From Janthinobacterium sp. PAMC25594 (GTDB lineage: Bacteria; Pseudomonadota; Gammaproteobacteria; Burkholderiales; Burkholderiaceae_D): a stretch of 64,000 bases of DNA. The number at the start of each line of letters is the position of its first letter. Position 1 is the first letter of the stretch. Shown in pieces: positions 1 through 64,000 of the stretch. A model generated the notes under the pieces. That model was not told the DNA's origin and did not search any database. It saw nothing but the letters and a program-made list of their open reading frames with translations. The translations under genes were made by a program, and so were the position numbers. The DNA is taken from NCBI RefSeq assembly GCF_019443505.1, contig NZ_CP080377.1, positions 2,728,001 to 2,792,000 of the forward strand. Direction: 5' to 3'.

Positions 1-693
1 GACAAGACGGAACAGCAAGTGGTCGATCGTTCGCTGGCGATCACCGCCTTCTTATTGCAGCAAGGCGCGAAAGCACTGGTGGTGGCATGCAACACGGCCA
101 CCATCGCCGCCATCAAGGCGCTGCGCGCGCGCTACCCCGACCTGCCCATCGTCGGCGTCGAACCGGGCCTCAAACCAGCGGCCGCCATCAGCCGCAACGG
201 CAAGATCGCCGTGCTGGCCACGGAACGCGCCTTGCGCGGCGACAAGCTGCTGGCCCTGCGCGAACAGGTAAGCGCCGCCACGGGCGCCACGTTCATCTTG
301 CAGCCCTGCATCGGCCTGGCCGACCGCATCGAGCAGTGCGAGCTGGGCAATGATCCGACGGACGCCACCAGCGCCATGCTGGAACGCTACATCGCGCCCA
401 TGCTGGCGCAAGGCGTCGACACTCTGGTGCTCGGCTGCACGCACTACCCGTTCGTGCAAGACGCCATCGAACGCACGGTGCGCGCGCATACGCAGGAACA
501 GATTACCCTGGTGGACACAGGCGACGCCGTGGCGCGCCAGCTGGCCCGCTTGCTCGACGCGGCAAGCCTGCGCCGCATCGACAACGAGGCCCCGCAGTTG
601 CAGGGCTACACGACGGCCAGGGTCGAAGCATTGGCGAAAGCCTTCGCCGGTTTGCTGGACTTGCAGCCGCCCGTCACACACCTGTCCGTATGA
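1..693 (+). CDS. murI: Glutamate racemase, 5'-truncated by the window edge
   Basis: Interconverts L- and D-glutamate in the cytoplasm to supply D-Glu for peptidoglycan. The frame is open from base 1, so the N-terminus, including the usual DSGxGG motif, lies outside the window. About 230 residues remain. Both catalytic cysteines of the Asp/Glu racemase family are present, in VACNTAT near residue 29 and GCTHYPF near residue 146 of the visible part. The product ends about 5 residues after the last conserved helix, a normal length for MurI. It is followed by about 70 bp and then the tRNA-His promoter. Identification is firm; the true start is not visible. Confidence 0.95.
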   Translation, partial: DKTEQQVVDRSLAITAFLLQQGAKALVVACNTATIAAIKALRARYPDLPIVGVEPGLKPAAAISRNGKIAVLATERALRGDKLLALREQVSAATGATFILQPCIGLADRIEQCELGNDPTDATSAMLERYIAPMLAQGVDTLVLGCTHYPFVQDAIERTVRAHTQEQITLVDTGDAVARQLARLLDAASLRRIDNEAPQLQGYTTARVEALAKAFAGLLDLQPPVTHLSV

Positions 694-760
694 GCGGTGT
701 GAGCAAAAGCGACCGTTTTCATGCAATCTTTCGATTCTTTAAAAAAGACTGCATTTAGAT

Positions 761-789
761 TTGCCACTTCGCCGAGTTCTTTGTATAAT
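761..789 (+). promoter_or_regulatory. Sigma-70 promoter of tRNA-His
   Basis: The -35 box TTGCCA (761-766) and a perfect -10 box TATAAT (784-789) are separated by exactly 17 bp. The mature tRNA starts about 45 bp downstream, so a short 5' leader would be removed by RNase P. Confidence 0.8.
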
Positions 790-834
790 TCGGCACCTGT
801 TCAGAAAAACAGCTAAACAGGTAAGTAAGACAGT

Positions 835-911
835 GGTGGCTGTAGCTCAGTTGGTAGAGTCCAGGATTGTGATTCCTGTTGTCGTGGGTTCGAGCCCCAT
901 CAGCCACCCCA
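835..911 (+). tRNA. tRNA-His (GTG anticodon)
   Basis: Cloverleaf read by eye. The acceptor stem GTGGCTG (836-842) pairs with CAGCCAC (901-907). The extra 5' G (-1) at 835 faces C at 908, the hallmark of tRNA-His. The anticodon stem is CAGGA/TCCTG, with anticodon GTG at 869-871. The T arm contains GGTTCGAGCCC. CCA is encoded at 909-911. The gene has its own promoter and terminator. Confidence 0.97.
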
Positions 912-928
912 CAGAATTAGCGGTAAAT

Positions 929-964
929 AAAAGGGTTACATGCTTCGGCTTGTAACCCTTTTTT
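929..964 (+). terminator. Intrinsic terminator after tRNA-His
   Basis: Stem AAGGGTTACA (931-940) and TGTAACCCTT (951-960) around the loop TGCTTCGGCT, followed by a T run. It ends the tRNA-His transcript about 20 bp after the CCA end. Confidence 0.9.
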
Positions 965-977
965 CATTTCCGCGCAC

Positions 978-1106
978 ATGCATGAGGCAACATCAGCCCT
1001 CTTCTCCCGCAGCATGTCCGGCGAAGGCAATCCCAGCTTCGACACCATTTTGAAGGTGATGCATGCACTCGGTTTGCAATTCCGCGCCGCAGCGCTGAAC
1101 ACCTGA
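978..1106 (+). pseudogene. Remnant of a HigA/Xre-type addiction-module antitoxin (C-terminal part)
   Basis: A 42-codon open frame begins within 14 bp of the tRNA-His terminator T run. Its product contains SGEGNPSFDTILKVMHALGL, which matches the last helix-turn-helix segment of HigA/Xre 'addiction module antidote' proteins; intact members are about 95-100 residues. The N-terminal half, and any HigB-type toxin partner, are absent. No convincing ribosome binding site precedes the ATG. It therefore looks like the surviving 3' end of a decayed toxin-antitoxin locus next to a tRNA gene. The similarity was judged by motif only; translation today is doubtful. Confidence 0.6.
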
Positions 1107-1134
1107 CCACCCATCAGGCGTGGCAGCGGTAAGA

Positions 1135-1581
1135 CTACCCCGCCAGCACCGACTGCACCGTCGTCGCCAGGTCGTCCAGGCGCACGGGTTTCACAAGGAA
1201 GTGGCGAAAGCCCACGGCCAGCGCGTCGTCCATGTACATGGGCAGGCTGTGGCCGGTGACGGCGATCAGCACGGCGTTGGCCGTTTCGGGATTGTGGTGC
1301 AGGCGGCGGCCGATTTCGATGCCGCTGATGCCGGGCATTTCGATGTCGAGGTAGACGGCGTCGGGCACGCACAGCTTGACTTGCTCGACGGCCATCTGCC
1401 AGTTGCGCACCACCACCGCGTGGTGGCCCAGCGCTTCGAGCAGCATGGCCAGCGATTCGCCCACTTCCTGGTTGTCGTCGACCACCAGCAGATTAAGTTT
1501 GCGCGCAGCACTTGCCGGCTGGTCGTCCTGGCGGCGTTCCATGGAGGAACTGCCTGGTGTCGTTTCAGTTGTCTGGCTCAT
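1135..1581 (-). CDS. Single-domain response regulator (CheY-like receiver)
   Basis: A protein of 148 residues consisting of one receiver domain after a charged N-terminal tail of about 28 residues. The acidic pocket D35-D36, phospho-acceptor D79 (in YLDIEMPG), T109 and K131 (in LVKP) are all present, so phosphorylation should be possible. There is no output domain, so it probably acts through a partner protein, as CheY or hybrid-kinase receivers do. No histidine kinase lies nearby, so its partner is unknown. The ATG at 1581 was chosen because a GAAGG-type ribosome binding site precedes it. The same frame is open further upstream, but that part has no receiver features. Confidence 0.85.
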   Translation of the reverse strand: MSQTTETTPGSSSMERRQDDQPASAARKLNLLVVDDNQEVGESLAMLLEALGHHAVVVRNWQMAVEQVKLCVPDAVYLDIEMPGISGIEIGRRLHHNPETANAVLIAVTGHSLPMYMDDALAVGFRHFLVKPVRLDDLATTVQSVLAG

Positions 1582-1750
1582 TGTACCTTCACGTCTGACG
1601 GCTGCAAAAACGGCAGTATACAAGAAGCGCGCGCAATGCCGCCGCACCCGAGCAATGGTGCCAAGCAGCAATCCAGGCACCCCGCTGTACCGCGCCAGCA
1701 ACACTTCCCCACCCCGCGCGGAGAAAGCCAGCCCTACGCAGTTTGCGCAA

Positions 1751-1783
1751 TTGACGGATAAAATGAGAATCATTATCATTCTT
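1751..1783 (+). promoter_or_regulatory. Fur box overlapping a promoter of the FecA-like receptor
   Basis: GAGAAT-C-ATTATC-ATTCTT (1765-1783) closely follows the Fur consensus of NAT(A/T)AT hexamers. It overlaps a plausible promoter with -35 TTGACG (1751-1756), a 17 bp spacer and -10 TATCAT (1774-1779). Fur with iron bound would block this promoter. The receptor start codon is about 85 bp downstream. Confidence 0.8.
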
Positions 1784-1868
1784 ATCCCCTTGCGCCGGAC
1801 GCCTACGCCACGATGTTGTCGCGCCGCCTGAGCGAACGCGCAAACATTGTCATTACGGAGATCCATGC

Positions 1869-3989
1869 ATGGCCGCCACTTTTTCCCCATTGCCGTTTTC
1901 CCTGCGCCCGTGCGCGCTGGCCATCGCCCTCGCCTGCCTGGGCGCGTCCCTCGCCGCGCGGGCGCAAGATGCCAATAGCGCCAGTACAGCCGATAGCGCC
2001 GGCCCCATCCTGGAATCAATCCAGGTCAGCGGCAACCTGCTGGGCACCAGCATGGCCGCCAGCACGAAGAATTTCGCCGGCGCCCGCACGGTGGTGCAAA
2101 AGGATGACATCGAAAACTCGGGCGCGGCCAGCCTCAGCGACGTGATGCGCCGCATTCCCGGCGTGCAGATCAGCGACAACTCGGGCAGCGCCGGCAGCGC
2201 CATCTCGCTCAACATCGGCGTGCGGGGCCTGGCCGGACGCTATTCGCCACGCAGCACGGTGTTGCTGGACGGCATCCCGATGTCGGTCGCGCCGTATGGC
2301 CAGCCGCAACTGTCGTTCGCGCCCGTCAGCCTGGCCAATGTCGAGACGGTCGACGTGGTGCGCGGCGGCGGCGCCGTGCGCTTCGGCCCGCAAAACGTGG
2401 GCGGCATCATCAACTTCAAGACGCGCCGCGTGCCCACCACGCCAGGCGTTACGGGCGACGCCACCGTGCGCTACAACACGTACAGCGAAGTGGGCCACAA
2501 CACGCAGGCCAGCGTGTTTGCCGGCACCCAGCTCGACAGCGGCCTGGGCCTGGCGGTGCTGTATTCCGGCATCCGCGGCAGCGACTGGCGCGTCGGCAGC
2601 GACGAGAAGGTCAACGACTTCGCCCTGAAATTGCGCTACGACCTGAGCCCCACCGCCGAGGTGTACGCCAAGCTGTCCTACTACGACGTGACGTCGCGCA
2701 CGCCGGGCGGCTTGACCGCGGCGCAATACAAGGCCGACCCGTTCCAGAACACGCGCCCGACCGACTTCTGGAGCGGCGAGCGCAAGGCCTTTGACATCGG
2801 CTACCTGAACGCCCTGTCCGGCACGCAGGAATTCGAGGTGCGCGCCTACTACAACAAGAGCTCGCGCGAAAGCACGCTGATCAGCGCCAACCTGAAAGGC
2901 CTGGGCCACCAGCCGCGCAACTATGAAACGACGGCCATCGAGCCCCGCTACACGCAGCGCTTTATTACCGGCAAGGTCACACAGGACATCACCGTCGGCT
3001 ACCGCTACCTGGCCGAGCGGGCCGATGAAGCCATCTACAACGTGGTCATCGCCAGCGGCGTGCGGCAGGCGCCGACGCGCTTCGCCGACAATGCCACCGA
3101 TGCCCAAGCCGTGTATATCGACGACAAGATCGCCATCGACGCCTGGCGCATCACGCCCGGCGTGCGCTATGAACACATCAAGACGGAACGCTACAACCAC
3201 TTGCCGGTCGACCAGAAGATCGAACTACTCAACAACAAGGCCCTGCCCTCGCTGAACGTGGCCTACTTGCTGAGCAACAACGTGACCCTGTTCGGCAACT
3301 ACAACAGCTCGTTTGGCGCCGTGCAAAACACGCAGCTCAATGCCCAGTCGAGCAAGAACCCGCTGCAGCCGGAACTGGCGAAAACCGCCGAGCTGGGCGC
3401 GCGCTGGAAGAGTGGCCAGCTGTCGGCCGAGGCGACCTTGTTCAACATCAAGTTCGACAACCAGATCCAGTCCGTCGGCAGCGGCGAAAACGTCGTCTTC
3501 TACAACGTGGGCGCCACGCATCACCGGGGCCTGGAAACGGCCGTCGACTACCATTTCGACAAGTCCGGCCCGCTGGCCGGCTTGAACGCCTACGCCAGCT
3601 ACGCCTACACCAAGGCGACCTTGCAAGATGGCGCGAACGCGGGCAATGACGTGCCGTTCTATTCGCGCACCACGGACACCGTCGGCGCCCACTACCAGCT
3701 GGGCGCCTGGGGCTTCGATTTGTCGAGCAGCCACCAGAGCCGCCAATTCGCCGACGAAGCCAACACCGTGGTGGAAAACCCGGCCGGCAACCTGGGTGTG
3801 ATTCCTGGCTTTCGCACCTGGAACACGCAAGTAAAATGGAAGGTGCCGGGCCAGAAGGGCCTGGAGCTGGTCGCCGGCGTCAACAACCTCGCCGACAAGC
3901 GCTACTTCACGCGCACCTCGGACGGCAACCTGGGCAAGCTGGTGGGCGCGCCGCGCATGGTCTATCTGCAGGGTCGCCTGGCGTTCTGA
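1869..3989 (+). CDS. TonB-dependent receptor, ferric citrate (FecA) type
   Basis: A 706-residue outer-membrane receptor for TonB-powered uptake of a ferric chelate. A signal peptide of about 33 residues ends at ARA. The plug domain contains VMRRIPGVQI, STVLLDGIP and VVRGGGAVRFGPQNVGGIINF, which strongly resemble the FecA plug. A barrel follows, ending in the canonical terminal Phe (GRLAF). The N-terminal STN signalling domain of E. coli FecA is missing, and no fecI/fecR pair is adjacent. Control is therefore probably by the Fur box directly upstream, not by surface signalling. GGAG at 1857-1860 precedes the ATG by 8 nt. The substrate, ferric citrate or another ferric siderophore, is inferred from plug similarity. 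Confidence 0.9.
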   Translation: MAATFSPLPFSLRPCALAIALACLGASLAARAQDANSASTADSAGPILESIQVSGNLLGTSMAASTKNFAGARTVVQKDDIENSGAASLSDVMRRIPGVQISDNSGSAGSAISLNIGVRGLAGRYSPRSTVLLDGIPMSVAPYGQPQLSFAPVSLANVETVDVVRGGGAVRFGPQNVGGIINFKTRRVPTTPGVTGDATVRYNTYSEVGHNTQASVFAGTQLDSGLGLAVLYSGIRGSDWRVGSDEKVNDFALKLRYDLSPTAEVYAKLSYYDVTSRTPGGLTAAQYKADPFQNTRPTDFWSGERKAFDIGYLNALSGTQEFEVRAYYNKSSRESTLISANLKGLGHQPRNYETTAIEPRYTQRFITGKVTQDITVGYRYLAERADEAIYNVVIASGVRQAPTRFADNATDAQAVYIDDKIAIDAWRITPGVRYEHIKTERYNHLPVDQKIELLNNKALPSLNVAYLLSNNVTLFGNYNSSFGAVQNTQLNAQSSKNPLQPELAKTAELGARWKSGQLSAEATLFNIKFDNQIQSVGSGENVVFYNVGATHHRGLETAVDYHFDKSGPLAGLNAYASYAYTKATLQDGANAGNDVPFYSRTTDTVGAHYQLGAWGFDLSSSHQSRQFADEANTVVENPAGNLGVIPGFRTWNTQVKWKVPGQKGLELVAGVNNLADKRYFTRTSDGNLGKLVGAPRMVYLQGRLAF

Positions 3990-4046
3990 GCGCTGCATGC
4001 GGCAGTGCCTATCGAATCGATATGTGGCCGCAGCCGCACATACCCT

Positions 4047-4090
4047 CAAAAAAAACCTGCAACGTTGTTGTTACGATGCAGGTTTTTTTA
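4047..4090. terminator. Bidirectional terminator after the FecA-like receptor
   Basis: AAAAACCTGCA (4051-4061) pairs with TGCAGGTTTTT (4077-4087), with A and T tracts on both sides. It lies about 60 bp after the receptor stop codon. The rest of the 331 bp gap (3990-4320) is AT-rich and holds no other gene I could see. Confidence 0.85.
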
Positions 4091-4296
4091 CGTCCTGATG
4101 TTACAAAAATACTGCCATGCAAGAAGGTTCATAGTCGCGCTCGCCTTGCATCACGGCAGTAATTGCTTCGCCACACAAATTAATTGCATTACAGACATTA
4201 ATGATTTCACAATTGCAAATATTTTTAGTCGGTCCTTGTTTTTTGTGTGAGTTTTAGTGATATCATTTAAATGTCATTTAAGAAATTAAATTATCC

Positions 4297-4302
4297 TATA
4301 AT
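4297..4302 (+). promoter_or_regulatory. Likely -10 box of the PEP-CTERM gene
   Basis: TATAAT sits in a very AT-rich segment 18 bp before the start codon. No good -35 hexamer stands 16-18 bp upstream. The untranslated leader would be only about 12 nt. Confidence 0.4.
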
Positions 4303-4320
4303 CAACTAAATCGGAACACC

Positions 4321-4980
4321 ATGAAAATGCCAGCCACCCTCTTGAAGATTGCCGCATTGGCCGCCCTGGCCACCGCTGGCACAGCCAATGCCGCGACCGA
4401 ACTGGTGGTCAATGGCAGTTTTGAAAACAATGTCATCTCCTCATCCTGGGCTGCGCTCAGCAGCGTGACAGGCTGGACCTCGTCAGCCAGCGGCAACTCG
4501 GCCTTTGAAATCCAGAAAGGCGCCACGCAAGGCGGCCAGAGCGGCTTCAACCCCGTCGCCGCCGCCGGTACACAATACCTGGAACTCAACGCCGCGCGCC
4601 TGACGTCCGTATCGCAATCGATCGCCACCACGGCCGGCGGCACGTATGCGCTGTCGTTTGCCTATTCGGGCCGCCCGGATACGCCAGGCGGCGCGAGCAG
4701 CCTGATGAATGTCTACTGGGGTTCCACCCTGCTCACGCCAACGGCCCTGATCGGCACCACGAGCGGCGTATGGAAAACCTACAGCCAGAACGTGTCCGCG
4801 CTCGGTTCGTCCACCCTGCTGCGCTTCGAATCGATCGGCCCGGTCTCCGCACCGACCTATGGTTCCTACCTGGACAATGTCTCGGTGATGGCTGCCGTGC
4901 CGGAACCGGAAAGCTACGCCATGATGCTGCTGGGCCTGGGTTTGCTGGGTTTCGTGGTGCGCCGCAAGAACGCCGCCTGA
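4321..4980 (+). CDS. PEP-CTERM sorting-domain protein
   Basis: A 219-residue exported protein. A signal peptide of about 23 residues ends ANA. It is followed by a beta-rich region starting ELVVNGSFE, a common opening in carbohydrate-binding-like exopolysaccharide-associated proteins. The C-terminus is a textbook PEP-CTERM signal: VPEPE, a hydrophobic helix (MMLLGLGLLGFVV) and RRKNAA. Such proteins are recognised by exosortase (EpsH/XrtA), cleaved and probably surface anchored or released. The exosortase gene is not in this window. The ligand is unknown. A strong terminator follows directly. Confidence 0.9.
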   Translation: MKMPATLLKIAALAALATAGTANAATELVVNGSFENNVISSSWAALSSVTGWTSSASGNSAFEIQKGATQGGQSGFNPVAAAGTQYLELNAARLTSVSQSIATTAGGTYALSFAYSGRPDTPGGASSLMNVYWGSTLLTPTALIGTTSGVWKTYSQNVSALGSSTLLRFESIGPVSAPTYGSYLDNVSVMAAVPEPESYAMMLLGLGLLGFVVRRKNAA

Positions 4981-5002
4981 ACCCGGACAGTCGCCGCGCA
5001 AC

Positions 5003-5037
5003 AGCCGCCCCGCCACACCTGGCCGGGCGGCTTTTTT
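5003..5037 (+). terminator. Terminator of the PEP-CTERM gene
   Basis: AGCCGCCC (5003-5010) pairs with GGGCGGCT (5025-5032), followed by a T6 run, 23 bp after the stop codon. Confidence 0.85.
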
Positions 5038-5241
5038 CATAGGAAAACGGGAGCATAATTTTCAGGAAATGTTGCCAAGAAGAATTAAATTGGCGCTACA
5101 ATAGCGGGGTATCAAGCAATGCCAAGCATCGCTCCGCCAGGGCCCCTACCCCGCCCTGATCATCAGCACGCATTTTTTGAACAGGATGACTGGCGCTGCC
5201 GGGCCCGATTGCGCTCCCGGTACGGCCGCCACACACGCACC

Positions 5242-5691
5242 ATGTCTGCAGAGAAAACCATTACCGAAACCAGTTCCTACGGCAAGGACACGCCCGTGGG
5301 ACGTCCCGATATCGATGGCCGCGCCGGCATTTTCGTGCCCACGGCGGAATTTGACATCGCCAACACCACCACCATCCGCAAGGGCGCTGGCATCGTCGGC
5401 TTCGGCAACCTCGATGGCACCCTGACCGTGTACTTCGAAGCAAACCGCTTCGACGAAAGCAGTCTGCACAAGTGGGAACACAAGGCGCGCAAGGCGTATG
5501 ACCGCATGGTCATGGGCGCGCCCACGGTGTCGAAGGCGAAAATCGATGCGCGCATGCTGGAACAGGTCGGCATCATCGATGGCATGGGCATCAATCTCAA
5601 GCATCCGGAGCGCCTGACGCACTGGCTGGCGATCTCGAACGTGCCGGACACGGCGCCGGAAGAGCCTGTGGTGCGCTGGAAAAACCGCTAG
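5242..5691 (+). CDS. Conserved-looking hypothetical protein, 149 residues
   Basis: Soluble, charged protein with no signal peptide, membrane segment or motif that I recognise. The frame is open from 5119. The ATG at 5242 was chosen because codon use and protein character become regular there. The product reads as an ordinary globular protein, with RKGAGIVGFGNLDGTLTVYF and a C-terminal stretch ending WKNR. No clear ribosome binding site was found. It stands alone between the PEP-CTERM gene and a small membrane-protein ORF. Function unknown. Confidence 0.6.
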   Translation: MSAEKTITETSSYGKDTPVGRPDIDGRAGIFVPTAEFDIANTTTIRKGAGIVGFGNLDGTLTVYFEANRFDESSLHKWEHKARKAYDRMVMGAPTVSKAKIDARMLEQVGIIDGMGINLKHPERLTHWLAISNVPDTAPEEPVVRWKNR

Positions 5692-5830
5692 GCGGCGGGA
5701 GAGCGAGGCGGGGCGCCCGGCGCGAGGTGTTGTCCTACATCGCGGCGGACATTCATCCGATGCCCGAGAGCATCAACTCAACCTATGATGAAAGCCTGAC
5801 CACACATTTCCCACCACTCAGGAGTACGAC

Positions 5831-5947
5831 ATGTCCCGCCTCATCCCGATCAGCTTTGGCGCCTTGCAAATAGGTCTGGCAGCGGCGGCGGTGTATATCC
5901 TGTGCTCGGCGGATGTGCTGCACCAGAATTCGGTATATTTCCACTGA
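5831..5947 (+). CDS. Small hydrophobic protein, 38 residues
   Basis: A 39-codon frame preceded by a strong ribosome binding site, AGGAG at 5820-5824, 6 nt before the ATG. The product has one hydrophobic segment (residues 6-26, GALQIGLAAAAVYIL core) and a short polar tail ending VYFH. It would be a single-span membrane microprotein. The RBS and correct spacing support translation; no homologue is recalled. The preceding 139 bp (5692-5830) contain nothing else recognisable. Confidence 0.5.
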   Translation: MSRLIPISFGALQIGLAAAAVYILCSADVLHQNSVYFH

Positions 5948-5989
5948 TTCCGCTTCGTGGCGCGCTTTCTGGCGTCACATCGTCACATG

Positions 5990-6373
5990 CTAGCGGCGGC
6001 CGTAGTAGCGTCCGTGCCCGCCCCAGCCGCCACGGTGTCCACCGTAGCGTCCAAAACCAAACATGAAGTCCAGCCCGATCGATACGGGTGGATTGTAATA
6101 ATACGGTTGTGGCGCGTACACGGGCGCCGGCACATACACAGGTTGCTGCACGTACACAGGTTGCTGCTGCACGTAGACGGGTTCATTCGTGTATTCCACG
6201 CGCGGTGCGCTCATCACGCGGCCCGACTGCACCGGCTCGGACGAGACCGTATGCCAGTCATAGGGATTGTAGGCCCCCTGCGGCGCGCGCGAACCGTAAT
6301 ACGCGGGACCGGGGGGCGCCACGGCGCAGCCACCCAAGGCGGCCAGCGAGATTACTGCCAACAGGGTTTTCAT
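5990..6373 (-). CDS. Tyr/Pro-rich small lipoprotein
   Basis: A 127-residue protein with a lipoprotein signal peptide and lipobox LGGC (Cys at residue 16). The mature part is low in complexity. It has several VYVQQ/VYVPAPVYAPQ-type repeats (about residues 66-92) followed by a Gly/Arg/Tyr-rich tail with GGHRGGWGGHGRYYGRR. It should sit on the outer or inner membrane facing the periplasm. Such Tyr/Pro repeat lipoproteins are common in Oxalobacteraceae but have no defined role. A purine-rich site (GGAGAA) precedes the ATG. Confidence 0.8.
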   Translation of the reverse strand: MKTLLAVISLAALGGCAVAPPGPAYYGSRAPQGAYNPYDWHTVSSEPVQSGRVMSAPRVEYTNEPVYVQQQPVYVQQPVYVPAPVYAPQPYYYNPPVSIGLDFMFGFGRYGGHRGGWGGHGRYYGRR

Positions 6374-6523
6374 CGCAATTCTCCTAATATCTACTACTTC
6401 AAGTAAGTACTATAAGAAATTACGCCGAGCTTTGCTGCGCTTTTACCGATTGTTACACCCCGACGCACGCCGCAACATGAAATGTGGCAATGGCGCCACA
6501 AGCGGCCTGCGCAGCAGGTTTCC

Positions 6524-7096
6524 TCAGATAAATGGAATCGCGCAGCTATCGATGGCCTTGCCGGCGGCATCGTAGCGCTGCACGCACACCTGGTAGCGCA
6601 CGCCGTAATCGAGTTCGACTTGCTCGACCTTGCCATACTTCAATTTCCAGCTGGGCTGCACGCGCTGTTTGCCCGCCAGCGCGGCCACATCCTGGGGAAT
6701 CGCCATCGCCGTTTGCGTCTCGCCCTGGCGCGCATCCTGGCGCCGCGCCACGTCGATCGATACGCTCACGGCCAGATCCACCCCGCCGTCCACATAGGCC
6801 AGCGTGGGTGCGCCGCGCTGCGCGCGCATCACGCCCCAGGCGCAAGGCTTGCCATCCGCAGCGCATTGCTTCAATTGCGCCAGCGGAAAATATTCAGGGG
6901 CAATCTTTCCATCCTTGATGGGCCAACTGGTGCGCACGCCGTCGCGCTTGCCCGTCAGGGGATTGTCCCAGCTCAGGCTATTCACGACGGCCACCGTCTG
7001 CCCCTCCTGCAAGCCCGCAGGCGTGCCCAGCGATGTGCAAGCGGAAAGCAGCAAGCCGGTGGCGGCCAGGGAGGAAAGTGTCAGGATGCGCAGCAT
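6524..7096 (-). CDS. Putative lipoprotein, 190 residues
   Basis: The start at 7096 gives a clean lipoprotein signal peptide with lipobox LSAC (residues 17-20) and an AGAGG ribosome binding site. The frame is open 84 bp further upstream, but that addition is hydrophilic and would hide the signal. The mature domain has no motif that I recognise. It ends with a segment (YGVRYQVCVQRYDAAGKAIDSCAIPF) carrying two Cys that could form a disulfide. It is followed by another envelope protein gene on the same strand. Function unknown. Confidence 0.75.
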   Translation of the reverse strand: MLRILTLSSLAATGLLLSACTSLGTPAGLQEGQTVAVVNSLSWDNPLTGKRDGVRTSWPIKDGKIAPEYFPLAQLKQCAADGKPCAWGVMRAQRGAPTLAYVDGGVDLAVSVSIDVARRQDARQGETQTAMAIPQDVAALAGKQRVQPSWKLKYGKVEQVELDYGVRYQVCVQRYDAAGKAIDSCAIPFI

Positions 7097-7264
7097 GGTA
7101 AGCCTCTTGTGATGGGATTTCCCGAAGGTATGTTTCGAGGGTAACAGAATCGGCAGCGACGGTGCCGTTGGTTGGCGCACATAACAGAACGGGCGGCACC
7201 CTTGCAGGCGCCGCCCGTGGCGGATACGGCCATGCCGGGAGACCCGCTCCCGGCGCTAGGTGGA

Positions 7265-7612
7265 TCAGTCCAGCTTCCAGGCGTAATCGACCTTGGTCCA
7301 GGTTTGCGCCGCGGCGCCATCCTTGGTGCCCGGCTTGAACTTGCATGCGGACAGGGCCTTGATGGCGGCCTTGTCCAGGTTCTTGAAGCCGCTGCTCTTG
7401 TCGAGTTTCGAATCGGCAACGCTGCCATCGGCATTGACCAGGAAGGACATCGACACGGTGCCCTGCTCTTCGTTCATCAGCGAGGCTTTTGGATAGTCGG
7501 CCTTGCAGCTCTTGGCATCGAACGACGCAGGCACCTCGGCCGCGAAGGCGGCGGAAGAAACGGACACCAGCAAGGCTGCTGCAACACTCATCAAACGCTT
7601 ATTCTCAAACAT
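7265..7612 (-). CDS. Periplasmic TonB C-terminal-domain protein
   Basis: A 115-residue protein with a cleavable signal peptide (about 24 residues, ending AFA) followed directly by a TonB C-terminal-like domain. This includes GTVSMSFLVNADGSVADSKL and the Cys-Lys-Phe segment near residue 92. Canonical TonB has an N-terminal membrane anchor and a Pro-rich spacer; neither is present here, so it cannot by itself transmit ExbBD energy. The start at 7612 has GGGGAAG upstream; another ATG 12 bp upstream is less likely. It may bind receptors or other periplasmic partners; no function is established for such stand-alone domains. Confidence 0.8.
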   Translation of the reverse strand: MFENKRLMSVAAALLVSVSSAAFAAEVPASFDAKSCKADYPKASLMNEEQGTVSMSFLVNADGSVADSKLDKSSGFKNLDKAAIKALSACKFKPGTKDGAAAQTWTKVDYAWKLD

Positions 7613-7672
7613 GTGCTTCCCCATGATTATCAGATACGGTAATTACAATTCCCTGTGCGCTGTTGGCCGCGC

Positions 7673-9427
7673 TTAAAACTCTTCCCACTCGTCATTGCTG
7701 CCGCCACCTGCCGCCTTGCGTGGCGCAGGAGCCGCCACGGGAGCGGCAGCTTCCGGCTTGCGGGTCAGCGACTTGACCGGGCGCAATGCCGGCGCCGGCT
7801 TGCGCACGGCGACGGGTGCGGCGGCCACCGGTGCCGGCACATACGCTGCCGGCTTCTCTTCGCCTTCGACCAATTTGAAGATGCTGACCACGTGGGCCAG
7901 TTCCGCCGCCTGGTCTTGCAAGCTTTGCGCCGCAGCGGCCGCCTGTTCCACCAGGGCCGCATTTTGCTGCGTCATGCCATCCATCTCGATGATCGACAGG
8001 TTGACCTGTTCGATGCCGGCGCTTTGTTCCTGGCTGGCACTGGCGATCTCGCTCATGATGTCGGTGACGCGGCGCACGCTGTCGACCACTTCACCCATCG
8101 TCACGCCGGCCTGGCCGACCAGGCGCGTACCGCGTTCCGTCTTCTCGGCCGAATCGTCGATGAGGATCTTGATTTCTTTCGCGGCGCCAGCGGAGCGCTG
8201 GGCCAGGTTGCGCACTTCCGAGGCCACCACGGCAAAGCCGCGGCCTTGCTCGCCGGCACGTGCCGCTTCCACGGCCGCGTTCAGCGCCAGGATGTTGGTC
8301 TGGAAGGCGATGCCATCGATGACGCCGATGATGTCGACAATTTTCTTCGCCGATTCATTGATCGAGCTCATGGTGTCAACCACTTGCGACACCACGGAGC
8401 CGCCCTTCAGGGCCACGTCCGAAGCGGTGGCGGCCAGCTTGTTGGCTTCGCGCGCATTGTCCGCATTCTGTTTCACGGTCGAGGTCAGCTCTTCCATGGC
8501 CGACGCCGTTTTTTCCAGTGCACTCGCCTGCATTTCCGTACGCGACGACAAGTCGATATTGCCATCGGCGATCTCGCGCGACGCCGTGCCGATGGTTTCC
8601 GTGCCGATGCGTACCTGGCCGACAATGCCTACCAGGCTGTTGCGCATTTCCTTCATTTCCGCCAACAGGCTGGACGTATCGGATGGCTCGGTGTGGATGC
8701 CGATCGACAGGTCGCCATTGGCGATGCTGCCGGCGATCGATGCCGTGTAGTCAGGCTCGCCACCCAGCTGTTTCAGCAGGCCGCGGGTAATCACCAGTGC
8801 CGCCGCCACGCCCATCGCCACGGCCAGTACGCCGAGGATGATCATGAACAGGCGCGCGCTGTCAAACGCCTTGCGGGCATCCGATTGCATCTGCTCGTTC
8901 AACTTGTCTTCCAGGGTGGCCAGTTGCTCCAGCGCGTCCATCCATTTTTTCTGTACCGGGCGGATTTCCTTGATCATCACGCGCGTGGCGCCTTCCGCAT
9001 CGTTGGCCATCCACAGTGCCGACGCCTTGGCGATGGCCGGCATGGCTGCCGCCTCGTATTCCTTGATCGAAGCGAGCAAGGTTTTTTCTTCGGCAGTCGA
9101 CTCGGCGGCGAATTTCTCTTCGAGCTTTTTCTGCGTTTCCTGATAGGTGCTGGTCTGCGTCTTGATACGCGCCATTTCCGGCTCCATATCGCTCGCGTCG
9201 GTCATCAGGGTGAGGATGCGCAGCGAGGTGATGCGGTCGCTGACGTTGCCACGCATGTCGATCACCAGGCGGGTGACGACATTGTTGACATTGATCACGT
9301 GATCGAGACGTTCCTGGATTTGCGCCATGCGCGCGATGCCGAGGACGGTGACGGCCACCAGCAGAACCAGTACCAGGGCGAATCCCAGGCCCAGGCGTGT
9401 ACCAACCTTCATTTTTGCTAAATTCAT
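7673..9427 (-). CDS. Methyl-accepting chemotaxis protein
   Basis: A 584-residue inner-membrane chemoreceptor. TM1 spans about residues 10-31. A four-helix-bundle periplasmic sensor domain of about 155 residues follows, then TM2 (about 190-212), a HAMP domain, and a long cytoplasmic coiled coil. The near-invariant signalling tip [20 protein letters not shown] is present, with the matching [17 protein letters not shown] Pro/Ala-rich linker leads to the C-terminal end NDEWEEF, which resembles the pentapeptide tether for CheR/CheB, so methylation adaptation is likely. The ligand is unknown. The gene stands alone, with a long upstream region containing several symmetrical motifs. Confidence 0.95.
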
Positions 9428-9946
9428 TTCGGCTCTTCGTAAATGAAACTATTGATAAGAATTTTTGCCCGGCACGACAAGACGAAGGCCGCGAGACACC
9501 GGTATCCGCCCTTACCCATTGGTATGCTGGCGGTATCCGGCCGCACGCAGCCTGGGGTACTTCCTGGTCTACAACAGCCCTGAAAACGCCAGTGACTGCG
9601 AATGCAAATTTGTTCCACACACTGAATTATTGACACCGTTGATGTGAGATCAACATCAAACATTCATATGAGAAATATTTGTCTATAATCAATTATAGGT
9701 GTAAATTTTGCCTCAAAGCAAGCAATAAGTACCTGAATAAATGCCTGATTAACTTTCTTCGGGGAAATGGCAACAACGCCGTTTCTTGCCTACTAGAAAT
9801 GCCCCAAGGCAGTGCGCGCGTGCGCCGAAACAGCGCATTTACAACACATGGCATAACCATATGGCATCGTTTCGGGAGGGGGACTCAGAGGAAGGGGGAG
9901 TGCGGACAATACCACTGCGCCGGGGCAGCGGTATAGACAAGTTGGA
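9428..9946. other. Long intergenic region with candidate operator motifs
   Basis: No convincing gene in 519 bp. It holds three regulatory-looking patterns. One is a 9 bp direct repeat CGGTATCCG (9500-9508 and 9531-9539), spaced 31 bp apart, close to three helical turns. The second is an inverted repeat TTGATGT-N7-ACATCAA (9639-9659). The third is a perfect palindrome CTATAAT-CA-ATTATAG (9683-9698). A 10 bp hairpin (9909-9934) lies just past the stop of the next minus-strand gene. A plus-strand frame in 9679-9936 has no proper start and is not called. Confidence 0.5.
9909..9934 (-). terminator. Hairpin after the hypothetical gene, possible weak terminator
   Basis: ATACCACTGC (9909-9918) pairs with GCAGCGGTAT (9925-9934), 10 bp with one G-U pair and a 6 nt loop. 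It lies 13 bp past the minus-strand stop codon at 9947. There is no T run, so it could be an mRNA 3'-end stabiliser or a Rho-assisted terminator. Confidence 0.4.
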
Positions 9947-10411
9947 TCAGCGGTCCCAGCTGCAATGCATCACATAGGCGTGGCACACTGTGCCAAAGAC
10001 AAAGACGCTCCAGATGGCGCCCAATTGTCCGGCCAGGCTGCGCCGACCCGATGATACCAGTTGATACCAGTGCGGCTCGCTGCCCAGCAGTTCGGCCAGT
10101 TCGCGCGCGAAACCGTCATATAAACGCGCATCGAGCGGCTGGCGGTCCGCTTCGCTGATCGGGTGCAAGCGCTCGAGCAGCCACTGGCGCGGCGTGCACA
10201 GGGCGCCGCTGCACACGACCGTTTCGATCGGCTGCAGGCGCAGGCCGTCCGGCGCTATCTGCAGCGCGCGGCACAGCGCGTCAAAGGATGCCTGCGGCGG
10301 CTGCGCGCCCAGATAGGTACACGCGAAGAGGCTGCCATCATCCTTGAGCGCGCTGACGGCCAGCAGGTAGCCATCGATCAGGCGCGCAAAGCTGTGGCAG
10401 TCACCGTTCAT
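9947..10411 (-). CDS. Hypothetical protein translationally coupled to dusA
   Basis: A 154-residue soluble protein. Its ATG overlaps the dusA stop codon by one base (TGATG), which implies translational coupling and a shared transcript. The N-terminal part is acidic and mixed; the last 30 residues are hydrophobic (GAIWSVFVFGTVCHAYVM) and could associate with the membrane. There are several Cys residues but no regular metal motif. I do not recognise the family. Coupling to dusA suggests, but does not show, a role connected to tRNA or translation. Confidence 0.7.
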   Translation of the reverse strand: MNGDCHSFARLIDGYLLAVSALKDDGSLFACTYLGAQPPQASFDALCRALQIAPDGLRLQPIETVVCSGALCTPRQWLLERLHPISEADRQPLDARLYDGFARELAELLGSEPHWYQLVSSGRRSLAGQLGAIWSVFVFGTVCHAYVMHCSWDR

Positions 10412-11406
10412 CAGGCAGGCAGAGACAGGCGCGCCGCCGCTTCCAGCAGCAGGCGCGGGTCACCCAAGGCCAGCTTCTTCGAGTCGGACAAGGTCTGGCG
10501 GAAACCGCGCGCGCCAGGCAGGTTTTGCATCAGGCCCAGCATGTGGCGCGTGATGCTGTTGAGCTTCAGCCGCCCCGCCTCCTTTTCCAGCTGCGCGCGA
10601 ATATACGGAATCATCGCTTCGAGCACCTGATCGCGCGTTTTGACAGGCGTGTCGTCGCCGTAATAGCGCTGGTCGAACTGCGCCATCACGTACGGGTTGT
10701 GGTAGGCCTCACGGCCCAGCATCACGCCGTCCAGGTGCTGCAGGTGCAGGTCGATCTCGTCCAGCGTCTTGATGCCGCCATTGATAATGAACTCGAACTG
10801 GGGAAAATCACGCTTCAAGCGGTAGGCATAGTCATACTTGAGGGGCGGCACTTCGCGGTTTTCCTTCGGGCTCAGGCCTTTCAGGATGGCATTGCGCGCA
10901 TGCACGATAAATGTCTTGCAGCCGGCATCGGCCACGGTGCCGACGAAATCGCGCACGAAGTCATACGACTCGCTGTCATCGATGCCGATGCGGTGCTTGA
11001 CCGTGACGTCAATGTCGACCACGTCGCGCATGGCTTTCACGCAATCGGCCACCAGTTGCGGCTCGGCCATCAGGCAGGCGCCAAACGCGCCTTTCTGCAC
11101 GCGCTCGGACGGGCAGCCGCAATTGAGGTTGATTTCGTCATAGCCCCACTGCTGGCCCAGCTTCGCGCTGGTGGCCAGGTCCCTCGGGTCGCTGCCGCCC
11201 AGCTGCAGCGCCACCGGATGCTCTTCCTCGTTGAAGCGCAGATGGCGTTCCACGTCGCCGTACACCAGCGCGCCGGTCGTCACCATCTCAGTGTACAGCC
11301 AGGTATGGCGCGTGATTTCGCGGTGGAACTTGCGGCAATGGCGGTCGCTCCAGTCCATCATGGGGGCGACGGACAGGCGGCGGGAAGGCAGGGTTGGGAC
11401 AGTCAC
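10411..11406 (-). CDS. dusA: tRNA-dihydrouridine(20/20a) synthase DusA
   Basis: FMN-dependent reductase that converts U20/U20a in the tRNA D loop to dihydrouridine. The TIM-barrel start LSVAPMMDWSDRHCR and the catalytic-Cys motif NCGCPSERVQ (Cys98 from the chosen start) are typical of DusA, as are the FMN-binding VKHRIGID and INGGI segments and the C-terminal four-helix bundle. The frame extends 72 bp upstream to an ATG at 11478. The GTG at 11406 was preferred because it gives 331 residues, the usual length, and starts just before the barrel. The exact start is uncertain. The gene lies between typA and the coupled hypothetical gene. Confidence 0.92.
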   Translation of the reverse strand: MTVPTLPSRRLSVAPMMDWSDRHCRKFHREITRHTWLYTEMVTTGALVYGDVERHLRFNEEEHPVALQLGGSDPRDLATSAKLGQQWGYDEINLNCGCPSERVQKGAFGACLMAEPQLVADCVKAMRDVVDIDVTVKHRIGIDDSESYDFVRDFVGTVADAGCKTFIVHARNAILKGLSPKENREVPPLKYDYAYRLKRDFPQFEFIINGGIKTLDEIDLHLQHLDGVMLGREAYHNPYVMAQFDQRYYGDDTPVKTRDQVLEAMIPYIRAQLEKEAGRLKLNSITRHMLGLMQNLPGARGFRQTLSDSKKLALGDPRLLLEAAARLSLPA

Positions 11407-11533
11407 AATACGCTCGCTACAAAAAAGGGAATCCAGAACGGCAAACCCGCTGCGTCGCATCACCGCAAGGTCATGCAAGCACAGCGGGTCTGGTTGGCGC
11501 GGCGACGCAGCGCCGCACCACTCACTACAACAA

Positions 11534-13366
11534 TTACGCGTCGCGGCCGGCGCGCTTACGCTCGTTTTCTTTCAGGAAGCGCTTGCGCAGACGGATCGAT
11601 TTAGGCGTGATTTCAACCAGTTCGTCGTCGGCGATGAATTCCACCGCGTATTCCAGCGACATTTGCACTGGTGGTACCAGGCGCACTGCTTCATCGGTAC
11701 CCGACGAACGCACGTTGGTCAGCTGCTTGCCCTTGATCGGGTTGACGACCAGATCGTTGTCGCGCGAGTGAATGCCGATGATCATGCCTTCGTACACTGG
11801 ATCGTTGTGGACCACGAACATGCGGCCGCGATCTTGCAGTTTCCACAGGGCGTAGGCAACAGCGGCGCCGTCATCTTGCGAGATCAGCACGCCGTTACGA
11901 CGGCCAGCCATTTCGCCACGGGTGTTGTCGACTGGCGCGTATTCGTTGAATACGTGGCTCATCAAGCCGGTGCCGCGGGTCAGGGTCATGAATTCGCCCT
12001 GGAAGCCGATCAGGCCACGCGCCGGGATCAGATACTCGAGACGCACGCGGCCCTTGCCATCCGATTCCATGTTTTGCAGGTCGCCACGACGACGGCCCAG
12101 CTCTTCCATGACGCCGCCCTGGTTGACTTCTTCCACGTCGACCGACAGGTTTTCAAACGGCTCGTGGCGTACGCCATCGACCATCTTGTAGACCACGCGC
12201 GGACGCGATACGGCCAGCTCGAAGCCTTCGCGACGCATGTTTTCGAGCAGAATCGTCAGGTGCAATTCGCCACGGCCCGATACTTCAAAGATCGTGTCGT
12301 CGTCGGTCGGCGCTACGCGCAGAGCAACGTTGGCTTTCAGTTCGCGGTCCAGACGGTCACGCAATTGACGCGAGGTCACGAACTTGCCTTCGCGGCCAGC
12401 CAGTGGCGAGTTGTTGACCATGAAGTTCATGGTCAGGGTTGGCTCGTCGACGGTCAGCATAGGCAGCGCTTCCGGGGTATCCAGTGCGCACAGGGTCGAA
12501 CCGATGCCGATTTCGTCGATACCGTTGATCAGGCAGATGTCGCCGGCAACGGCTTCGTCTACCAGCACGCGCTCCAGGCCCTTGAAGTTCAGCACCTGGT
12601 TGATGCGGCCTTTGATCGGCGTAGCGCCTGGACCGTTGATGACCAGAACGTCCTGACCAACCTTGACGGTACCGCGGTTGACGCGGCCAATGCCGATCTT
12701 GCCGACGTACGACGAGTAGTCGAGCGAGGTGATTTGCATCTGCAGCGGGCCTTCCGGATTGTCATCACGGACAGGCACGTGTTGCAGGATGGCGTCGAAC
12801 ATCGGCTTCATGTCGCCGCTGCGTACGTCTTCGGTCAGGCCGGCATAGCCGTTCAGGCCCGAAGCGTAAATGATAGGGAAATCCAGTTGCTCGTCGGTAG
12901 CGCCCAGTTTGTCGAACAGTTCGAACGTCTGGTTGATGGCCCAGTCCGGACGTGCGCCTGGACGGTCGATCTTGTTGACGATGACGATAGGCTTCAGACC
13001 CAGTGCCAGCGCTTTGCGCGTGACGAAACGGGTTTGCGGCATCGGGCCTTCCTGTGCATCGATCAGCAGCAGAACCGAGTCAACCATCGACAGAACACGT
13101 TCCACTTCGCCGCCGAAGTCGGCGTGGCCTGGGGTGTCGACGATGTTGATGTGGGTGCCTTCGTACTCAACAGCGCAGTTCTTCGACAGAATCGTAATGC
13201 CGCGCTCCTTTTCCAGGTCGTTCGAGTCCATGACTCGGGTGTCGACCGCTTGGTTTTCACGGAAGGTGCCGGATTGGCGCAGCAGCTGATCCACCAGCGT
13301 GGTTTTGCCGTGGTCAACGTGGGCGATAATGGCGATATTACGAATTGCGCGTTTTGTATTTGACAT
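11534..13366 (-). CDS. typA: Ribosome-associated translational GTPase TypA/BipA
   Basis: A 610-residue GTPase related to EF-G that assists 50S assembly and stress growth. G1 [10 protein letters not shown] (residues 15-24), G3 [11 protein letters not shown] and G4 NKIDR are intact, followed by the domain II, III and V regions and the BipA-specific C-terminal domain ([11 protein letters not shown] and onward). The ATG at 13366 was chosen because the protein then begins with the family's usual short lead into the P-loop; 13 extra upstream codons are in frame but Thr-rich and unlikely. An extended -10 (TGCTATACT, minus strand, near 13450-13458) could be its promoter. Confidence 0.97.
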
Positions 13367-13517
13367 GGTCGTAGTAGTTACTGAAAAACTGCGGAGTGCG
13401 TACAAGGTGTACGAGATACCCGAATGCTAATCTATTTCCGGAACCGCGTAGTATAGCATGTTGCGTTGCAGCGCTATCTAAAAATGCAGGCGGCTCCCAC
13501 AGTCGGGGACGATTTGT

Positions 13518-13550
13518 TTAAAAAAGCGACACTGTTTAACGAGTGTCGCT
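13518..13550 (-). terminator. Terminator of the rimP-truB operon
   Basis: AGCGACACT (13525-13533) pairs with AGTGTCGCT (13542-13550). On the minus strand it is followed by a T6 run. It lies 24 bp after the truB stop and closes the operon before typA. Confidence 0.9.
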
Positions 13551-13573
13551 GGGTAATATGACGTTGCTGTGAC

Positions 13574-14509
13574 TTATTGATGCGCCGTGGCAATGAGACG
13601 CTCCGGCGCCAGGATGCTGTATTCCTGCAACTGGCCCGTGCCCAGCAGCTTGCTGTCGTGATACACGCGCACCCTGCCCGGCTCGGCTGGTACGGCGACC
13701 TCTTCCTTGCCCAGTGCGATGCGCTGACCATGCAGGAAACGCTTGGCCAATTCTTCCGTCAGCTGGACGGCGGGGAAACTCGACAACAATGCATCGACGG
13801 GCGCCAGCAGGCTCAACGGCGCGGCATGCGCCGTCAGCTCGTCCAGGGTGACAACGCCATCCAACGTCAGGCTGCCCACCTGCGTGCGGCGCAAGGCGTT
13901 CAGATGGCCGCCGCAACCGAGGGCATGGCCGATGTCTTCGCCCAGCACGCGGATATACGTGCCTTTGCTGCACATCACGGACAATTTCAGGAACGGGGCT
14001 TCGTAGCCGAGGAACTCGAGCTTGTGGATGGTCACCGGGCGCGCTTCGCGCTCCAGCGTGATGCCTGCCCTTGCATACTCATATAAGGGCTTGCCGTCCC
14101 TTTTCAAGGCCGAGTACATGGGCGGCGTCTGCAAAATCGGCCCGCGGAACCGCGCCAGCACGGCTTCGATCTGCTCTTCGGTGACGTTGACGTCGCGTGT
14201 TTCCAGCACGTCGCCCTCGGTATCGCCCGTATCCGTCGTCAGCCCCAGGTGCACCAGGGTTTCGTAGGTTTTATCGGCTTCCAGCAAGTCCTGCGAGAAT
14301 TTCGTCGCCTCGCCAAAGCACAGCGGCAGCAAGCCCGTGGCGAACGGGTCCAGCGTGCCCGTATGGCCCGCTTTTTTCGCATTCAGCACGCGCTTGGCCT
14401 TGATCAGGGCGTCATTGCTGGACCAGCCCACGGGCTTATCGAGCAGCAAGACGCCGTCGACCAGGTCGCGCACCCGCTTGATGCCCGGTGGTTTCTTCGG
14501 ACCCGCCAC
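13574..14509 (-). CDS. truB: tRNA pseudouridine(55) synthase TruB
   Basis: Makes the T-loop pseudouridine 55 of tRNAs. A 311-residue TruB fold with GVLLLDKPVGWSSND (motif I) and catalytic Asp54 in GTLDPFATG. Also present are the GTYIRVLGEDIG segment and a C-terminal PUA-like domain (AEPGRVRVYHDSKLLG). The start is a GTG at 14509, only 2 bp after the rbfA stop codon, so the two are almost certainly coupled. Last gene of the rimP-nusA-infB-rbfA-truB operon. Confidence 0.96.
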   Translation of the reverse strand: MAGPKKPPGIKRVRDLVDGVLLLDKPVGWSSNDALIKAKRVLNAKKAGHTGTLDPFATGLLPLCFGEATKFSQDLLEADKTYETLVHLGLTTDTGDTEGDVLETRDVNVTEEQIEAVLARFRGPILQTPPMYSALKRDGKPLYEYARAGITLEREARPVTIHKLEFLGYEAPFLKLSVMCSKGTYIRVLGEDIGHALGCGGHLNALRRTQVGSLTLDGVVTLDELTAHAAPLSLLAPVDALLSSFPAVQLTEELAKRFLHGQRIALGKEEVAVPAEPGRVRVYHDSKLLGTGQLQEYSILAPERLIATAHQ

Positions 14510-14511
14510 GT

Positions 14512-14934
14512 TTATTGCTCGTCCGCTTTGTCGGCAGGCTTTTCGTCCGGCTCGGCGTCGGCCGCGCGCGTGGCGTTGGCCTTGTCGATCAGCAAGGACA
14601 TTTCCATGCCGCGCGAGGTCGAGCTGTCGTGCACGAAATGCAGCATCGGCAGGGTATGGATGTGCAGGCGCTTGCCCAGCAAGCCACGGATGAAGCCAGA
14701 CGCGGCCATCAGGCCTTCGGTGGTGTTCTTGATGGCTTCCTTGCTGTCTTTCAACATCGTGAAAAACACCTTGGCATGCGCGTAATCGGGCGTGATCTGC
14801 ACTTCGGTGATGGTGATCATCGTGCCCACGCGCGGGTCTTTCAATTCGTAGGCGACGATTTCAGCCAGATCGCGCTGGATCTGGTCGGCCACGCGCAAGC
14901 CGCGCGCTGGCATGGTTTTGCTATGTTTAGCCAT
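14512..14934 (-). CDS. rbfA: Ribosome-binding factor A
   Basis: A 140-residue KH-like protein that binds the 30S subunit and helps 16S rRNA 5'-end maturation. It has the typical [24 protein letters not shown] start, [18 protein letters not shown] core and [14 protein letters not shown] strand. The C-terminus is lengthened by an acidic Asp/Glu/Ala-rich tail of about 20 residues. The ATG at 14934 begins MAKHSK, the usual family start; 20 further in-frame upstream codons are not RbfA-like. It lies 117 bp after infB, separated by a strong hairpin. Confidence 0.94.
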
Positions 14935-15010
14935 GATTTTATGCTGTCCTAAGTGCCGCAGGGCGCATGAGTCAAACGGTTGCCCGTTGACCAATGCGCC
15001 CCACGTGTTT

Positions 15011-15034
15011 GCGCGGACATCACTATGTCCGCGC
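15011..15034 (-). other. Strong intercistronic hairpin between infB and rbfA
   Basis: A perfect 10 bp inverted repeat, GCGCGGACAT (15011-15020) and ATGTCCGCGC (15025-15034), around a 4 nt loop, 17 bp after the infB stop codon. No T run follows, so it is unlikely to be a simple terminator. It may be an RNA processing, stabilising or protein-binding element that sets rbfA-truB expression apart from infB. Confidence 0.65.
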
Positions 15035-15051
15035 CATTGTTCTTGCTGAGA

Positions 15052-17910
15052 TTACAGGGTACGAGCGATTTCCTGGACTTCGAACACTTCCAGGGTGTCG
15101 CCAACCTGAATGTCGTTGTAGTTGCGCAGCGACAGGCCGCACTCCAGACCGGCGCGAACTTCTTTCGCATCGTCCTTGAAGCGTTTCAGGGAGTCGATCT
15201 CGCCGCTCCACACCACGATGTTGTTGCGCAACAGGCGGACGGAAGAAGCACGCTTGACCACGCCATCGGTGACCAGGCAACCGGCAATCGCGCCCACTTT
15301 CGAGACCAGGATAACCTGGCGGATCTCGACGTGGCCGATGACGGTTTCGCGTTTCTCTGGTGCCAACATGCCCGACAACGCCGACCTGATCTCGTCGATC
15401 GCATCGTAAATGATGTTGTAGTAGCGAATGTCCACGCCATTCGACTCGGCCAGCTTGCGTGCCTGGGCATCAGCACGGGCGTTGAAGCCGATGATGACCG
15501 CTTTCGAGGCGACTGCCAGGTTGACGTCCGATTCCGTGATGCCGCCGACTGCCGCGTGAACAACTTGTACGCGCACTTCGGAGGTCGACAGTTTCTGCAG
15601 CGAACCGACCAGCGCTTCTTGCGAACCTTGCACGTCGGTTTTGATGATCAGCGGCAAGTTTTTCACTTCGCCTTCGGCCATCTGGTCGAACATGTTTTCC
15701 AGTTTCGCAGCTTGCTGCTTGGCCAGTTTCACGTCGCGGAACTTACCTTGACGGAACAGACCGATTTCACGCGCCTTGCGCTCGTCCGCCATGACGACGA
15801 CTTCTTCACCGGCAACCGGCACTTCCGTCAAGCCCTGGATTTCGACCGGAATCGACGGACCCGCTTCAGCGATGGCTTTGCCGTTCTCGTCCAGCATGGC
15901 GCGAACACGGCCATACGAAGAGCCCGCCAGAATCACGTCGCCGCGCTTCAATGTACCGGACTGCACCAGGATCGTCGCGACAGGACCACGGCCCTTGTCC
16001 AGACGCGCCTCGACGACCAGGCCGCGCGCAGGCGCATCGACCGGTGCCTTCAGTTCCAGCACTTCGGCTTGCAACAGCACTTGTTCCAGCAGATCGTCGA
16101 TACCCTGACCCGTTTTGGCCGAGACCGGCACGAATGGCGATTCGCCACCGTATTCTTCCGGCACGACTTGCTCGGCGACCAGTTCCTGCGTCACGCGATC
16201 CACGTTGCCACCTGGTTTGTCGACCTTGTTGATCGCCACCACCAGCGGTACGCCGGCTGCTTTCGCATGGGCAATCGCTTCTTTCGTTTGCGGCATCACG
16301 CCATCGTCGGCGGCAACCACCAGAATGACGATGTCGGTTGCCTTGGCGCCACGGGCACGCATCGCGGTAAACGCTTCGTGGCCCGGGGTGTCGAGGAAGG
16401 TGATCATGCCGCGTGGCGTATCGACGTGGTAAGCGCCGATATGCTGCGTAATGCCGCCCGCTTCGCCGGAGGCAACCTTGGCGCGACGGATGTAATCGAG
16501 CAACGAGGTCTTGCCGTGGTCGACGTGACCCATGACGGTGACCACCGGTGCGCGCGGCTTCGACTCGAAGTGCGCGTGCTCGCCCACATCGGCCAGCAAC
16601 GCTTCCGGATCATCCTGCTCGGCGGCAAACGCCTTGTGGCCCATTTCTTCCACCAGAATCATGGCGGTTTCCTGGTCCAGCACCTGGTTGATCGTGCACA
16701 TCTGGCCCAATTTCATCAAATGCTTGATGACTTCGGATGCCTTGACGGACATTTTGTGTGCCAGTTCGGCCACGGTGATCGTTTCCGGTACGTGCACGTC
16801 TTTGACGACGGCTTCCGTAGGCGCCTGGAAGTTCGATTCACGGTCGTCATGGTGCGTCGGGCGACGGCCCTTCGCGCCACCGCGCCAGCTGTCACGGCCG
16901 CCTGGGCCGCTATTGCCGCGTGGCTTCGGACCACCGGTGGTGCCGCGTTTTTTCGCGTCATCGGACCAGGTGGACGACACATTCGCCGACTTGATGGATT
17001 TCTTGTCTGCAACAGCAGGCTTCTTGTCGCCCGGCTTGTCGCCAGGTTTCTTGTCAGCAGGCTTGTGCAGGGTGCCTTCCGGCGCCTTCGGCTTGACCGG
17101 AACCGGTACGGGTTCAGGAGCTTTGATGGCGCGGCGTGGCGCGTTCATCATGGCCTTGATCTGGGCGACTTCGTCGGCAACGGCCTTGCGTGCACGGTCC
17201 GTGGCTTCCGCTTTGTCAGCGGCTTCCTTGGCGGCAACAGCAGCGGCGGCGGCTTTCTTCTTCGCTTCTTCAGCGGCAGCAGCTTTTTTCGCTTCGGCAG
17301 CGGCGTCGTCAACGACAGGCGCAGCGGCGCTGGGGACAGGCGCGGCAGCAGCCTTGGCAGCGGCTTTCTTCGCTTCCGCGTCAGCTTCTTTCTTCGCAGC
17401 CAATTCAGCCTGTTGCGTGGCTTTCGCCTGGGCTTCTTTTTCCGCGTCGAGCTTGGCCAGACGTTCTTGCTTTTCGCGCAGATCGGCTTCCTGGCGGGCG
17501 ATCAGTTCAGCCTGTTTACGGGCATCTTCTTCACGGCGCGCCACGTCGGCGGGATCGATCACCGGTGCGGCAGGCGCGACCGGTTCTGCCGCGACCGGCA
17601 CAGCTTCGTCACGCTGGACGAAAGTGCGTTTCTTGCGCACTTCCACCTGGATGGTGCGCGACTTGCCGGTGGCGTCAGCTTGCTTGATTTCAGTCGTTTC
17701 CTTGCGGGTCACGGTGATTTTTTTCTTTTCTGTGTCAGCCGCTGCGCCGTGTGTGCGGCGCAGATGATCCAAAAGCTTGTCCTTATCATCTTTCGACAAT
17801 GGATCTGACGTCGAACTTTTCTCGACGCCGGCAGAACGCAGCTGCGTCAGCAGCAAATCTGCAGGCATCTTCAGTTCGGTGGCAAATTGGGCTACGTTGT
17901 TACTCGCCAT
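15052..17910 (-). CDS. infB: Translation initiation factor IF-2
   Basis: A 952-residue GTPase that delivers initiator tRNA to the ribosome. The N-terminal IF2N domain ([19 protein letters not shown]) is followed by a long Ala/Lys/Glu-rich charged region (about residues 130-330) with coiled-coil character. A second IF2N module ([20 protein letters not shown]) follows. The G domain has [20 protein letters not shown] and NKVDKPGG, and the C-terminal domains bind fMet-tRNA. The N-terminal length is at the high end for the family, as usual in betaproteobacteria. Starts 46 bp after nusA. Confidence 0.98.
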
Positions 17911-17956
17911 TCAGTCCTCTTTTCTATGTGTCGCGGAGATGATAAAGATACTCAAA

Positions 17957-20007
<2,051 letters not shown>

Positions 20008-20090
20008 GAAATTCTCCAGAAATAAGGCCCGTTTTCGGCATGACAGCGCCGCATTGAGCGCCGACAACATGCAAAAACACGCATTCAAGT

Positions 20091-20120
20091 CATATATGGC
20101 CCCTTGCGGAGCCATGACAA
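20091..20120 (-). promoter_or_regulatory. Candidate promoter directly upstream of rimP
   Basis: On the minus strand TTGTCA (20115-20120) is followed after 17 bp by ATATAT (20092-20097), or after 18 bp by TATATG. Transcripts would start about 80 nt before rimP, downstream of the leader terminator at 20130-20154. If real, the operon need not read through that terminator. Confidence 0.45.
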
Positions 20121-20129
20121 ACGGTTCAA

Positions 20130-20154
20130 CAAAAAAAAATGGGCATCTGCCCAT
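20130..20154 (-). terminator. Intrinsic terminator in the rimP upstream region
   Basis: GC-rich stem ATGGGC/GCCCAT with a 4 nt loop, then T9 on the minus strand (20138-20130). It lies 123 bp upstream of rimP and 194 bp downstream of rluB. Confidence 0.8.
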
Positions 20155-20221
20155 CTTCCTGTATTTCCCCAACCAGATAAGCACTCCCCGCCAAACAACC
20201 CTGCGGAGAACTTTTATTAGG
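20130..20221 (-). ncRNA. Candidate small RNA or attenuated leader upstream of rimP
   Basis: A compact unit on the minus strand. A good promoter (20228-20256) would start a transcript near 20221. About 65 nt of leader follow, with one internal hairpin (CTCCGC against GCGGGGAG). It ends in an intrinsic terminator, ATGGGC-ATCT-GCCCAT (20139-20154), followed by nine T. The RNA would be about 90 nt. It lies between rluB and rimP and does not match tRNA, 6S or SRP RNA by eye. Either it is an independent sRNA, with rimP using its own promoter at 20091-20120, or termination here controls the rimP-nusA-infB operon. Confidence 0.5.
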
Positions 20222-20227
20222 CTGCGG

Positions 20228-20256
20228 ATTATAACCTCTTATTAACTTCGCCGCAA
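20228..20256 (-). promoter_or_regulatory. Sigma-70 promoter between rluB and rimP
   Basis: Minus-strand -35 TTGCGG (20251-20256), 17 bp spacer, perfect -10 TATAAT (20228-20233). Confidence 0.75.
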
Positions 20257-20300
20257 TGCCGCACACAAGGAGCGGCCCGGCTTACAACAGTTACAAGAGC

Positions 20301-20329
20301 GCGCGCCCGCAGCGGATTATCGGGCGCGC
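20301..20329 (-). terminator. Hairpin after rluB
   Basis: GCGCGCCCG (20301-20309) pairs with CGGGCGCGC (20321-20329), 18 bp after the rluB stop codon. Only a weak T-rich stretch follows, so termination may be partial. Confidence 0.5.
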
Positions 20330-20347
20330 AAGAAGAAATCCTCTGAT

Positions 20348-22459
20348 TTAACCTTTGCTGCGACGGCGCGGCATGCCATCCATGCCGCCACGGTCCATGC
20401 CGCCACGCGGTTGGCCAGCGGAACGCGCCTGACCACCGGCAGCACCGCCCGCATTGCGGCGCGGACCCGTGTTGGCGAAGCCGAAGGTCGTTTGCAGCGG
20501 ATCGGGCTGGCGCGGACCACGCTGCGGCGCGCGGCCTTCACCACCGGCAGGACGCCCCTGACCCTGGCCTGCCGCACGCGGCGGACGGCCCTGGCCTTGG
20601 CCTTGGCCTTGGCCTTGCGCACCGTCGAACGATGCCGACGAGCGCGGCTGCCCACCCTGGAACGGACCTTGCGGCTGGCCACGGCCAGGACCACGCGCTT
20701 CGCCTGGACGGCCGGTGCCGCCTGGACGACCCTGGCCTTGCGGACGGGCAAACTGGCCTTGCGGCTGGCCACGGCGCGGCGCGACCGGGAATGGATCGGC
20801 GTTGCGGTTGCTGACATCGATGCGGTTGCCATTCGGCTCGTCATCGCGGTCCTTGCGTTCGACCTTGCGCGCTTCGCGGCCCTTGGCGGCGCCAGCGGCA
20901 CGGGGGTCGCCCGATGCCGGCATTTTCTTTTCAATGCCGTAGGCGGTCAACAGATCGCGCACGGTATTTTCTTCCATTTCTTCCCAACGACCGCGCTTCA
21001 AGCCGCTTGGCAGGGTCATGGCGCCGTAGCGGGTGCGGATCAGGCGCGAAACGGTCAGGCCGATCGCCTCGAACATGCGGCGCACTTCGCGGTTACGGCC
21101 TTCGCCGATCACCACGCGGTACCACTTGTTGATGCCTTCGCCGCCGCCATCGGCGATCTTCGAAAATTGCGCCAGGCCGTCTTCCAGCTCGACGCCGGCC
21201 AGCAGCTTCTGGCGCATGCCCTCTTCCAGCTCGCCCAGGGTACGCACGGCGTACTCGCGGTCGATGCCGTAGCGCGGGTGCATCAGGCGGTTGGCCAGGT
21301 CACCGGAGGTGGTAAACAGCAGCAAGCCTTCCGTGTTGAAGTCGAGGCGACCAACGGCCAGCCATTTGCCCGCTTTCATGGTCGGCAGGCGGTCAAACAC
21401 GGATGGACGGCCGTCCGGGTCGTTGTGGCTGACGATTTCGCCGGCCGGCTTGTGGTACACCAGCACTCTTGGCGGCTTCTTGCTGACGCGGCGCTGGATC
21501 AACTTGCCATTGATGCGCACGTGGTCGCTCGGCAAGATGCGCTGGCCGATGTGGGCTGGCTCGCCATTCACGGACACGCGACCCGACATGATCAGGTCTT
21601 CCATGTCGCGGCGCGAACCGAGACCGGCTTCGGCCAGCACCTTGTGCAGCTTCGGCGCGTCGTCGTCGGACGTCAGGTCGCGGCGCACGGCCACTTTCTG
21701 CACGCGGCCCGTGCCGCCTTCTTCGCTGTCGAACGCGTCGGAGGTGACAAACGAGAAGACAGCGTCAGCGTCGCTGAGTTTACCTGGCGCAGCCTGGCGG
21801 CCCTTGCCCTTTTTACGGCTCTTGCCGGCATTCTTGCCGGCGCCCGGCACGTCGTTGCGCGGACCGCGCGGCAGGCGCGGACCGGAAACGAGGTTGCCTT
21901 CGGCATCAAACACATCGGCGACAGGCGCGGCTACTTGCTCTGCGGCAGGCGCTGCCGCAACGGCTTCGGCCGCCTGCGGCGCTTCCGCGCGCGGCGGCTG
22001 GCGCAATGCGCGTTCCGCCTGTACGCCGCGCATCTGGCGCGGACCACGGGTCGGATGTGCTTCGGCCGGCTTGTCGGCGACGACTTCCGGCGCGGCTTCC
22101 GCCTCGGCGGCGGCGGCCTTGGCGGCGGCGCGCGCGCGCGGCGGACGCGGCGCCGGGGCGGCAACCGCCTCGGCGGCCGCTTCGGCGGCGTCGGCGACGG
22201 CTTTCAGGGCCGGCTTGGCGCGGGTTTTCTTGACGGCTGGCGCAGCTTCTGCGGCAGCATCGCCAGCGGCGGCGGTGACGGGCGCGTCGGCGGCCACGTC
22301 GGCTTTCGTGCGGCGCTTCGGCTTGGCAGCGACGGCGTCGCCGGCAACGGCAGCAGCGGCCGTATCAGCTTCGATCTGGGCCTTGGTGCGGCGCTTGGGC
22401 TTGGCAACGATGGCTTCGTCGCTGGCGATTACTGTCTCGGGTGTGTTCGGATTATTCAT
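20348..22459 (-). CDS. rluB: 23S rRNA pseudouridine synthase RluB-type, with long low-complexity ends
   Basis: Modifies helix 89-90 uridines of 23S rRNA (position 2605 in E. coli). The central part has an S4 domain ([21 protein letters not shown]) and the RsuA/RluB catalytic core with [14 protein letters not shown] (catalytic Asp) and the later [11 protein letters not shown] block. It is 703 residues long, against about 290 in E. coli. The extra length is an Ala/Lys-rich N-terminal region of about 200 residues with two KPKRRTKA copies, and a C-terminal Gln/Gly/Arg/Pro-rich tail of about 170 residues. Both look disordered and RNA-binding. The start at 22459 overlaps the scpB stop by 8 bp. Confidence 0.92.
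20593..20616. repeat. Four tandem GGCCTT hexanucleotides inside rluB
   Basis: GGCCTT is repeated four times without interruption and encodes Gln-Gly repeats in the RluB tail. Because the unit is 6 bp, copy-number change would alter tail length without breaking the frame. Confidence 0.85.
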
Positions 22460-23246
22460 TCTTCGTTTCTTGGCTGTGCTGACCTGGCGCAGCGTCAACC
22501 GTTAGTTCTGGCGCAGGGTCGTGAGTGTAGGCTTCGTCCGTGGGCGAAGCATCGGGGCCGGCATCAAGGCTTGCTGTCACATCTACATCTGTCACAGCCG
22601 TATTGCTACCTGCACCAAGCTGGGGGACAAGCTCGTTGCTTGCCTTGTCAAAATTTTCTTGCAGGGCCGCTTCCAGGGCTTCGAGCCCATTGCCCTGCAT
22701 TTCACTGATTTGCTGCAAAGGCGGCAGCTGGGACAACGAATGCAAACCCAGGTCATCCAAAAACTGCTTGGTGGTGGCCAGCAAGGCCGGCCGTCCCACC
22801 ACGTCGCGGTAACCGATGGCATCGACCCAGCCACGGTCTTCCAGCATCTTGATCGTCTGCGAATTGACGGCAACGCCGCGGATTTCCTCGATATCGCCGC
22901 GCGTCACCGGCTGGCGGTAGGCGATGATGGCCAGGGTTTCCAGGGTCGCCCGCGAATACTTGGGCGGCCGCTCGGGCGTCATGCGGTCAAGATACATCTT
23001 CATTTCCGGGCGGCTTTGAAAGCGCCAGCCCGAAGCCAGACTGACGATCTCGATGCCGCGCCCTTCCCACTCCTGCCGCAATTCTTCCAGCAATTGCTTG
23101 ATCGTGTCGGCGCCGACGCCGACACCGCGCACGCGACCGTTCTCGTCCGCATCGACGAACAGCTTTTTCAGGCTGTGGATCGTCAGCGATTCACGAGCGC
23201 ACAGCAACGCGGTTTCGAGGACTTTTTTAGCCTCAATTGTATTCAT
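22452..23246 (-). CDS. scpB: Segregation and condensation protein B
   Basis: Kleisin-interacting subunit of the SMC-ScpAB condensin. A 264-residue product with two winged-helix domains: [21 protein letters not shown] and the conserved [29 protein letters not shown] block, followed by [17 protein letters not shown]. The C-terminal 70 residues are an acidic, variable tail. scpA is not adjacent. The gene overlaps rluB by 8 bp, the common scpB-rluB pairing. The ATG at 23246 gives a normal family start. Confidence 0.94.
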
Positions 23247-23644
23247 AGCAATTCTGTGCGGATGTGTATTGCAATTCGTAGGCAGAGAAAGAAATCAAAA
23301 ACGTTCATTTCAACGTAACAGATGGCAGACATCGATGATGACGCCGTGCTGGGTTACAAGTTGAGGCTGTTTTTCCGACGCCTTGGCCGATGCGCGCAAA
23401 GCGGGATTAAAGCGGATGCAGTGAAAGTCCTGCCATCCATGGTGCTGGCCTTAAATAACCAGCAATGAAACGAACTCCTGAGCCGCTGCTATTCCCGTGG
23501 CGAAGATTCAGCCAGACAGGAGAGCGACAGTCGTCGTTTCATCCAACGATGCCAATTGTACCTGATAAAAAGCGGAAAAGCGCAAAACCGGGCAAAACAC
23601 GCGTTTTACCCGGTTCTGGCGCGACATATCGCCCGCTGCCCGCA
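23247..23644. other. Intergenic region between glk and scpB
   Basis: 398 bp holding the glk terminator-like hairpin and presumably the scpB promoter. A 48-codon plus-strand frame at 23322-23468 lacks a ribosome binding site and is not called. Nothing else was recognised. Confidence 0.5.
23586..23615 (-). terminator. Hairpin terminator after glk
   Basis: AACCGGGCAAAAC and GTTTTACCCGGTT form a 13 bp stem with one mismatch. On the minus strand the T-containing arm and TTTTGCGC follow. It lies about 30 bp after the glk stop codon. Confidence 0.6.
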
Positions 23645-24664
23645 TCACAGGGAGGCGAGTTTCTCCGAGAGAATGGCCGATGCACCCAGGAAAGCCGGGT
23701 ACTGCGCCGTGATGACGAAGGTCGGCACTTGCGAGACATAATTGGCGAAGCGGCCCTTGCGCTCGAAACGGGCGCGGAAGCCGGAGCGGTCGAAACGCGC
23801 GCCCAGGCGCGGCACGATGCCGCCGCCGATATAAATACCGCCCAGCGCGCCCAGGGTGACGGCGACGTTGCCCGCCACCGTGCCCAGCATGCAGCAGAAC
23901 GCTTCGATGACGTCGTCGCACAGCTGGGATTCGCCGGCCAGCGCGCGGCGCGTGATCTCCGCCGCCGGCAAGGCTTCCGCCGGCACGCCCGCGCGGTCGG
24001 CCAGGGCGCGGTAGATCAGTTCCAGGCCATCGCCGGAAATCAGGCGTTCGGCCGAGACGTGCTCGTATTCGCGCCAGGCAAATTGCAGAATGCTCACTTC
24101 CACTTCATTGAACGGCGCGAAGCTGACGTGGCCGCCTTCGCTTTGCAGGGCGATCCAGCCGCCGTGCGAGGGAATCAGACCCGACACGCCCAGGCCAGTG
24201 CCGGCGCCGATCAGGCCGATGGCCGTGTTCGGACGGGCCGTGCCCGCGCCCACCTGGTGTTTTTGTTCGCTCGACAGCTGCGGCAAGGAGCGCGCCAGGG
24301 CCGTGAAATCGTTGACCACGTCCAGGGTCGTGAAACCGCACTCTTCGCGCATGGCGCGGATCGAGAACGACCAGTGGTGATTCGTCATGCTGAGGAAATC
24401 GCCGTCGACCGGGTTGGCGATGGCGATCACGGCATGGCGCACAGCTTGCCCGCCAGCGGCGGCGATGTGCGGCAGGGCCAGATAGGCTTGCAGGGCGGCG
24501 GACAGGCTCGGGTAATCGGCACAGGGCAGCACTTCCACCAGGGTGATGTGGCCGGTGGCCACTTCCAGGGCGAAACGGGCATTGGTGCCGCCCACGTCGG
24601 CCAGCAGGCGCGGTCCATCGGCAAAGGCGGAAGTCGGCAGTACGGGAGAAGACGAAGCGCTCAT
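23645..24664 (-). CDS. glk: Glucokinase
   Basis: Phosphorylates glucose with ATP to glucose 6-phosphate, feeding the Entner-Doudoroff and pentose phosphate routes. A 339-residue Glk of the proteobacterial type: ATP-binding [15 protein letters not shown] at the N-terminus, [18 protein letters not shown], and glucose-contacting [14 protein letters not shown]. The ATG at 24664 was chosen over one 27 bp upstream because the family start follows closely. A HexR-like palindrome lies 75 bp upstream. In some betaproteobacteria Glk is fused to a HexR/RpiR domain; here it is not. Confidence 0.95.
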
Positions 24665-24738
24665 GATTTTAAATGATGAAGTGGGACGCATGGGACGCCA
24701 AGCTTAAAGGATGAATGCGCCCGGAGGCAAGCAAAGTT

Positions 24739-24753
24739 TGTAGTTTAAGTACA
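24739..24753 (-). promoter_or_regulatory. HexR-like operator upstream of glk
   Basis: The 15 bp palindrome TGTAGTTTAAGTACA agrees at 14 of 15 positions with the proteobacterial HexR consensus as I recall it (TGTARTTWWAYTACA). HexR represses central sugar genes and is released by 2-keto-3-deoxy-6-phosphogluconate. The rest of the 349 bp gap (24665-25013) shows no gene. Confidence 0.6.
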
Positions 24754-25013
24754 TCAAATCAGGCCTTTATTGGTAGTTCCACTCCAAATGCAACAGGCGG
24801 CGCCAAAATTACTCAAAAACAATGATTTATAGTAAGTACTTGCACTCGACAAGCGCGCGAAAAGCATGCTGCACAGCAGCAGGAATAGCCCTCCACGGAG
24901 AGTATGCCGCAGTTTGCGCAAAGCCGCTTTGTATGGAACGGCGCAGGCGTGGCGCTGCCGTCCCGGTGGCCCGGCGGCGGTGTTTTCGTATTATTACTAC
25001 CGGTTTTTACTGA

Positions 25014-25976
25014 TCAGGAGGGCATGCCTTCGCCCAGCAGGCTGGCGGGCGCCGGCTGGTCCGAGCGGTAGGCGGCGTTCCACGCATCGAGGCCGCCATG
25101 CAGGGGCTTGGCCCGGTGAAAGCCGTGCTGGTGCAGCAGCTGGGCCACTTGCGCGGCCGTCACATCGTTGGGACAGCTGCAATACACGATGATGTGGCGG
25201 TCCTTGTCCATGCCGATCAAGGCCGGCACAGGTTCCTTGCCATTGAAGAACAAGGCGCCCGGCACGGCCGGCTCCAGCGCCTGCGCCGTGGCACTGCGCG
25301 CGTCGACCATCAGCGGTTCTTCGCCCTGCTCTATGAGTTCGAACAATTCATCGATGCCGATGCGCTCGATTTGCAAGGCCTGGCGGAAACGCCGGCGTTC
25401 GAGGAATTTATACAGCAGGAACAAGCCCAGCAAGGTGGCCAGCATCAGCAAAGCCGTGCTGCCCATGGTGCTGAGCAAGTCGAGCACCTGCTGCACGCTG
25501 GCATGGAAAATCACGCCGACGACGATGCCCGTGCCGCTCCACAGCAAGGCGCCCAGGCTCGCGTACAAGAAGAACAGGCCCGGCGGCGTGCCCAGCGCGC
25601 CCGACATGGGCGCGGCCACGGTATTGAATCCCGGCACGAACTTGGAAACGATCAGGGCTTTCGGGCCCCAGCGCTTGAATTTGTCTTCCGTCTGGCTGAC
25701 GCAGTAATCGGGCGACAGCGAGATGCGGCACAGCAGCCGCAGGATGCGCTTGCCGAAATGCCGGCCCGCGCGGAACCATGTGAAGTCGCTGATCAGGCAG
25801 GCACCCAGCGCGGCGGCCAGCACCAGCCCCCCATTCATGTCGCCATCGACGGCCAGCGCACCCGCCACCACGAGGATGGGAAAGGCGGGTATCGGCAAGC
25901 CGAGCTGCTCCACCAGCACGATGCCAAAGACAATCAGGACACCGTAATGTTCGAGCAGGTAAATGAGGTTGGGCAT
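25014..25976 (-). CDS. DedA-family membrane protein fused to a rhodanese domain
   Basis: A 320-residue fusion. The N-terminal 200 residues are a DedA/SNARE-associated domain (family members are linked to undecaprenyl or phospholipid translocation) with several membrane segments and the family motif FVPGFNTVAAPMSGALG. The C-terminal 105 residues are a rhodanese-like domain, with VDARSA and an active-site loop starting at Cys in VYCSCPNDVTAA, facing the cytoplasm. The Cys is present, so sulfur transfer or thiol chemistry is possible. It follows the ABC importer ATPase by 27 bp, so it probably shares that transcript. Substrate unknown. Confidence 0.9.
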   Translation of the reverse strand: MPNLIYLLEHYGVLIVFGIVLVEQLGLPIPAFPILVVAGALAVDGDMNGGLVLAAALGACLISDFTWFRAGRHFGKRILRLLCRISLSPDYCVSQTEDKFKRWGPKALIVSKFVPGFNTVAAPMSGALGTPPGLFFLYASLGALLWSGTGIVVGVIFHASVQQVLDLLSTMGSTALLMLATLLGLFLLYKFLERRRFRQALQIERIGIDELFELIEQGEEPLMVDARSATAQALEPAVPGALFFNGKEPVPALIGMDKDRHIIVYCSCPNDVTAAQVAQLLHQHGFHRAKPLHGGLDAWNAAYRSDQPAPASLLGEGMPS

Positions 25977-26003
25977 GGCCGCTATCTTACCGTAAAAGCG
26001 TGT

Positions 26004-27695
26004 TTATATTTGCACGCCCTTCGGGATCGCACTCAATAAGGTCCGCGTGTACGGATGCACGGGATTGCGGTACAGCTCATCCGAATCGGCCAGCTCCACC
26101 ACTTGCCCCTTGTGCATCACCATCACCTGGTCGGCGATGTATTTCACCACGGATAAGTCGTGCGAGATGAAGATGTACGACAAGCCGAATTCATCCTGCA
26201 AATCCTGCAACAGGTTGAGCACCTGCGCCTGCACCGACACGTCCAACGCCGACACGGATTCGTCGCACACCAGAATTTCCGGCTGCATGGTCAGGCAGCG
26301 GGCAATCGCGATGCGCTGGCGTTGACCGCCGGAAAACTCATGCGGATAGCGGTGGAAAGCCTGTTCCGGCAAGCCGACTTTATCGAGCAGCCAGTAGGCC
26401 TTGGCGATGCGTTCCTGGTCGTTCGCGCCGATCTTGTGAATGCGCATCGGCTCCAGCAAGATCTGTCCCACCGTAAAGCGGGGGTTCAGGGACGCATACG
26501 GATTCTGGAAGATGATCTGGATGCGGCGTTTATAGGGCAAATACTCCCTGTTCGGCATGGAAATGAGGTCCTTGCCGTGGAACATGGCCGTGCCACTCGT
26601 TGCCTGGTGCAGGCGCAGCAAGGTCAGGCCCACCGTCGTCTTGCCGGAACCGGACTCGCCCACCACGCCCAGGGTTTTTCCGCGCGGTAAAGTGAAGGAC
26701 ACATCCTTGACGGCCTGGAATTCGCGCTTGCCGAACAGGCCTACACGCGTATAAAAGCTTTTACTGAGGTTATTCACCACCAGCACCGGTTCGTCGCCCG
26801 GCGTGTAGCCGCGCGTGCGCTGTTGCATTTCGATGCCGGGGCCGGCCTTGCCGTCCATGTAATCAGCAATGACGGGCAAGCGCCACGGGCGCTGGTCCAG
26901 GGACGGGCGGCAATGCAGCAGGGCTTTGGTATAAGCGTCGGCCGGCGCTTCAAACACTTGTCGCACTTCCCCCGTCTCGCGCACTTCGCCATGGCGCATG
27001 ACGATCACCTGGTCGGCGATCTCTCCCACCAGGCCCAGGTCATGGGTAATGAAGAGCACGGACATTTGATGCTTCTTTTGCAGCGCCGCGATCAGGTCCA
27101 TGATCTGCTTCTGGATCGTCACGTCCAGCGCCGTCGTCGGTTCGTCCGCGATCAGCAGTTTCGGTTCGCAGGCGATCGCCATGGCGATCATCACGCGCTG
27201 CTGCTGGCCGCCCGACATCTGGCTCGGATAGGCGTCGATCTTGGTGGCGGGATCGGGTATGCCCACTTCGTCGAGCAACTCCAGCGTGCGCGCGCGCGCC
27301 TGCTTGCGGTTCATGCCCATATGCTGGCGCAACACTTCGGCGATCTGGAAGCCCACCGTAAACACGGGGTTCAGCGACGACATCGGCTCTTGGAAGATCA
27401 TCGAGATATCCTTGCCGCACATGGTGCGCCGCTCGGCGATCGACAATTGCAGCAAATCGCGCCCGCCGAAAAGGATGCTCGATTGCTTGTCGATGATGGT
27501 GTTATCTGGCGGCAACAAGCCCATCACGGCCAAGGAGCTGACGGACTTGCCGCTGCCCGACTCGCCCACCAGGGCGACGGTGCTGTTGCGCGGCACGTTG
27601 AACGAGATGCCCTTGACGGCTTCGAACGTGGTCTTCTTGTCCAGGCGGAAGGTGACGCGCAGGTCGCGCACTTCCAACAGGTTATTCTGGTCCAT
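26004..27695 (-). CDS. Oligopeptide-type ABC importer, fused ATP-binding protein (YejF/DppDF-like)
   Basis: A 563-residue protein with two complete ABC ATPase domains in tandem, powering import of peptides or related solutes. Each half has a Walker A (GESGSGKS and GESGSGKTT), an ABC signature (MSGGQQQRV and FSGGQRQRI) and a Walker B (LLIADEPT and ILVCDESV). The linker and C-terminus carry the oligopeptide-transporter extension ([17 protein letters not shown]). The ATG at 27695 has AGGAG 6 nt upstream; a TTG two codons earlier is less likely. It lies 9 bp after the permease gene in a five-gene operon. Confidence 0.94.
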
Positions 27696-27704
27696 GAGCA
27701 ACTC

Positions 27705-28820
27705 CTATTTCACTTTGGGGTCGAGCGCATCGCGCAAGGCATCGGTAAACAGCGAGAACGCCGTCACCAGCACGGCCATCGCCGTGGCGGCGGCTGTCAG
27801 CTGCCACCATTTGCCCAGGATCAGTTCATTTTGTGCCTCGTTGAGCATGCTGCCCCACGAGACGGTGCCCACCGGCACGCCAAAGCCGAGGAAGCTCAGA
27901 ATCACTTCGGCCTTGATGAAGCCCACCACCAGAATCGACATTTGCACCAGCGCCACGTGACTGACGTTCGGGAAGATATGCGAAAACATCTTGCGCCAGT
28001 GCGAGGCGCCGATGGCGTCGGCCGCCATCACGTATTCGCGCGCCTTGTGCTTGATGTATTCGGCGCGGATCAGGCGGTACGGCCCCGTCCAGCCCGTCAA
28101 ACCGAGGATCAGCACGATGGTCAGCACGCCCTTCTGTTGCAGCACGGCCGCCACCGTCAAGATCATCAAGATCGACGGAATCGACGTGAAGATGCTGTAG
28201 AACCAATTAAAAAAGTCATCGACGATGCCGCCGAAGTAGCCGGACACGGCGCCAAACAGTGTGCCCAGCACAACGGCCAGCAAGGCCGCCACCAGACCCA
28301 CGACGATCGATGTCTCGCCGCCCTTGATGGTTTTCTGCACGATGTCGTGGCCCCACTTGTCGGCGCCGAATGGCAGTGTCGCCGCCTTGTGCGCGATCAA
28401 TTTCTTGGCCTTGCCCATGCCGGCGCGCAAGGCCGTCAAGTCGTCGGCCAGCGGGTCGGTGACGCCGTACATGTCCACGCCGGCAGAAGGATTGCTGCCC
28501 ATCTGCGCGCGCAGTTCGGCGATATCGTCGGCCAGCAGGTCGAGCACATTGACGGGTGTCGGCGCGCTGCGCTCGTCGGACTGGGGAATGGCGCCGTCGC
28601 CGGCGCCGGCCGCGTCCTTGTCGGCACCCACAAAAGTGGGCGGCGCATAGCTGACGGCCACTTCATCTTCCCAGTTCGAGGCCACCAGGCCGCTGGCGGA
28701 GGCCAGCACCAGCAGGAAAAAGGCGCCGACCACGGCCAGCGATACCATTGCAATCTTGTCGCCGCGCAAACGGCGCCACGCCAGGGCCCACAGGCCGGGC
28801 GATGTATGAGGTTTCGACAT
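27705..28820 (-). CDS. ABC importer permease, OppC/YejE-like
   Basis: A 371-residue inner-membrane subunit. The N-terminal segment (WRRLRGDKIAMVSLAVVGAFFLLV) is the OppC-type first helix, then a periplasmic loop of about 110 residues. Five further helices follow, with the ATPase-docking EAA loop near EYVMAADAIGASHWRKMFSHIFPN. Nine bp separate it from each neighbour, upstream permease and downstream ATPase, which indicates one transcript and a heterodimeric channel with the OppB-like protein. Confidence 0.92.
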   Translation of the reverse strand: MSKPHTSPGLWALAWRRLRGDKIAMVSLAVVGAFFLLVLASASGLVASNWEDEVAVSYAPPTFVGADKDAAGAGDGAIPQSDERSAPTPVNVLDLLADDIAELRAQMGSNPSAGVDMYGVTDPLADDLTALRAGMGKAKKLIAHKAATLPFGADKWGHDIVQKTIKGGETSIVVGLVAALLAVVLGTLFGAVSGYFGGIVDDFFNWFYSIFTSIPSILMILTVAAVLQQKGVLTIVLILGLTGWTGPYRLIRAEYIKHKAREYVMAADAIGASHWRKMFSHIFPNVSHVALVQMSILVVGFIKAEVILSFLGFGVPVGTVSWGSMLNEAQNELILGKWWQLTAAATAMAVLVTAFSLFTDALRDALDPKVK

Positions 28821-28829
28821 CGTCTCTTT

Positions 28830-29768
28830 CTACTTCAGTTGTACGCGAGGATCGACCGCCTGGTACAGCAGGTCGGTGAGCAGGTTGAAGAGCATGGTGG
28901 CGGCGGCGACGTACACGGTGATCGCCTTGATCACCGGAAAGTCGCTGCGCTCGACGGCCAGAATCACTTCACGCCCGATGCCGGGGATGCCGAAAAAGCG
29001 CTCGAGCAGGAAAGCGCCGATCAGCAGGGCCGGCAAGTTCGACATCACATAGGTAATGATGGGGATGCCGGCGTTGCGCAGCACGTGCACCCACATGATG
29101 CGGCCTTCCTTGAGGCCCTTGGCGCGCGCCGTGCGCACGTAATCCTGGTTCGCTTCGTCCAGCACGAAGGTGCGGAACAGGCGCAGGGTCGGCGCGATCG
29201 ACACGGCCAGGCCGATCAGAATCGGCAGGGTCGAATAGCGCAGCAGGTTTTCCCAGAAGCTGTCGCCCCAGCCCTGCACGGGGAACAGGCCCAGTTTATA
29301 GGCGAAGCCATACTGGAAGACGATGATGTAGACGAGAATGGAAATCGACATGCCCACCGTGCAGGCGATCATCACCATCCGGTCCGTCAGCGAACCGCGC
29401 ACGAAGGCGATGGCCAGCGCCAGCGCCACGCCAAAAAACGTTTCCAGCACGGTCAGCGGGATCAAGACCATCATCGACGGCCCCAGGCGCGAGGTGATGA
29501 TGTGCGACACGGACTCGCCAGTCGCCCAGCTCTGGCCGAAGTCAAACGTGACGATCTGCTTGATGAAGATCCACAGCTGCACGTAGTACGGCTGGTCGAC
29601 ACCGAGCTGGCGGCGGATGTTGGCGATGCTTTCCGCGCTCGACATCTTGCCGGCCAAAATGTAGGCGGGGTCGCCGCCCACCCAGTTGAACAATATAAAC
29701 ACCAGCAGGACGACGCCCAGCATGGTGGGCAGCATCTGCCACAGACGGCGCAGGATATAAGCAAACAT
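28830..29768 (-). CDS. ABC importer permease, OppB/YejB-like
   Basis: A 312-residue inner-membrane subunit with six predicted helices. The OppB start MFAYILRRLWQMLPTMLGVV and the NWVGGDPA segment are typical, as is the EAA loop region (DYVRTARAKGLKEGRIMWVH). It pairs with the OppC-like permease 9 bp downstream. It follows the binding-protein gene by 28 bp. Confidence 0.93.
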   Translation of the reverse strand: MFAYILRRLWQMLPTMLGVVLLVFILFNWVGGDPAYILAGKMSSAESIANIRRQLGVDQPYYVQLWIFIKQIVTFDFGQSWATGESVSHIITSRLGPSMMVLIPLTVLETFFGVALALAIAFVRGSLTDRMVMIACTVGMSISILVYIIVFQYGFAYKLGLFPVQGWGDSFWENLLRYSTLPILIGLAVSIAPTLRLFRTFVLDEANQDYVRTARAKGLKEGRIMWVHVLRNAGIPIITYVMSNLPALLIGAFLLERFFGIPGIGREVILAVERSDFPVIKAITVYVAAATMLFNLLTDLLYQAVDPRVQLK

Positions 29769-29796
29769 AATGATTCCTTGTTTTTATAAGCTGCGC

Positions 29797-31635
29797 TTAT
29801 TTGGCGGCTGGCGCGGGAACTGGTGCGCCATTGCTGTCAATGTCCATGAAGGCCCATTCCTGGAACAGGATCGGGTGCTTCTTGTAGCCTTGCACCGACT
29901 TTTGCGCCAGCATGTTGCGATAGCGCGCGTAGCCGATCAGGGCGCCCGCATTGACTTCCAGGCGGCGCGCCATCTTGTGGAACAGCTCGTCGCGCTCGGG
30001 GCTGGCCGGCATGGCCTGGCTGGCCGCATACCATTTATCGTACTCGGGGTCCTGGTAGCAACCATTGTTGTTCTGGTGCGTGTTCGGGCCATAGAACAGC
30101 TGCATGAAGTTGTCGCCGTCCGGATAATCGGCCAGCCACGGTGCCGTGCGCGTCTGCATCTTGCACTGCTTTTCCGTCTTCAGAATGTCGGAAAAGATCA
30201 TGCGGTCGTTTTCCATGCGGATGCCCAGCGAGTTGTACGTCTTGCGCCACATTTCCGCCTGCAGCACGCCATTGGCTTCGTTGCGCGAAGCGTAGCGGAT
30301 CAGCAGCGGCTTGCCATCTGGCAAAGTACGCCAGCCGTCGGCGCCCTTCTTGTAGCCGAATTTATCCAGCAGTTTATTCGCCAGCACGGGATCGTATTGC
30401 AGCAGGGATTTATAGTGCGGGTCGTAGCCGACCACGCCCGGTGGAATTGGATAGTCGAGGCGCTTGGCCTGGCCATTCCAGATGATGCGGATTTCCTCGT
30501 CGATATTGTGCGCCATGGCAATGGCGCGGCGCAGGGCGATCTTTTCCTTGCTGAAGCCACCCAGGGTCGGGTCTTGCATATTCCAGTAGTAATAGCTGAT
30601 CTCGGGATCGAGCAGGCGCGACAGTTGCACGCCCTTCTCCGCCAGCTCGGGGCGCAGTTTGCCGTTCAGCAAGGCTTTCGGCGCCAGCGGGCCATCGAGC
30701 CAGAACACGTCCGTGCCGCCGCTCTGGAAAGACAGCCAGCGCGACTGGTCTTCGATCATCACGGAAATTTCGATGCGGTCGATGGCGGGTATGCGCTTGC
30801 CCTGCATCTGGCGCACGATGCGCTGGTCGTCCGGGTCGTCGCCGGCCATGAAATTCCACGTCTCGGGCAAGTGCTGCGGATTGCGGTTTAAAACGATGCG
30901 GTTGCCGCGCGTCCATTCGCCCAAGGTGTAGTAGCCGGTGCCGACAGGATTCGAGCCCACTTCGCCCTTCACGTCGCCGTATTTTTCCACCACTTCGCGC
31001 GCCACGGCAGCCGTCGGCACATAGGCGAGAATCATGGGGAAATTGAAATCGGTCTTGGTCAGCGAGATGCGCAGGGTGTACGGGTCGAGGATTTCCAGGC
31101 CCGCCACCTTTTTATTGAAATCGAGTTTGTTCGACTTGGCCGCTTCCTTGGCCAGATCGTCCAGGCCCACTACCTTGCCTTCGAACAGCCAGCTGTGCGG
31201 CGAGGCCAGGCGCGGGTCGAACAAACGCTTCCACGAATACACATAATCGGCCATCGTCAGTTCGCGGCGCTTGCCGCCGAACGCGGCGTCGGGCGTGAAC
31301 AGGATGCCTTTTTTCAGGCGGATGGTGTAGGTCTTGCCGTCGGCCGACACTTCCGGCATGGCGGCCGCCGCGCCGGGCACCACCTTGACGGGGCGCGCCA
31401 GGTAGTCATACGTGTACAGGGTGTCGAAGACGGCCTGCGTGATGTGGTTAGAATACAGGTCGCGCGCGGTGGCCGGGTCGAAACCCGTCTCGGCGGCCGG
31501 CAGGATATAGCGCAAGGTTTTCACCGGCGCGGCCGCGGGGGCCGGGGTGGCATCCGCAGCAACGGCAACGGCCGCCAGCGGCAGGGTGGCCAGGCAGGCG
31601 AGCAGCGCCACGCGCCGCATCCATGGTGACTTCAT
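29797..31635 (-). CDS. Periplasmic solute-binding protein, family 5 (peptide type)
   Basis: A 612-residue binding protein of the DppA/OppA (SBP_bac_5) family. A signal peptide of about 26 residues ends AVAADA. The family opening is present (LRYILPAAETGFDPATARDLYSN, then AVFDTLYTYD), as are the typical YTIRLKKGILF and GTGYYTLGEWTRGNRIVLNRN segments. It is longer than DppA (about 535), closer to YejA-like proteins. First gene of the importer operon. A peptide ligand is likely from the family, but not proven. Confidence 0.93.
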   Translation of the reverse strand: MKSPWMRRVALLACLATLPLAAVAVAADATPAPAAAPVKTLRYILPAAETGFDPATARDLYSNHITQAVFDTLYTYDYLARPVKVVPGAAAAMPEVSADGKTYTIRLKKGILFTPDAAFGGKRRELTMADYVYSWKRLFDPRLASPHSWLFEGKVVGLDDLAKEAAKSNKLDFNKKVAGLEILDPYTLRISLTKTDFNFPMILAYVPTAAVAREVVEKYGDVKGEVGSNPVGTGYYTLGEWTRGNRIVLNRNPQHLPETWNFMAGDDPDDQRIVRQMQGKRIPAIDRIEISVMIEDQSRWLSFQSGGTDVFWLDGPLAPKALLNGKLRPELAEKGVQLSRLLDPEISYYYWNMQDPTLGGFSKEKIALRRAIAMAHNIDEEIRIIWNGQAKRLDYPIPPGVVGYDPHYKSLLQYDPVLANKLLDKFGYKKGADGWRTLPDGKPLLIRYASRNEANGVLQAEMWRKTYNSLGIRMENDRMIFSDILKTEKQCKMQTRTAPWLADYPDGDNFMQLFYGPNTHQNNNGCYQDPEYDKWYAASQAMPASPERDELFHKMARRLEVNAGALIGYARYRNMLAQKSVQGYKKHPILFQEWAFMDIDSNGAPVPAPAAK

Positions 31636-32241
31636 GTAATACCCTTCATCTCGATTATCTGTCGCACCGTATTAGTGCGCTTGTACTGGCTTCCCCCTGG
31701 GATACAGGAGTCCACCGCCAAAACCAGTCCATCCTCGCAAGATCTGTGCCTTGTTCGTCGCCAGCCACACCCACAAGCAGGCGAGCCGGAAAAAGGCGTA
31801 ACGATAACGCATATTCCGTTCGCCGGGCGAAAAGCCGCAGCACTGGCGTGGCGCGCAGCCACGGCCACCTGCCTTGCGGAGAGAATTTTCCGCACCGCAA
31901 CAAAGACAGGCCGCCGCCATGAAAAATCGACTTGGCAGTAACCGTTACGGCCGCCAATGACAACTGTTTTTATGGCAGTACGAAAAATACGCATCGCAGT
32001 GCAACATTAAAATAATTGCAAATATTAAAACATATCAACATTCTAAAAAACACTGTTGTTTCCATGATGAAAGCACATGCGTGTGCGTTGACAAAGTTTC
32101 TTGGCAAGTGGTCTTATCAATGACGGCAATTCACGCGATATGCCGTTTGACCCATGGCGATTGCCGACGCAGCAATCTTTATCACCCTGGCAAAGCTGTG
32201 CCGCACAAGGGCCGGCCGAGCACACTTTCGGAGTTCTGAGA
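31636..32241. other. Divergent intergenic region upstream of the importer and receptor 1
   Basis: 606 bp between divergently transcribed genes. A plausible promoter for receptor 1 is TTGACA (32088-32093) with TCTTAT (32112-32117) at 18 bp spacing. The segment 31995-32060 is very AT-rich. No Fur box, riboswitch or gene was recognised. Confidence 0.45.
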
Positions 32242-35040
32242 ATGATGATGGAAACAGTGATGTCCCGATCCGTACGCCTGATTTTTTCAGGTAGCGTAGC
32301 AGCGCTCAGCCTAGGCATGATGGCTGCGCCGGCAATGGCGCAAGACGCCAATGTACAACGTGTGGAAATTACAGGCTCGAGCATCAAACGGGCCACGGCC
32401 GAGACCGCATCGCCGGTACAGGTCATCACCCGCGACGATTTGATGAAATCGGGTAAGGCCACTGTCGCCGAATACCTGCAAACCCTGACCGCCGATGGCG
32501 CCGGCTCCCTGCCGACGGGCTTCGGCAACGGCTTTGCCGCCGGCTCCACGGCCATCTCGCTGCGCGGCCTGGGCGCCACCTCGACCCTGGTCTTGCTCAA
32601 TGGCCGCCGCATGGCGCCGTTCGCGCGCGCCGATGACGGCCAGAAGAGCTTTACCGACCTGTCCACCGTGCCGATGCAGATCGTCGAGCGCATCGAAATC
32701 CTCAAGGATGGCGCATCGTCGACCTACGGCGCGGACGCCATCGCCGGCGTCGTCAACATCATCCTGCGCAAGGACTTCGAAGGCCTGACCCTGAAAGGCG
32801 ACACGGGCATCTCCGGCGACAGCGACGCCAAGCAGCACCGCGCCTCGCTGACCTTCGGCAAGGGCAACCTGGACACGGATAAATTCAACTTCGTCCTCAA
32901 TGCCGAGTACAGCAAATCGGACATGCTGATGAACAATGACCGCGCCGGCCGCAAATGGATAGGCAAGGCCGACCTGCGGCCGTATGGCTACGCGATCAAC
33001 ACCCAGTTCGCCGGCGGCTACATCAATGGCAACAACGATGCGAATGCCGCGCCGACGGGCCTGATCCGCGACCCCGTCACCAACAACTATGTGTCCCTGC
33101 CCGGCTGCGCCAACTTGTCCGTGTCTTCACCGCAAGATCCGAAAGGCGGCTGCCTGTGGCACCACGACCAGTTCCGCTCGATGCAGCCGAAGATCGAATC
33201 GATCAACCTGTACACGCGCGGCACCTGGCAAGTCAATGCCGACACCCAGGTGTATGCGGAAGCGGGTTATTCGAAGCGCGATACGGCCTTCACCCTGATA
33301 CCGCCATCGATCACGCCGACCATCGCCTTCCCGCCGAATGCCACCAGCCCGACTGGCGTCGTCAACTACGGTTCCGGCGCCGGCACCACCATTGTGCTGG
33401 CCGCCAACCATCCGCAAAATCCGTATGGCGTGCCCGTGCGCGTGCGCTACCAGGCCTTCGACGTGGGCGCCAGCACGCGCCAGGCCAACAACGAGTTCAA
33501 CCGCATCGTGCTCGGCATCAAGGGCAACGCCATGGGCTGGGACTACGATGCCGGCTATACGCATTCGGAATCGAAGCTGCACCTCGATTACAGCAACATG
33601 CTGAACATGGCCGTCGTCAAGGATGCGCTGGGCAATCCGAACAGCCCACACTTCCCGTACTACATCGGCGCGCAGGCAGGCAAGAATCCGGCCTCGCTGT
33701 ATGCGGCCATGGTGACGAACGCCACCTCCGATTCCACCACCAAGCTCGACATCATCGACTTCAAGGCATCGCGCGAACTCATGCAGTTGCCGGGTGGCTC
33801 CCTGGGCCTGGCCGTAGGCGCGGAACACCGCCGCGACAAGCTCGACAATCCATCGCTGTCGGGCACGCAGGACGGTTCCATCAACTCCAGCTATGTGGCG
33901 GCCAAAGGCGACAGCAAGGTCTCGGCCGTGTTCTTCGAAGTGCTGGCGCCCGTGATCAAGACGGTGGAACTGTCGGGCGCCTTGCGTTACGACAAATATG
34001 ACCGGTTCTCCTCGACCACGCCGAAACTGGGCGCCAAGTGGACGCCGCTGAAGACCTTCGCCGTGCGCGGCACATATTCGGAAGGCTTCCGCGCACCTGG
34101 TCCAGCGGAAAGCAATGCCAATTCTCAATCGACGGGCACCTCGACGGTGAGCGATCCCGTGCGCTGCCCGGGCGGCACCCGCCTGCCGGGCGCCAATGCC
34201 AGCGACTGCGAACTGCAGGTGGCGGCCGTCAAGATCGGCGACCCCAGCCTCAAGCCGGAAAAGTCCAAGGGCTACACCCTGGGCCTCGTGTGGGATCCGT
34301 TCAACGATACCAGCCTGTCGCTCGATGGCTGGAAGATCAAGCGTGAAAACGAGATCAATCCGCTGCCGTACAACGAAGCGGCCGCACTGCCGACCGCCGT
34401 CCGCGCCGACAACAACCTGACCATCAATGGCGTGGTCACGCCGAACACGGGCACCTTGCTGATCACCAAGGCGCCATACCGCAACTCCAGCTTCACGGAG
34501 ATCAAGGGGGTCGACCTGGACGTCAAGCAGCGCGTGCGCCTGGGCGACTACGGCCGCGCCACGTTTGGCCTGACCTGGACCCACATCGCCTCGTGGGTAC
34601 GCGCCGAGTCGGCCACCGTGCGCTACCAGTTCGCTGGCACGCATGGCAATTGCGATACCTCCAACTGCGCCGGCACGCCAAAGGACAAGATCAATCTCAC
34701 CGGCTCGTGGGACCTGGGCAACTGGAACTTCAGCGGCGTGCTGAACTACCGCTCGGACATGAAAAACATCCTGTTTGAAGGCAAGCCGTGCGCCTCCAAG
34801 CTGGCCGACGGCACGCCGGCGCCGAACGGTTGCAAGCTCGCTTCGTTCACCACGCTGGACCTGTCGAGCCGCTGGAACGTCAACAAACAGCTGCAACTGT
34901 TTGCCTCGATCAACAACGTGACCGACAAGATCGCGCCGCTCGACCCGCTGACCTACGGCGGCATGAGCTACAACCCGATGGATGCCAGCGGCGCCATCGG
35001 CCGCTACTTCAAACTGGGCGCCAGCTACAAGTTCTTCTAA
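32242..35040 (+). CDS. TonB-dependent receptor 1 of a tandem family
   Basis: A 932-residue outer-membrane receptor. The signal peptide includes the family motif SRSVRLI and ends AMA. The post-signal motif VEITGSSIKRA leads into the plug domain (TLVLLNGRRMAPF, VERIEILKDGASSTYGADAIAGVVNIILRKDF). The barrel contains several Cys pairs in predicted surface loops, such as GNCDTSNCAGTP, and ends in aromatic SYKFF. The ATG at 32242 has GGAG 8 nt upstream; the longer upstream frame is non-coding in character. Substrate unknown. No Fur box, so iron may not be the cargo. Confidence 0.92.
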   Translation: MMMETVMSRSVRLIFSGSVAALSLGMMAAPAMAQDANVQRVEITGSSIKRATAETASPVQVITRDDLMKSGKATVAEYLQTLTADGAGSLPTGFGNGFAAGSTAISLRGLGATSTLVLLNGRRMAPFARADDGQKSFTDLSTVPMQIVERIEILKDGASSTYGADAIAGVVNIILRKDFEGLTLKGDTGISGDSDAKQHRASLTFGKGNLDTDKFNFVLNAEYSKSDMLMNNDRAGRKWIGKADLRPYGYAINTQFAGGYINGNNDANAAPTGLIRDPVTNNYVSLPGCANLSVSSPQDPKGGCLWHHDQFRSMQPKIESINLYTRGTWQVNADTQVYAEAGYSKRDTAFTLIPPSITPTIAFPPNATSPTGVVNYGSGAGTTIVLAANHPQNPYGVPVRVRYQAFDVGASTRQANNEFNRIVLGIKGNAMGWDYDAGYTHSESKLHLDYSNMLNMAVVKDALGNPNSPHFPYYIGAQAGKNPASLYAAMVTNATSDSTTKLDIIDFKASRELMQLPGGSLGLAVGAEHRRDKLDNPSLSGTQDGSINSSYVAAKGDSKVSAVFFEVLAPVIKTVELSGALRYDKYDRFSSTTPKLGAKWTPLKTFAVRGTYSEGFRAPGPAESNANSQSTGTSTVSDPVRCPGGTRLPGANASDCELQVAAVKIGDPSLKPEKSKGYTLGLVWDPFNDTSLSLDGWKIKRENEINPLPYNEAAALPTAVRADNNLTINGVVTPNTGTLLITKAPYRNSSFTEIKGVDLDVKQRVRLGDYGRATFGLTWTHIASWVRAESATVRYQFAGTHGNCDTSNCAGTPKDKINLTGSWDLGNWNFSGVLNYRSDMKNILFEGKPCASKLADGTPAPNGCKLASFTTLDLSSRWNVNKQLQLFASINNVTDKIAPLDPLTYGGMSYNPMDASGAIGRYFKLGASYKFF

Positions 35041-35084
35041 GCCCCGGCGCAGGCGCAAGTCACTATCGCCATGCCAGTCACGCC

Positions 35085-35118
35085 AACGCCCGTTGCACCG
35101 CAGCGGGCGTTTTTATTT
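35085..35118 (+). terminator. Terminator of receptor 1
   Basis: AACGCCCG (35085-35092) pairs with CGGGCGTT (35104-35111), followed by a T-rich tail. The remaining gap to 35380 holds a candidate promoter for receptor 2: TTGACA (35248-35253) and TTACAG (35271-35276), spacer 17. Confidence 0.85.
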
Positions 35119-35380
35119 TGCTTACCCGAAGCCTGCATTGGGCACGGCCGTTTTCCTCGCCAATGTGGCACAAAATGCATCTTCTTTGTTTTAAATCAGT
35201 ACCAATGACGTACTACGTTGTTTAAGCACACAAAGCCGTTTGCCATGTTGACAAGGACTTTTGCGGATCATTACAGTGGCTCCGTTGAAAAGATATAAAT
35301 CCTTTTTAATATTCTCGGTGCGCCAACCAGCGCGGCCGTTCTTGCCCTTTTAGCCAACCGCTTCATCAGGAGTCTTGAAC

Positions 35381-38050
35381 ATGATTAGAGAAATATGCCT
35401 GTCCCGCTCCATCCGCCTGATCTGCGCCAGCGGCCTCGCCGCCGGCATCCTCAGCCAGCCGGCACTGGCCCAGGAAACCGGTGAAACGGCCGGCATGCAG
35501 CGCGTCGAAGTCACCGGTTCGTCCATCAAGCGCCTCGTTTCGGAAACGGCCACGCCGCTGTCCATCTTCAAGGCCGAGGATTTCGCCAAACAGGGCCTGA
35601 CCACCGCCCAGGAAGTGCTCAGCAAGATACCCTCGAATTCCTCCAGCATGGGCAGCGGCAATGCCGTCGGCGGCAATACCAGCGGCTTGCCCACGGGCGG
35701 CCAGGCCAGCGCCGACTTGCGCGGCCTGGGCGGCGACAAGACCCTGGTGCTGCTCAATGGCCGGCGCATCGCCAACCATCCGTATGACGGCGCCAGCGTC
35801 GACCTGAACATCATTCCCATCGCCGCGCTGGAGCGCGTCGAAGTACTGCGCGACGGCGCCTCGGCCATCTACGGCACGGACGCCATCGGCGGCGTCATCA
35901 ACTTCATCACCAAGCGCTCGGTCAACGTCACGAATATCACCGCCGAGGTCGTCGCGCCCGAGCACAAGGGGGCTGGCGAACACCGCATCAACCTGTCGAC
36001 GGGCTTCGGCAAGCTCGATACGGACGGCTACAATATTTTCGGCGTGGTCGATTACCACAAGCAAAATGTGCTGACCTCGCAAGACCGCGCCTTCTCGGCA
36101 ACGGGCATCATTCCCGAGCGCGGCCTGTCGCTCACCAGCGGCACCACTTTCCCCGGCAACTACTTCGATGCGGCGGCCAATGGCGGCAAGGGCCTGGCCG
36201 GCAATCCGTATGCGGCCACGGGCTGCAACCCGCCCCTGTCCGTGGCGGCGGCCAACGGCACCTGCCGCCAGGACTACACGCGGCAGATCGACGACCTGCC
36301 GGCACAGGAGCAGGTGGCATTCTTCGGCAAGGGCGCCTTCAAGCTGGGCGACGGGCACCTGGCCACCGTGGAATATCTGCATTCGGAAAACAAGGTGGAG
36401 GCGCGCACGGCGCCGCCGCCGCAAACGGGCTTGATCTTGCCCAATACCAGCAAATACTATCCGGGCAATGCGGGCGGCGTGCCGGCCCAGCCGGGGCTGT
36501 CGGGACAGCCGCTGAGCGTCAACTGGCGCCCTGTGGAAGCGGGTCAGCGGCAGATCGATTCCACCGGCAAGGCGGACCGCCTGGTGCTGGCCCTCGAAGG
36601 CGAGCTGGCTGGCTGGGACTACAAGACGGGCCTGAGCCATGCGATCAGCAAGTCGTCCGAGAAATTTACGGGCGGCTATGTGCAGGATGCGGGCTTTGCC
36701 GCTGGCGTGCTCAATGGCATCCTGAACCCCTTCGGCATGCAGGACGCGGCCGGCAAGGCTTACCTGGACAGCACGGCCCTGCGCGGCGAAGTGCAAAATG
36801 CCAAGGTCACCACCACGGGCTTCGACATCAAGGGCAGCCGCGAACTGATGCAGCTGGCCGGCGGCCCGCTGGCCATCGCTCTCGGCGGCGAGCTGCGGCG
36901 TGAAAAAGCCGACTTCAATGTCAACCGCGATATCGCCAGCCAGGCCGCCAGTTCCGGCCTGTCCGGTTCGCTGTCGAAAAGCGGTTCGCGCACCATCCAG
37001 GCCGTCTTCGGCGAAGTCAACTTGCCATTGATCAAGGATCTGGAAGTGCAGCTGGCCGCCCGCTTCGACCATTACAGCGACGTGGGCAGCACCACCAATC
37101 CCAAGCTGGCCCTGCGCTACCAGGCCAGCAACGCGCTGGTGCTGCGCGGTTCGGCCAGCACGGGCTTCCGCGCCCCGACCTTGTTTGAAAAGAACGCGCC
37201 GCCGTCGAAGAACGATACCAACGATTCCTACGACGACCCGATTCTGTGCCCGGGCGGCGTGCCGCAGCCGGGCGCCAATCCGCTGCGCGATTGCGACTTG
37301 CAGCAATTCAAGCTGCAAGGCGGCAATGCAAAGCTGAAACCGGAAAAATCCACCACGTTTGCCTTCGGCCTGGTGCTCGAACCGGTCAAGGAAGTCACGG
37401 TTGCCATCGACTACTGGAACATCCACCTGAAAGACAAGATTTCCTCGCTGCCAGAGCAATCCATCTATGGCAACTATGAGAAATACAAGGCCTTGTTCCT
37501 GCGCAATCCCGACGGCTCGCCTTTTGCCATTCTCGACCTGAACGACAACCTCGGTGAAGTGAAAACCGACGGCATCGACGTCAGCCTGAATGCACGCCTG
37601 GGACGCGGCGCCTATGGCGATTTCAGCGTGTCGGTGGACGGCACCTGGACCCACAAGTATGACTACCAGAACGAGCGCGGCGGCGAATTCATCGCCAACG
37701 TGGGCCGCTATGCGGACAACAATCCCGTGTTCCGCTGGAAACACACGGCCGCGCTGAACTGGCGCAAGGGCAACTGGGGCGCCACCGTGTCGCAATCGTT
37801 CAAGTCCGGCTACACGGACCAGAACCAGGTCGATCCGCAATACCGCCACGATGTGCCCTCCTACAGCCTGCTGAACGTGTCGGGCAGCTACGTGTGGAAA
37901 GGCTTGCTGCTGACGGCCGGCGTGAAAAACCTGTTCGACAAGGAACCACCGTTCTCGAACCAGGGCACCCTGTTCCAGAAAGGCTATGACCCGCGCTACA
38001 CGGATCCGATCGGGCACGCGTATTACCTGCGCGGCAGCTATACGTTTTAA
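35381..38050 (+). CDS. TonB-dependent receptor 2 of a tandem family
   Basis: An 889-residue receptor paralogous to its neighbours. The N-terminus has SRSIRLI in the signal peptide, cleaved after ALA, then VEVTGSSIKRL. Plug motifs are TLVLLNGRRIAN and VEVLRDGASAIYGTDAIGGVINFITKR. The barrel has Cys-containing loops (CPGGVPQPGANPLRDC) and ends GSYTF, with the terminal Phe needed for assembly. AGGAG at 35368-35372 supports the ATG at 35381; an in-frame TTG 6 bp earlier is unlikely. Its own promoter and terminator suggest independent control. Confidence 0.92.
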   Translation: MIREICLSRSIRLICASGLAAGILSQPALAQETGETAGMQRVEVTGSSIKRLVSETATPLSIFKAEDFAKQGLTTAQEVLSKIPSNSSSMGSGNAVGGNTSGLPTGGQASADLRGLGGDKTLVLLNGRRIANHPYDGASVDLNIIPIAALERVEVLRDGASAIYGTDAIGGVINFITKRSVNVTNITAEVVAPEHKGAGEHRINLSTGFGKLDTDGYNIFGVVDYHKQNVLTSQDRAFSATGIIPERGLSLTSGTTFPGNYFDAAANGGKGLAGNPYAATGCNPPLSVAAANGTCRQDYTRQIDDLPAQEQVAFFGKGAFKLGDGHLATVEYLHSENKVEARTAPPPQTGLILPNTSKYYPGNAGGVPAQPGLSGQPLSVNWRPVEAGQRQIDSTGKADRLVLALEGELAGWDYKTGLSHAISKSSEKFTGGYVQDAGFAAGVLNGILNPFGMQDAAGKAYLDSTALRGEVQNAKVTTTGFDIKGSRELMQLAGGPLAIALGGELRREKADFNVNRDIASQAASSGLSGSLSKSGSRTIQAVFGEVNLPLIKDLEVQLAARFDHYSDVGSTTNPKLALRYQASNALVLRGSASTGFRAPTLFEKNAPPSKNDTNDSYDDPILCPGGVPQPGANPLRDCDLQQFKLQGGNAKLKPEKSTTFAFGLVLEPVKEVTVAIDYWNIHLKDKISSLPEQSIYGNYEKYKALFLRNPDGSPFAILDLNDNLGEVKTDGIDVSLNARLGRGAYGDFSVSVDGTWTHKYDYQNERGGEFIANVGRYADNNPVFRWKHTAALNWRKGNWGATVSQSFKSGYTDQNQVDPQYRHDVPSYSLLNVSGSYVWKGLLLTAGVKNLFDKEPPFSNQGTLFQKGYDPRYTDPIGHAYYLRGSYTF

Positions 38051-38110
38051 GGGGAATTTTCAGGGCGACAGATAAAACAGGCAGCGCTGGCAACAGCGTG
38101 CCAGCAACAG

Positions 38111-38150
38111 AAAAGCGGCGCCGTCAGCGATGATGTGCGCCGTTTTATTT
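38111..38150 (+). terminator. Probable terminator of receptor 2
   Basis: CGGCGC (38116-38121) pairs with GCGCCG (38137-38142), with A4 before and TTTTATTTT after. The rest of the gap to 38406 holds a candidate promoter for receptor 3: TTGACA (38255-38260) and TTTGAT (38278-38283), spacer 17. Confidence 0.6.
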
Positions 38151-38406
38151 TACCCATCTGAGCACGCCTGACAAGGGTTCACGATATTTTATTACTGAAG
38201 GATTATGAAAAAAACAGGAATATGTTGCATTTCATCCAAAAAGTCCGCACGAAATTGACAATCTGAATCATGAATGTTTTGATGAGGGCCCAGAAAATTT
38301 ACAGAATTTTCATTGGTGGATTTTCAAAAAGGCAAATAAATTGTTGGCAAGCAACAAGTTATTTCAAAATAATTGCCGCCTTTATCACAATAACAAGGAA
38401 TTTCAG

Positions 38407-41253
38407 ATGATGATAGAAAATGTAATATCGCGGTCGCTGCGCCTGATGTTTGCAGGCGGCATGGCCCTGAGCATGCACGCCGCGTATGCACAAGAAACAA
38501 CAGATGGCACCATGCAACGCGTGGAAGTCACGGGTTCGAGCATCAAGCGCATCGCTTCCGAAGCGTCGCTGCCGGTGCAGACGTTCAATCAAAAAGATAT
38601 CAAGAAAACGGGCGTCACCACGGTCACCGATTTCATCCAGCAAATCCCGGCGATGCAAGGCTTCTCCGTGGCGGCCGATTCGGTTGGCGGCGGCGGCGGC
38701 GGCGTCACCACGGCATCGATCCACGATATTGGCGCGGCCTACACGCTGGTGCTGCTGAACGGCCGCCGTGTGGCGCCGTCCAATTCAGGCACCACCATCG
38801 ACCTGAACTCGATCCCCCTGTCGGCCATCGAACGCGTCGAAGTGCTGACTGACGGCGCCTCGGCCCTGTACGGCGCCGATGCCATCGCCGGCGTGGTCAA
38901 CTTCATCCTGAAAAAAGGTGCGGCGCCGCTGGAAATCAATGCCAAGTACTCGCGCCCGGAAGAAAAAGGCGGCGCCAGCAATTCCATTTCCATCAGCAAG
39001 GGCTTTGGCGACATCGACGAAGACGGCTACAGCATCTTCGTGTCGGCCAGCCATGACGAACAAAAATCGCTGAAAGCATCGCAGCGCAGCTTCGCGAAAA
39101 GCGGCATCATCAATTTCAACGATCCGAAGACCGGCAAGGCGCTGCAATTCATCAACGGTTCCTCGCGTTCGGCCCCGGGCAATGCGGCTGTCGATTACAA
39201 CCGTACCGACCCGGTAACGGGTCAGGTGGTCATCAATCCGAAGACCAAAGAGCCTTTCGTCGATACCGTCAACCTGAACCCGTATGCACTGGCCCATGGC
39301 GGCAAGTGCGCCGCCAGCAACATGGATTTCTATGGCGACGGCAATTGCTATTTCGATTCGCCATCGACCATCGAAATCAATCCCGAATCGAAGCGCGATG
39401 CCATCTTCAGCTCGGGTACCGTCAAACTGGGCAAGACCGGCTTCCAGGGTTTCTATGACCTTGCTTACACAGAAGCGCGCGTCATCGCCAGCATTGCGCC
39501 GTACCCGGCCGATTTCTCCGTCGATGTCGGCTCGCCGCTGTTCAACAAATACCTGGCGCCTAACCTGACGCCGGCGCAGTTGGCCAATGCCACGGGCGCC
39601 GTCGCCAAATACCGCCTGTCGGAAATGGGCAACCGCGTCTACGACTATGGCACCAAAGCCACCCATATCGTCGCCGGCATCGATGGCAATGCATTCGGCT
39701 GGGATATCAACTCGGCTGTAACGTACTCGAAAAACAAGCAAACGCAGACCTATGTCAGCGGTTTCCCGCTGGCCGACAAGTTCGACGCGCAAATCGCCGC
39801 CGGCAATATCGACCCGTTCGCCTACCCTGTAGGTTCCATGCCGGACGCCATGCGCCAGGCATTGATGGGCACCGGTTTCAGCGGCACCTACAACACGCAA
39901 ACCGTGGAAATGAAGGGCGTCGATGGCCGCGCTTCGCGTCCCGTGTTCTCGCTGCCAGGCGGCACCGCCATGCTGGGCGTGGGCGCCGACTACCGCAACA
40001 CGTCGTACAAGGTGCAGCAGGCGGACGTCGCCAAGCAGGCGCAAATCCTGTTTGACAATGCACAGGTCGACAGCGAATACGCACGCGACAACGCTGGCGC
40101 GTATGCCGAACTGATGCTGCCGATTTCGAAAAAACTGGAAATGACCGGCTCGCTGCGTTATGACCAGATCGGCGCCATCGACGACAAGCTGACGGGCAAG
40201 ACGGTAGGCAAGAAAGAAAACGCCACCACCTGGAAAGTCAGCGGCAAGTATTCCGCGACCAAGAACCTGATGTTCCGCGCCGCTGCCGGCACCGGCTTCC
40301 GCGCCGCCAGCATGCAGGAAATTGCCGGCCCACTGGAAGACTGGGGCGTCACGGGCGGTAACTACCAATGCCCGTTGACGGCGGCAAACGGCATGGGCGG
40401 CCATCCGCTGGCCAACTATTGCGAAGGCGTGGTGCGCCAGCAGTTCGAAGCCTTCCAGGGCGGCAATCCGGAATTGAAACCGGAAACGTCGAAGCAATGG
40501 AGCATCGGTACCGTATTTGAGCCGATCGACAGCCTGTCGATGTCGTTCGACCTGTGGAACGTACAGATCAACGATCAGGTGACCGCGGTCTCCGAAGGCT
40601 TGATCTTCAACAATCCGGCCAAGTACGCCGACCTGTTCACCACCAAGCACATCACCTCGACGGGCAAGGACGTGCTGGCCGTCAAACTGCTGCCAATCAA
40701 CATCGGCAAGGTGGAAAACCGCGGTATCGACTACGACTTCACCCACAAGATGAAGCTGCTGGACGGCCGCCTGACGAGCCGACTGATGGGTACCTACCTG
40801 CTGCGCTCGCGCTACACGACGCCAGGCACCAATGATCAATGGGAAACCAGCCTGAATCGCTACGGTTCGAACGACAAGGTCAGCTTCCGCAACATCATCC
40901 GTGCCACCAGCACGTACGAGACGGCCAAGTTCACGCATACGCTGAGCGCCAGCTACCGCAATGGTTACACGGACAAGGAACAGACGGCAAATGGTTGCGC
41001 CGTGATCGTCGCCGGCAGCCCTGGCGAATGCTATGGCATCCAGCTGGAAGTGCCGAGCTACACCACCTTCGACTTCCAGACGGCTTATCGTCCGCTGAAG
41101 AACGTGGAAATCACGGGCGGCATCCTGAACCTGTTCGACCGCGACCCGCCGTTCACCTTGCGTAACACGGGTTCGCATCAAGTGGGCTACAACCCATCGT
41201 ACTCGAGCGCCCTGGGCCGCCAGTTCTATGTGAGCGGTTCCTACAAGTTCTAA
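38407..41253 (+). CDS. TonB-dependent receptor 3 of a tandem family
   Basis: A 948-residue receptor. The signal peptide has SRSLRLM and ends AYA; VEVTGSSIKRI follows. The plug contains a Gly run (GGGGGG, about residue 98), TLVLLNGRRVAPS and VEVLTDGASALYGADAIAGVVNFILKK. The barrel ends GSYKF. Cys pairs in loops are again present. AAGGA precedes the ATG by 7 nt. The in-frame upstream start at 38341 is a TTG in AT-rich DNA and was rejected. The gene converges on aroG. Confidence 0.92.
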   Translation: MMIENVISRSLRLMFAGGMALSMHAAYAQETTDGTMQRVEVTGSSIKRIASEASLPVQTFNQKDIKKTGVTTVTDFIQQIPAMQGFSVAADSVGGGGGGVTTASIHDIGAAYTLVLLNGRRVAPSNSGTTIDLNSIPLSAIERVEVLTDGASALYGADAIAGVVNFILKKGAAPLEINAKYSRPEEKGGASNSISISKGFGDIDEDGYSIFVSASHDEQKSLKASQRSFAKSGIINFNDPKTGKALQFINGSSRSAPGNAAVDYNRTDPVTGQVVINPKTKEPFVDTVNLNPYALAHGGKCAASNMDFYGDGNCYFDSPSTIEINPESKRDAIFSSGTVKLGKTGFQGFYDLAYTEARVIASIAPYPADFSVDVGSPLFNKYLAPNLTPAQLANATGAVAKYRLSEMGNRVYDYGTKATHIVAGIDGNAFGWDINSAVTYSKNKQTQTYVSGFPLADKFDAQIAAGNIDPFAYPVGSMPDAMRQALMGTGFSGTYNTQTVEMKGVDGRASRPVFSLPGGTAMLGVGADYRNTSYKVQQADVAKQAQILFDNAQVDSEYARDNAGAYAELMLPISKKLEMTGSLRYDQIGAIDDKLTGKTVGKKENATTWKVSGKYSATKNLMFRAAAGTGFRAASMQEIAGPLEDWGVTGGNYQCPLTAANGMGGHPLANYCEGVVRQQFEAFQGGNPELKPETSKQWSIGTVFEPIDSLSMSFDLWNVQINDQVTAVSEGLIFNNPAKYADLFTTKHITSTGKDVLAVKLLPINIGKVENRGIDYDFTHKMKLLDGRLTSRLMGTYLLRSRYTTPGTNDQWETSLNRYGSNDKVSFRNIIRATSTYETAKFTHTLSASYRNGYTDKEQTANGCAVIVAGSPGECYGIQLEVPSYTTFDFQTAYRPLKNVEITGGILNLFDRDPPFTLRNTGSHQVGYNPSYSSALGRQFYVSGSYKF

Positions 41254-41275
41254 GCTCACCGTCAGCTGAAAACTG

Positions 41276-41313
41276 AAAAACCCCGGAAAGCTAAGCTTTC
41301 CGGGGTTTTTTTT
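41276..41313. terminator. Bidirectional terminator between receptor 3 and aroG
   Basis: CCCCGGAAAGC pairs with GCTTTCCGGGG (core 41281-41305), with A tract before and T8 after. It can serve both convergent genes. Confidence 0.92.
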
Positions 41314-41334
41314 CATGCGGCGCGCCACATCATT

Positions 41335-42399
41335 TCATTCCGCGTCGCCCTGCAGGCGGCGCTGCTTGACGGCTTGCGCCAGGTTTTCCAGCACGGCCAC
41401 GCTGGCGCTCCAGTCGATGCAGCCATCCGTGACGGATTGGCCATAGATCAATTCCTTGCCCGGGATCAAATCCTGGCGCCCCGCCACCAGGTGCGACTCC
41501 ACCATCACGCCGACGATGCGGCTGTCGCCGCCCGCCACCTGGCTGGCGATGTCGGCGCACACGGGGATCTGGTTTTCCGGTTTTTTCGAGCTGTTCGCAT
41601 GCGAGGCGTCGATCATCAGGCGCGCCGCCAGGCCTTGCGCCGCGATGGCCTTGCACGCGTCGTCCACGCTGGCCGCGTCATAGTTGGGCGTCTTGCCGCC
41701 GCGCAAGATGATGTGGCAATCCTCGTTGCCGTTGGTCGAGACGATGGCCGAGTGGCCGCCCTTCGTGACGGAGAGAAAATGGTGCGGCTGCGAGGCGGCC
41801 TTGATGGCTTCCACGGCGATTTTCACATTGCCGTCCGTGCCATTCTTGAAGCCGACGGGGCACGACAGTCCCGAGGCCAGCTCGCGGTGCACCTGCGACT
41901 CCGTCGTGCGTGCGCCGATGGCGCCCCAGCTGATCAGGTCGGCGATGTATTGCGGGCTGATCACGTCGAGGAACTCGGTACCGGCAGGCAAGCCCAGCTC
42001 ATTGATATCGCGCAACAATTCGCGCGCCATGCGCAAGCCGTCGTTGATGCGGAAGCTGTTGTCCATGTACGGGTCGTTGATCAAGCCCTTCCAGCCCACC
42101 GTGGTACGCGGCTTTTCGAAGTAGACGCGCATGACGATTTCCAGTTCACCGGCGAAACGCGCGCGCTCCTTGACCAGCAGGCGCGCATATTCCATCGCCG
42201 CCTTGGTATCGTGGATGGAGCAAGGCCCGATCACCACCATCAGGCGGTCATCCTGGCCGTGCAGGATGCGGTGCAGGGCGATACGGGCGCTGGCAGCGGT
42301 CTGTTCGGCTTGCTCCGAGCAGGCGAATTCGCGGATCAGGTGGGACGGCGGGGTCAATTCCTTCATTTCGCGAATTCGCAAATCATCGGTGCGGGGCAT
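41335..42399 (-). CDS. aroG: 3-deoxy-7-phosphoheptulonate (DAHP) synthase, class I
   Basis: First enzyme of the shikimate pathway: condenses phosphoenolpyruvate and erythrose 4-phosphate. A 354-residue AroFGH-type protein with VVIGPCSIHD (metal-binding Cys), RVYFEKPRTTVGWKGLINDP, GARTTESQVHRELASG and the C-terminal DASHANS and VMVESHLV blocks. Of two adjacent ATGs (42402 and 42399), the second has the better spacing (6 nt) from GGAG. A Phe/Tyr-rich leader peptide and terminator upstream point to attenuation by aromatic amino acids. This suggests a Phe- or Tyr-linked isozyme, although the allosteric type cannot be read with certainty. Confidence 0.95.
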   Translation of the reverse strand: MPRTDDLRIREMKELTPPSHLIREFACSEQAEQTAASARIALHRILHGQDDRLMVVIGPCSIHDTKAAMEYARLLVKERARFAGELEIVMRVYFEKPRTTVGWKGLINDPYMDNSFRINDGLRMARELLRDINELGLPAGTEFLDVISPQYIADLISWGAIGARTTESQVHRELASGLSCPVGFKNGTDGNVKIAVEAIKAASQPHHFLSVTKGGHSAIVSTNGNEDCHIILRGGKTPNYDAASVDDACKAIAAQGLAARLMIDASHANSSKKPENQIPVCADIASQVAGGDSRIVGVMVESHLVAGRQDLIPGKELIYGQSVTDGCIDWSASVAVLENLAQAVKQRRLQGDAE

Positions 42400-42440
42400 C
42401 ATTTTCTCCAAAATTTAAGGATGGGTAAAACATCTGGGTA

Positions 42441-42470
42441 AAAAAAAACCGCCATCAGTGGCGGTTTTTT
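42441..42470 (-). terminator. Attenuator terminator upstream of aroG
   Basis: On the minus strand AACCGCCA (42466-42459) and TGGCGGTT (42454-42447) flank a 4 nt loop and are followed by T8. It lies between the leader peptide and aroG, about 40 bp before the aroG start, so it must be bypassed for aroG to be expressed. Confidence 0.85.
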
Positions 42471-42515
42471 AGAATTTGCTGGGATCTCGTTTTTTGCTGC
42501 TACGTGAACCGACCG

Positions 42516-42584
42516 CTACTCCACCGCCTTTGGGTTGGAATTGCTAAAGTAAAAATAAGCGGTAAAAAAGTGGCGAGCGAACAT
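42516..42584 (-). CDS. Phe/Tyr-rich leader peptide of aroG (attenuator)
   Basis: A 22-codon frame starting MFARHFF, then TAYFYFS, and ending NPKAVE. Seven of its first 13 codons are Phe or Tyr (TTC, TTT, TTT, TAT, TTT, TAC, TTT). Its start is about 20 nt after the predicted transcription start. The last three sense codons and what follows contain GGCGGT (42523-42528), which is complementary to ACCGCC in the 5' arm of the terminator. A ribosome stalled on the Phe/Tyr codons would leave that segment free to form the antiterminator. This is the same logic as pheL and trpL. A start three codons upstream is also possible. Confidence 0.8.
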   Translation of the reverse strand: MFARHFFTAYFYFSNSNPKAVE

Positions 42585-42610
42585 GCGAGTCATCCATAAG
42601 TGATGAACGA

Positions 42611-42639
42611 CTATAAACCTAAATTGCAAGGGTTGGCAA
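42611..42639 (-). promoter_or_regulatory. Promoter of the aroG leader transcript
   Basis: Minus-strand -35 TTGCCA (42634-42639), 17 bp spacer, -10 TTATAG (42611-42616). The start site would fall near 42604, about 20 nt before the leader peptide. The region 42640-42887 upstream shows no gene and contains the RBS GGAG for receptor 4 near 42878. Confidence 0.65.
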
Positions 42640-43304
42640 GCATATTTGTCGGCAAAGCCGCATGCCGCTGCCGTTTTACACGGCAAAGCGCGTAAAAAAG
42701 CATAAAAAGTTGCGCGCCATTCGACCGGCATGGTCAGTTCAGTGCTGAGCCCGTCGTGGCGCACACACCACGGCGGCGACGGCAAACGACACACTACTGA
42801 TCAAGATCTAATCCCGGGCGGACCGGACGGACAAGACTCAAGGACGCATCGACAACCTTTGATTGCCTGACCTTTCCGGAGAACAAAATGAGCCCTACTC
42901 CCTTGTTTCAGCCCGCTGCCTTTTCGCCACCACGCCTGGGCCTGGCACTGGCCAGTGCACTGCTGAGTCTACCCGTCCTGGCACAGGACAATGCCGCACC
43001 TGCGCCCCTGCAGCGCGTGGAAATCACCGGCTCGAACATCCGCCGCGCCCAGGCTGAAACAGCCTCGGCCGTGCAAACCCTGAATGCGGCCGATATCGAG
43101 AAATCGGGCAAGGCCAGCGTGGCCGAACTGCTGCAAACCCTGGCCGTCGACAACCAGGGCTCCGTCCCTACCAGCTTCAGCGGCGGCTTTGCCGCCGGCG
43201 CGTCGGGCATCTCGCTGCGCGGCCTGGGCACGGCGTCGACCCTGGTCTTGCTGAACGGGCGCCGCGTGGCGCCCTACGGCCTGGCCGACGACGGCCAGAA
43301 AGTG

Positions 43305-43310
43305 TTTACC
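43305..43310 (+). repeat. Target-site duplication, left copy
   Basis: TTTACC directly before the element; the same six bases directly follow it at 44406-44411. In the receptor frame they are the codons for Phe-Thr. Confidence 0.8.
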
Positions 43311-44405
43311 TGTTTAGAATTGGGTGATCATATTCCTATTCGCAGCTTGCCCTACTTCAAAGCCAGGCGCCTGTTGAGTACACTGTTGATTCCTGTCACC
43401 TCACCGCCAGCGCCATGACCCAAGCCCTTCACAGCCGAGCCCGCACCACCCACCTGATCCGGGAAGAAATCCGCAACTCGACACTGCCCCAACGGGAGCT
43501 TGCCGAGCGCTATAACGTGAGCCGCCTGACGATCCGTAAATGGCAGAACCGCGACAGCGCCGAGGACCGTTCGCACCGGCCCCACACCATGCATACGACG
43601 CTGACGCCAGCGCAGGAACTGGTCGTCATCGCGCTACGCACCACCTTGCTTTTGCCCACCGACGACTTGCTGGCGGTGGCGCGTGAGTTCGTCAACCCGG
43701 CGCTTTCGCGTGGCGCCCTGGGCCGCTGCTTGCGGCGCCATGGTGTCTCCAGTTTGCTTAAAATGGCCGCACTCGAAGACGACAAACCGGTTACCAAAAA
43801 GTCGTTCAAGGACTACGAGCCGGGCTTTTTACATATGGATATCAAGTACTTACCGCAGATGCTCGATGAAACCGAACGCCGTTACCTGTTCGTCGCCATT
43901 GACCGCGCCACACGCTGGGTCTTCATGGAAATCTATGCCAACCAGTCCGACAGCAGCAGTACCGACTTCCTGCTCAAACTGAAAAATGCTTGCCCGATCA
44001 CCATCGTCAAACTACTCACTGACAACGGCAGCCAGTTCACCGACCGTTTTACCAGCAAGAAAAAAGACCCTGTCAGCGGCGACCGTATCCCGAGCGGCAA
44101 GCATGTCTTTGACGTGCTGTGCAAGCAATTGGTGATCGAACATCGATTGATTCCGCCGCGTCACCCGCAAACCAACGGCATGGTCGAACGCTTCAATGGC
44201 CGTATCAGCGAGGTCGTCAACCAGACTCGTTTCGGCTCCCGGGCCGAACTGGAATCGACGCTGCGCAATTACCTGAAAATCTACAACCACAACATTCCCC
44301 AGCGCGCCTTGGATAACGCAACACCGATTCAGGCGATGAAGAAATGGCAGGAGAAAAAGCCGGAATTATTCGTTAAACGCGTATATAACCAGGCCGGTCT
44401 TGACA
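43311..44405 (+). mobile_element. IS481-family insertion sequence, 1095 bp
   Basis: Begins TGTTTAGAATTGGG and ends with the complement of TGTCAAGACCGGCC, giving the 5'-TGT...ACA-3' ends and imperfect inverted repeats expected of the family. A 6 bp direct repeat TTTACC flanks it. It carries one DDE transposase with an N-terminal helix-turn-helix. No passenger gene. Confidence 0.85.
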
Positions 44406-44635
44406 TTTACCGACCTGAACATCATCCCCCTGGAAGCGGTGGAGCGCGTGGAAATCCTCAAGGATGGCGCCTCGGCCATCTATGGTTCGGACGCCATCGC
44501 CGGCGTCGTCAACGTGATCCTGCGACGCGATTACCAGGGCACGGCCGTGAAGGGCAATTATGGCAAGACGAAGGACTGGGACGGGCGCGAGGCGCGCGCG
44601 TCCATCACGCATGGTTTCGGCGATATCGACGCTGA
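43415..44635 (+). CDS. IS481-type transposase reading through the element end
   Basis: A DDE transposase. The N-terminal helix-turn-helix (LPQRELAERYNVSRLTIRKW) is followed by an rve integrase core with D142 (HMDIKYL), D203 (LLTDNGSQFTD) and E258 (GMVERFNG), so the catalytic triad is complete. About 330 codons lie inside the element. The frame has no stop before the right end and runs 76 codons into the receptor DNA in a different frame, giving an Arg/Gly-rich artificial C-terminus (to 44635). It is probably active or recently active. Whether the fused tail harms activity is unknown. Confidence 0.88.
   Translation: MTQALHSRARTTHLIREEIRNSTLPQRELAERYNVSRLTIRKWQNRDSAEDRSHRPHTMHTTLTPAQELVVIALRTTLLLPTDDLLAVAREFVNPALSRGALGRCLRRHGVSSLLKMAALEDDKPVTKKSFKDYEPGFLHMDIKYLPQMLDETERRYLFVAIDRATRWVFMEIYANQSDSSSTDFLLKLKNACPITIVKLLTDNGSQFTDRFTSKKKDPVSGDRIPSGKHVFDVLCKQLVIEHRLIPPRHPQTNGMVERFNGRISEVVNQTRFGSRAELESTLRNYLKIYNHNIPQRALDNATPIQAMKKWQEKKPELFVKRVYNQAGLDIYRPEHHPPGSGGARGNPQGWRLGHLWFGRHRRRRQRDPATRLPGHGREGQLWQDEGLGRARGARVHHAWFRRYRR
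44406..44411 (+). repeat. Target-site duplication, right copy
   Basis: TTTACC, identical to 43305-43310. Exact loss of the element plus one copy would restore the receptor frame. Confidence 0.8.
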
Positions 44636-46863
44636 CCGCTACAACGTGCTGCTGAACCTCGAATACAGCGAAAAAGGGGCGATCTCGAACCGCGACCGGG
44701 CCGGACGGGGCGCCGTCGGCCGCAGCGACTTGCGCGACCTGGGCTTCAGCGCGCAGGAAACCCTCAGCGGCGCCGGTGCCATCACCACCAACAACGCGGC
44801 CGGCAGCGCCGTCAACGGCAATGTGCGCAATCCCGACACCTTCGACTACTACAACCGCGGCAACCTGGCCGGCGTGGGCTTTACGCGCACCTTCCCCGGC
44901 GCCGCCTGCGGCAACTTCACCAACCACCCGCAGGGCGATCCGGGCGGCGGCTGCCTGACCGATGCGGCACAGCAATACGGCCAGATCCAGCCCAAGCAAA
45001 AGAACATCAATTTTTTTGGCCGCGGCGCCTGGCAACTGACGCCGGCACTGCAAACCTATGTGGAACTGAATCTGTATCACAGCGAATCGAGTTCCGTCAC
45101 CACGCCGTCGACCGTCAGCGGCTCGGTGGGTTTTCCGGGCGGCCCGGTCAGTAATGCGGCAGTGGCGCTGGGCGCCGGCCATCCTGACAATCCCTACTTC
45201 GGCCGCGATGCACGGCTGCGCTACCTGGCCGCCGACGTCGGCCCGCGCACCTCGGAAGTCGATTCCACCTTTGCGCGCTTCGTCGCCGGCATCAAGGGCA
45301 GCGTGGCGGGCTGGGATATCGACAGCGCCCTGTTGTACTCGCAAAACAAGGTCGCGAACGAGCAAGGCGGCTTCCTGCAGCGCGACGTGGCTTTCGCCCT
45401 GCTCAACCCCAGCGACGCCAATGTCGCCGCGGCCCGCCTGAATCCGGCCTATGCGGCCCTGCCCGCCGGCAGCGTATGGCGCATCGCGGAAAACGCGGGC
45501 CTCAATTCGCCCGCCCTGTACGCGGCCCTGTCGCCGCGCATCTCGAACGACGCCAAGACGCATATCGCGCAGATCGACTTCAAGGCCAGCCGCGAAATGG
45601 GCCAACTCGAGGGTGGCAAGCTGGGCGTGGCCGTGGGCGCGGAGTTCCGCCACGAATCGACGGAACTCAACCCGACCACAGGCACGGAACGGGGCAATAT
45701 CATCGGCCTCGGCTATTCCGCCTACAAGGGCAGCCGCAACGCTTCGGCCCTGTATGCCGAAGTGCTGGCGCCCGTGCTGAAAACCGTGGAACTGTCGGGA
45801 GCCCTGCGCGCCGACCACTTCACCGACGTGGGCAATTCCTATACGCCCAAGGTGGGCGTGAAATGGACGCCGCTGCGCGAACTGGCCCTGCGCGGCACCT
45901 TTGCCAAGGGCTTCCGCGCGCCCAGCGCGGCGGAAAACGGCGTCGGCGGCCTGGCCGCGTTTTCCACCGCCGCCGATCCGCTGCGCTGCGCGCTGGGCGT
46001 GGAAGTGGCATGCGATCCCGCCTCCATCGCCGTCATCACCTCGCCCAATCCCAAACTGTCGCCCGAGCGTTCGCGCAGCTATTCCGTGGGCGCCATCTGG
46101 GACCCGCTGCCGCGCACCAGCCTCTCGGTCGACCTGTGGCAAATCCGCCGCAAGAATGAGATCAACCAGGAACAGACGGACACGGCGATTGCGCAGGGCC
46201 ACGTGGCGCGCGACCCGTCCACGGCCACGGGCATTCCCGGCGATCCGGGCGCCATCACGGCCGTGCTGGCCAGCTATGTCAATTCCGCGCAAACCACGGT
46301 GCGCGGCATCGATATCGACGGCCGCCAGCGCTTCGACCTGGGCAGCGATTATGGCAACCTGGTGTTCGACGTGAAGTGGACGCATCTGTACAAATGGCTG
46401 CGCACGGAGCAGGACGGCACGCAGCGCGATTTCGCCGGCACGCACGGCAATTGCGATGTCTCCAACTGCATGGGCACGCCCGCTGACAGGGTCAACCTGA
46501 GCGCCACCTGGGAGCGTCAGAACTGGCGCGTCACGGCCAATGTCAACTACCGCGCGCCGCTCGACAATATCAGCTTCAAGAACGACCCGGACGGCTGCGC
46601 CACGCACTTTGCCGACGGCACGGACGCGCCGCGCGGCTGCCGCATCGCCTCGTTCACCACGGTGGACCTGACGGCCCGCTGGCTGGCCACGCCCAAGCTG
46701 GAAGTGTTTGCAACGGTGCAAAACCTGTTCGACAAGATCGCCCCGCTCGATCCGCTCACGTATGGCGCCACAGGCTATAACCCGCTCGACTACGCGGGCG
46801 CGGCGGGACGCTTTTTCAGTGCGGGGGTGAAATACAAATTCTGAGAAATCGGAAAAGCGGGAG

Positions 46864-46972
46864 CGTAGGTCGGATTAGCGGGGCGAAGCCACGCGTAATC
46901 CGACACCATTGTTGACACTTACGCGACCGTTGATGGTGTCGGCTTACGCGCTGCGCGCTAAGCCGACCTACG
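46864..46972. repeat. Pair of inverted REP-like repeats
   Basis: Unit A (46864-46908) starts CGTAGGTCGGATTAGCG and ends CGTAATCCGACACCA. Unit B (46933-46972) is its reverse complement with a few changes (CGTAGGTCGGCTTAGCG and CGTAAGCCGACACCA when inverted). A further fragment, CCGACCTACG, is at 46981-46990. This is the form of a bacterial interspersed mosaic element. It lies between the convergent receptor 4 and tldD genes and may act as an mRNA 3'-end or supercoiling element. Confidence 0.75.
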
Positions 46973-47006
46973 CGACCAACCCGACCTACGCAAACCATCC
47001 AAAACG

Positions 47007-48467
47007 TCAGGCCGTGCCGCCAACCGTGATGCCGTCCAGGCGCAGGGTCGGCTGCCCCACGCCCACGGGCACGCTCTGCCCCTCCTTGCCGCACACGCCC
47101 ACGCCCGAATCGAGGCGCATGTCGTTGCCGATCATGGAGACGCGGTTGAGCACGTCTGGGCCATTGCCGATCAGGGTGGCGCCCTTCACGGGGTAGCTGA
47201 GCTTGCCGTTTTCGATCATGTACGCTTCGCTGGCCGAGAAGACAAACTTGCCGTTGGTAATGTCGACCTGACCGCCGCCAAAGTTGACGGCATACAAACC
47301 ATTTTTCACGGAGGCGAGGATCTCGCCCGGGTCCTTGTCGCCGCCCAGCATATACGTGTTCGTCATGCGCGGCATGGGCAGGTGGGCGAACGATTCGCGG
47401 CGCGCATTGCCCGTCACGGGCATCTTCATCAGACGCGCATTCATGGTGTCCTGGATGTACCCCTTCAGGATGCCATCCTCGATCAGGGTCGTGCACTGCG
47501 TGGGGTTGCCCTCGTCGTCGATATTCAGCGAGCCACGCCGGCCAGCCAGGGTGCCGTCATCGACCACCGTGACGCCCTTGGCCGCCACGCGCTCGCCGAT
47601 GCATCCGGAAAACGCGGACGAACCCTTGCGGTTGAAATCGCCTTCCAGGCCATGGCCGATCGCCTCGTGCAGCAAGATGCCGGGCCAGCCCGGTCCCAGC
47701 ACGATGGTCATGGGGCCGGCGGGCGCGGGGCGCGCTTCCAGGTTCACCAGGGCCGAGTTGACGGCGTCGGCCGCGTATTGTTCCAGTACGTCATCGCTGA
47801 AATAGTCATAGCTGAAACACCCGCCGCCACCGGCCGAGCCCGTTTCGCGGCGGCCATTCTGCTCCGCGATGACGGTCAGCGAGACGCGCACCAGCGGGCG
47901 GATGTCGGCCGCCAGCACGCCGTCGCTGCGCAGCACCAGCACCACGTCGTATTCGCCCGCCAGCCCCGCCATCACCTGCACGACTCTGGGATCTTTCGCC
48001 CGCGCCATCTTTTCCACGCGCTCAAGCAATTGCACCTTGGCCGTGGCATCCAGCGAGGCGAGCGGATCATTGGGCAGGTACAGCGTACGCCCGCCCTGTG
48101 GCTGCATCTGGCCCGCGATCTTGACTCTGCCGGCACCCGCGCGCGCAATCGTGCGCGTGGCCGCTGCCGCTTCCAGCAAGGCCCGCTCGGAAATATCGTC
48201 GGAATACGCAAAGGCCGTCTTGTCGCCGGACACGGCGCGCACGCCCACACCCTGGTCGATGGAAAAACTGCCCGTCTTGACGATGCCCTCTTCCAGGCTC
48301 CAGCCTTCGCTCTTGGTCGACTGGAAATACAGGTCGGCATAGTCGACCTTGTGCGTAAACATCGTGCCCAGGGCTTTGAGCAGCTTGTCTTCGTCCAGGC
48401 CAAACGGCGTGAGCAGGATCTCGCGCGCCACGGCCAGGCTGGACAGATTGGGTTCAAATGGAATCAT
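47007..48467 (-). CDS. tldD: Metalloprotease TldD
   Basis: A 486-residue subunit of the TldD/TldE (PmbA) protease that degrades unfolded peptides and matures some peptide natural products. The zinc motif [11 protein letters not shown] (His267, Glu268, His272) and the later Cys ligand in [10 protein letters not shown] are both present, so this is the catalytic subunit. tldE/pmbA is not in the window. Third gene of the yhdP-nitrilase-tldD group, 24 bp after the amidase gene. Confidence 0.96.
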
Positions 48468-48491
48468 GGCTATCTTTTCTCAACATTCAAT

Positions 48492-49298
48492 TTACATGGT
48501 GCGGTGAGCGAGCGCCGGCAACGATTCGCGCACGCCAGCCAAAAACACCAGGTCGATCTCGCCACTGACCACGCCCTCGCCTTCGGGCAACACGGCTTGC
48601 ACTTCGCCCCACGGGTCGATCAGCATGCTGTGGCCCCAGGTGCGCCGGCCGTTCGGATGCAAGCCGCCCTGTGCCGAGGCCAGCACATAGCACTGGTTTT
48701 CGATGGCGCGCGCGCGCAGCAGCACTTCCCAATGGGCGCTGCCCGTCGTATGGGTAAACGCGGCCGGCACGACGATCAGCGCGCAATCGCCCATGGCGCG
48801 ATACAGTTCGGGAAAGCGCAAGTCATAGCAGATGGACAGGCCGACGCGGCCGAACGGCGTCTCGATAGCGCGCACCTGCGCACCGGGCACGATGGTGCGC
48901 GATTCGTTGTAGGACTCGGTGCCGCGCGTAAAACCGAACAGGTGGATCTTGTCGTAGCGGCCGGCCGGCTCGCCCTGCGGGTCGTACACCAGTGTGGTAT
49001 TGAGGACTTTACCCTCCTCGCCGGAGATCAGGGGCAAGGTGCCGCCGATCAGCCAGATGCCGTGCTGGCGCGCCATCTGCGCCATGCCATCCTGGATCGG
49101 TCCGCTGCCGGGCTGTTCCGCATGGGCCAGCTTGTCCGTTTCCTGCTGGCCCATGATGGCCCAGTATTCGGGCAGCACCACCAGCTGCGCGCCAGCGGCG
49201 GCGGCCTGCGCCACCAGGCGCCGCGCCGTGGCCAGGTTCTCTTCCACGTACGGCGAGGAAATCATTTGTACTGCTGCCACTGTATGCATCATTGCCAT
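48492..49298 (-). CDS. Carbon-nitrogen hydrolase, Nit1/deaminated-glutathione-amidase type
   Basis: A 268-residue nitrilase-superfamily amidase. The catalytic triad is complete: Glu44 (VLPEYW), Lys117 (RYDKIHLF) and Cys157 (SICYDLRFPELYR). KIHLFGF and the CYDLRFPELYR form are typical of Nit1/NitFhit-like amidases, which hydrolyse deaminated glutathione in a metabolite-repair role. The exact substrate is inferred. It lies between yhdP and tldD with gaps of about 24 bp, so it is co-transcribed. Confidence 0.9.
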   Translation of the reverse strand: MAMMHTVAAVQMISSPYVEENLATARRLVAQAAAAGAQLVVLPEYWAIMGQQETDKLAHAEQPGSGPIQDGMAQMARQHGIWLIGGTLPLISGEEGKVLNTTLVYDPQGEPAGRYDKIHLFGFTRGTESYNESRTIVPGAQVRAIETPFGRVGLSICYDLRFPELYRAMGDCALIVVPAAFTHTTGSAHWEVLLRARAIENQCYVLASAQGGLHPNGRRTWGHSMLIDPWGEVQAVLPEGEGVVSGEIDLVFLAGVRESLPALAHRTM

Positions 49299-49321
49299 TC
49301 TTCTCCATTCGAACGCTTCGC

Positions 49322-52300
49322 CTATTTCGCCACCGCCTCCCCGGCTGCGGCGGCAGGCACGGCGACAGGCTCCAATTTACCACCATCGAGCTTGGTCACG
49401 ACGGGCGACTTCCACGGGCCGGCGATCTGCATGTGATAGGTGAGCGCCTTCATCACGGGGGCACGCAGGAACAATTGCGCCAGGAAGCTGCCCAGGCCGA
49501 TGACGGGGTTGACGGCCAGCGCATACACGAGCGGCCCCGTGCCCAGGTTAAATTCCGGGATCACCACCACGTGCAAATTCGTCGTTTCATTGGCGATGTC
49601 GGCCTTGCCATCCATCAGCACCGTGGCCGCCACGCCGTGCATCTTGAGGTTGTCGGTGGTCACCACGCCGCGCTTGATGCTGGCGTTGGCCGTGATGCCG
49701 TCGAAGGCCAGCCCTTCGGAAAACACATCGTGGAAATCGAGTTTCAGCAAACGGGGCAAGGCTTGCAGGCTGAGCACGCCCAACAGCTTGGCCGCGCCCG
49801 GATCCTGCTTGAGGAACTGGCCCGATTCCACATTCATCTCGATCTGCCCCGACAGGGTGGGAATGTCGAGCGAATACGGCAAGCCGTTCCAGGCGATGTC
49901 GCCGCTCAGGCGGCCCTTGCCGCGGCGCACCGTGTCGGCAAAGCCGAAGCGGTCGAGCAACTTGCCCGCGTCGACGATATCGAGGCCGAAACGCAGGCTG
50001 GTCGTGCTTTGGCCATCCTTGATGACCCATTTGCCATTACCGCTCAGCGCGCCATCGGGATTCGACAATTGCAACTTACCCACGCGCCACTCACGCCCGC
50101 CCGCCGCCATGGTGTTATAGGCCTGCAACTCCAGCCGGCCGATCTTCTTGTTGAACAGTTCAAAGTGCTCGGCGATGATATCGAGCGACGGGATCGACTG
50201 GGCGCCGCTCTTGCCTTCCAGCAAACTCTTCACATCGTTGGCGGCCGATTCCGGAATGATCAGCGACGACAGGCGCGCCGTCATCTTGCCCAGGCCGGAC
50301 GGCGTTTCCAGCCACGTCACATAGCCCGACACTTGTTTCGCGTCAATATTGGCTTGCCACACATCCTTTTGATGCGTGGCGCCCACGACCACATTTTCCA
50401 GCTTGCGCTCGCCCAGCATCAGTTCGCTGGCGCGCGCCGCCATCATGTCCGGCACCACATATTGCGCGATATCGGGTGCGTCGTCGGCATTGCCACCCGC
50501 ATCGGCTGGCGCCGTGGCGTTGCCGGCGATTTCGCTGCCGACGGCGATCCAGCTGTCCACGTCCAGGGTTTTCATATTCACGTTGAGCATCATGCCGCTG
50601 TCCGGTTCCGGCGCCGGCACGTTCACGCCGATGCCGCCGCGCACCAGGCGCCAGGCTTCCTTGCCCTGCTTCTGACGCTGGTAGCGGGCGGCGATGCCGG
50701 CCCCCAGCGCGATGCGGATATCGTCCGTGCGCAGGCCGGCGCCGTTGGCCGCATTGCCCGTCAGGGTGAATTTTATGGGCAGGCTGTCGCCGGCCGGCTT
50801 TTTCAGGGGCGCGGGGAAATCCAGGCCCAGGCCCGTCAGCGGCGACTCGACATTGACCACCACCTGGTGGTCGCGCGCCGTGATCAGGCCGCTGTAGCGC
50901 GCGCCGCCATTCAAATGTTTCGCCAGGCGCTGCAACACGGGTGCCGGATACGTCTTGCGCAAGCCGTCGACGGTCATGTTGCCGGCGATTTTCACCTGGA
51001 TGGAATTGTCCGGCTGCGAGCCGCCCGAGATGGCCAGCGGCCCGCCCAGCAGGCTGCCGTTCAAGCCATTCAGGTTGACGCCCTTTTCGTTGAATTCGAT
51101 CTTGCCCTGCGTGCCCAGCACGGGCGGCATGTCGCGGAACAGCACCACGTCATTGCCCGCCAGTTGCAAGCCGCCCTGCACGGTCGCCTCGAGCATGCGC
51201 TCGATCGGCAAGTGCAATTTGAGAGCCAGCTTGGCGTTGCCCGTCGCCGTCGTTTCATCCGTGAAATGCTCGATCCAGCCCAGCACGGGACTGGCCGTCA
51301 CGTACTTGAGGAATTCCTGCATCGGGCCGGCCGCATTGCCCTCGATGTCGAGCAAGGTGTCGAACACGGTCAGGTCGGGAATCACGGCTTTGACATTCGT
51401 CAAAGCCACGCCGCCCGTGGTGGCCGTGTCGCCGCGAATTTCCATGCGCGCCCGCTCGAAAACAAAGCTGCCCTTGATTTTTTCCGCCTGCGGCCACCGG
51501 GGCGCCTTGCCCGCCAGCGGTCCGTTTTCCGCCAATTCGCCCGGTGCATAATTCAGGATGCCGTTCTCGAGCTTGCCGGCCACGCGGAAGTCGCCCCGGC
51601 TGCGCTGAGCCGGCGTATCGCCCTTGAAGGGGAAATGTTCGAGTTCGCCGCGCAGGCGCAGGCTGGCATCGCGCGCCACGCCGCCTTCCAGCGCGCCCGT
51701 CAGCCAGTGGCGCAGGTGCTCGGGCGTTTGCAGCGGCAGATAGCGGCCGATGGTGTTGATCTGGAAATTATCGATCGTGCCCGTCAAGTCGACCTGGCCC
51801 AGATTCTTGCCGTCGAGCGGCATGCGGTGCGTGCCTTGCAGGGCGACGCGCAAGCCTTGCTGATCGAAATCAAGCTTGTCCAGCCCGACTTGCAGCATAT
51901 TGCCCGCTTCGAAGGTCCAGCGCGCCTGCATGGCGAATTGTTCGAACGGCAAGGCCGGCTCGCTCAGATAGGTGGGGAACTGCAACACCAGGTCCTGCGC
52001 GTCGATACTGATGCTGCCGCCCTTGTCATTGGCGTCGATGCTGCCGGTCAAGTGGTCGAAGCCGGGAATGGCCGGCGCGGCCGCCTGTGCGGGGCTGGTC
52101 GCCGTCTTCGCCACGGCCAGGCGTGCCGGCTGCGCATTCAGGCCAAGATCGATGAGCTTGCCACGCAGGCGGTAGCTGGCGGGCGTGGCCATGTCGCCTT
52201 CCCATTGCGCTGAAAAATCCTGCAACCGCCCGCGCGGCGCCAGGGCATCGAGGCGCTGGCGCTGCTGCTCGCCCAGCGGCAGCTTGTCGGCCAGCGCGGC

Positions 52301-53581
52301 CAGGGTGTGCAAATCGAGCGACTTGGCCGTGATTTCCGTACGCGCCGGCTTACGTTTGGTGGCAGCAATGTAGCGCTCGGACAAGGTCGTGGGCGGCAAG
52401 CTGAGGCCATCGCGGGTTTCCACCGCGAAATTCGTCAACTCCACCTGGTGTCCATTCGCGCCAAAGGTGGGTTTGCCGTCCGGCACCTGCGCCGACAGCT
52501 CTTCCTTTGCTGAAATGCGCCCGCTGACCGACAGCAAGTCGAGCGGGGCGATATGCTGGCCCAGTTGCGCCTGCACATCCGTCAAGCCCACGTCGGCCGT
52601 GAAACCGGCCAGGCGCGCGTGATCCAGGCTCAGCCAGGCGCGCAGGGCGCCCTTGCCCTGGCTCAGCTCGAACGGATAATCGAGGTAGCGGCGCCAGGCG
52701 GCCAGGTCGGCGTTTTTCAGGTCGGCGTACAACTCGCCCTTCCACATCGACACATCCGAGATGCGCGTGCTGAAAGGCGGATGACTGAAGTGAGCGCGCA
52801 CATCGATGGGCGCGGCCAGGCTGGCGGGCGGCGTGGCCTGCAAGCCCAGTCGGTGGCTGCGCCAGTGGTTGCGCAGCAGCAAGTTGACCTGGCTTAAAGC
52901 CAGCTCCGGCGTGCCGCGCGCTTCGTCCGTCCAGCGTACCTTGCCGTCGCGGATGATGATCTCATGCTGCGACAGCAGCCAGTCGGCACCCTTGCCATCG
53001 CTGCCTTGCGTGCTGTCGACCAGCACCCCGGCCACATACAGCTTGCCATCCTTGCTGCGCCGTACGTCCAGGTCGGGCCGCGTGATTTCCAGGGTATCGA
53101 AGCGCACGGAACCGAGCACGCTCCACCACGATACGGTGGCCGAGATGCTCGGCAGGCTCAGCGCCTGGCGACCCGCCTGGTCGCGCAGGCTCACGTCGCC
53201 GAGGAAGAGATTCGGCCGCACGCCATGCCAGGAGGCATAAATACGCGCGATGCTGACAGGGTTGCCCAGCGCGCGGCTGGCCGCCCGCTCGATATCGCCC
53301 TTGTAATAATCGATATTCGGCAGGATGGCGTAGCGCAGGAATAAAAACAGCACGGCGAAGGCGAAATACGCGAGCAGCACCAGTTTGACGGTAAAACCCA
53401 ACACATGGTGGGTGGCCAGATTCGCCATGCGATAGGCGGCACGCAGCCGCTGCCAGCGCAGGGCCAATGGCACATGTTCTGTCACGCTTGCTTCTGGCGG
53501 TTTTTGCATCAATAAGCTAATAAACTGGCCCGGCGTCAAATAATGGCAAAAATCGTCTGCATTCGTGGTGCGCGCCTGCAT
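49322..53581 (-). CDS. yhdP: YhdP-family AsmA-like envelope protein
   Basis: A 1419-residue inner-membrane-anchored protein with one N-terminal helix (about residues 60-82, VKLVLLAYFAFAVLFLFLRY) and a very long beta-rich periplasmic region. The C-terminal AsmA-like block is near LPRLLKLDFHDVFSEGLAFDGI. YhdP, TamB and YdbH are bridge-like proteins implicated in moving phospholipid to the outer membrane. Longer than E. coli YhdP (1266). A second possible start, at 53509, would remove 24 residues of unconvincing sequence. Neither start has a strong ribosome binding site. Divergent from glnE. Confidence 0.92.
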   Translation of the reverse strand: MQARTTNADDFCHYLTPGQFISLLMQKPPEASVTEHVPLALRWQRLRAAYRMANLATHHVLGFTVKLVLLAYFAFAVLFLFLRYAILPNIDYYKGDIERAASRALGNPVSIARIYASWHGVRPNLFLGDVSLRDQAGRQALSLPSISATVSWWSVLGSVRFDTLEITRPDLDVRRSKDGKLYVAGVLVDSTQGSDGKGADWLLSQHEIIIRDGKVRWTDEARGTPELALSQVNLLLRNHWRSHRLGLQATPPASLAAPIDVRAHFSHPPFSTRISDVSMWKGELYADLKNADLAAWRRYLDYPFELSQGKGALRAWLSLDHARLAGFTADVGLTDVQAQLGQHIAPLDLLSVSGRISAKEELSAQVPDGKPTFGANGHQVELTNFAVETRDGLSLPPTTLSERYIAATKRKPARTEITAKSLDLHTLAALADKLPLGEQQRQRLDALAPRGRLQDFSAQWEGDMATPASYRLRGKLIDLGLNAQPARLAVAKTATSPAQAAAPAIPGFDHLTGSIDANDKGGSISIDAQDLVLQFPTYLSEPALPFEQFAMQARWTFEAGNMLQVGLDKLDFDQQGLRVALQGTHRMPLDGKNLGQVDLTGTIDNFQINTIGRYLPLQTPEHLRHWLTGALEGGVARDASLRLRGELEHFPFKGDTPAQRSRGDFRVAGKLENGILNYAPGELAENGPLAGKAPRWPQAEKIKGSFVFERARMEIRGDTATTGGVALTNVKAVIPDLTVFDTLLDIEGNAAGPMQEFLKYVTASPVLGWIEHFTDETTATGNAKLALKLHLPIERMLEATVQGGLQLAGNDVVLFRDMPPVLGTQGKIEFNEKGVNLNGLNGSLLGGPLAISGGSQPDNSIQVKIAGNMTVDGLRKTYPAPVLQRLAKHLNGGARYSGLITARDHQVVVNVESPLTGLGLDFPAPLKKPAGDSLPIKFTLTGNAANGAGLRTDDIRIALGAGIAARYQRQKQGKEAWRLVRGGIGVNVPAPEPDSGMMLNVNMKTLDVDSWIAVGSEIAGNATAPADAGGNADDAPDIAQYVVPDMMAARASELMLGERKLENVVVGATHQKDVWQANIDAKQVSGYVTWLETPSGLGKMTARLSSLIIPESAANDVKSLLEGKSGAQSIPSLDIIAEHFELFNKKIGRLELQAYNTMAAGGREWRVGKLQLSNPDGALSGNGKWVIKDGQSTTSLRFGLDIVDAGKLLDRFGFADTVRRGKGRLSGDIAWNGLPYSLDIPTLSGQIEMNVESGQFLKQDPGAAKLLGVLSLQALPRLLKLDFHDVFSEGLAFDGITANASIKRGVVTTDNLKMHGVAATVLMDGKADIANETTNLHVVVIPEFNLGTGPLVYALAVNPVIGLGSFLAQLFLRAPVMKALTYHMQIAGPWKSPVVTKLDGGKLEPVAVPAAAAGEAVAK

Positions 53582-53742
53582 CCTTGCGCTTGCGTCTGAG
53601 CAAAGCCTCCCTTACCATCGTCCGGAAGGGCACGCACTACCGGCGGTGGGGCCGGCGGCACAATTTTACCGCATCCCCCGCCGTTCGCAGCCAAGTTAAA
53701 CAAGAACATGCACGCAGCATCCACGAGACCCTTACCGATACC

Positions 53743-56499
53743 ATGAGCACACAGCCTTTGATCTCCGCCTCCCGTTTCTACCAGCGCTGGCTGGACGCCG
53801 CCCCCGAGCGCGCCGCACAGGTAGCGCAACTGGTGCGCGCGCCGCTGGACGGGCTCGATTTTGCCGCCGCGCTGGCCGAGCAGGCGAACGCCGCCACGCC
53901 GCCGCTGCCGCCCGAGCGGGCCATGCGCCGCCTGCGCAACCTGCTCGTCTGCGGCCTGATCGCGCGCGACCTGGGCGGCCAGGCCGACTTGAACGAAGTC
54001 GTGACGGCCATGACGGGCTTTGCCGATTTCGCCATCCGCACGCATGTGGACGCCATCATGGCCGAGATGGTGGCCCTGCACGGCATGCCCGTCGGCGAGG
54101 AATCGGGCGAGGAACAGGCCTTGATGGTGCTGGCGATGGGCAAGCAGGGCGGCGGCGAACTGAATGTCTCGTCGGATATCGACCTGATCTTTGTCTACCC
54201 GGAAGATGGCGACACGCAAGTCACCGTGCCGGGCCAGCGCAGCCTGTCGAATCACGAGTTTTTCATTCGCATGGGCAAGAAACTGATCGCCGCCATGGCC
54301 GAGATCACGCAAGACGGTTTTACTTTCCGCGTGGACATGGCCTTGCGCCCGAACGGCAACTCGGGGCCGCTGGCCGCCAGCCTTGGCATGGTGGAACAGT
54401 ACCTGATCGTGCAAGGGCGCGAATGGGAGCGTTACGCCTGGGTCAAGGCGCGCGCCGTGACGGGCAAGCCGGAAGACATCGCCTCGCTCGACGCCATCGT
54501 GCGCCCCTTCGTCTTCCGCCGCTACCTCGATTTCGGCGTCATCGACGCCATCCGCACCATGCACGGCCAGATCCGCGCCGAGGTCAACCGCCAGGAGCGG
54601 CTGCATCCCGACCGCAGCAACAACGTCAAGCTGGGCCGCGGCGGCATCCGCGAAATCGAATTCCTGGCGCAAGTGTTTCAATTGATACGCGGCGGGCGCG
54701 ACGCGGAGCTGCGCGAGCGTTCCACGCGCGCCACCCTGCGCACGGTGGCGGACAAGGGTTTATTGGAACCGGCCATCGTGGAACAACTGCTCGGCTCCTA
54801 TACTTTCCTGCGCAACCTCGAACACCGGCTGCAATACCTCGATGATGCGCAAACCCATACCCTGCCCGCGAATGACGCCGACCGCCTCATCGTGGCGCAG
54901 ATGATGGGCTTGCCCGACACACCCACCCTGCTGGCCCGGCTGGAAGCGCACCGCGTGTTTGTCGCGGGACAATTTGACGAAATGTTCAGCGACAAGAGCA
55001 GCGGCACGCCGCCGGCCGACACGGGCATCGACCCGCAGACGTCGAACGACTGCGCCGCCTCGGACCAGCAGGAAGCCATCGAGGCGCGCTTTGCCGCGCT
55101 GGGTTTCCATGAGCCCGCCGCCTGCGCGCGCCGTTTGCTGGCCACGTGGCAGGCGCCGCGGCTGCAATCCTTGCCCGAGGCCAGCCGCACGCGGCTGGTG
55201 GCCCTCGTCAATTCCGCCCTGCCCCTGATCACCGATTGTTCCGTTTCCAACGGTAACGCCAGCCAGCTGGCCACCCTGGGCCGCCTGCTCGACTTTTTGG
55301 AAGCGATTGCACGGCGCTCGGCCTATCTGTCATTGTTGACAGAGTATCCACACACGCTGGAACGGGTCGTGCGCATGGTGTGCGCCAGCGGCTGGGCCGC
55401 CACCTTCCTCACGCAACACCCGATTTTGCTCGATGAACTGCTCGATGAGCGCATCCGCAACACGGTGCCGGACCCGGCCGCGTTGGCGCTGGACCTGCAG
55501 CGTCAGCTCGACGACGCGCCCGGCGACACGGAGCGGCAGATGGATATCCTGCGCGAAACCCACCATGCGCAGCTGTTCCAGTGTCTGGCGCAAGACCTCG
55601 CGGGCGACCTGAGCGTGGAAAAGCTGGCCGACTACCTGTCGCAGCTGGCCGACATCATCGTCGCCGCCACCGTCCAAGCCGTGTGGCAAACGTTACCTGC
55701 GCGCCACCGCGAGGTGCCGAAATTCGCCGTCATCGCGTACGGCAAGCTGGGCGGCAAGGAACTGGGCTATGTCTCGGACCTGGACGTCATCTTCCTGTTC
55801 GACGACGACGACCAGGAAGCGCCCGGCCTGTACGCCAAGCTGGCGCAGCGCTTCATCACCTGGATGACCTCGCACACCTCGGCCGGCATCCTGTTCGACA
55901 TCGATATCGCCCTGCGCCCCGATGGCGCCTCGGGCATGCTCGTTTCCAGCGTGCAGGCATTCGAGCGCTACCAGGGCAGCGCGGCCTGGGTGTGGGAACA
56001 CCAGGCGCTCACGCGCGCGCGCTTCTGCGCCGGCGACGTCGCCATCGGCAAGCACTTCGAACGCATCCGCGACACGATCTTGCGCAAGGAACGACCGGAA
56101 AACGGCCCGCTCAAGGGCGAAGTGGTGGCCATGCGCAAGAAGATGCTGGACGCCCACCCGCCCCGCCCCGGCAGCTTTGATTTGAAACAAGATCCGGGCG
56201 GCATGATCGACATCGAGTTCATGGTGCAATACCTGGTGCTGCAGCATGCGGCGCAGTATCCGCAGCTGACGGCCAACTCGGGCAATATCGCCCTGCTGCG
56301 CCTGTGCGGCGAACTGGGGCTGATCGACGCGCAGCTGGCCGCCCTGGTGGCCGATGCCTACCGCGCGCTGCGCAAGCTGCAGCACCAGTTGCGCCTGCAA
56401 GGCCACGACCTGGCCCGGGTGGAACCGGAAAGGGTGCGCGTGCATGCGGACAACGTGATGCGCCTGTGGCACACGATCTTTCCCGCAACGATTGCATAA
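53743..56499 (+). CDS. glnE: Bifunctional glutamine synthetase adenylyltransferase/removase
   Basis: Adjusts glutamine synthetase activity by adding or removing AMP, in response to PII state. The 918-residue product has two nucleotidyltransferase domains. The N-terminal removase has GGGELNVSSDIDLIFVYP. The C-terminal transferase has GGKELGYVSDLDVIFLF and LRPDGASGMLV. Each is followed by a helical domain. The ATG at 53743 (MSTQPLI) was chosen; the frame extends 159 bp upstream to a TTG in the divergent promoter region. E. coli GlnE is 946 residues. Confidence 0.95.
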   Translation: MSTQPLISASRFYQRWLDAAPERAAQVAQLVRAPLDGLDFAAALAEQANAATPPLPPERAMRRLRNLLVCGLIARDLGGQADLNEVVTAMTGFADFAIRTHVDAIMAEMVALHGMPVGEESGEEQALMVLAMGKQGGGELNVSSDIDLIFVYPEDGDTQVTVPGQRSLSNHEFFIRMGKKLIAAMAEITQDGFTFRVDMALRPNGNSGPLAASLGMVEQYLIVQGREWERYAWVKARAVTGKPEDIASLDAIVRPFVFRRYLDFGVIDAIRTMHGQIRAEVNRQERLHPDRSNNVKLGRGGIREIEFLAQVFQLIRGGRDAELRERSTRATLRTVADKGLLEPAIVEQLLGSYTFLRNLEHRLQYLDDAQTHTLPANDADRLIVAQMMGLPDTPTLLARLEAHRVFVAGQFDEMFSDKSSGTPPADTGIDPQTSNDCAASDQQEAIEARFAALGFHEPAACARRLLATWQAPRLQSLPEASRTRLVALVNSALPLITDCSVSNGNASQLATLGRLLDFLEAIARRSAYLSLLTEYPHTLERVVRMVCASGWAATFLTQHPILLDELLDERIRNTVPDPAALALDLQRQLDDAPGDTERQMDILRETHHAQLFQCLAQDLAGDLSVEKLADYLSQLADIIVAATVQAVWQTLPARHREVPKFAVIAYGKLGGKELGYVSDLDVIFLFDDDDQEAPGLYAKLAQRFITWMTSHTSAGILFDIDIALRPDGASGMLVSSVQAFERYQGSAAWVWEHQALTRARFCAGDVAIGKHFERIRDTILRKERPENGPLKGEVVAMRKKMLDAHPPRPGSFDLKQDPGGMIDIEFMVQYLVLQHAAQYPQLTANSGNIALLRLCGELGLIDAQLAALVADAYRALRKLQHQLRLQGHDLARVEPERVRVHADNVMRLWHTIFPATIA

Positions 56500-56598
56500 G
56501 CCCGGCGGCGGCGTATGATACGTACAGGCAATTCCACTTCCCAGTAGTGCCGTACAACAGGCCGCGCCGGGATTGCCTATCATCCCAGGAGACAGCGT

Positions 56599-57075
56599 AT
56601 GAAGACGAGTGTAAAAACGGGCATCCACGCCCTCGTTGCCAGTTTCATCCTCTGCGCCATGCCGGCAGCGGCATGGGCAGCCCCCAAGGGCAGCGCGGAC
56701 GAAGCCATCGCCATGACCAAGCGCGCCGTGGCCATGATCAAGGCCGATGGCAAGGAAAAGGCCTTTGCCGCCATCGCCGATCCCGCCAACACCAGCTTCC
56801 ATGACCGCGACCTGTACATTTATGTGTACGACATGAATGGTGTCACCCTGGCGCACGGTAACAATCCCAAGATGGTCGGCAAGAACCTGATCGATCTGAA
56901 GGACAATGAGGGCAAGGCCATCGTCAAGTCGCTGATCACCACGGCCAATACGCCGGCCGGACGCGGCTGGGTAGACTTCAAGTGGCCCAATCCGCTGACC
57001 AAGGTGGTCGAGCAAAAATCCGGCTACATCGAACGGGTCGACAATATGATTGTCGGTTCCGGCATCTATAAATAA
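56599..57075 (+). CDS. Periplasmic stand-alone cache-domain protein
   Basis: A 158-residue protein with a signal peptide of about 28 residues (ending AWA), then one single-cache domain: YIYVYDMNGVTLAHGNNPKM, VGKNLIDLKDNEGK, KSGYIERVDNMIVGSGIYK. This fold usually forms the ligand-binding part of chemoreceptors and kinases; here it is free in the periplasm. It may bind a small molecule and present it to a membrane sensor. A strong AGGAG site precedes the ATG. It is followed after 27 bp by a membrane protein gene, likely one operon. Confidence 0.88.
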   Translation: MKTSVKTGIHALVASFILCAMPAAAWAAPKGSADEAIAMTKRAVAMIKADGKEKAFAAIADPANTSFHDRDLYIYVYDMNGVTLAHGNNPKMVGKNLIDLKDNEGKAIVKSLITTANTPAGRGWVDFKWPNPLTKVVEQKSGYIERVDNMIVGSGIYK

Positions 57076-57102
57076 GCCAAGGAAAGAGGAAACCGCGCCC
57101 GC

Positions 57103-57879
57103 ATGCCGCTTCATTACCTGTCCCGCCTGAGCGGATCGGCACGCGATACGCAAGCCAACCTGCAGCTGGGCTGCGTGCTGGCGCTGGTGGCCGGCGCCGT
57201 CAACGCGGGCGGTTTTCTCGCCATCGGCGGCTATACCTCGCACATGACGGGCATCGTTTCCGGCATGGCCGATGACCTGGCGCTGGGCAATATCACGCTG
57301 GCCCTGGCCGCGCTGGGCGCCTGGCTGGCCTTTGTCAGCGGTGCGGCCGTCACGGCCATCATGGTGAACTGGGGCAAGCGGCGCCGGCTGCACAGCCAGT
57401 TTGCCGCCAGCCTGCTGCTGGAAGCGGCCCTGTTATTGCTGTTCGGCCTGACGGGCAATTATCTGGCCACCATGCCCGACGTGCTGGGTCCCGTCACCAT
57501 CTTGCTGCTGTGCTTTGTCATGGGTTTGCAGAACGCCATCATCACCAAGATTTCGGGCGCCGTCATCCGCACCACGCATGTGACGGGCCTGTCCACCGAT
57601 ATCGGCATCGAACTGGGCAAGATGGCGTATTACAACCGGCGCCACCTGCCGGACCGGATGGTGAAGGTCAACCGCGGCAAGCTGAGAACGCACAGCCTGC
57701 TGATCAGCTGCTTCTTCATCGGCGGCGTCAGCGGCGCCCTGGCCTTCAAGCACATCGGCTTTCCGGCCGCCACCATCCTGCTCGCCGGCGTGCTGACCCT
57801 GCTGTCCGGCGTGCCCGTGCTGCGCGACTTGCGCGTGCTGTGGCGCTTCTACCGGCGCCGCCTGCACGTGCAACATTAA
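57103..57879 (+). CDS. YoaK/DUF1275-family membrane protein
   Basis: A 258-residue inner-membrane protein with about six hydrophobic helices. The DUF1275 signature is present: AGAVNAGGFLAIGGYTSHMTGIVS at the N-terminus, and GLQNAIITKISGAVIRTTHVTG in the middle. The family has no settled function; it may be a transporter. Probably co-transcribed with the cache protein. Confidence 0.9.
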   Translation: MPLHYLSRLSGSARDTQANLQLGCVLALVAGAVNAGGFLAIGGYTSHMTGIVSGMADDLALGNITLALAALGAWLAFVSGAAVTAIMVNWGKRRRLHSQFAASLLLEAALLLLFGLTGNYLATMPDVLGPVTILLLCFVMGLQNAIITKISGAVIRTTHVTGLSTDIGIELGKMAYYNRRHLPDRMVKVNRGKLRTHSLLISCFFIGGVSGALAFKHIGFPAATILLAGVLTLLSGVPVLRDLRVLWRFYRRRLHVQH

Positions 57880-57919
57880 TAAAAATATTTCTCTTTAAAG
57901 CAATAAAAATCCAACTTTA

Positions 57920-57928
57920 TGCTAATAT
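57920..57928 (+). promoter_or_regulatory. Extended -10 promoter of the small Cys-rich gene
   Basis: TGC-TAATAT in a strongly AT-rich stretch, about 90 bp before the start codon of the next gene. No clear -35 box. Confidence 0.4.
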
Positions 57929-58016
57929 TTTTCTGCGCTTGGCAGGCCCATCATGCCTGCCGTGGCGGCCTTTTGATTTGACACCCTACCGTTGTCCAAT
58001 TGTGAAAGCGAGAAAA

Positions 58017-58205
58017 ATGATTTCCACTAAAAAAGCCCTGTTTGTCTTTGCCCTCGCCATCGGCGCCGCAGCTTCGTTCTCCAGCACGGCCGCCGTGCGC
58101 ACGTGGATTCCATCGGAAAACTGCGACTACATCCTCAACATGTGCTACCAGGGCGTCGAGGCGTCGTGTGAGCAGTGGCGCAATCAGTGCGAACCCAAGG
58201 AATAG
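58017..58205 (+). CDS. Small secreted Cys-rich protein, 62 residues
   Basis: Signal peptide of about 25 residues (MISTKKALFVFALAIGAAA core, ending TAA). The mature peptide is about 37 residues with four cysteines (C36, C43, C51, C58) at spacings of 7, 8 and 7, which suggests two disulfides. GAAAGCGAG precedes the ATG, and an excellent terminator follows the stop by about 15 bp. No family recognised; the periplasm or outside is the likely location. Confidence 0.7.
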   Translation: MISTKKALFVFALAIGAAASFSSTAAVRTWIPSENCDYILNMCYQGVEASCEQWRNQCEPKE

Positions 58206-58219
58206 GCTGGCGACAGACG

Positions 58220-58248
58220 AAAAAAACGCCCCGAAGGGCGTTTTTTCT
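58220..58248. terminator. Bidirectional terminator between the small gene and gapA
   Basis: AAAAAACGCCC pairs with GGGCGTTTTTT around CGAA. T tracts on both strands serve the convergent genes. Confidence 0.92.
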
Positions 58249-58263
58249 TATGCGGTCAAAAAA

Positions 58264-59274
58264 TTACTTGGCCGACATCAGTGCGACGGTGGTGTCGAGC
58301 ATGCGGTTCGAGAAACCCCACTCATTGTCATACCACGACGATACTTTTACCAGACGGCCCGAGACCTTGGTCAGGGTCGAATCGAAGTTCGACGAAGCCG
58401 GGTTGTGGTTGAAGTCGATCGAGACCAGCGGTTCGGTCTGGTACGTCAGGATGCCTTCCAGCGCGCCTTCCGACGCGGCTTTCATCAGCGCGTTGACTTC
58501 TTCCACGGTGGTGTCGCGCTTGGCGATGAATGTCAGGTCGACCAGCGACACATTGATGGTCGGCACGCGGATGGCGAAGCCGTCCAGCTTGCCATTCAGC
58601 TCAGGCAGCACCAGGCCAACGGCGGCGGCGGCGCCCGTCTTGGTCGGGATCATGCTCATGGTGGCCGAACGGGCGCGGCGCAGGTCTTCATGCATCACGT
58701 CGGACAGCACCTGGTCGTTGGTGTAGGCGTGCACGGTGGTCATCAGGCCCGTTTCGATGCCAATGGCGTCGTTGAGTGGCTTGACCAGCGGTGCCAGGCA
58801 GTTGGTGGTGCACGATGCGTTCGAGATGACGGTGTCGGTCGATTTCAGTACCGAGTGGTTCACGCCGAACACGACGGTTGCATCGACGTCCTTGCCGCCT
58901 GGTGCCGAGATGATGACTTTTTTCGCGCCGCCCTTCAAGTGAGCCGAAGCTTTCTCTTTGGTGGTGAAGAAGCCCGTGCACTCCAGCACGACGTCCACGC
59001 CCAGCTCGCCCCATGGGATTTCAGCCGGGTTGCGCTGTGCAAACACGCGGATCGGATCGCCATTGACGATCATGTTGTCGCCTTCGACGGTGACCGTGCC
59101 CGGGAACTTGCCGTGCGCGGTGTCGTAGCGGGTCAGGTGGGCGTTCGATTTGGCATCGCCCAGGTCGTTGATGGCAACGATCTGGATATCCTGTTTCTTG
59201 CCGCCTTCGTAGAAAGCGCGCAACACATTACGGCCGATGCGGCCGTAGCCATTGATTGCAACTTTGATCGTCAT
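58264..59274 (-). CDS. gapA: Glyceraldehyde-3-phosphate dehydrogenase
   Basis: NAD-dependent oxidation of glyceraldehyde 3-phosphate in glycolysis, reversible in gluconeogenesis. A 336-residue product with Rossmann start [17 protein letters not shown], Asp37 after the second strand (NDL, favouring NAD), catalytic Cys155 in SCTTNCLAP, and the conserved [15 protein letters not shown] near the end. It lies 76 bp after tkt on the same strand, so the two are probably co-transcribed. Confidence 0.97.
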
Positions 59275-59350
59275 ACTCTGCTCCTGATTAAAAAAGAAGG
59301 TACATGCACGCCCCCGGCGAGCACATCGCCAGGACCGTTAAAAATCAATA

Positions 59351-61348
59351 TTAGCCAGCGATAACGGCTTTCACCTTGGCGACAACGTTCTCGACCGTGA
59401 AACCGAAATGCTTGAACAGCACGCCGGCAGGCGCCGATTCGCCGAACGTGTCGATACCGACCACGGCGCCTTCCAGGCCCACGTATTTGTACCAGAAGCT
59501 GGTCACGCCCGCTTCGATGGCCACGCGCGGCACGCCCTTCGTCAGCACGCTGGCCTTGTAGGCGGCGTCCTGGCGGTCATACACGTCGGTCGACGGCATC
59601 GACACGACGCGCACGTTGATGCCTTCCGAGGCCAGCGCGCTGGCGGCAGCGACAGCCAGTTCCACTTCGGAACCGGTGGCGATCAGGATCGCCTTGGCGT
59701 CCGCCACGTCGTTCAGCACATAGCCGCCGCGGTAGATATTTTCAATTTGCTCGCTGGAACGCTCCTGGTATGGCAGGTTCTGGCGCGAGAAGATCAGGGT
59801 CGACGGGCCATCCTTGCGGCGCACGGCGGCGCCCCAGGCAGCAGCCGACTCGACGGTGTCGCATGGACGCCAGTTGTCCAGGTTCGGGATCAGACGCATC
59901 GACGAGACGTGCTCGACCGATTGATGGGTCGGGCCGTCTTCGCCCAGGCCGATCGAATCGTGGGTAAACACGAAGATCGAGCGCAGTTTCATCAGCGCGG
60001 CCATGCGCAGCGCATTGCGGCTGTAGTCGGAGAACGTCAGGAACGTGGCGCCGAACGGGATGTAGCCGCCGTGCAAGGTGATGCCGTTCATGATGGCGCT
60101 CATGCCGAATTCGCGCACGCCGTAGTTGATGTGGTTGCCAGGCTGGCCCGAACGCACGGCCACGCACTCTTTCCAGTTGGTCAGGTTCGAACCGGTCAGG
60201 TCGGCCGAGCCGCCGAGGAATTCCGGCAGCGACGACGCCAGTGCCTGGATGGCGTTCTGGCTGGCCTTGCGCGTGGCGATGTTTTCTTTCTTTTCTACGC
60301 AGGAAGCGATGGCGGCGCTCAGGGCCGCTTCGAACGCCTGTGGCAACTCGCCCTGCATGCGGCGCGTCAGTTCCGCGGCTTGCTGCGGGAATTCCTTGCC
60401 GTACGCGGCGAAGCGCTCGTTCCAGTCCGCTTCCAGCAGGGCGCCTTGTTTCTTGGCATCCCAGGCCGCGTACACGTCGGCAGGCATCTCGAACGGTGCG
60501 GCATCCCAGCCGATGTATTCGCGCACGGCGGCGATTTCCTTGTCGCCCAGCGCGGCGCCGTGGACCTTGTCGCCGCCTTGCAGGTTCGGCGAACCCTTGC
60601 CGATGATGGTCTTGCAGCAGATCAAGGTTGGCTTGCTGGCGGTCTTGGCGGCGGCGATGGCGGCAGCCACGGCGGCAACATCGTGACCGTCGACGGCGCG
60701 GATGACGTTCCAGCCGTACGCTTCGAAGCGAGCCGGGGTGTCGTCCGTGAACCAGCCTTCGACTTTGCCGTCGATGGAAATGCCGTTGTCATCGTACAGG
60801 GCGATCAGTTTATTCAGGCCCAGGGTGCCGGCCAGCGCGCACACTTCGTGCGAAATACCTTCCATCAGGCAACCATCGCCCAGGAAAGCATACGTGTAGT
60901 GGTCGACGATGTCGTGACCGGGCTTGTTGAATTCAGCGGCCAGCAATTGCTCCGACAGGGCCATGCCGACGGCGTTGGCGATGCCCTGGCCCAGCGGGCC
61001 GGTGGTCGTTTCCACGCCTGGCGTGACATCGACTTCCGGGTGGCCCGGCGTTTTCGAATGCATCTGGCGGAAGGCCTTGATGTCATCCATCGACAGGTCG
61101 TAGCCCGTCAGGTGCAGCAGCGCGTAGTGCAGCATCGAGCCGTGGCCGTTCGACAACAGGAAACGGTCGCGGTTCTGCCATTTTGGATTCGCGGGATTGT
61201 GGCGATAGTGACCGCTCCACAGGGCAACTGCGATCTCGGCCATGCCCATCGGCATGCCTGGATGGCCGGAGTTGGCCTTTTGTACAGCGTCCATTGCCAG
61301 TGCGCGGATCGCATTGGCCATTTTGGTAGTCGGGAGCGTAGAGTTCAT
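59351..61348 (-). CDS. tkt: Transketolase
   Basis: Thiamine-diphosphate enzyme moving two-carbon units between sugar phosphates in the pentose phosphate pathway. It also makes erythrose 4-phosphate, a DAHP synthase substrate. A 665-residue product with [19 protein letters not shown], the ThDP motif [13 protein letters not shown], and [11 protein letters not shown] in the Pyr domain. The ATG at 61348 gives the usual family length. The frame is open 207 bp further upstream, but that part crosses the promoter and a terminator. gapA follows. Confidence 0.97.
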
Positions 61349-61413
61349 CGTGTGTGGTCGATCGCGGAGTTTAAATTCGTTTGCAGCGCAGCTGGGCGCA
61401 GTCAGAGCTATGT

Positions 61414-61422
61414 ATTTTACCA
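61414..61422 (-). promoter_or_regulatory. Candidate extended -10 promoter of tkt
   Basis: Minus-strand TGG-TAAAAT, about 66 bp upstream of the tkt start. The -35 element is poor. No HexR-like palindrome was found here. Confidence 0.4.
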
Positions 61423-61493
61423 GACCAACAAGGGGAAAAATCAAACCGCGCGACGCCGCCGCTGCAGCCTGTGCCCCTTGCGCCCGGTAGGGG

Positions 61494-61524
61494 CGAAAAA
61501 AAACCGGGCCTGGCCCGGTTTTTT
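61494..61524 (-). terminator. Terminator of the fifth receptor gene
   Basis: AACCGGGCC pairs with GGCCCGGTT, with A tract on the left and T tract on the right of the plus strand. On the minus strand it follows the receptor stop at 61590 by about 66 bp. Confidence 0.85.
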
Positions 61525-61589
61525 GCGACGTCCGCCGCTGCGGAGCGCGCCGCAAATCGGCCCGCCCCGCCCGTCAGTCTGCCCTCACC

Positions 61590-64000
61590 TCATTTGAAGG
61601 AGTACGACGCCGACACGTAGATGTAGCGGCCACGCGGATTGCCGTAGGCGGTGTCGTAGCCGATGTTCGACGATGGATCGAACGCCGGCACACGATCGAA
61701 CACGTTATTTACGCCACCGCGCAGCACCAGGCTCTTGAAGCCGCTGTAGGACAGCGAGGCGTCAACCAGGGTCGCGCTCGGAATCATCAGGCCGTTCGTG
61801 TACTCGTCGTAGTAAAGGTTGATCGTCGCCGACGGTGTCCGGTCCACGTGGTAATGCGAGGTGAAGTTGGCGCTCGTCGTCGCCGCCCAAGCACCGCGGT
61901 CCCAGTTGACGCCCAGCTTGGCCAGCAGCTTAGGATAGCCGTATTCACCGGCCTCGCAAGCCGTGTTATTGGCGCAATTGATCGCCGGATCGTCAGGCAG
62001 CAGCACGCGGTTGTAGGACAGCGTGTAGGTCGCCTCGCCGAACACCTTGAAACGCCCCATCTCGGCCGTGCGCAGCGTGTACGACGCTTCGACATCCAGA
62101 CCATCGGTGACGACCTTGCTGCGGTTGATCAGGCCAACCTGCAGCTGCTTCAGGCGACCTACCAACGGACCCAGCGTCGCGCGCTGGGCGGCGCTCAGCG
62201 CGTTATACTTCTCCTGGTCTTCCGCCGTCACGGCGTAGCGCGTGACGGCGTCCTTGTACTGACCATCCTCGCCCGCCAACACGGTTTCGTTGTCAAGATT
62301 CTCGACCCGATCGTTCCACTTGATATTCCAGTAGGTTAAACCCAGCGTCAGGTTCTTGATCGGTTCGGCGACCACGCCCAGGTTGAACTGCTTCGATTTT
62401 TCAGGCTTCAAATCCTTCGTGCCGGACAACAGGGACAGCGCCGAACCGCTGCAAGCGGTGTCAAAATACGCGTCACCCACGATGCAACGCTTCGGATCCT
62501 TGGTCGCGACGAAACCGCCGCGGCCTTCGTTAAAGCGCTGCGACAGCGTCGGCGCGCGGAAACCGGTGCTGTAGCTGGTGCGGAACATCAAGGTCGGCAA
62601 GGCGGTCCAGCGCAGGCCAAGCTTCGGGTTGGTGGTACCGCCAGCCAACTGGTAGCGATCATAGCGGACGGCCGCCTGCGCTTCCAGGTTTTTCAGCAAC
62701 GGCAGGGCCAACTCGCCGAACACGGCGCCGAGCGACTCAGAGCCGTCGATGCCGCGCAGGGTCGAATAGATGCCGATCGCGCCATCGCGCCACGCCTGCG
62801 ACGGATCGTAGCTGAGCTTCTCGCGCTTGTACTCGGCACCGACGGCCACACCGATCTTGCCGCCGGGCAGTTGGCCAAATTCGCTCGAAGCGGTCACCTT
62901 AGCAAAGTCCGTCGAGGACTTGGTCTTGGTGTACTGGTCGGCCGTCAGTTCGTTGATGATCTGTTCCGAATTATGGTTGCCGCCGAAGGGGTTGAACTTG
63001 CCCTGCGCCAGGTAACTTTGCAATTTATCGTGCATGAAGGAACCGTACACGCGCGTTTCGCCCTTCTCTTGGCTGTGGCCCACAGACACGGTCCAATCCC
63101 AGTTGGCGGCGCGGCCGGTGGCGCCGCCGACCAGCCAGGTGGTGTCAACATTGGTGCCCGTACCACCCTCGGCGGCAGGGAAGAGGCGGCGGATATTGAC
63201 CGGCACGCCGTAGGTATTGAAGGGGTTGTTCGCCGCCACACGCAGCACGCCGGAGCGGTCGGCATTTTGGATCCAGGCCGGCGAACCTTGGATGCGCGTG
63301 TCGAAGTGGTTGTAAAACAGATTGGCGAACAGCGACACATCCGGCGTCAAATCCCAGTTCGCCGTGACCGCCCCGCCGTAGCGTGTGGACGGGCGCACCA
63401 AGTCTATCGACTCAGCGGCGGAATACATGCAGGAGCTGCGATTCGGCGCAGCCACCCATTCCGGCGCATCCGGATAGGGCTTGCTGTGGGCCGCGTCGCA
63501 CTCCGGATCGGGCATGCGCTGCGAACCGCCCAGCGATATGGTGCCGGGATCGCGGCCCTTGGCGCCGTAGACGCCCCCCTGATACAGGCCGCCCTTGTGG
63601 CCGGTGAAATCGGTGCTGTTCGCCCAATCGCGGTCAACACCGTGGATGGCCTTGGTTTTTTCGTACGAGGCCGAATAGGTCACGTTGAATTTCTGCGCGT
63701 CGCGGTCGCCGAAACCGCCGGACACGGACACCTTATTGTTTTGCCCGTCGCCATAGGTGGTCGAACCGGTGCTGGCGTCGAGGGTCAAGCCCTGGTAATC
63801 CTTGCGCAGGATGAAGTTGATGACGCCGCCGACGGCATCGGTGCCGTAGATGGCCGAGGCGCCGTCCTTGAGCACATCGATGCGCTCGATGGCCGACAGC
63901 GGAATGGCGTTCAGATCGACCGAGGTCTGGCCGCTGTACTCGTCCGAACCGGACGCCGGCAGGCGATAGCCGTTCAACAGGATGAGGGTCGGCAGACCGC
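61590..64000 (-). CDS. TonB-dependent receptor 5, 5'-truncated by the window edge
   Basis: The last 803 or so residues of a receptor of the same general type. The frame runs through the right edge of the window (LPTLILLNGYRLPAS), so the signal peptide and start of the plug are missing. Plug motif IERIDVLKDGASAIYGTDAVGGVINFILRKDY is present (quoted in two overlapping parts: IERIDVLKDGASAIYG and TDAVGGVINFILRK). The barrel has Cys-rich loops and ends SASYSFK, with a Lys after the usual terminal Phe. It is on the opposite strand to receptors 1-4 and about 15 kb away. Substrate unknown. Confidence 0.9.
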   Translation of the reverse strand, partial: GLPTLILLNGYRLPASGSDEYSGQTSVDLNAIPLSAIERIDVLKDGASAIYGTDAVGGVINFILRKDYQGLTLDASTGSTTYGDGQNNKVSVSGGFGDRDAQKFNVTYSASYEKTKAIHGVDRDWANSTDFTGHKGGLYQGGVYGAKGRDPGTISLGGSQRMPDPECDAAHSKPYPDAPEWVAAPNRSSCMYSAAESIDLVRPSTRYGGAVTANWDLTPDVSLFANLFYNHFDTRIQGSPAWIQNADRSGVLRVAANNPFNTYGVPVNIRRLFPAAEGGTGTNVDTTWLVGGATGRAANWDWTVSVGHSQEKGETRVYGSFMHDKLQSYLAQGKFNPFGGNHNSEQIINELTADQYTKTKSSTDFAKVTASSEFGQLPGGKIGVAVGAEYKREKLSYDPSQAWRDGAIGIYSTLRGIDGSESLGAVFGELALPLLKNLEAQAAVRYDRYQLAGGTTNPKLGLRWTALPTLMFRTSYSTGFRAPTLSQRFNEGRGGFVATKDPKRCIVGDAYFDTACSGSALSLLSGTKDLKPEKSKQFNLGVVAEPIKNLTLGLTYWNIKWNDRVENLDNETVLAGEDGQYKDAVTRYAVTAEDQEKYNALSAAQRATLGPLVGRLKQLQVGLINRSKVVTDGLDVEASYTLRTAEMGRFKVFGEATYTLSYNRVLLPDDPAINCANNTACEAGEYGYPKLLAKLGVNWDRGAWAATTSANFTSHYHVDRTPSATINLYYDEYTNGLMIPSATLVDASLSYSGFKSLVLRGGVNNVFDRVPAFDPSSNIGYDTAYGNPRGRYIYVSASYSFK

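Follow-up and report, generated by a model that had tools for sequence, protein, structure and literature searches.

A probable Phe/Tyr transcription attenuator ahead of the DAHP synthase gene aroG in Oxalobacteraceae and other Burkholderiales

According to our analysis, the leader of the DAHP synthase gene aroG is in all likelihood a ribosome-mediated transcription attenuator that couples the gene to charged tRNA-Phe and tRNA-Tyr; sequence comparison and modelling together indicate that this attenuator is real, conserved and very probably functional. The gene lies at 41335-42402 on the minus strand of the window, by which we mean the whole analysed stretch of 64,000 nucleotides, in a host genome of 6.55 Mb. 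Based on NCBIfam and domain searches, it encodes a DAHP synthase of the AroFGH type with 355 aa (584.3 bits against the cut-off of 568 of the NCBIfam AroG equivalog), and GGAG precedes its start (42409-42406). Among the best 80 of 587 named loci, the closest relatives at this locus were Janthinobacterium, with AroG 99% identical.

All elements of the leader region are on the minus strand. A consensus scan placed the -35 element TTGCCA at 42634-42639 and the -10 element TATAGT, 18 nt after it, at 42610-42615, both kept in relatives; the reading TTGCCA-N17-TTATAG of the first-pass annotation is present as well, with TTATAG 17 nt after TTGCCA, the two spacings being alternatives. The leader ORF MFARHFFTAYFYFSNSNPKAVE (42516-42584) runs for 22 codons from the ATG at 42584 to a TAG stop; starting from an alternative in-frame ATG at 42593, it would be 25 codons long. 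It contains five Phe and two Tyr codons within its first 13 codons, as had been described: by translation and codon alignment, Tyr10, Phe11, Tyr12 and Phe13 (42546-42557) form the regulatory core, and additional Phe codons occupy positions 2, 6 and 7. Only GGATGA is visible as a candidate ribosome site ahead of the leader ATG, which counts against the attenuator reading. Codons 8-9 contain the 5' side of a protector stem (ACCGCT, 42558-42563), which covaries with a 3' side located just past the stop codon (42508-42513; columns 25-30/76-81 of alignment A1); the window also offers an alternative register with AGCGGT at 42512-42517. The antiterminator segment GGCGGU (42523-42528) is the predicted partner of 42460-42465 with the ribosome at codons 4-16, and the complementarity claimed between GGCGGT (42528-42523) and ACCGCC (42465-42460) of the terminator 5' arm is indeed there. 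Folding delimits this 5' arm, AAAAAACCGCCA, at 42459-42470 and the 3' arm, UGGCGGUUUUUU, at 42443-42454; the resulting stem (42470-42459/42454-42443) has an energy of -15.3 kcal/mol. The strong hairpin reported before aroG was thus recovered, whereas the run after GGCGG comprises nine T (42440-42448), not eight.

In the mechanism that we propose, transcription would start about 20 nt ahead of the leader, judging from the promoter. With Phe and Tyr plentiful, the ribosome would get to the stop codon and mask GGCGGU, so that, as folding suggests, the terminator would form and transcription would end ahead of aroG. Should Phe or Tyr run short, a ribosome stalled at codons 6-13 would open the protector stem, the freed GGCGGU would take ACCGCC, and polymerase would continue into aroG. 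If the leader were left untranslated, the full-length fold suggests that the protector hairpin would keep GGCGGU and the terminator would form.

Tests on the single sequence gave modest signals. The promoter scan found one promoter-like site per 2 kb against a mean of 0.9 in shuffles, which is the chance level; the sigma-70/terminator consensus scan of 2 kb did not list the aroG terminator; and the fold z-score of the leader region was -2.22, with 5 of 200 shuffles as good. A search of window positions 40000-46000 against Rfam 15 returned ten rows up to E=1, none of which reached its gathering score and none of which was a Phe leader or a T-box; the best minus-strand leader row over the attenuator was RF00512, with 25.3 bits against a gathering score of 50. 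These single-sequence tests are weak; the case rests on conservation.

With a terminator defined as a hairpin of -11 kcal/mol or better following an aromatic-rich leader, 79 of 81 loci have both leader and terminator ahead of aroG, the loci being the window and the best 80 of 587 named relatives. Of the two exceptions, L072 is described below, and L021 has neither element in the interval from the upstream gene to aroG. A density of at least six aromatics per ten codons was reached in 96 of 103 upstreams, compared with 22 of 2060 shuffled ones; the 103 leaders include the identical pairs L028/L029 and L062/L083 and so represent 101 distinct sequences. Oxalobacteraceae-type leaders follow the patterns FFTxYFYFSxSxPxAVE or FYFYFYFSYSSPxAVEKR, and those of the Burkholderia group the pattern MSAKFYFYFFWxLRPLADREG. 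Both Phe and Tyr are present in 60 of 62 Oxalobacteraceae-type leaders. Of these 62, 61 upstreams gave a promoter match; the -35 element that matches best is TTGCCA in 56 of them, and TATAGT serves as the -10 element in 43.

The alignment of the 62 Oxalobacteraceae-type leaders was anchored at a Phe codon standing directly before AGC or TGC, a motif that all of them have. The anchor codon is TTT in all 62; the column before it holds Tyr (55), Trp (6) or His (1), and the column before that holds Phe in 58. At the six aromatic columns, differences from the majority codon restricted to the third position are synonymous in 24 cases and nonsynonymous in none; these counts are alignment cells rather than independent events, and the excess may come partly from transition bias and relatedness. 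In 59 of 62 leaders, 20 nt separate the start of the last Phe codon from GGCGG; the spacing from GGCGG to the stop codon takes nine values; and three leaders (L015, L024 and L061) shift frame after the aromatic run with GGCGGTGGA retained. The codons therefore look constrained before that point and the RNA after it. The stretch TTTAGCNATTCCANCC after the Phe/Tyr run (42533-42548 in the window, with the matching columns of A1 and A2) is nearly invariant in nucleotides among Oxalobacteraceae-type leaders, to a degree that the named stems do not require. TTT and TTC stand at 223:62 in the aligned leader codons of this type, and the aroG gene of the window has 1 TTT and 6 TTC.

The first-pass annotation had fixed in advance, as the contrary outcome on the sequence side, loss of the leader frame or of the Phe/Tyr codons with the hairpin kept; what we found is a frame with Phe/Tyr codons that is conserved along with the hairpin. 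One locus departs from this, Candidatus Burkholderia humilis (L072, 2826-2970), where the RNA is retained (44.2 bits), the leader is interrupted in frame past FYFYF, and the first stop (2970) lies beyond the terminator. This symbiont may be losing attenuator control.

The protector stem, formed by codons 8-9 and the bases after the stop, is paired in 88.7% of 222 cells in an alignment of 37 sequences, and sliding it out of register gives at most 50.5%. Thirteen cells are changed on both sides, and one of the pairs occurs as G-C in 19 sequences, U-A in 11 and C-G in one. Its covariation was 0.210 against 0.122 in shuffles, with none of 500 shuffles as high, and three of five measures exceeded every shuffle in this one alignment. 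Against the stem, the other two measures were matched by 261 and 138 of 500 shuffles, its fifth pair is missing in 11 of the 37 sequences, and the RNAalifold consensus of the same alignment did not predict it. The terminator shows compensatory changes, with G-C for A-U in 3 of 37 sequences and U-A for A-U in 7. The antiterminator core comprises only six pairs, and because it never varies in the 37-sequence alignment it yields no covariation there. The pair flanking this core takes T-A, C-G and A-T forms between families. In this comparison, in which two leaders had no motif, 35 of 40 leaders that are not of the Oxalobacteraceae type can form the flanking pair (17 of them belong to the named Burkholderia group). 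Within that type the count is just 16 of 61, which speaks against the attenuator reading.

The ribosome-stall switch that the first-pass annotation had borrowed from pheL and trpL could be reproduced in silico. We masked 12 nt from the first base of the A-site codon as an assumed ribosome footprint and folded the RNA outside it, up to the terminator 3' arm, in the 103 leaders. In the window, GGCGGU is predicted to pair with ACCGCC when the ribosome occupies codon 10 or 12 and synthesis has yet to reach the 3' arm; with the ribosome at the stop codon, the terminator alone remains. The 5' arm is predicted to pair with 42523-42528 when the ribosome is at codons 4-16 and with 42507-42516 when it is at codons 1-3 and 17-20; a ribosome at codons 21-23 leaves the arm almost unpaired (0 to 2 of 7 bases). 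Because the 5' arm is also predicted to pair at codons 1-3 and 17-20, the effective window is not confined to the aromatic run. The full window RNA without a ribosome folds at -43.6 kcal/mol into the terminator and a hairpin hiding GGCGGU against codons 6-10.

Over all 103 leaders (101 distinct sequences), the mean pairing probability of the 5' arm was 0.764 with the ribosome on aromatic codons, 0.522 on others and 0.207 at the stop, and a switch (above 0.5 on aromatics, below 0.5 at the stop) is predicted in 100 of them. The difference was 0.579, compared with 0.072 for linkers shuffled 20 times each with dinucleotides preserved (53 of 2060 shuffles as high); the signal was weakest in families f49, f9 and f11. 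Aromatic codons fell inside the effective window in 711 of 749 cases and other codons in 869 of 1545 (Fisher p ~2e-94, with codons within one leader not independent). In this way, the proposal that low charged tRNA-Phe or tRNA-Tyr would admit transcription into aroG gains support at the level of sequence and folding.

The spread of the leader was followed in the order of the window, taken to be Burkholderiales from the named loci. An AroG-type match was found in 115 of 150 genomes drawn from the order, and 80 upstreams were fetched, three of them second aroG copies chosen deliberately. Leader and terminator occur in 24 of these 80 loci, one of which (L083) duplicates L062, the two being probably one genome. 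Besides the group of the window, 12 family-level groups carry them; 21 groups among the 80 loci do not, and neither do the three second copies. The attenuator placed in Oxalobacteraceae by the first-pass annotation is thus present there without being special to that family. In the same class outside the order, 106 of 143 genomes searched have an AroG-type match and 1 of 40 upstreams fetched has the leader and terminator. This sole positive (L163) has a leader with FYRWYYF, a CCGCC terminator and an AroG 70% identical, and it may represent a neighbouring lineage or a transfer. Another locus outside the order (L171) passed a looser filter only, with three aromatics in ten, and was counted as chance.

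A covariance model built from 37 leaders had a match at E<=0.01 in 136 of 141 family genomes, training genomes included, and at 1e-10 or better in 123. In the order, 83 of 300 genomes matched, the weaker matches including noise. From other families 17 matches were fetched: 15 precede aroG and have leaders with at least five aromatics in ten codons, one (L210) precedes another DAHP synthase, and one (L225) is noise. Three covariance matches (L208, L209 and L225) were rejected as leaders, and L207 proved to be a leader of the aroG type lying at the end of a contig. A plasmid search for named relatives gave mainly enterobacteria.

The leader at L210, MRHFIVFTGFYYFPITS, stands ahead of a DAHP synthase that matches PRK08673 and TIGR01361 and not AroG, which we take to be the type I-beta subclass. 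Among 45 over-cut-off TIGR01361 genes of 150 genomes (three of them, L233, L237 and L239, with incomplete flanks and possibly mis-sliced), convincing leaders were found at three, all from the genus of L210 (g64 of family f21); two further cases (L269 and L273), passing the loose filter only with ORFs of 13 and 10 aa, were counted as chance. All four g64 genomes examined have a leader at the I-beta gene, and the AroG-type upstreams from two of them (L132 and L138) have none. The four I-beta leaders (L210, L246, L247 and L264) are Phe/Tyr leaders of similar architecture. Release at the stop is predicted to be weaker in them, with the 5' arm paired at 0.45 to 0.60 in three and 0.28 in one.

In the host genome itself, the pattern search and the covariance model return the aroG copy alone. 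A second DAHP synthase match, 51% identical to AroG, has no aromatic leader and terminator in the ~700 nt before it. No leader lies directly ahead of pheA, because the stretch there is another ORF. Upstream of trpE (L204), at ~110-290 nt, a GTG-start ORF closes with EAWLWRRWQSWQA, and next to it come a terminator-like hairpin (-19.0 kcal/mol) and TTTTTT; together they form a candidate separate Trp attenuator, and Trp may be read there rather than at aroG. The model for the TyrR/PhhR-type HTH (TIGR04381) had no match at E<=0.001 in the host genome, with a positive control in E. coli, and the contrast with the TyrR control of E. coli that had been drawn holds for this genome. Around aroG, a divergent TonB-dependent receptor gene (42888-46844, plus strand) appears interrupted: its plug part extends from 42888, its barrel part is in 44400-46844, and an integrase-type transposase ORF occupies 43415-44635. 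Where aroG and a second TonB receptor gene converge, the stretch separating them (41262-41314) gave weak Rfam rows on both strands and is probably a bidirectional terminator.

As for the amino acids that are read, Phe and Tyr occur together in 98 of the 103 leaders, Phe occurs in every leader, and five have no Tyr (L042, L047, L092, L134 and L150). Phe makes up 21% of leader residues and Tyr 9.5%. Trp codons occur in 45 leaders, 42 having all three aromatics, and 44 of 49 Trp codons lie inside the effective window. The 557 residues of the 24 order-level leaders include 18 Trp, 111 Phe and 46 Tyr, a Trp enrichment with a Poisson p of 0.0012 against the background frequency of 1.4% of residues. 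Judging from these codons, Trp sensing by mixed leaders is plausible, not established, and leaders with Trp codons may read all three pathway products. It is possible, though we doubt it, that the attenuator answers to Phe only, with Tyr and Trp codons as bystanders. The greater share of Phe and the leaders lacking Tyr and never Phe would fit this variant, as would the aroR leader of C. glutamicum (Phe-Tyr-Phe), where transcription is reported, in the available part of PMC11802643, to be unaffected by Tyr availability; the joint presence of Phe and Tyr in nearly all leaders speaks against it, as does the codon preceding the last Phe, which is Tyr or Trp in 61 of 62.

Other explanations dispense with tRNA sensing. 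The run is U-rich (TTT 223, TTC 62), the terminator is strong, and 82 5'-UTRs with short transcripts have been reported in a Burkholderia in the portion of PMC5688073 available, so that the region could be a constitutive terminator or a source of short 5'-UTR RNA with the F/Y-rich frame as a by-product of a U-rich stretch. We consider this highly improbable, as third-position differences preserve Phe/Tyr by 24 to 0, 6 of 62 leaders have Trp TGG in place of Tyr TAY at the column before the last Phe, and aromatic codons are concentrated where stalling would matter. Nascent-peptide arrest of the TnaC kind, sensing free Phe/Tyr instead of slow decoding from scarce charged tRNA, seems scarcely credible. 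The Phe codon then AGC or TGC in all 62 Oxalobacteraceae-type leaders (the alignment anchor), with Ser in 61, could be taken as an arrest motif; between families, however, little is common beyond an aromatic run that differs in length and order, and the tail changes frame in L015, L024 and L061. In TnaC, moreover, the arrest peptide raises readthrough when the amino acid is abundant, a logic contrary to sense for a biosynthetic gene. A further action of the leader peptide or RNA in trans, following attenuation and adding to it rather than replacing it, is very unlikely: the peTrpL of Sinorhizobium, a leader product reported to act in trans, offers a precedent (PMC7298713, in the part available), but the peptide sequence is strongly different between families.

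Returning to the tRNA-coupled attenuator, we see about an even chance that a multi-product version, reading two or three aromatics, guards the entry enzyme across much of Burkholderiales, recognised between families by one covariance model and following function rather than gene, as the I-beta DAHP synthase of one genus suggests. If so, this attenuator would do in the order what separately regulated DAHP synthase isozymes do in E. coli. In Oxalobacteraceae, Burkholderia-like and other lineages, the attenuator is a candidate control point for flux to Phe, Tyr and Trp, standing here in a genome with no TyrR-type regulator detected. Mixed Phe/Tyr/Trp leaders could be a model for one ribosome-based sensor integrating several tRNAs, and the natural leaders of a dozen family-level groups are a ready series for this question.

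In comparison with known systems, the class of the attenuator is known, and its Burkholderiales member and the breadth of it appear undescribed in the open full-text matches listed, among which we found no description of an aroG attenuator in Burkholderiales; an earlier mention in subscription papers is possible. The main text of PMC5688073 does not contain "aroG", "phenylalanine" or "heptonate", and an actinobacterial survey, in the part available, reports no RNA structure conserved upstream of Phe or Tyr operons. The kind itself is already known, because aroR-aroF of Corynebacterium is a DAHP synthase attenuator with a Phe-Tyr-Phe leader peptide (C. glutamicum; PMC11802643, PMC4046766, both in part). 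The likeness drawn from that description is a Phe/Tyr leader before a DAHP synthase gene and transcription that rises under Phe limitation; the differences are the actinobacterial host and the absence of any reported Tyr effect (Neshat et al. 2014, as given in the available part of PMC11802643). In a prediction for Shewanella, Table 3 of PMC2659441, a partly available source, lists aroF as "Attenuator sensing tyr-tRNA", citing E. coli work of 1980; this is an earlier suggestion of DAHP synthase attenuation, in a gammaproteobacterial setting. In E. coli, aroF is under TyrR control, and TyrR regulons have been described for gammaproteobacterial lineages in a regulon survey (PMC5343134, in part). 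The E. coli pheL-pheA and pheST systems resemble the present one in their Phe leader peptide and control by charged tRNA-Phe (available part of PMC11802643), and differ in governing the terminal Phe branch enzyme or a tRNA synthetase and not the first common step. With regard to the pheL/trpL class, the aroG leader has a short ORF with codons for the regulated product and an intrinsic terminator before the structural gene (sequence and folding), a mutually exclusive antiterminator predicted in silico to be exposed by a ribosome on the control codons, and a protector hairpin (1:2) overlapping those codons in the 37-sequence alignment. The pheL-pheA and pheST leaders read Phe only. Leaders of the ilv and thr operons combine codons for several amino acids, and the aroG leader resembles them in having codons of several end products and differs in which amino acids these are.
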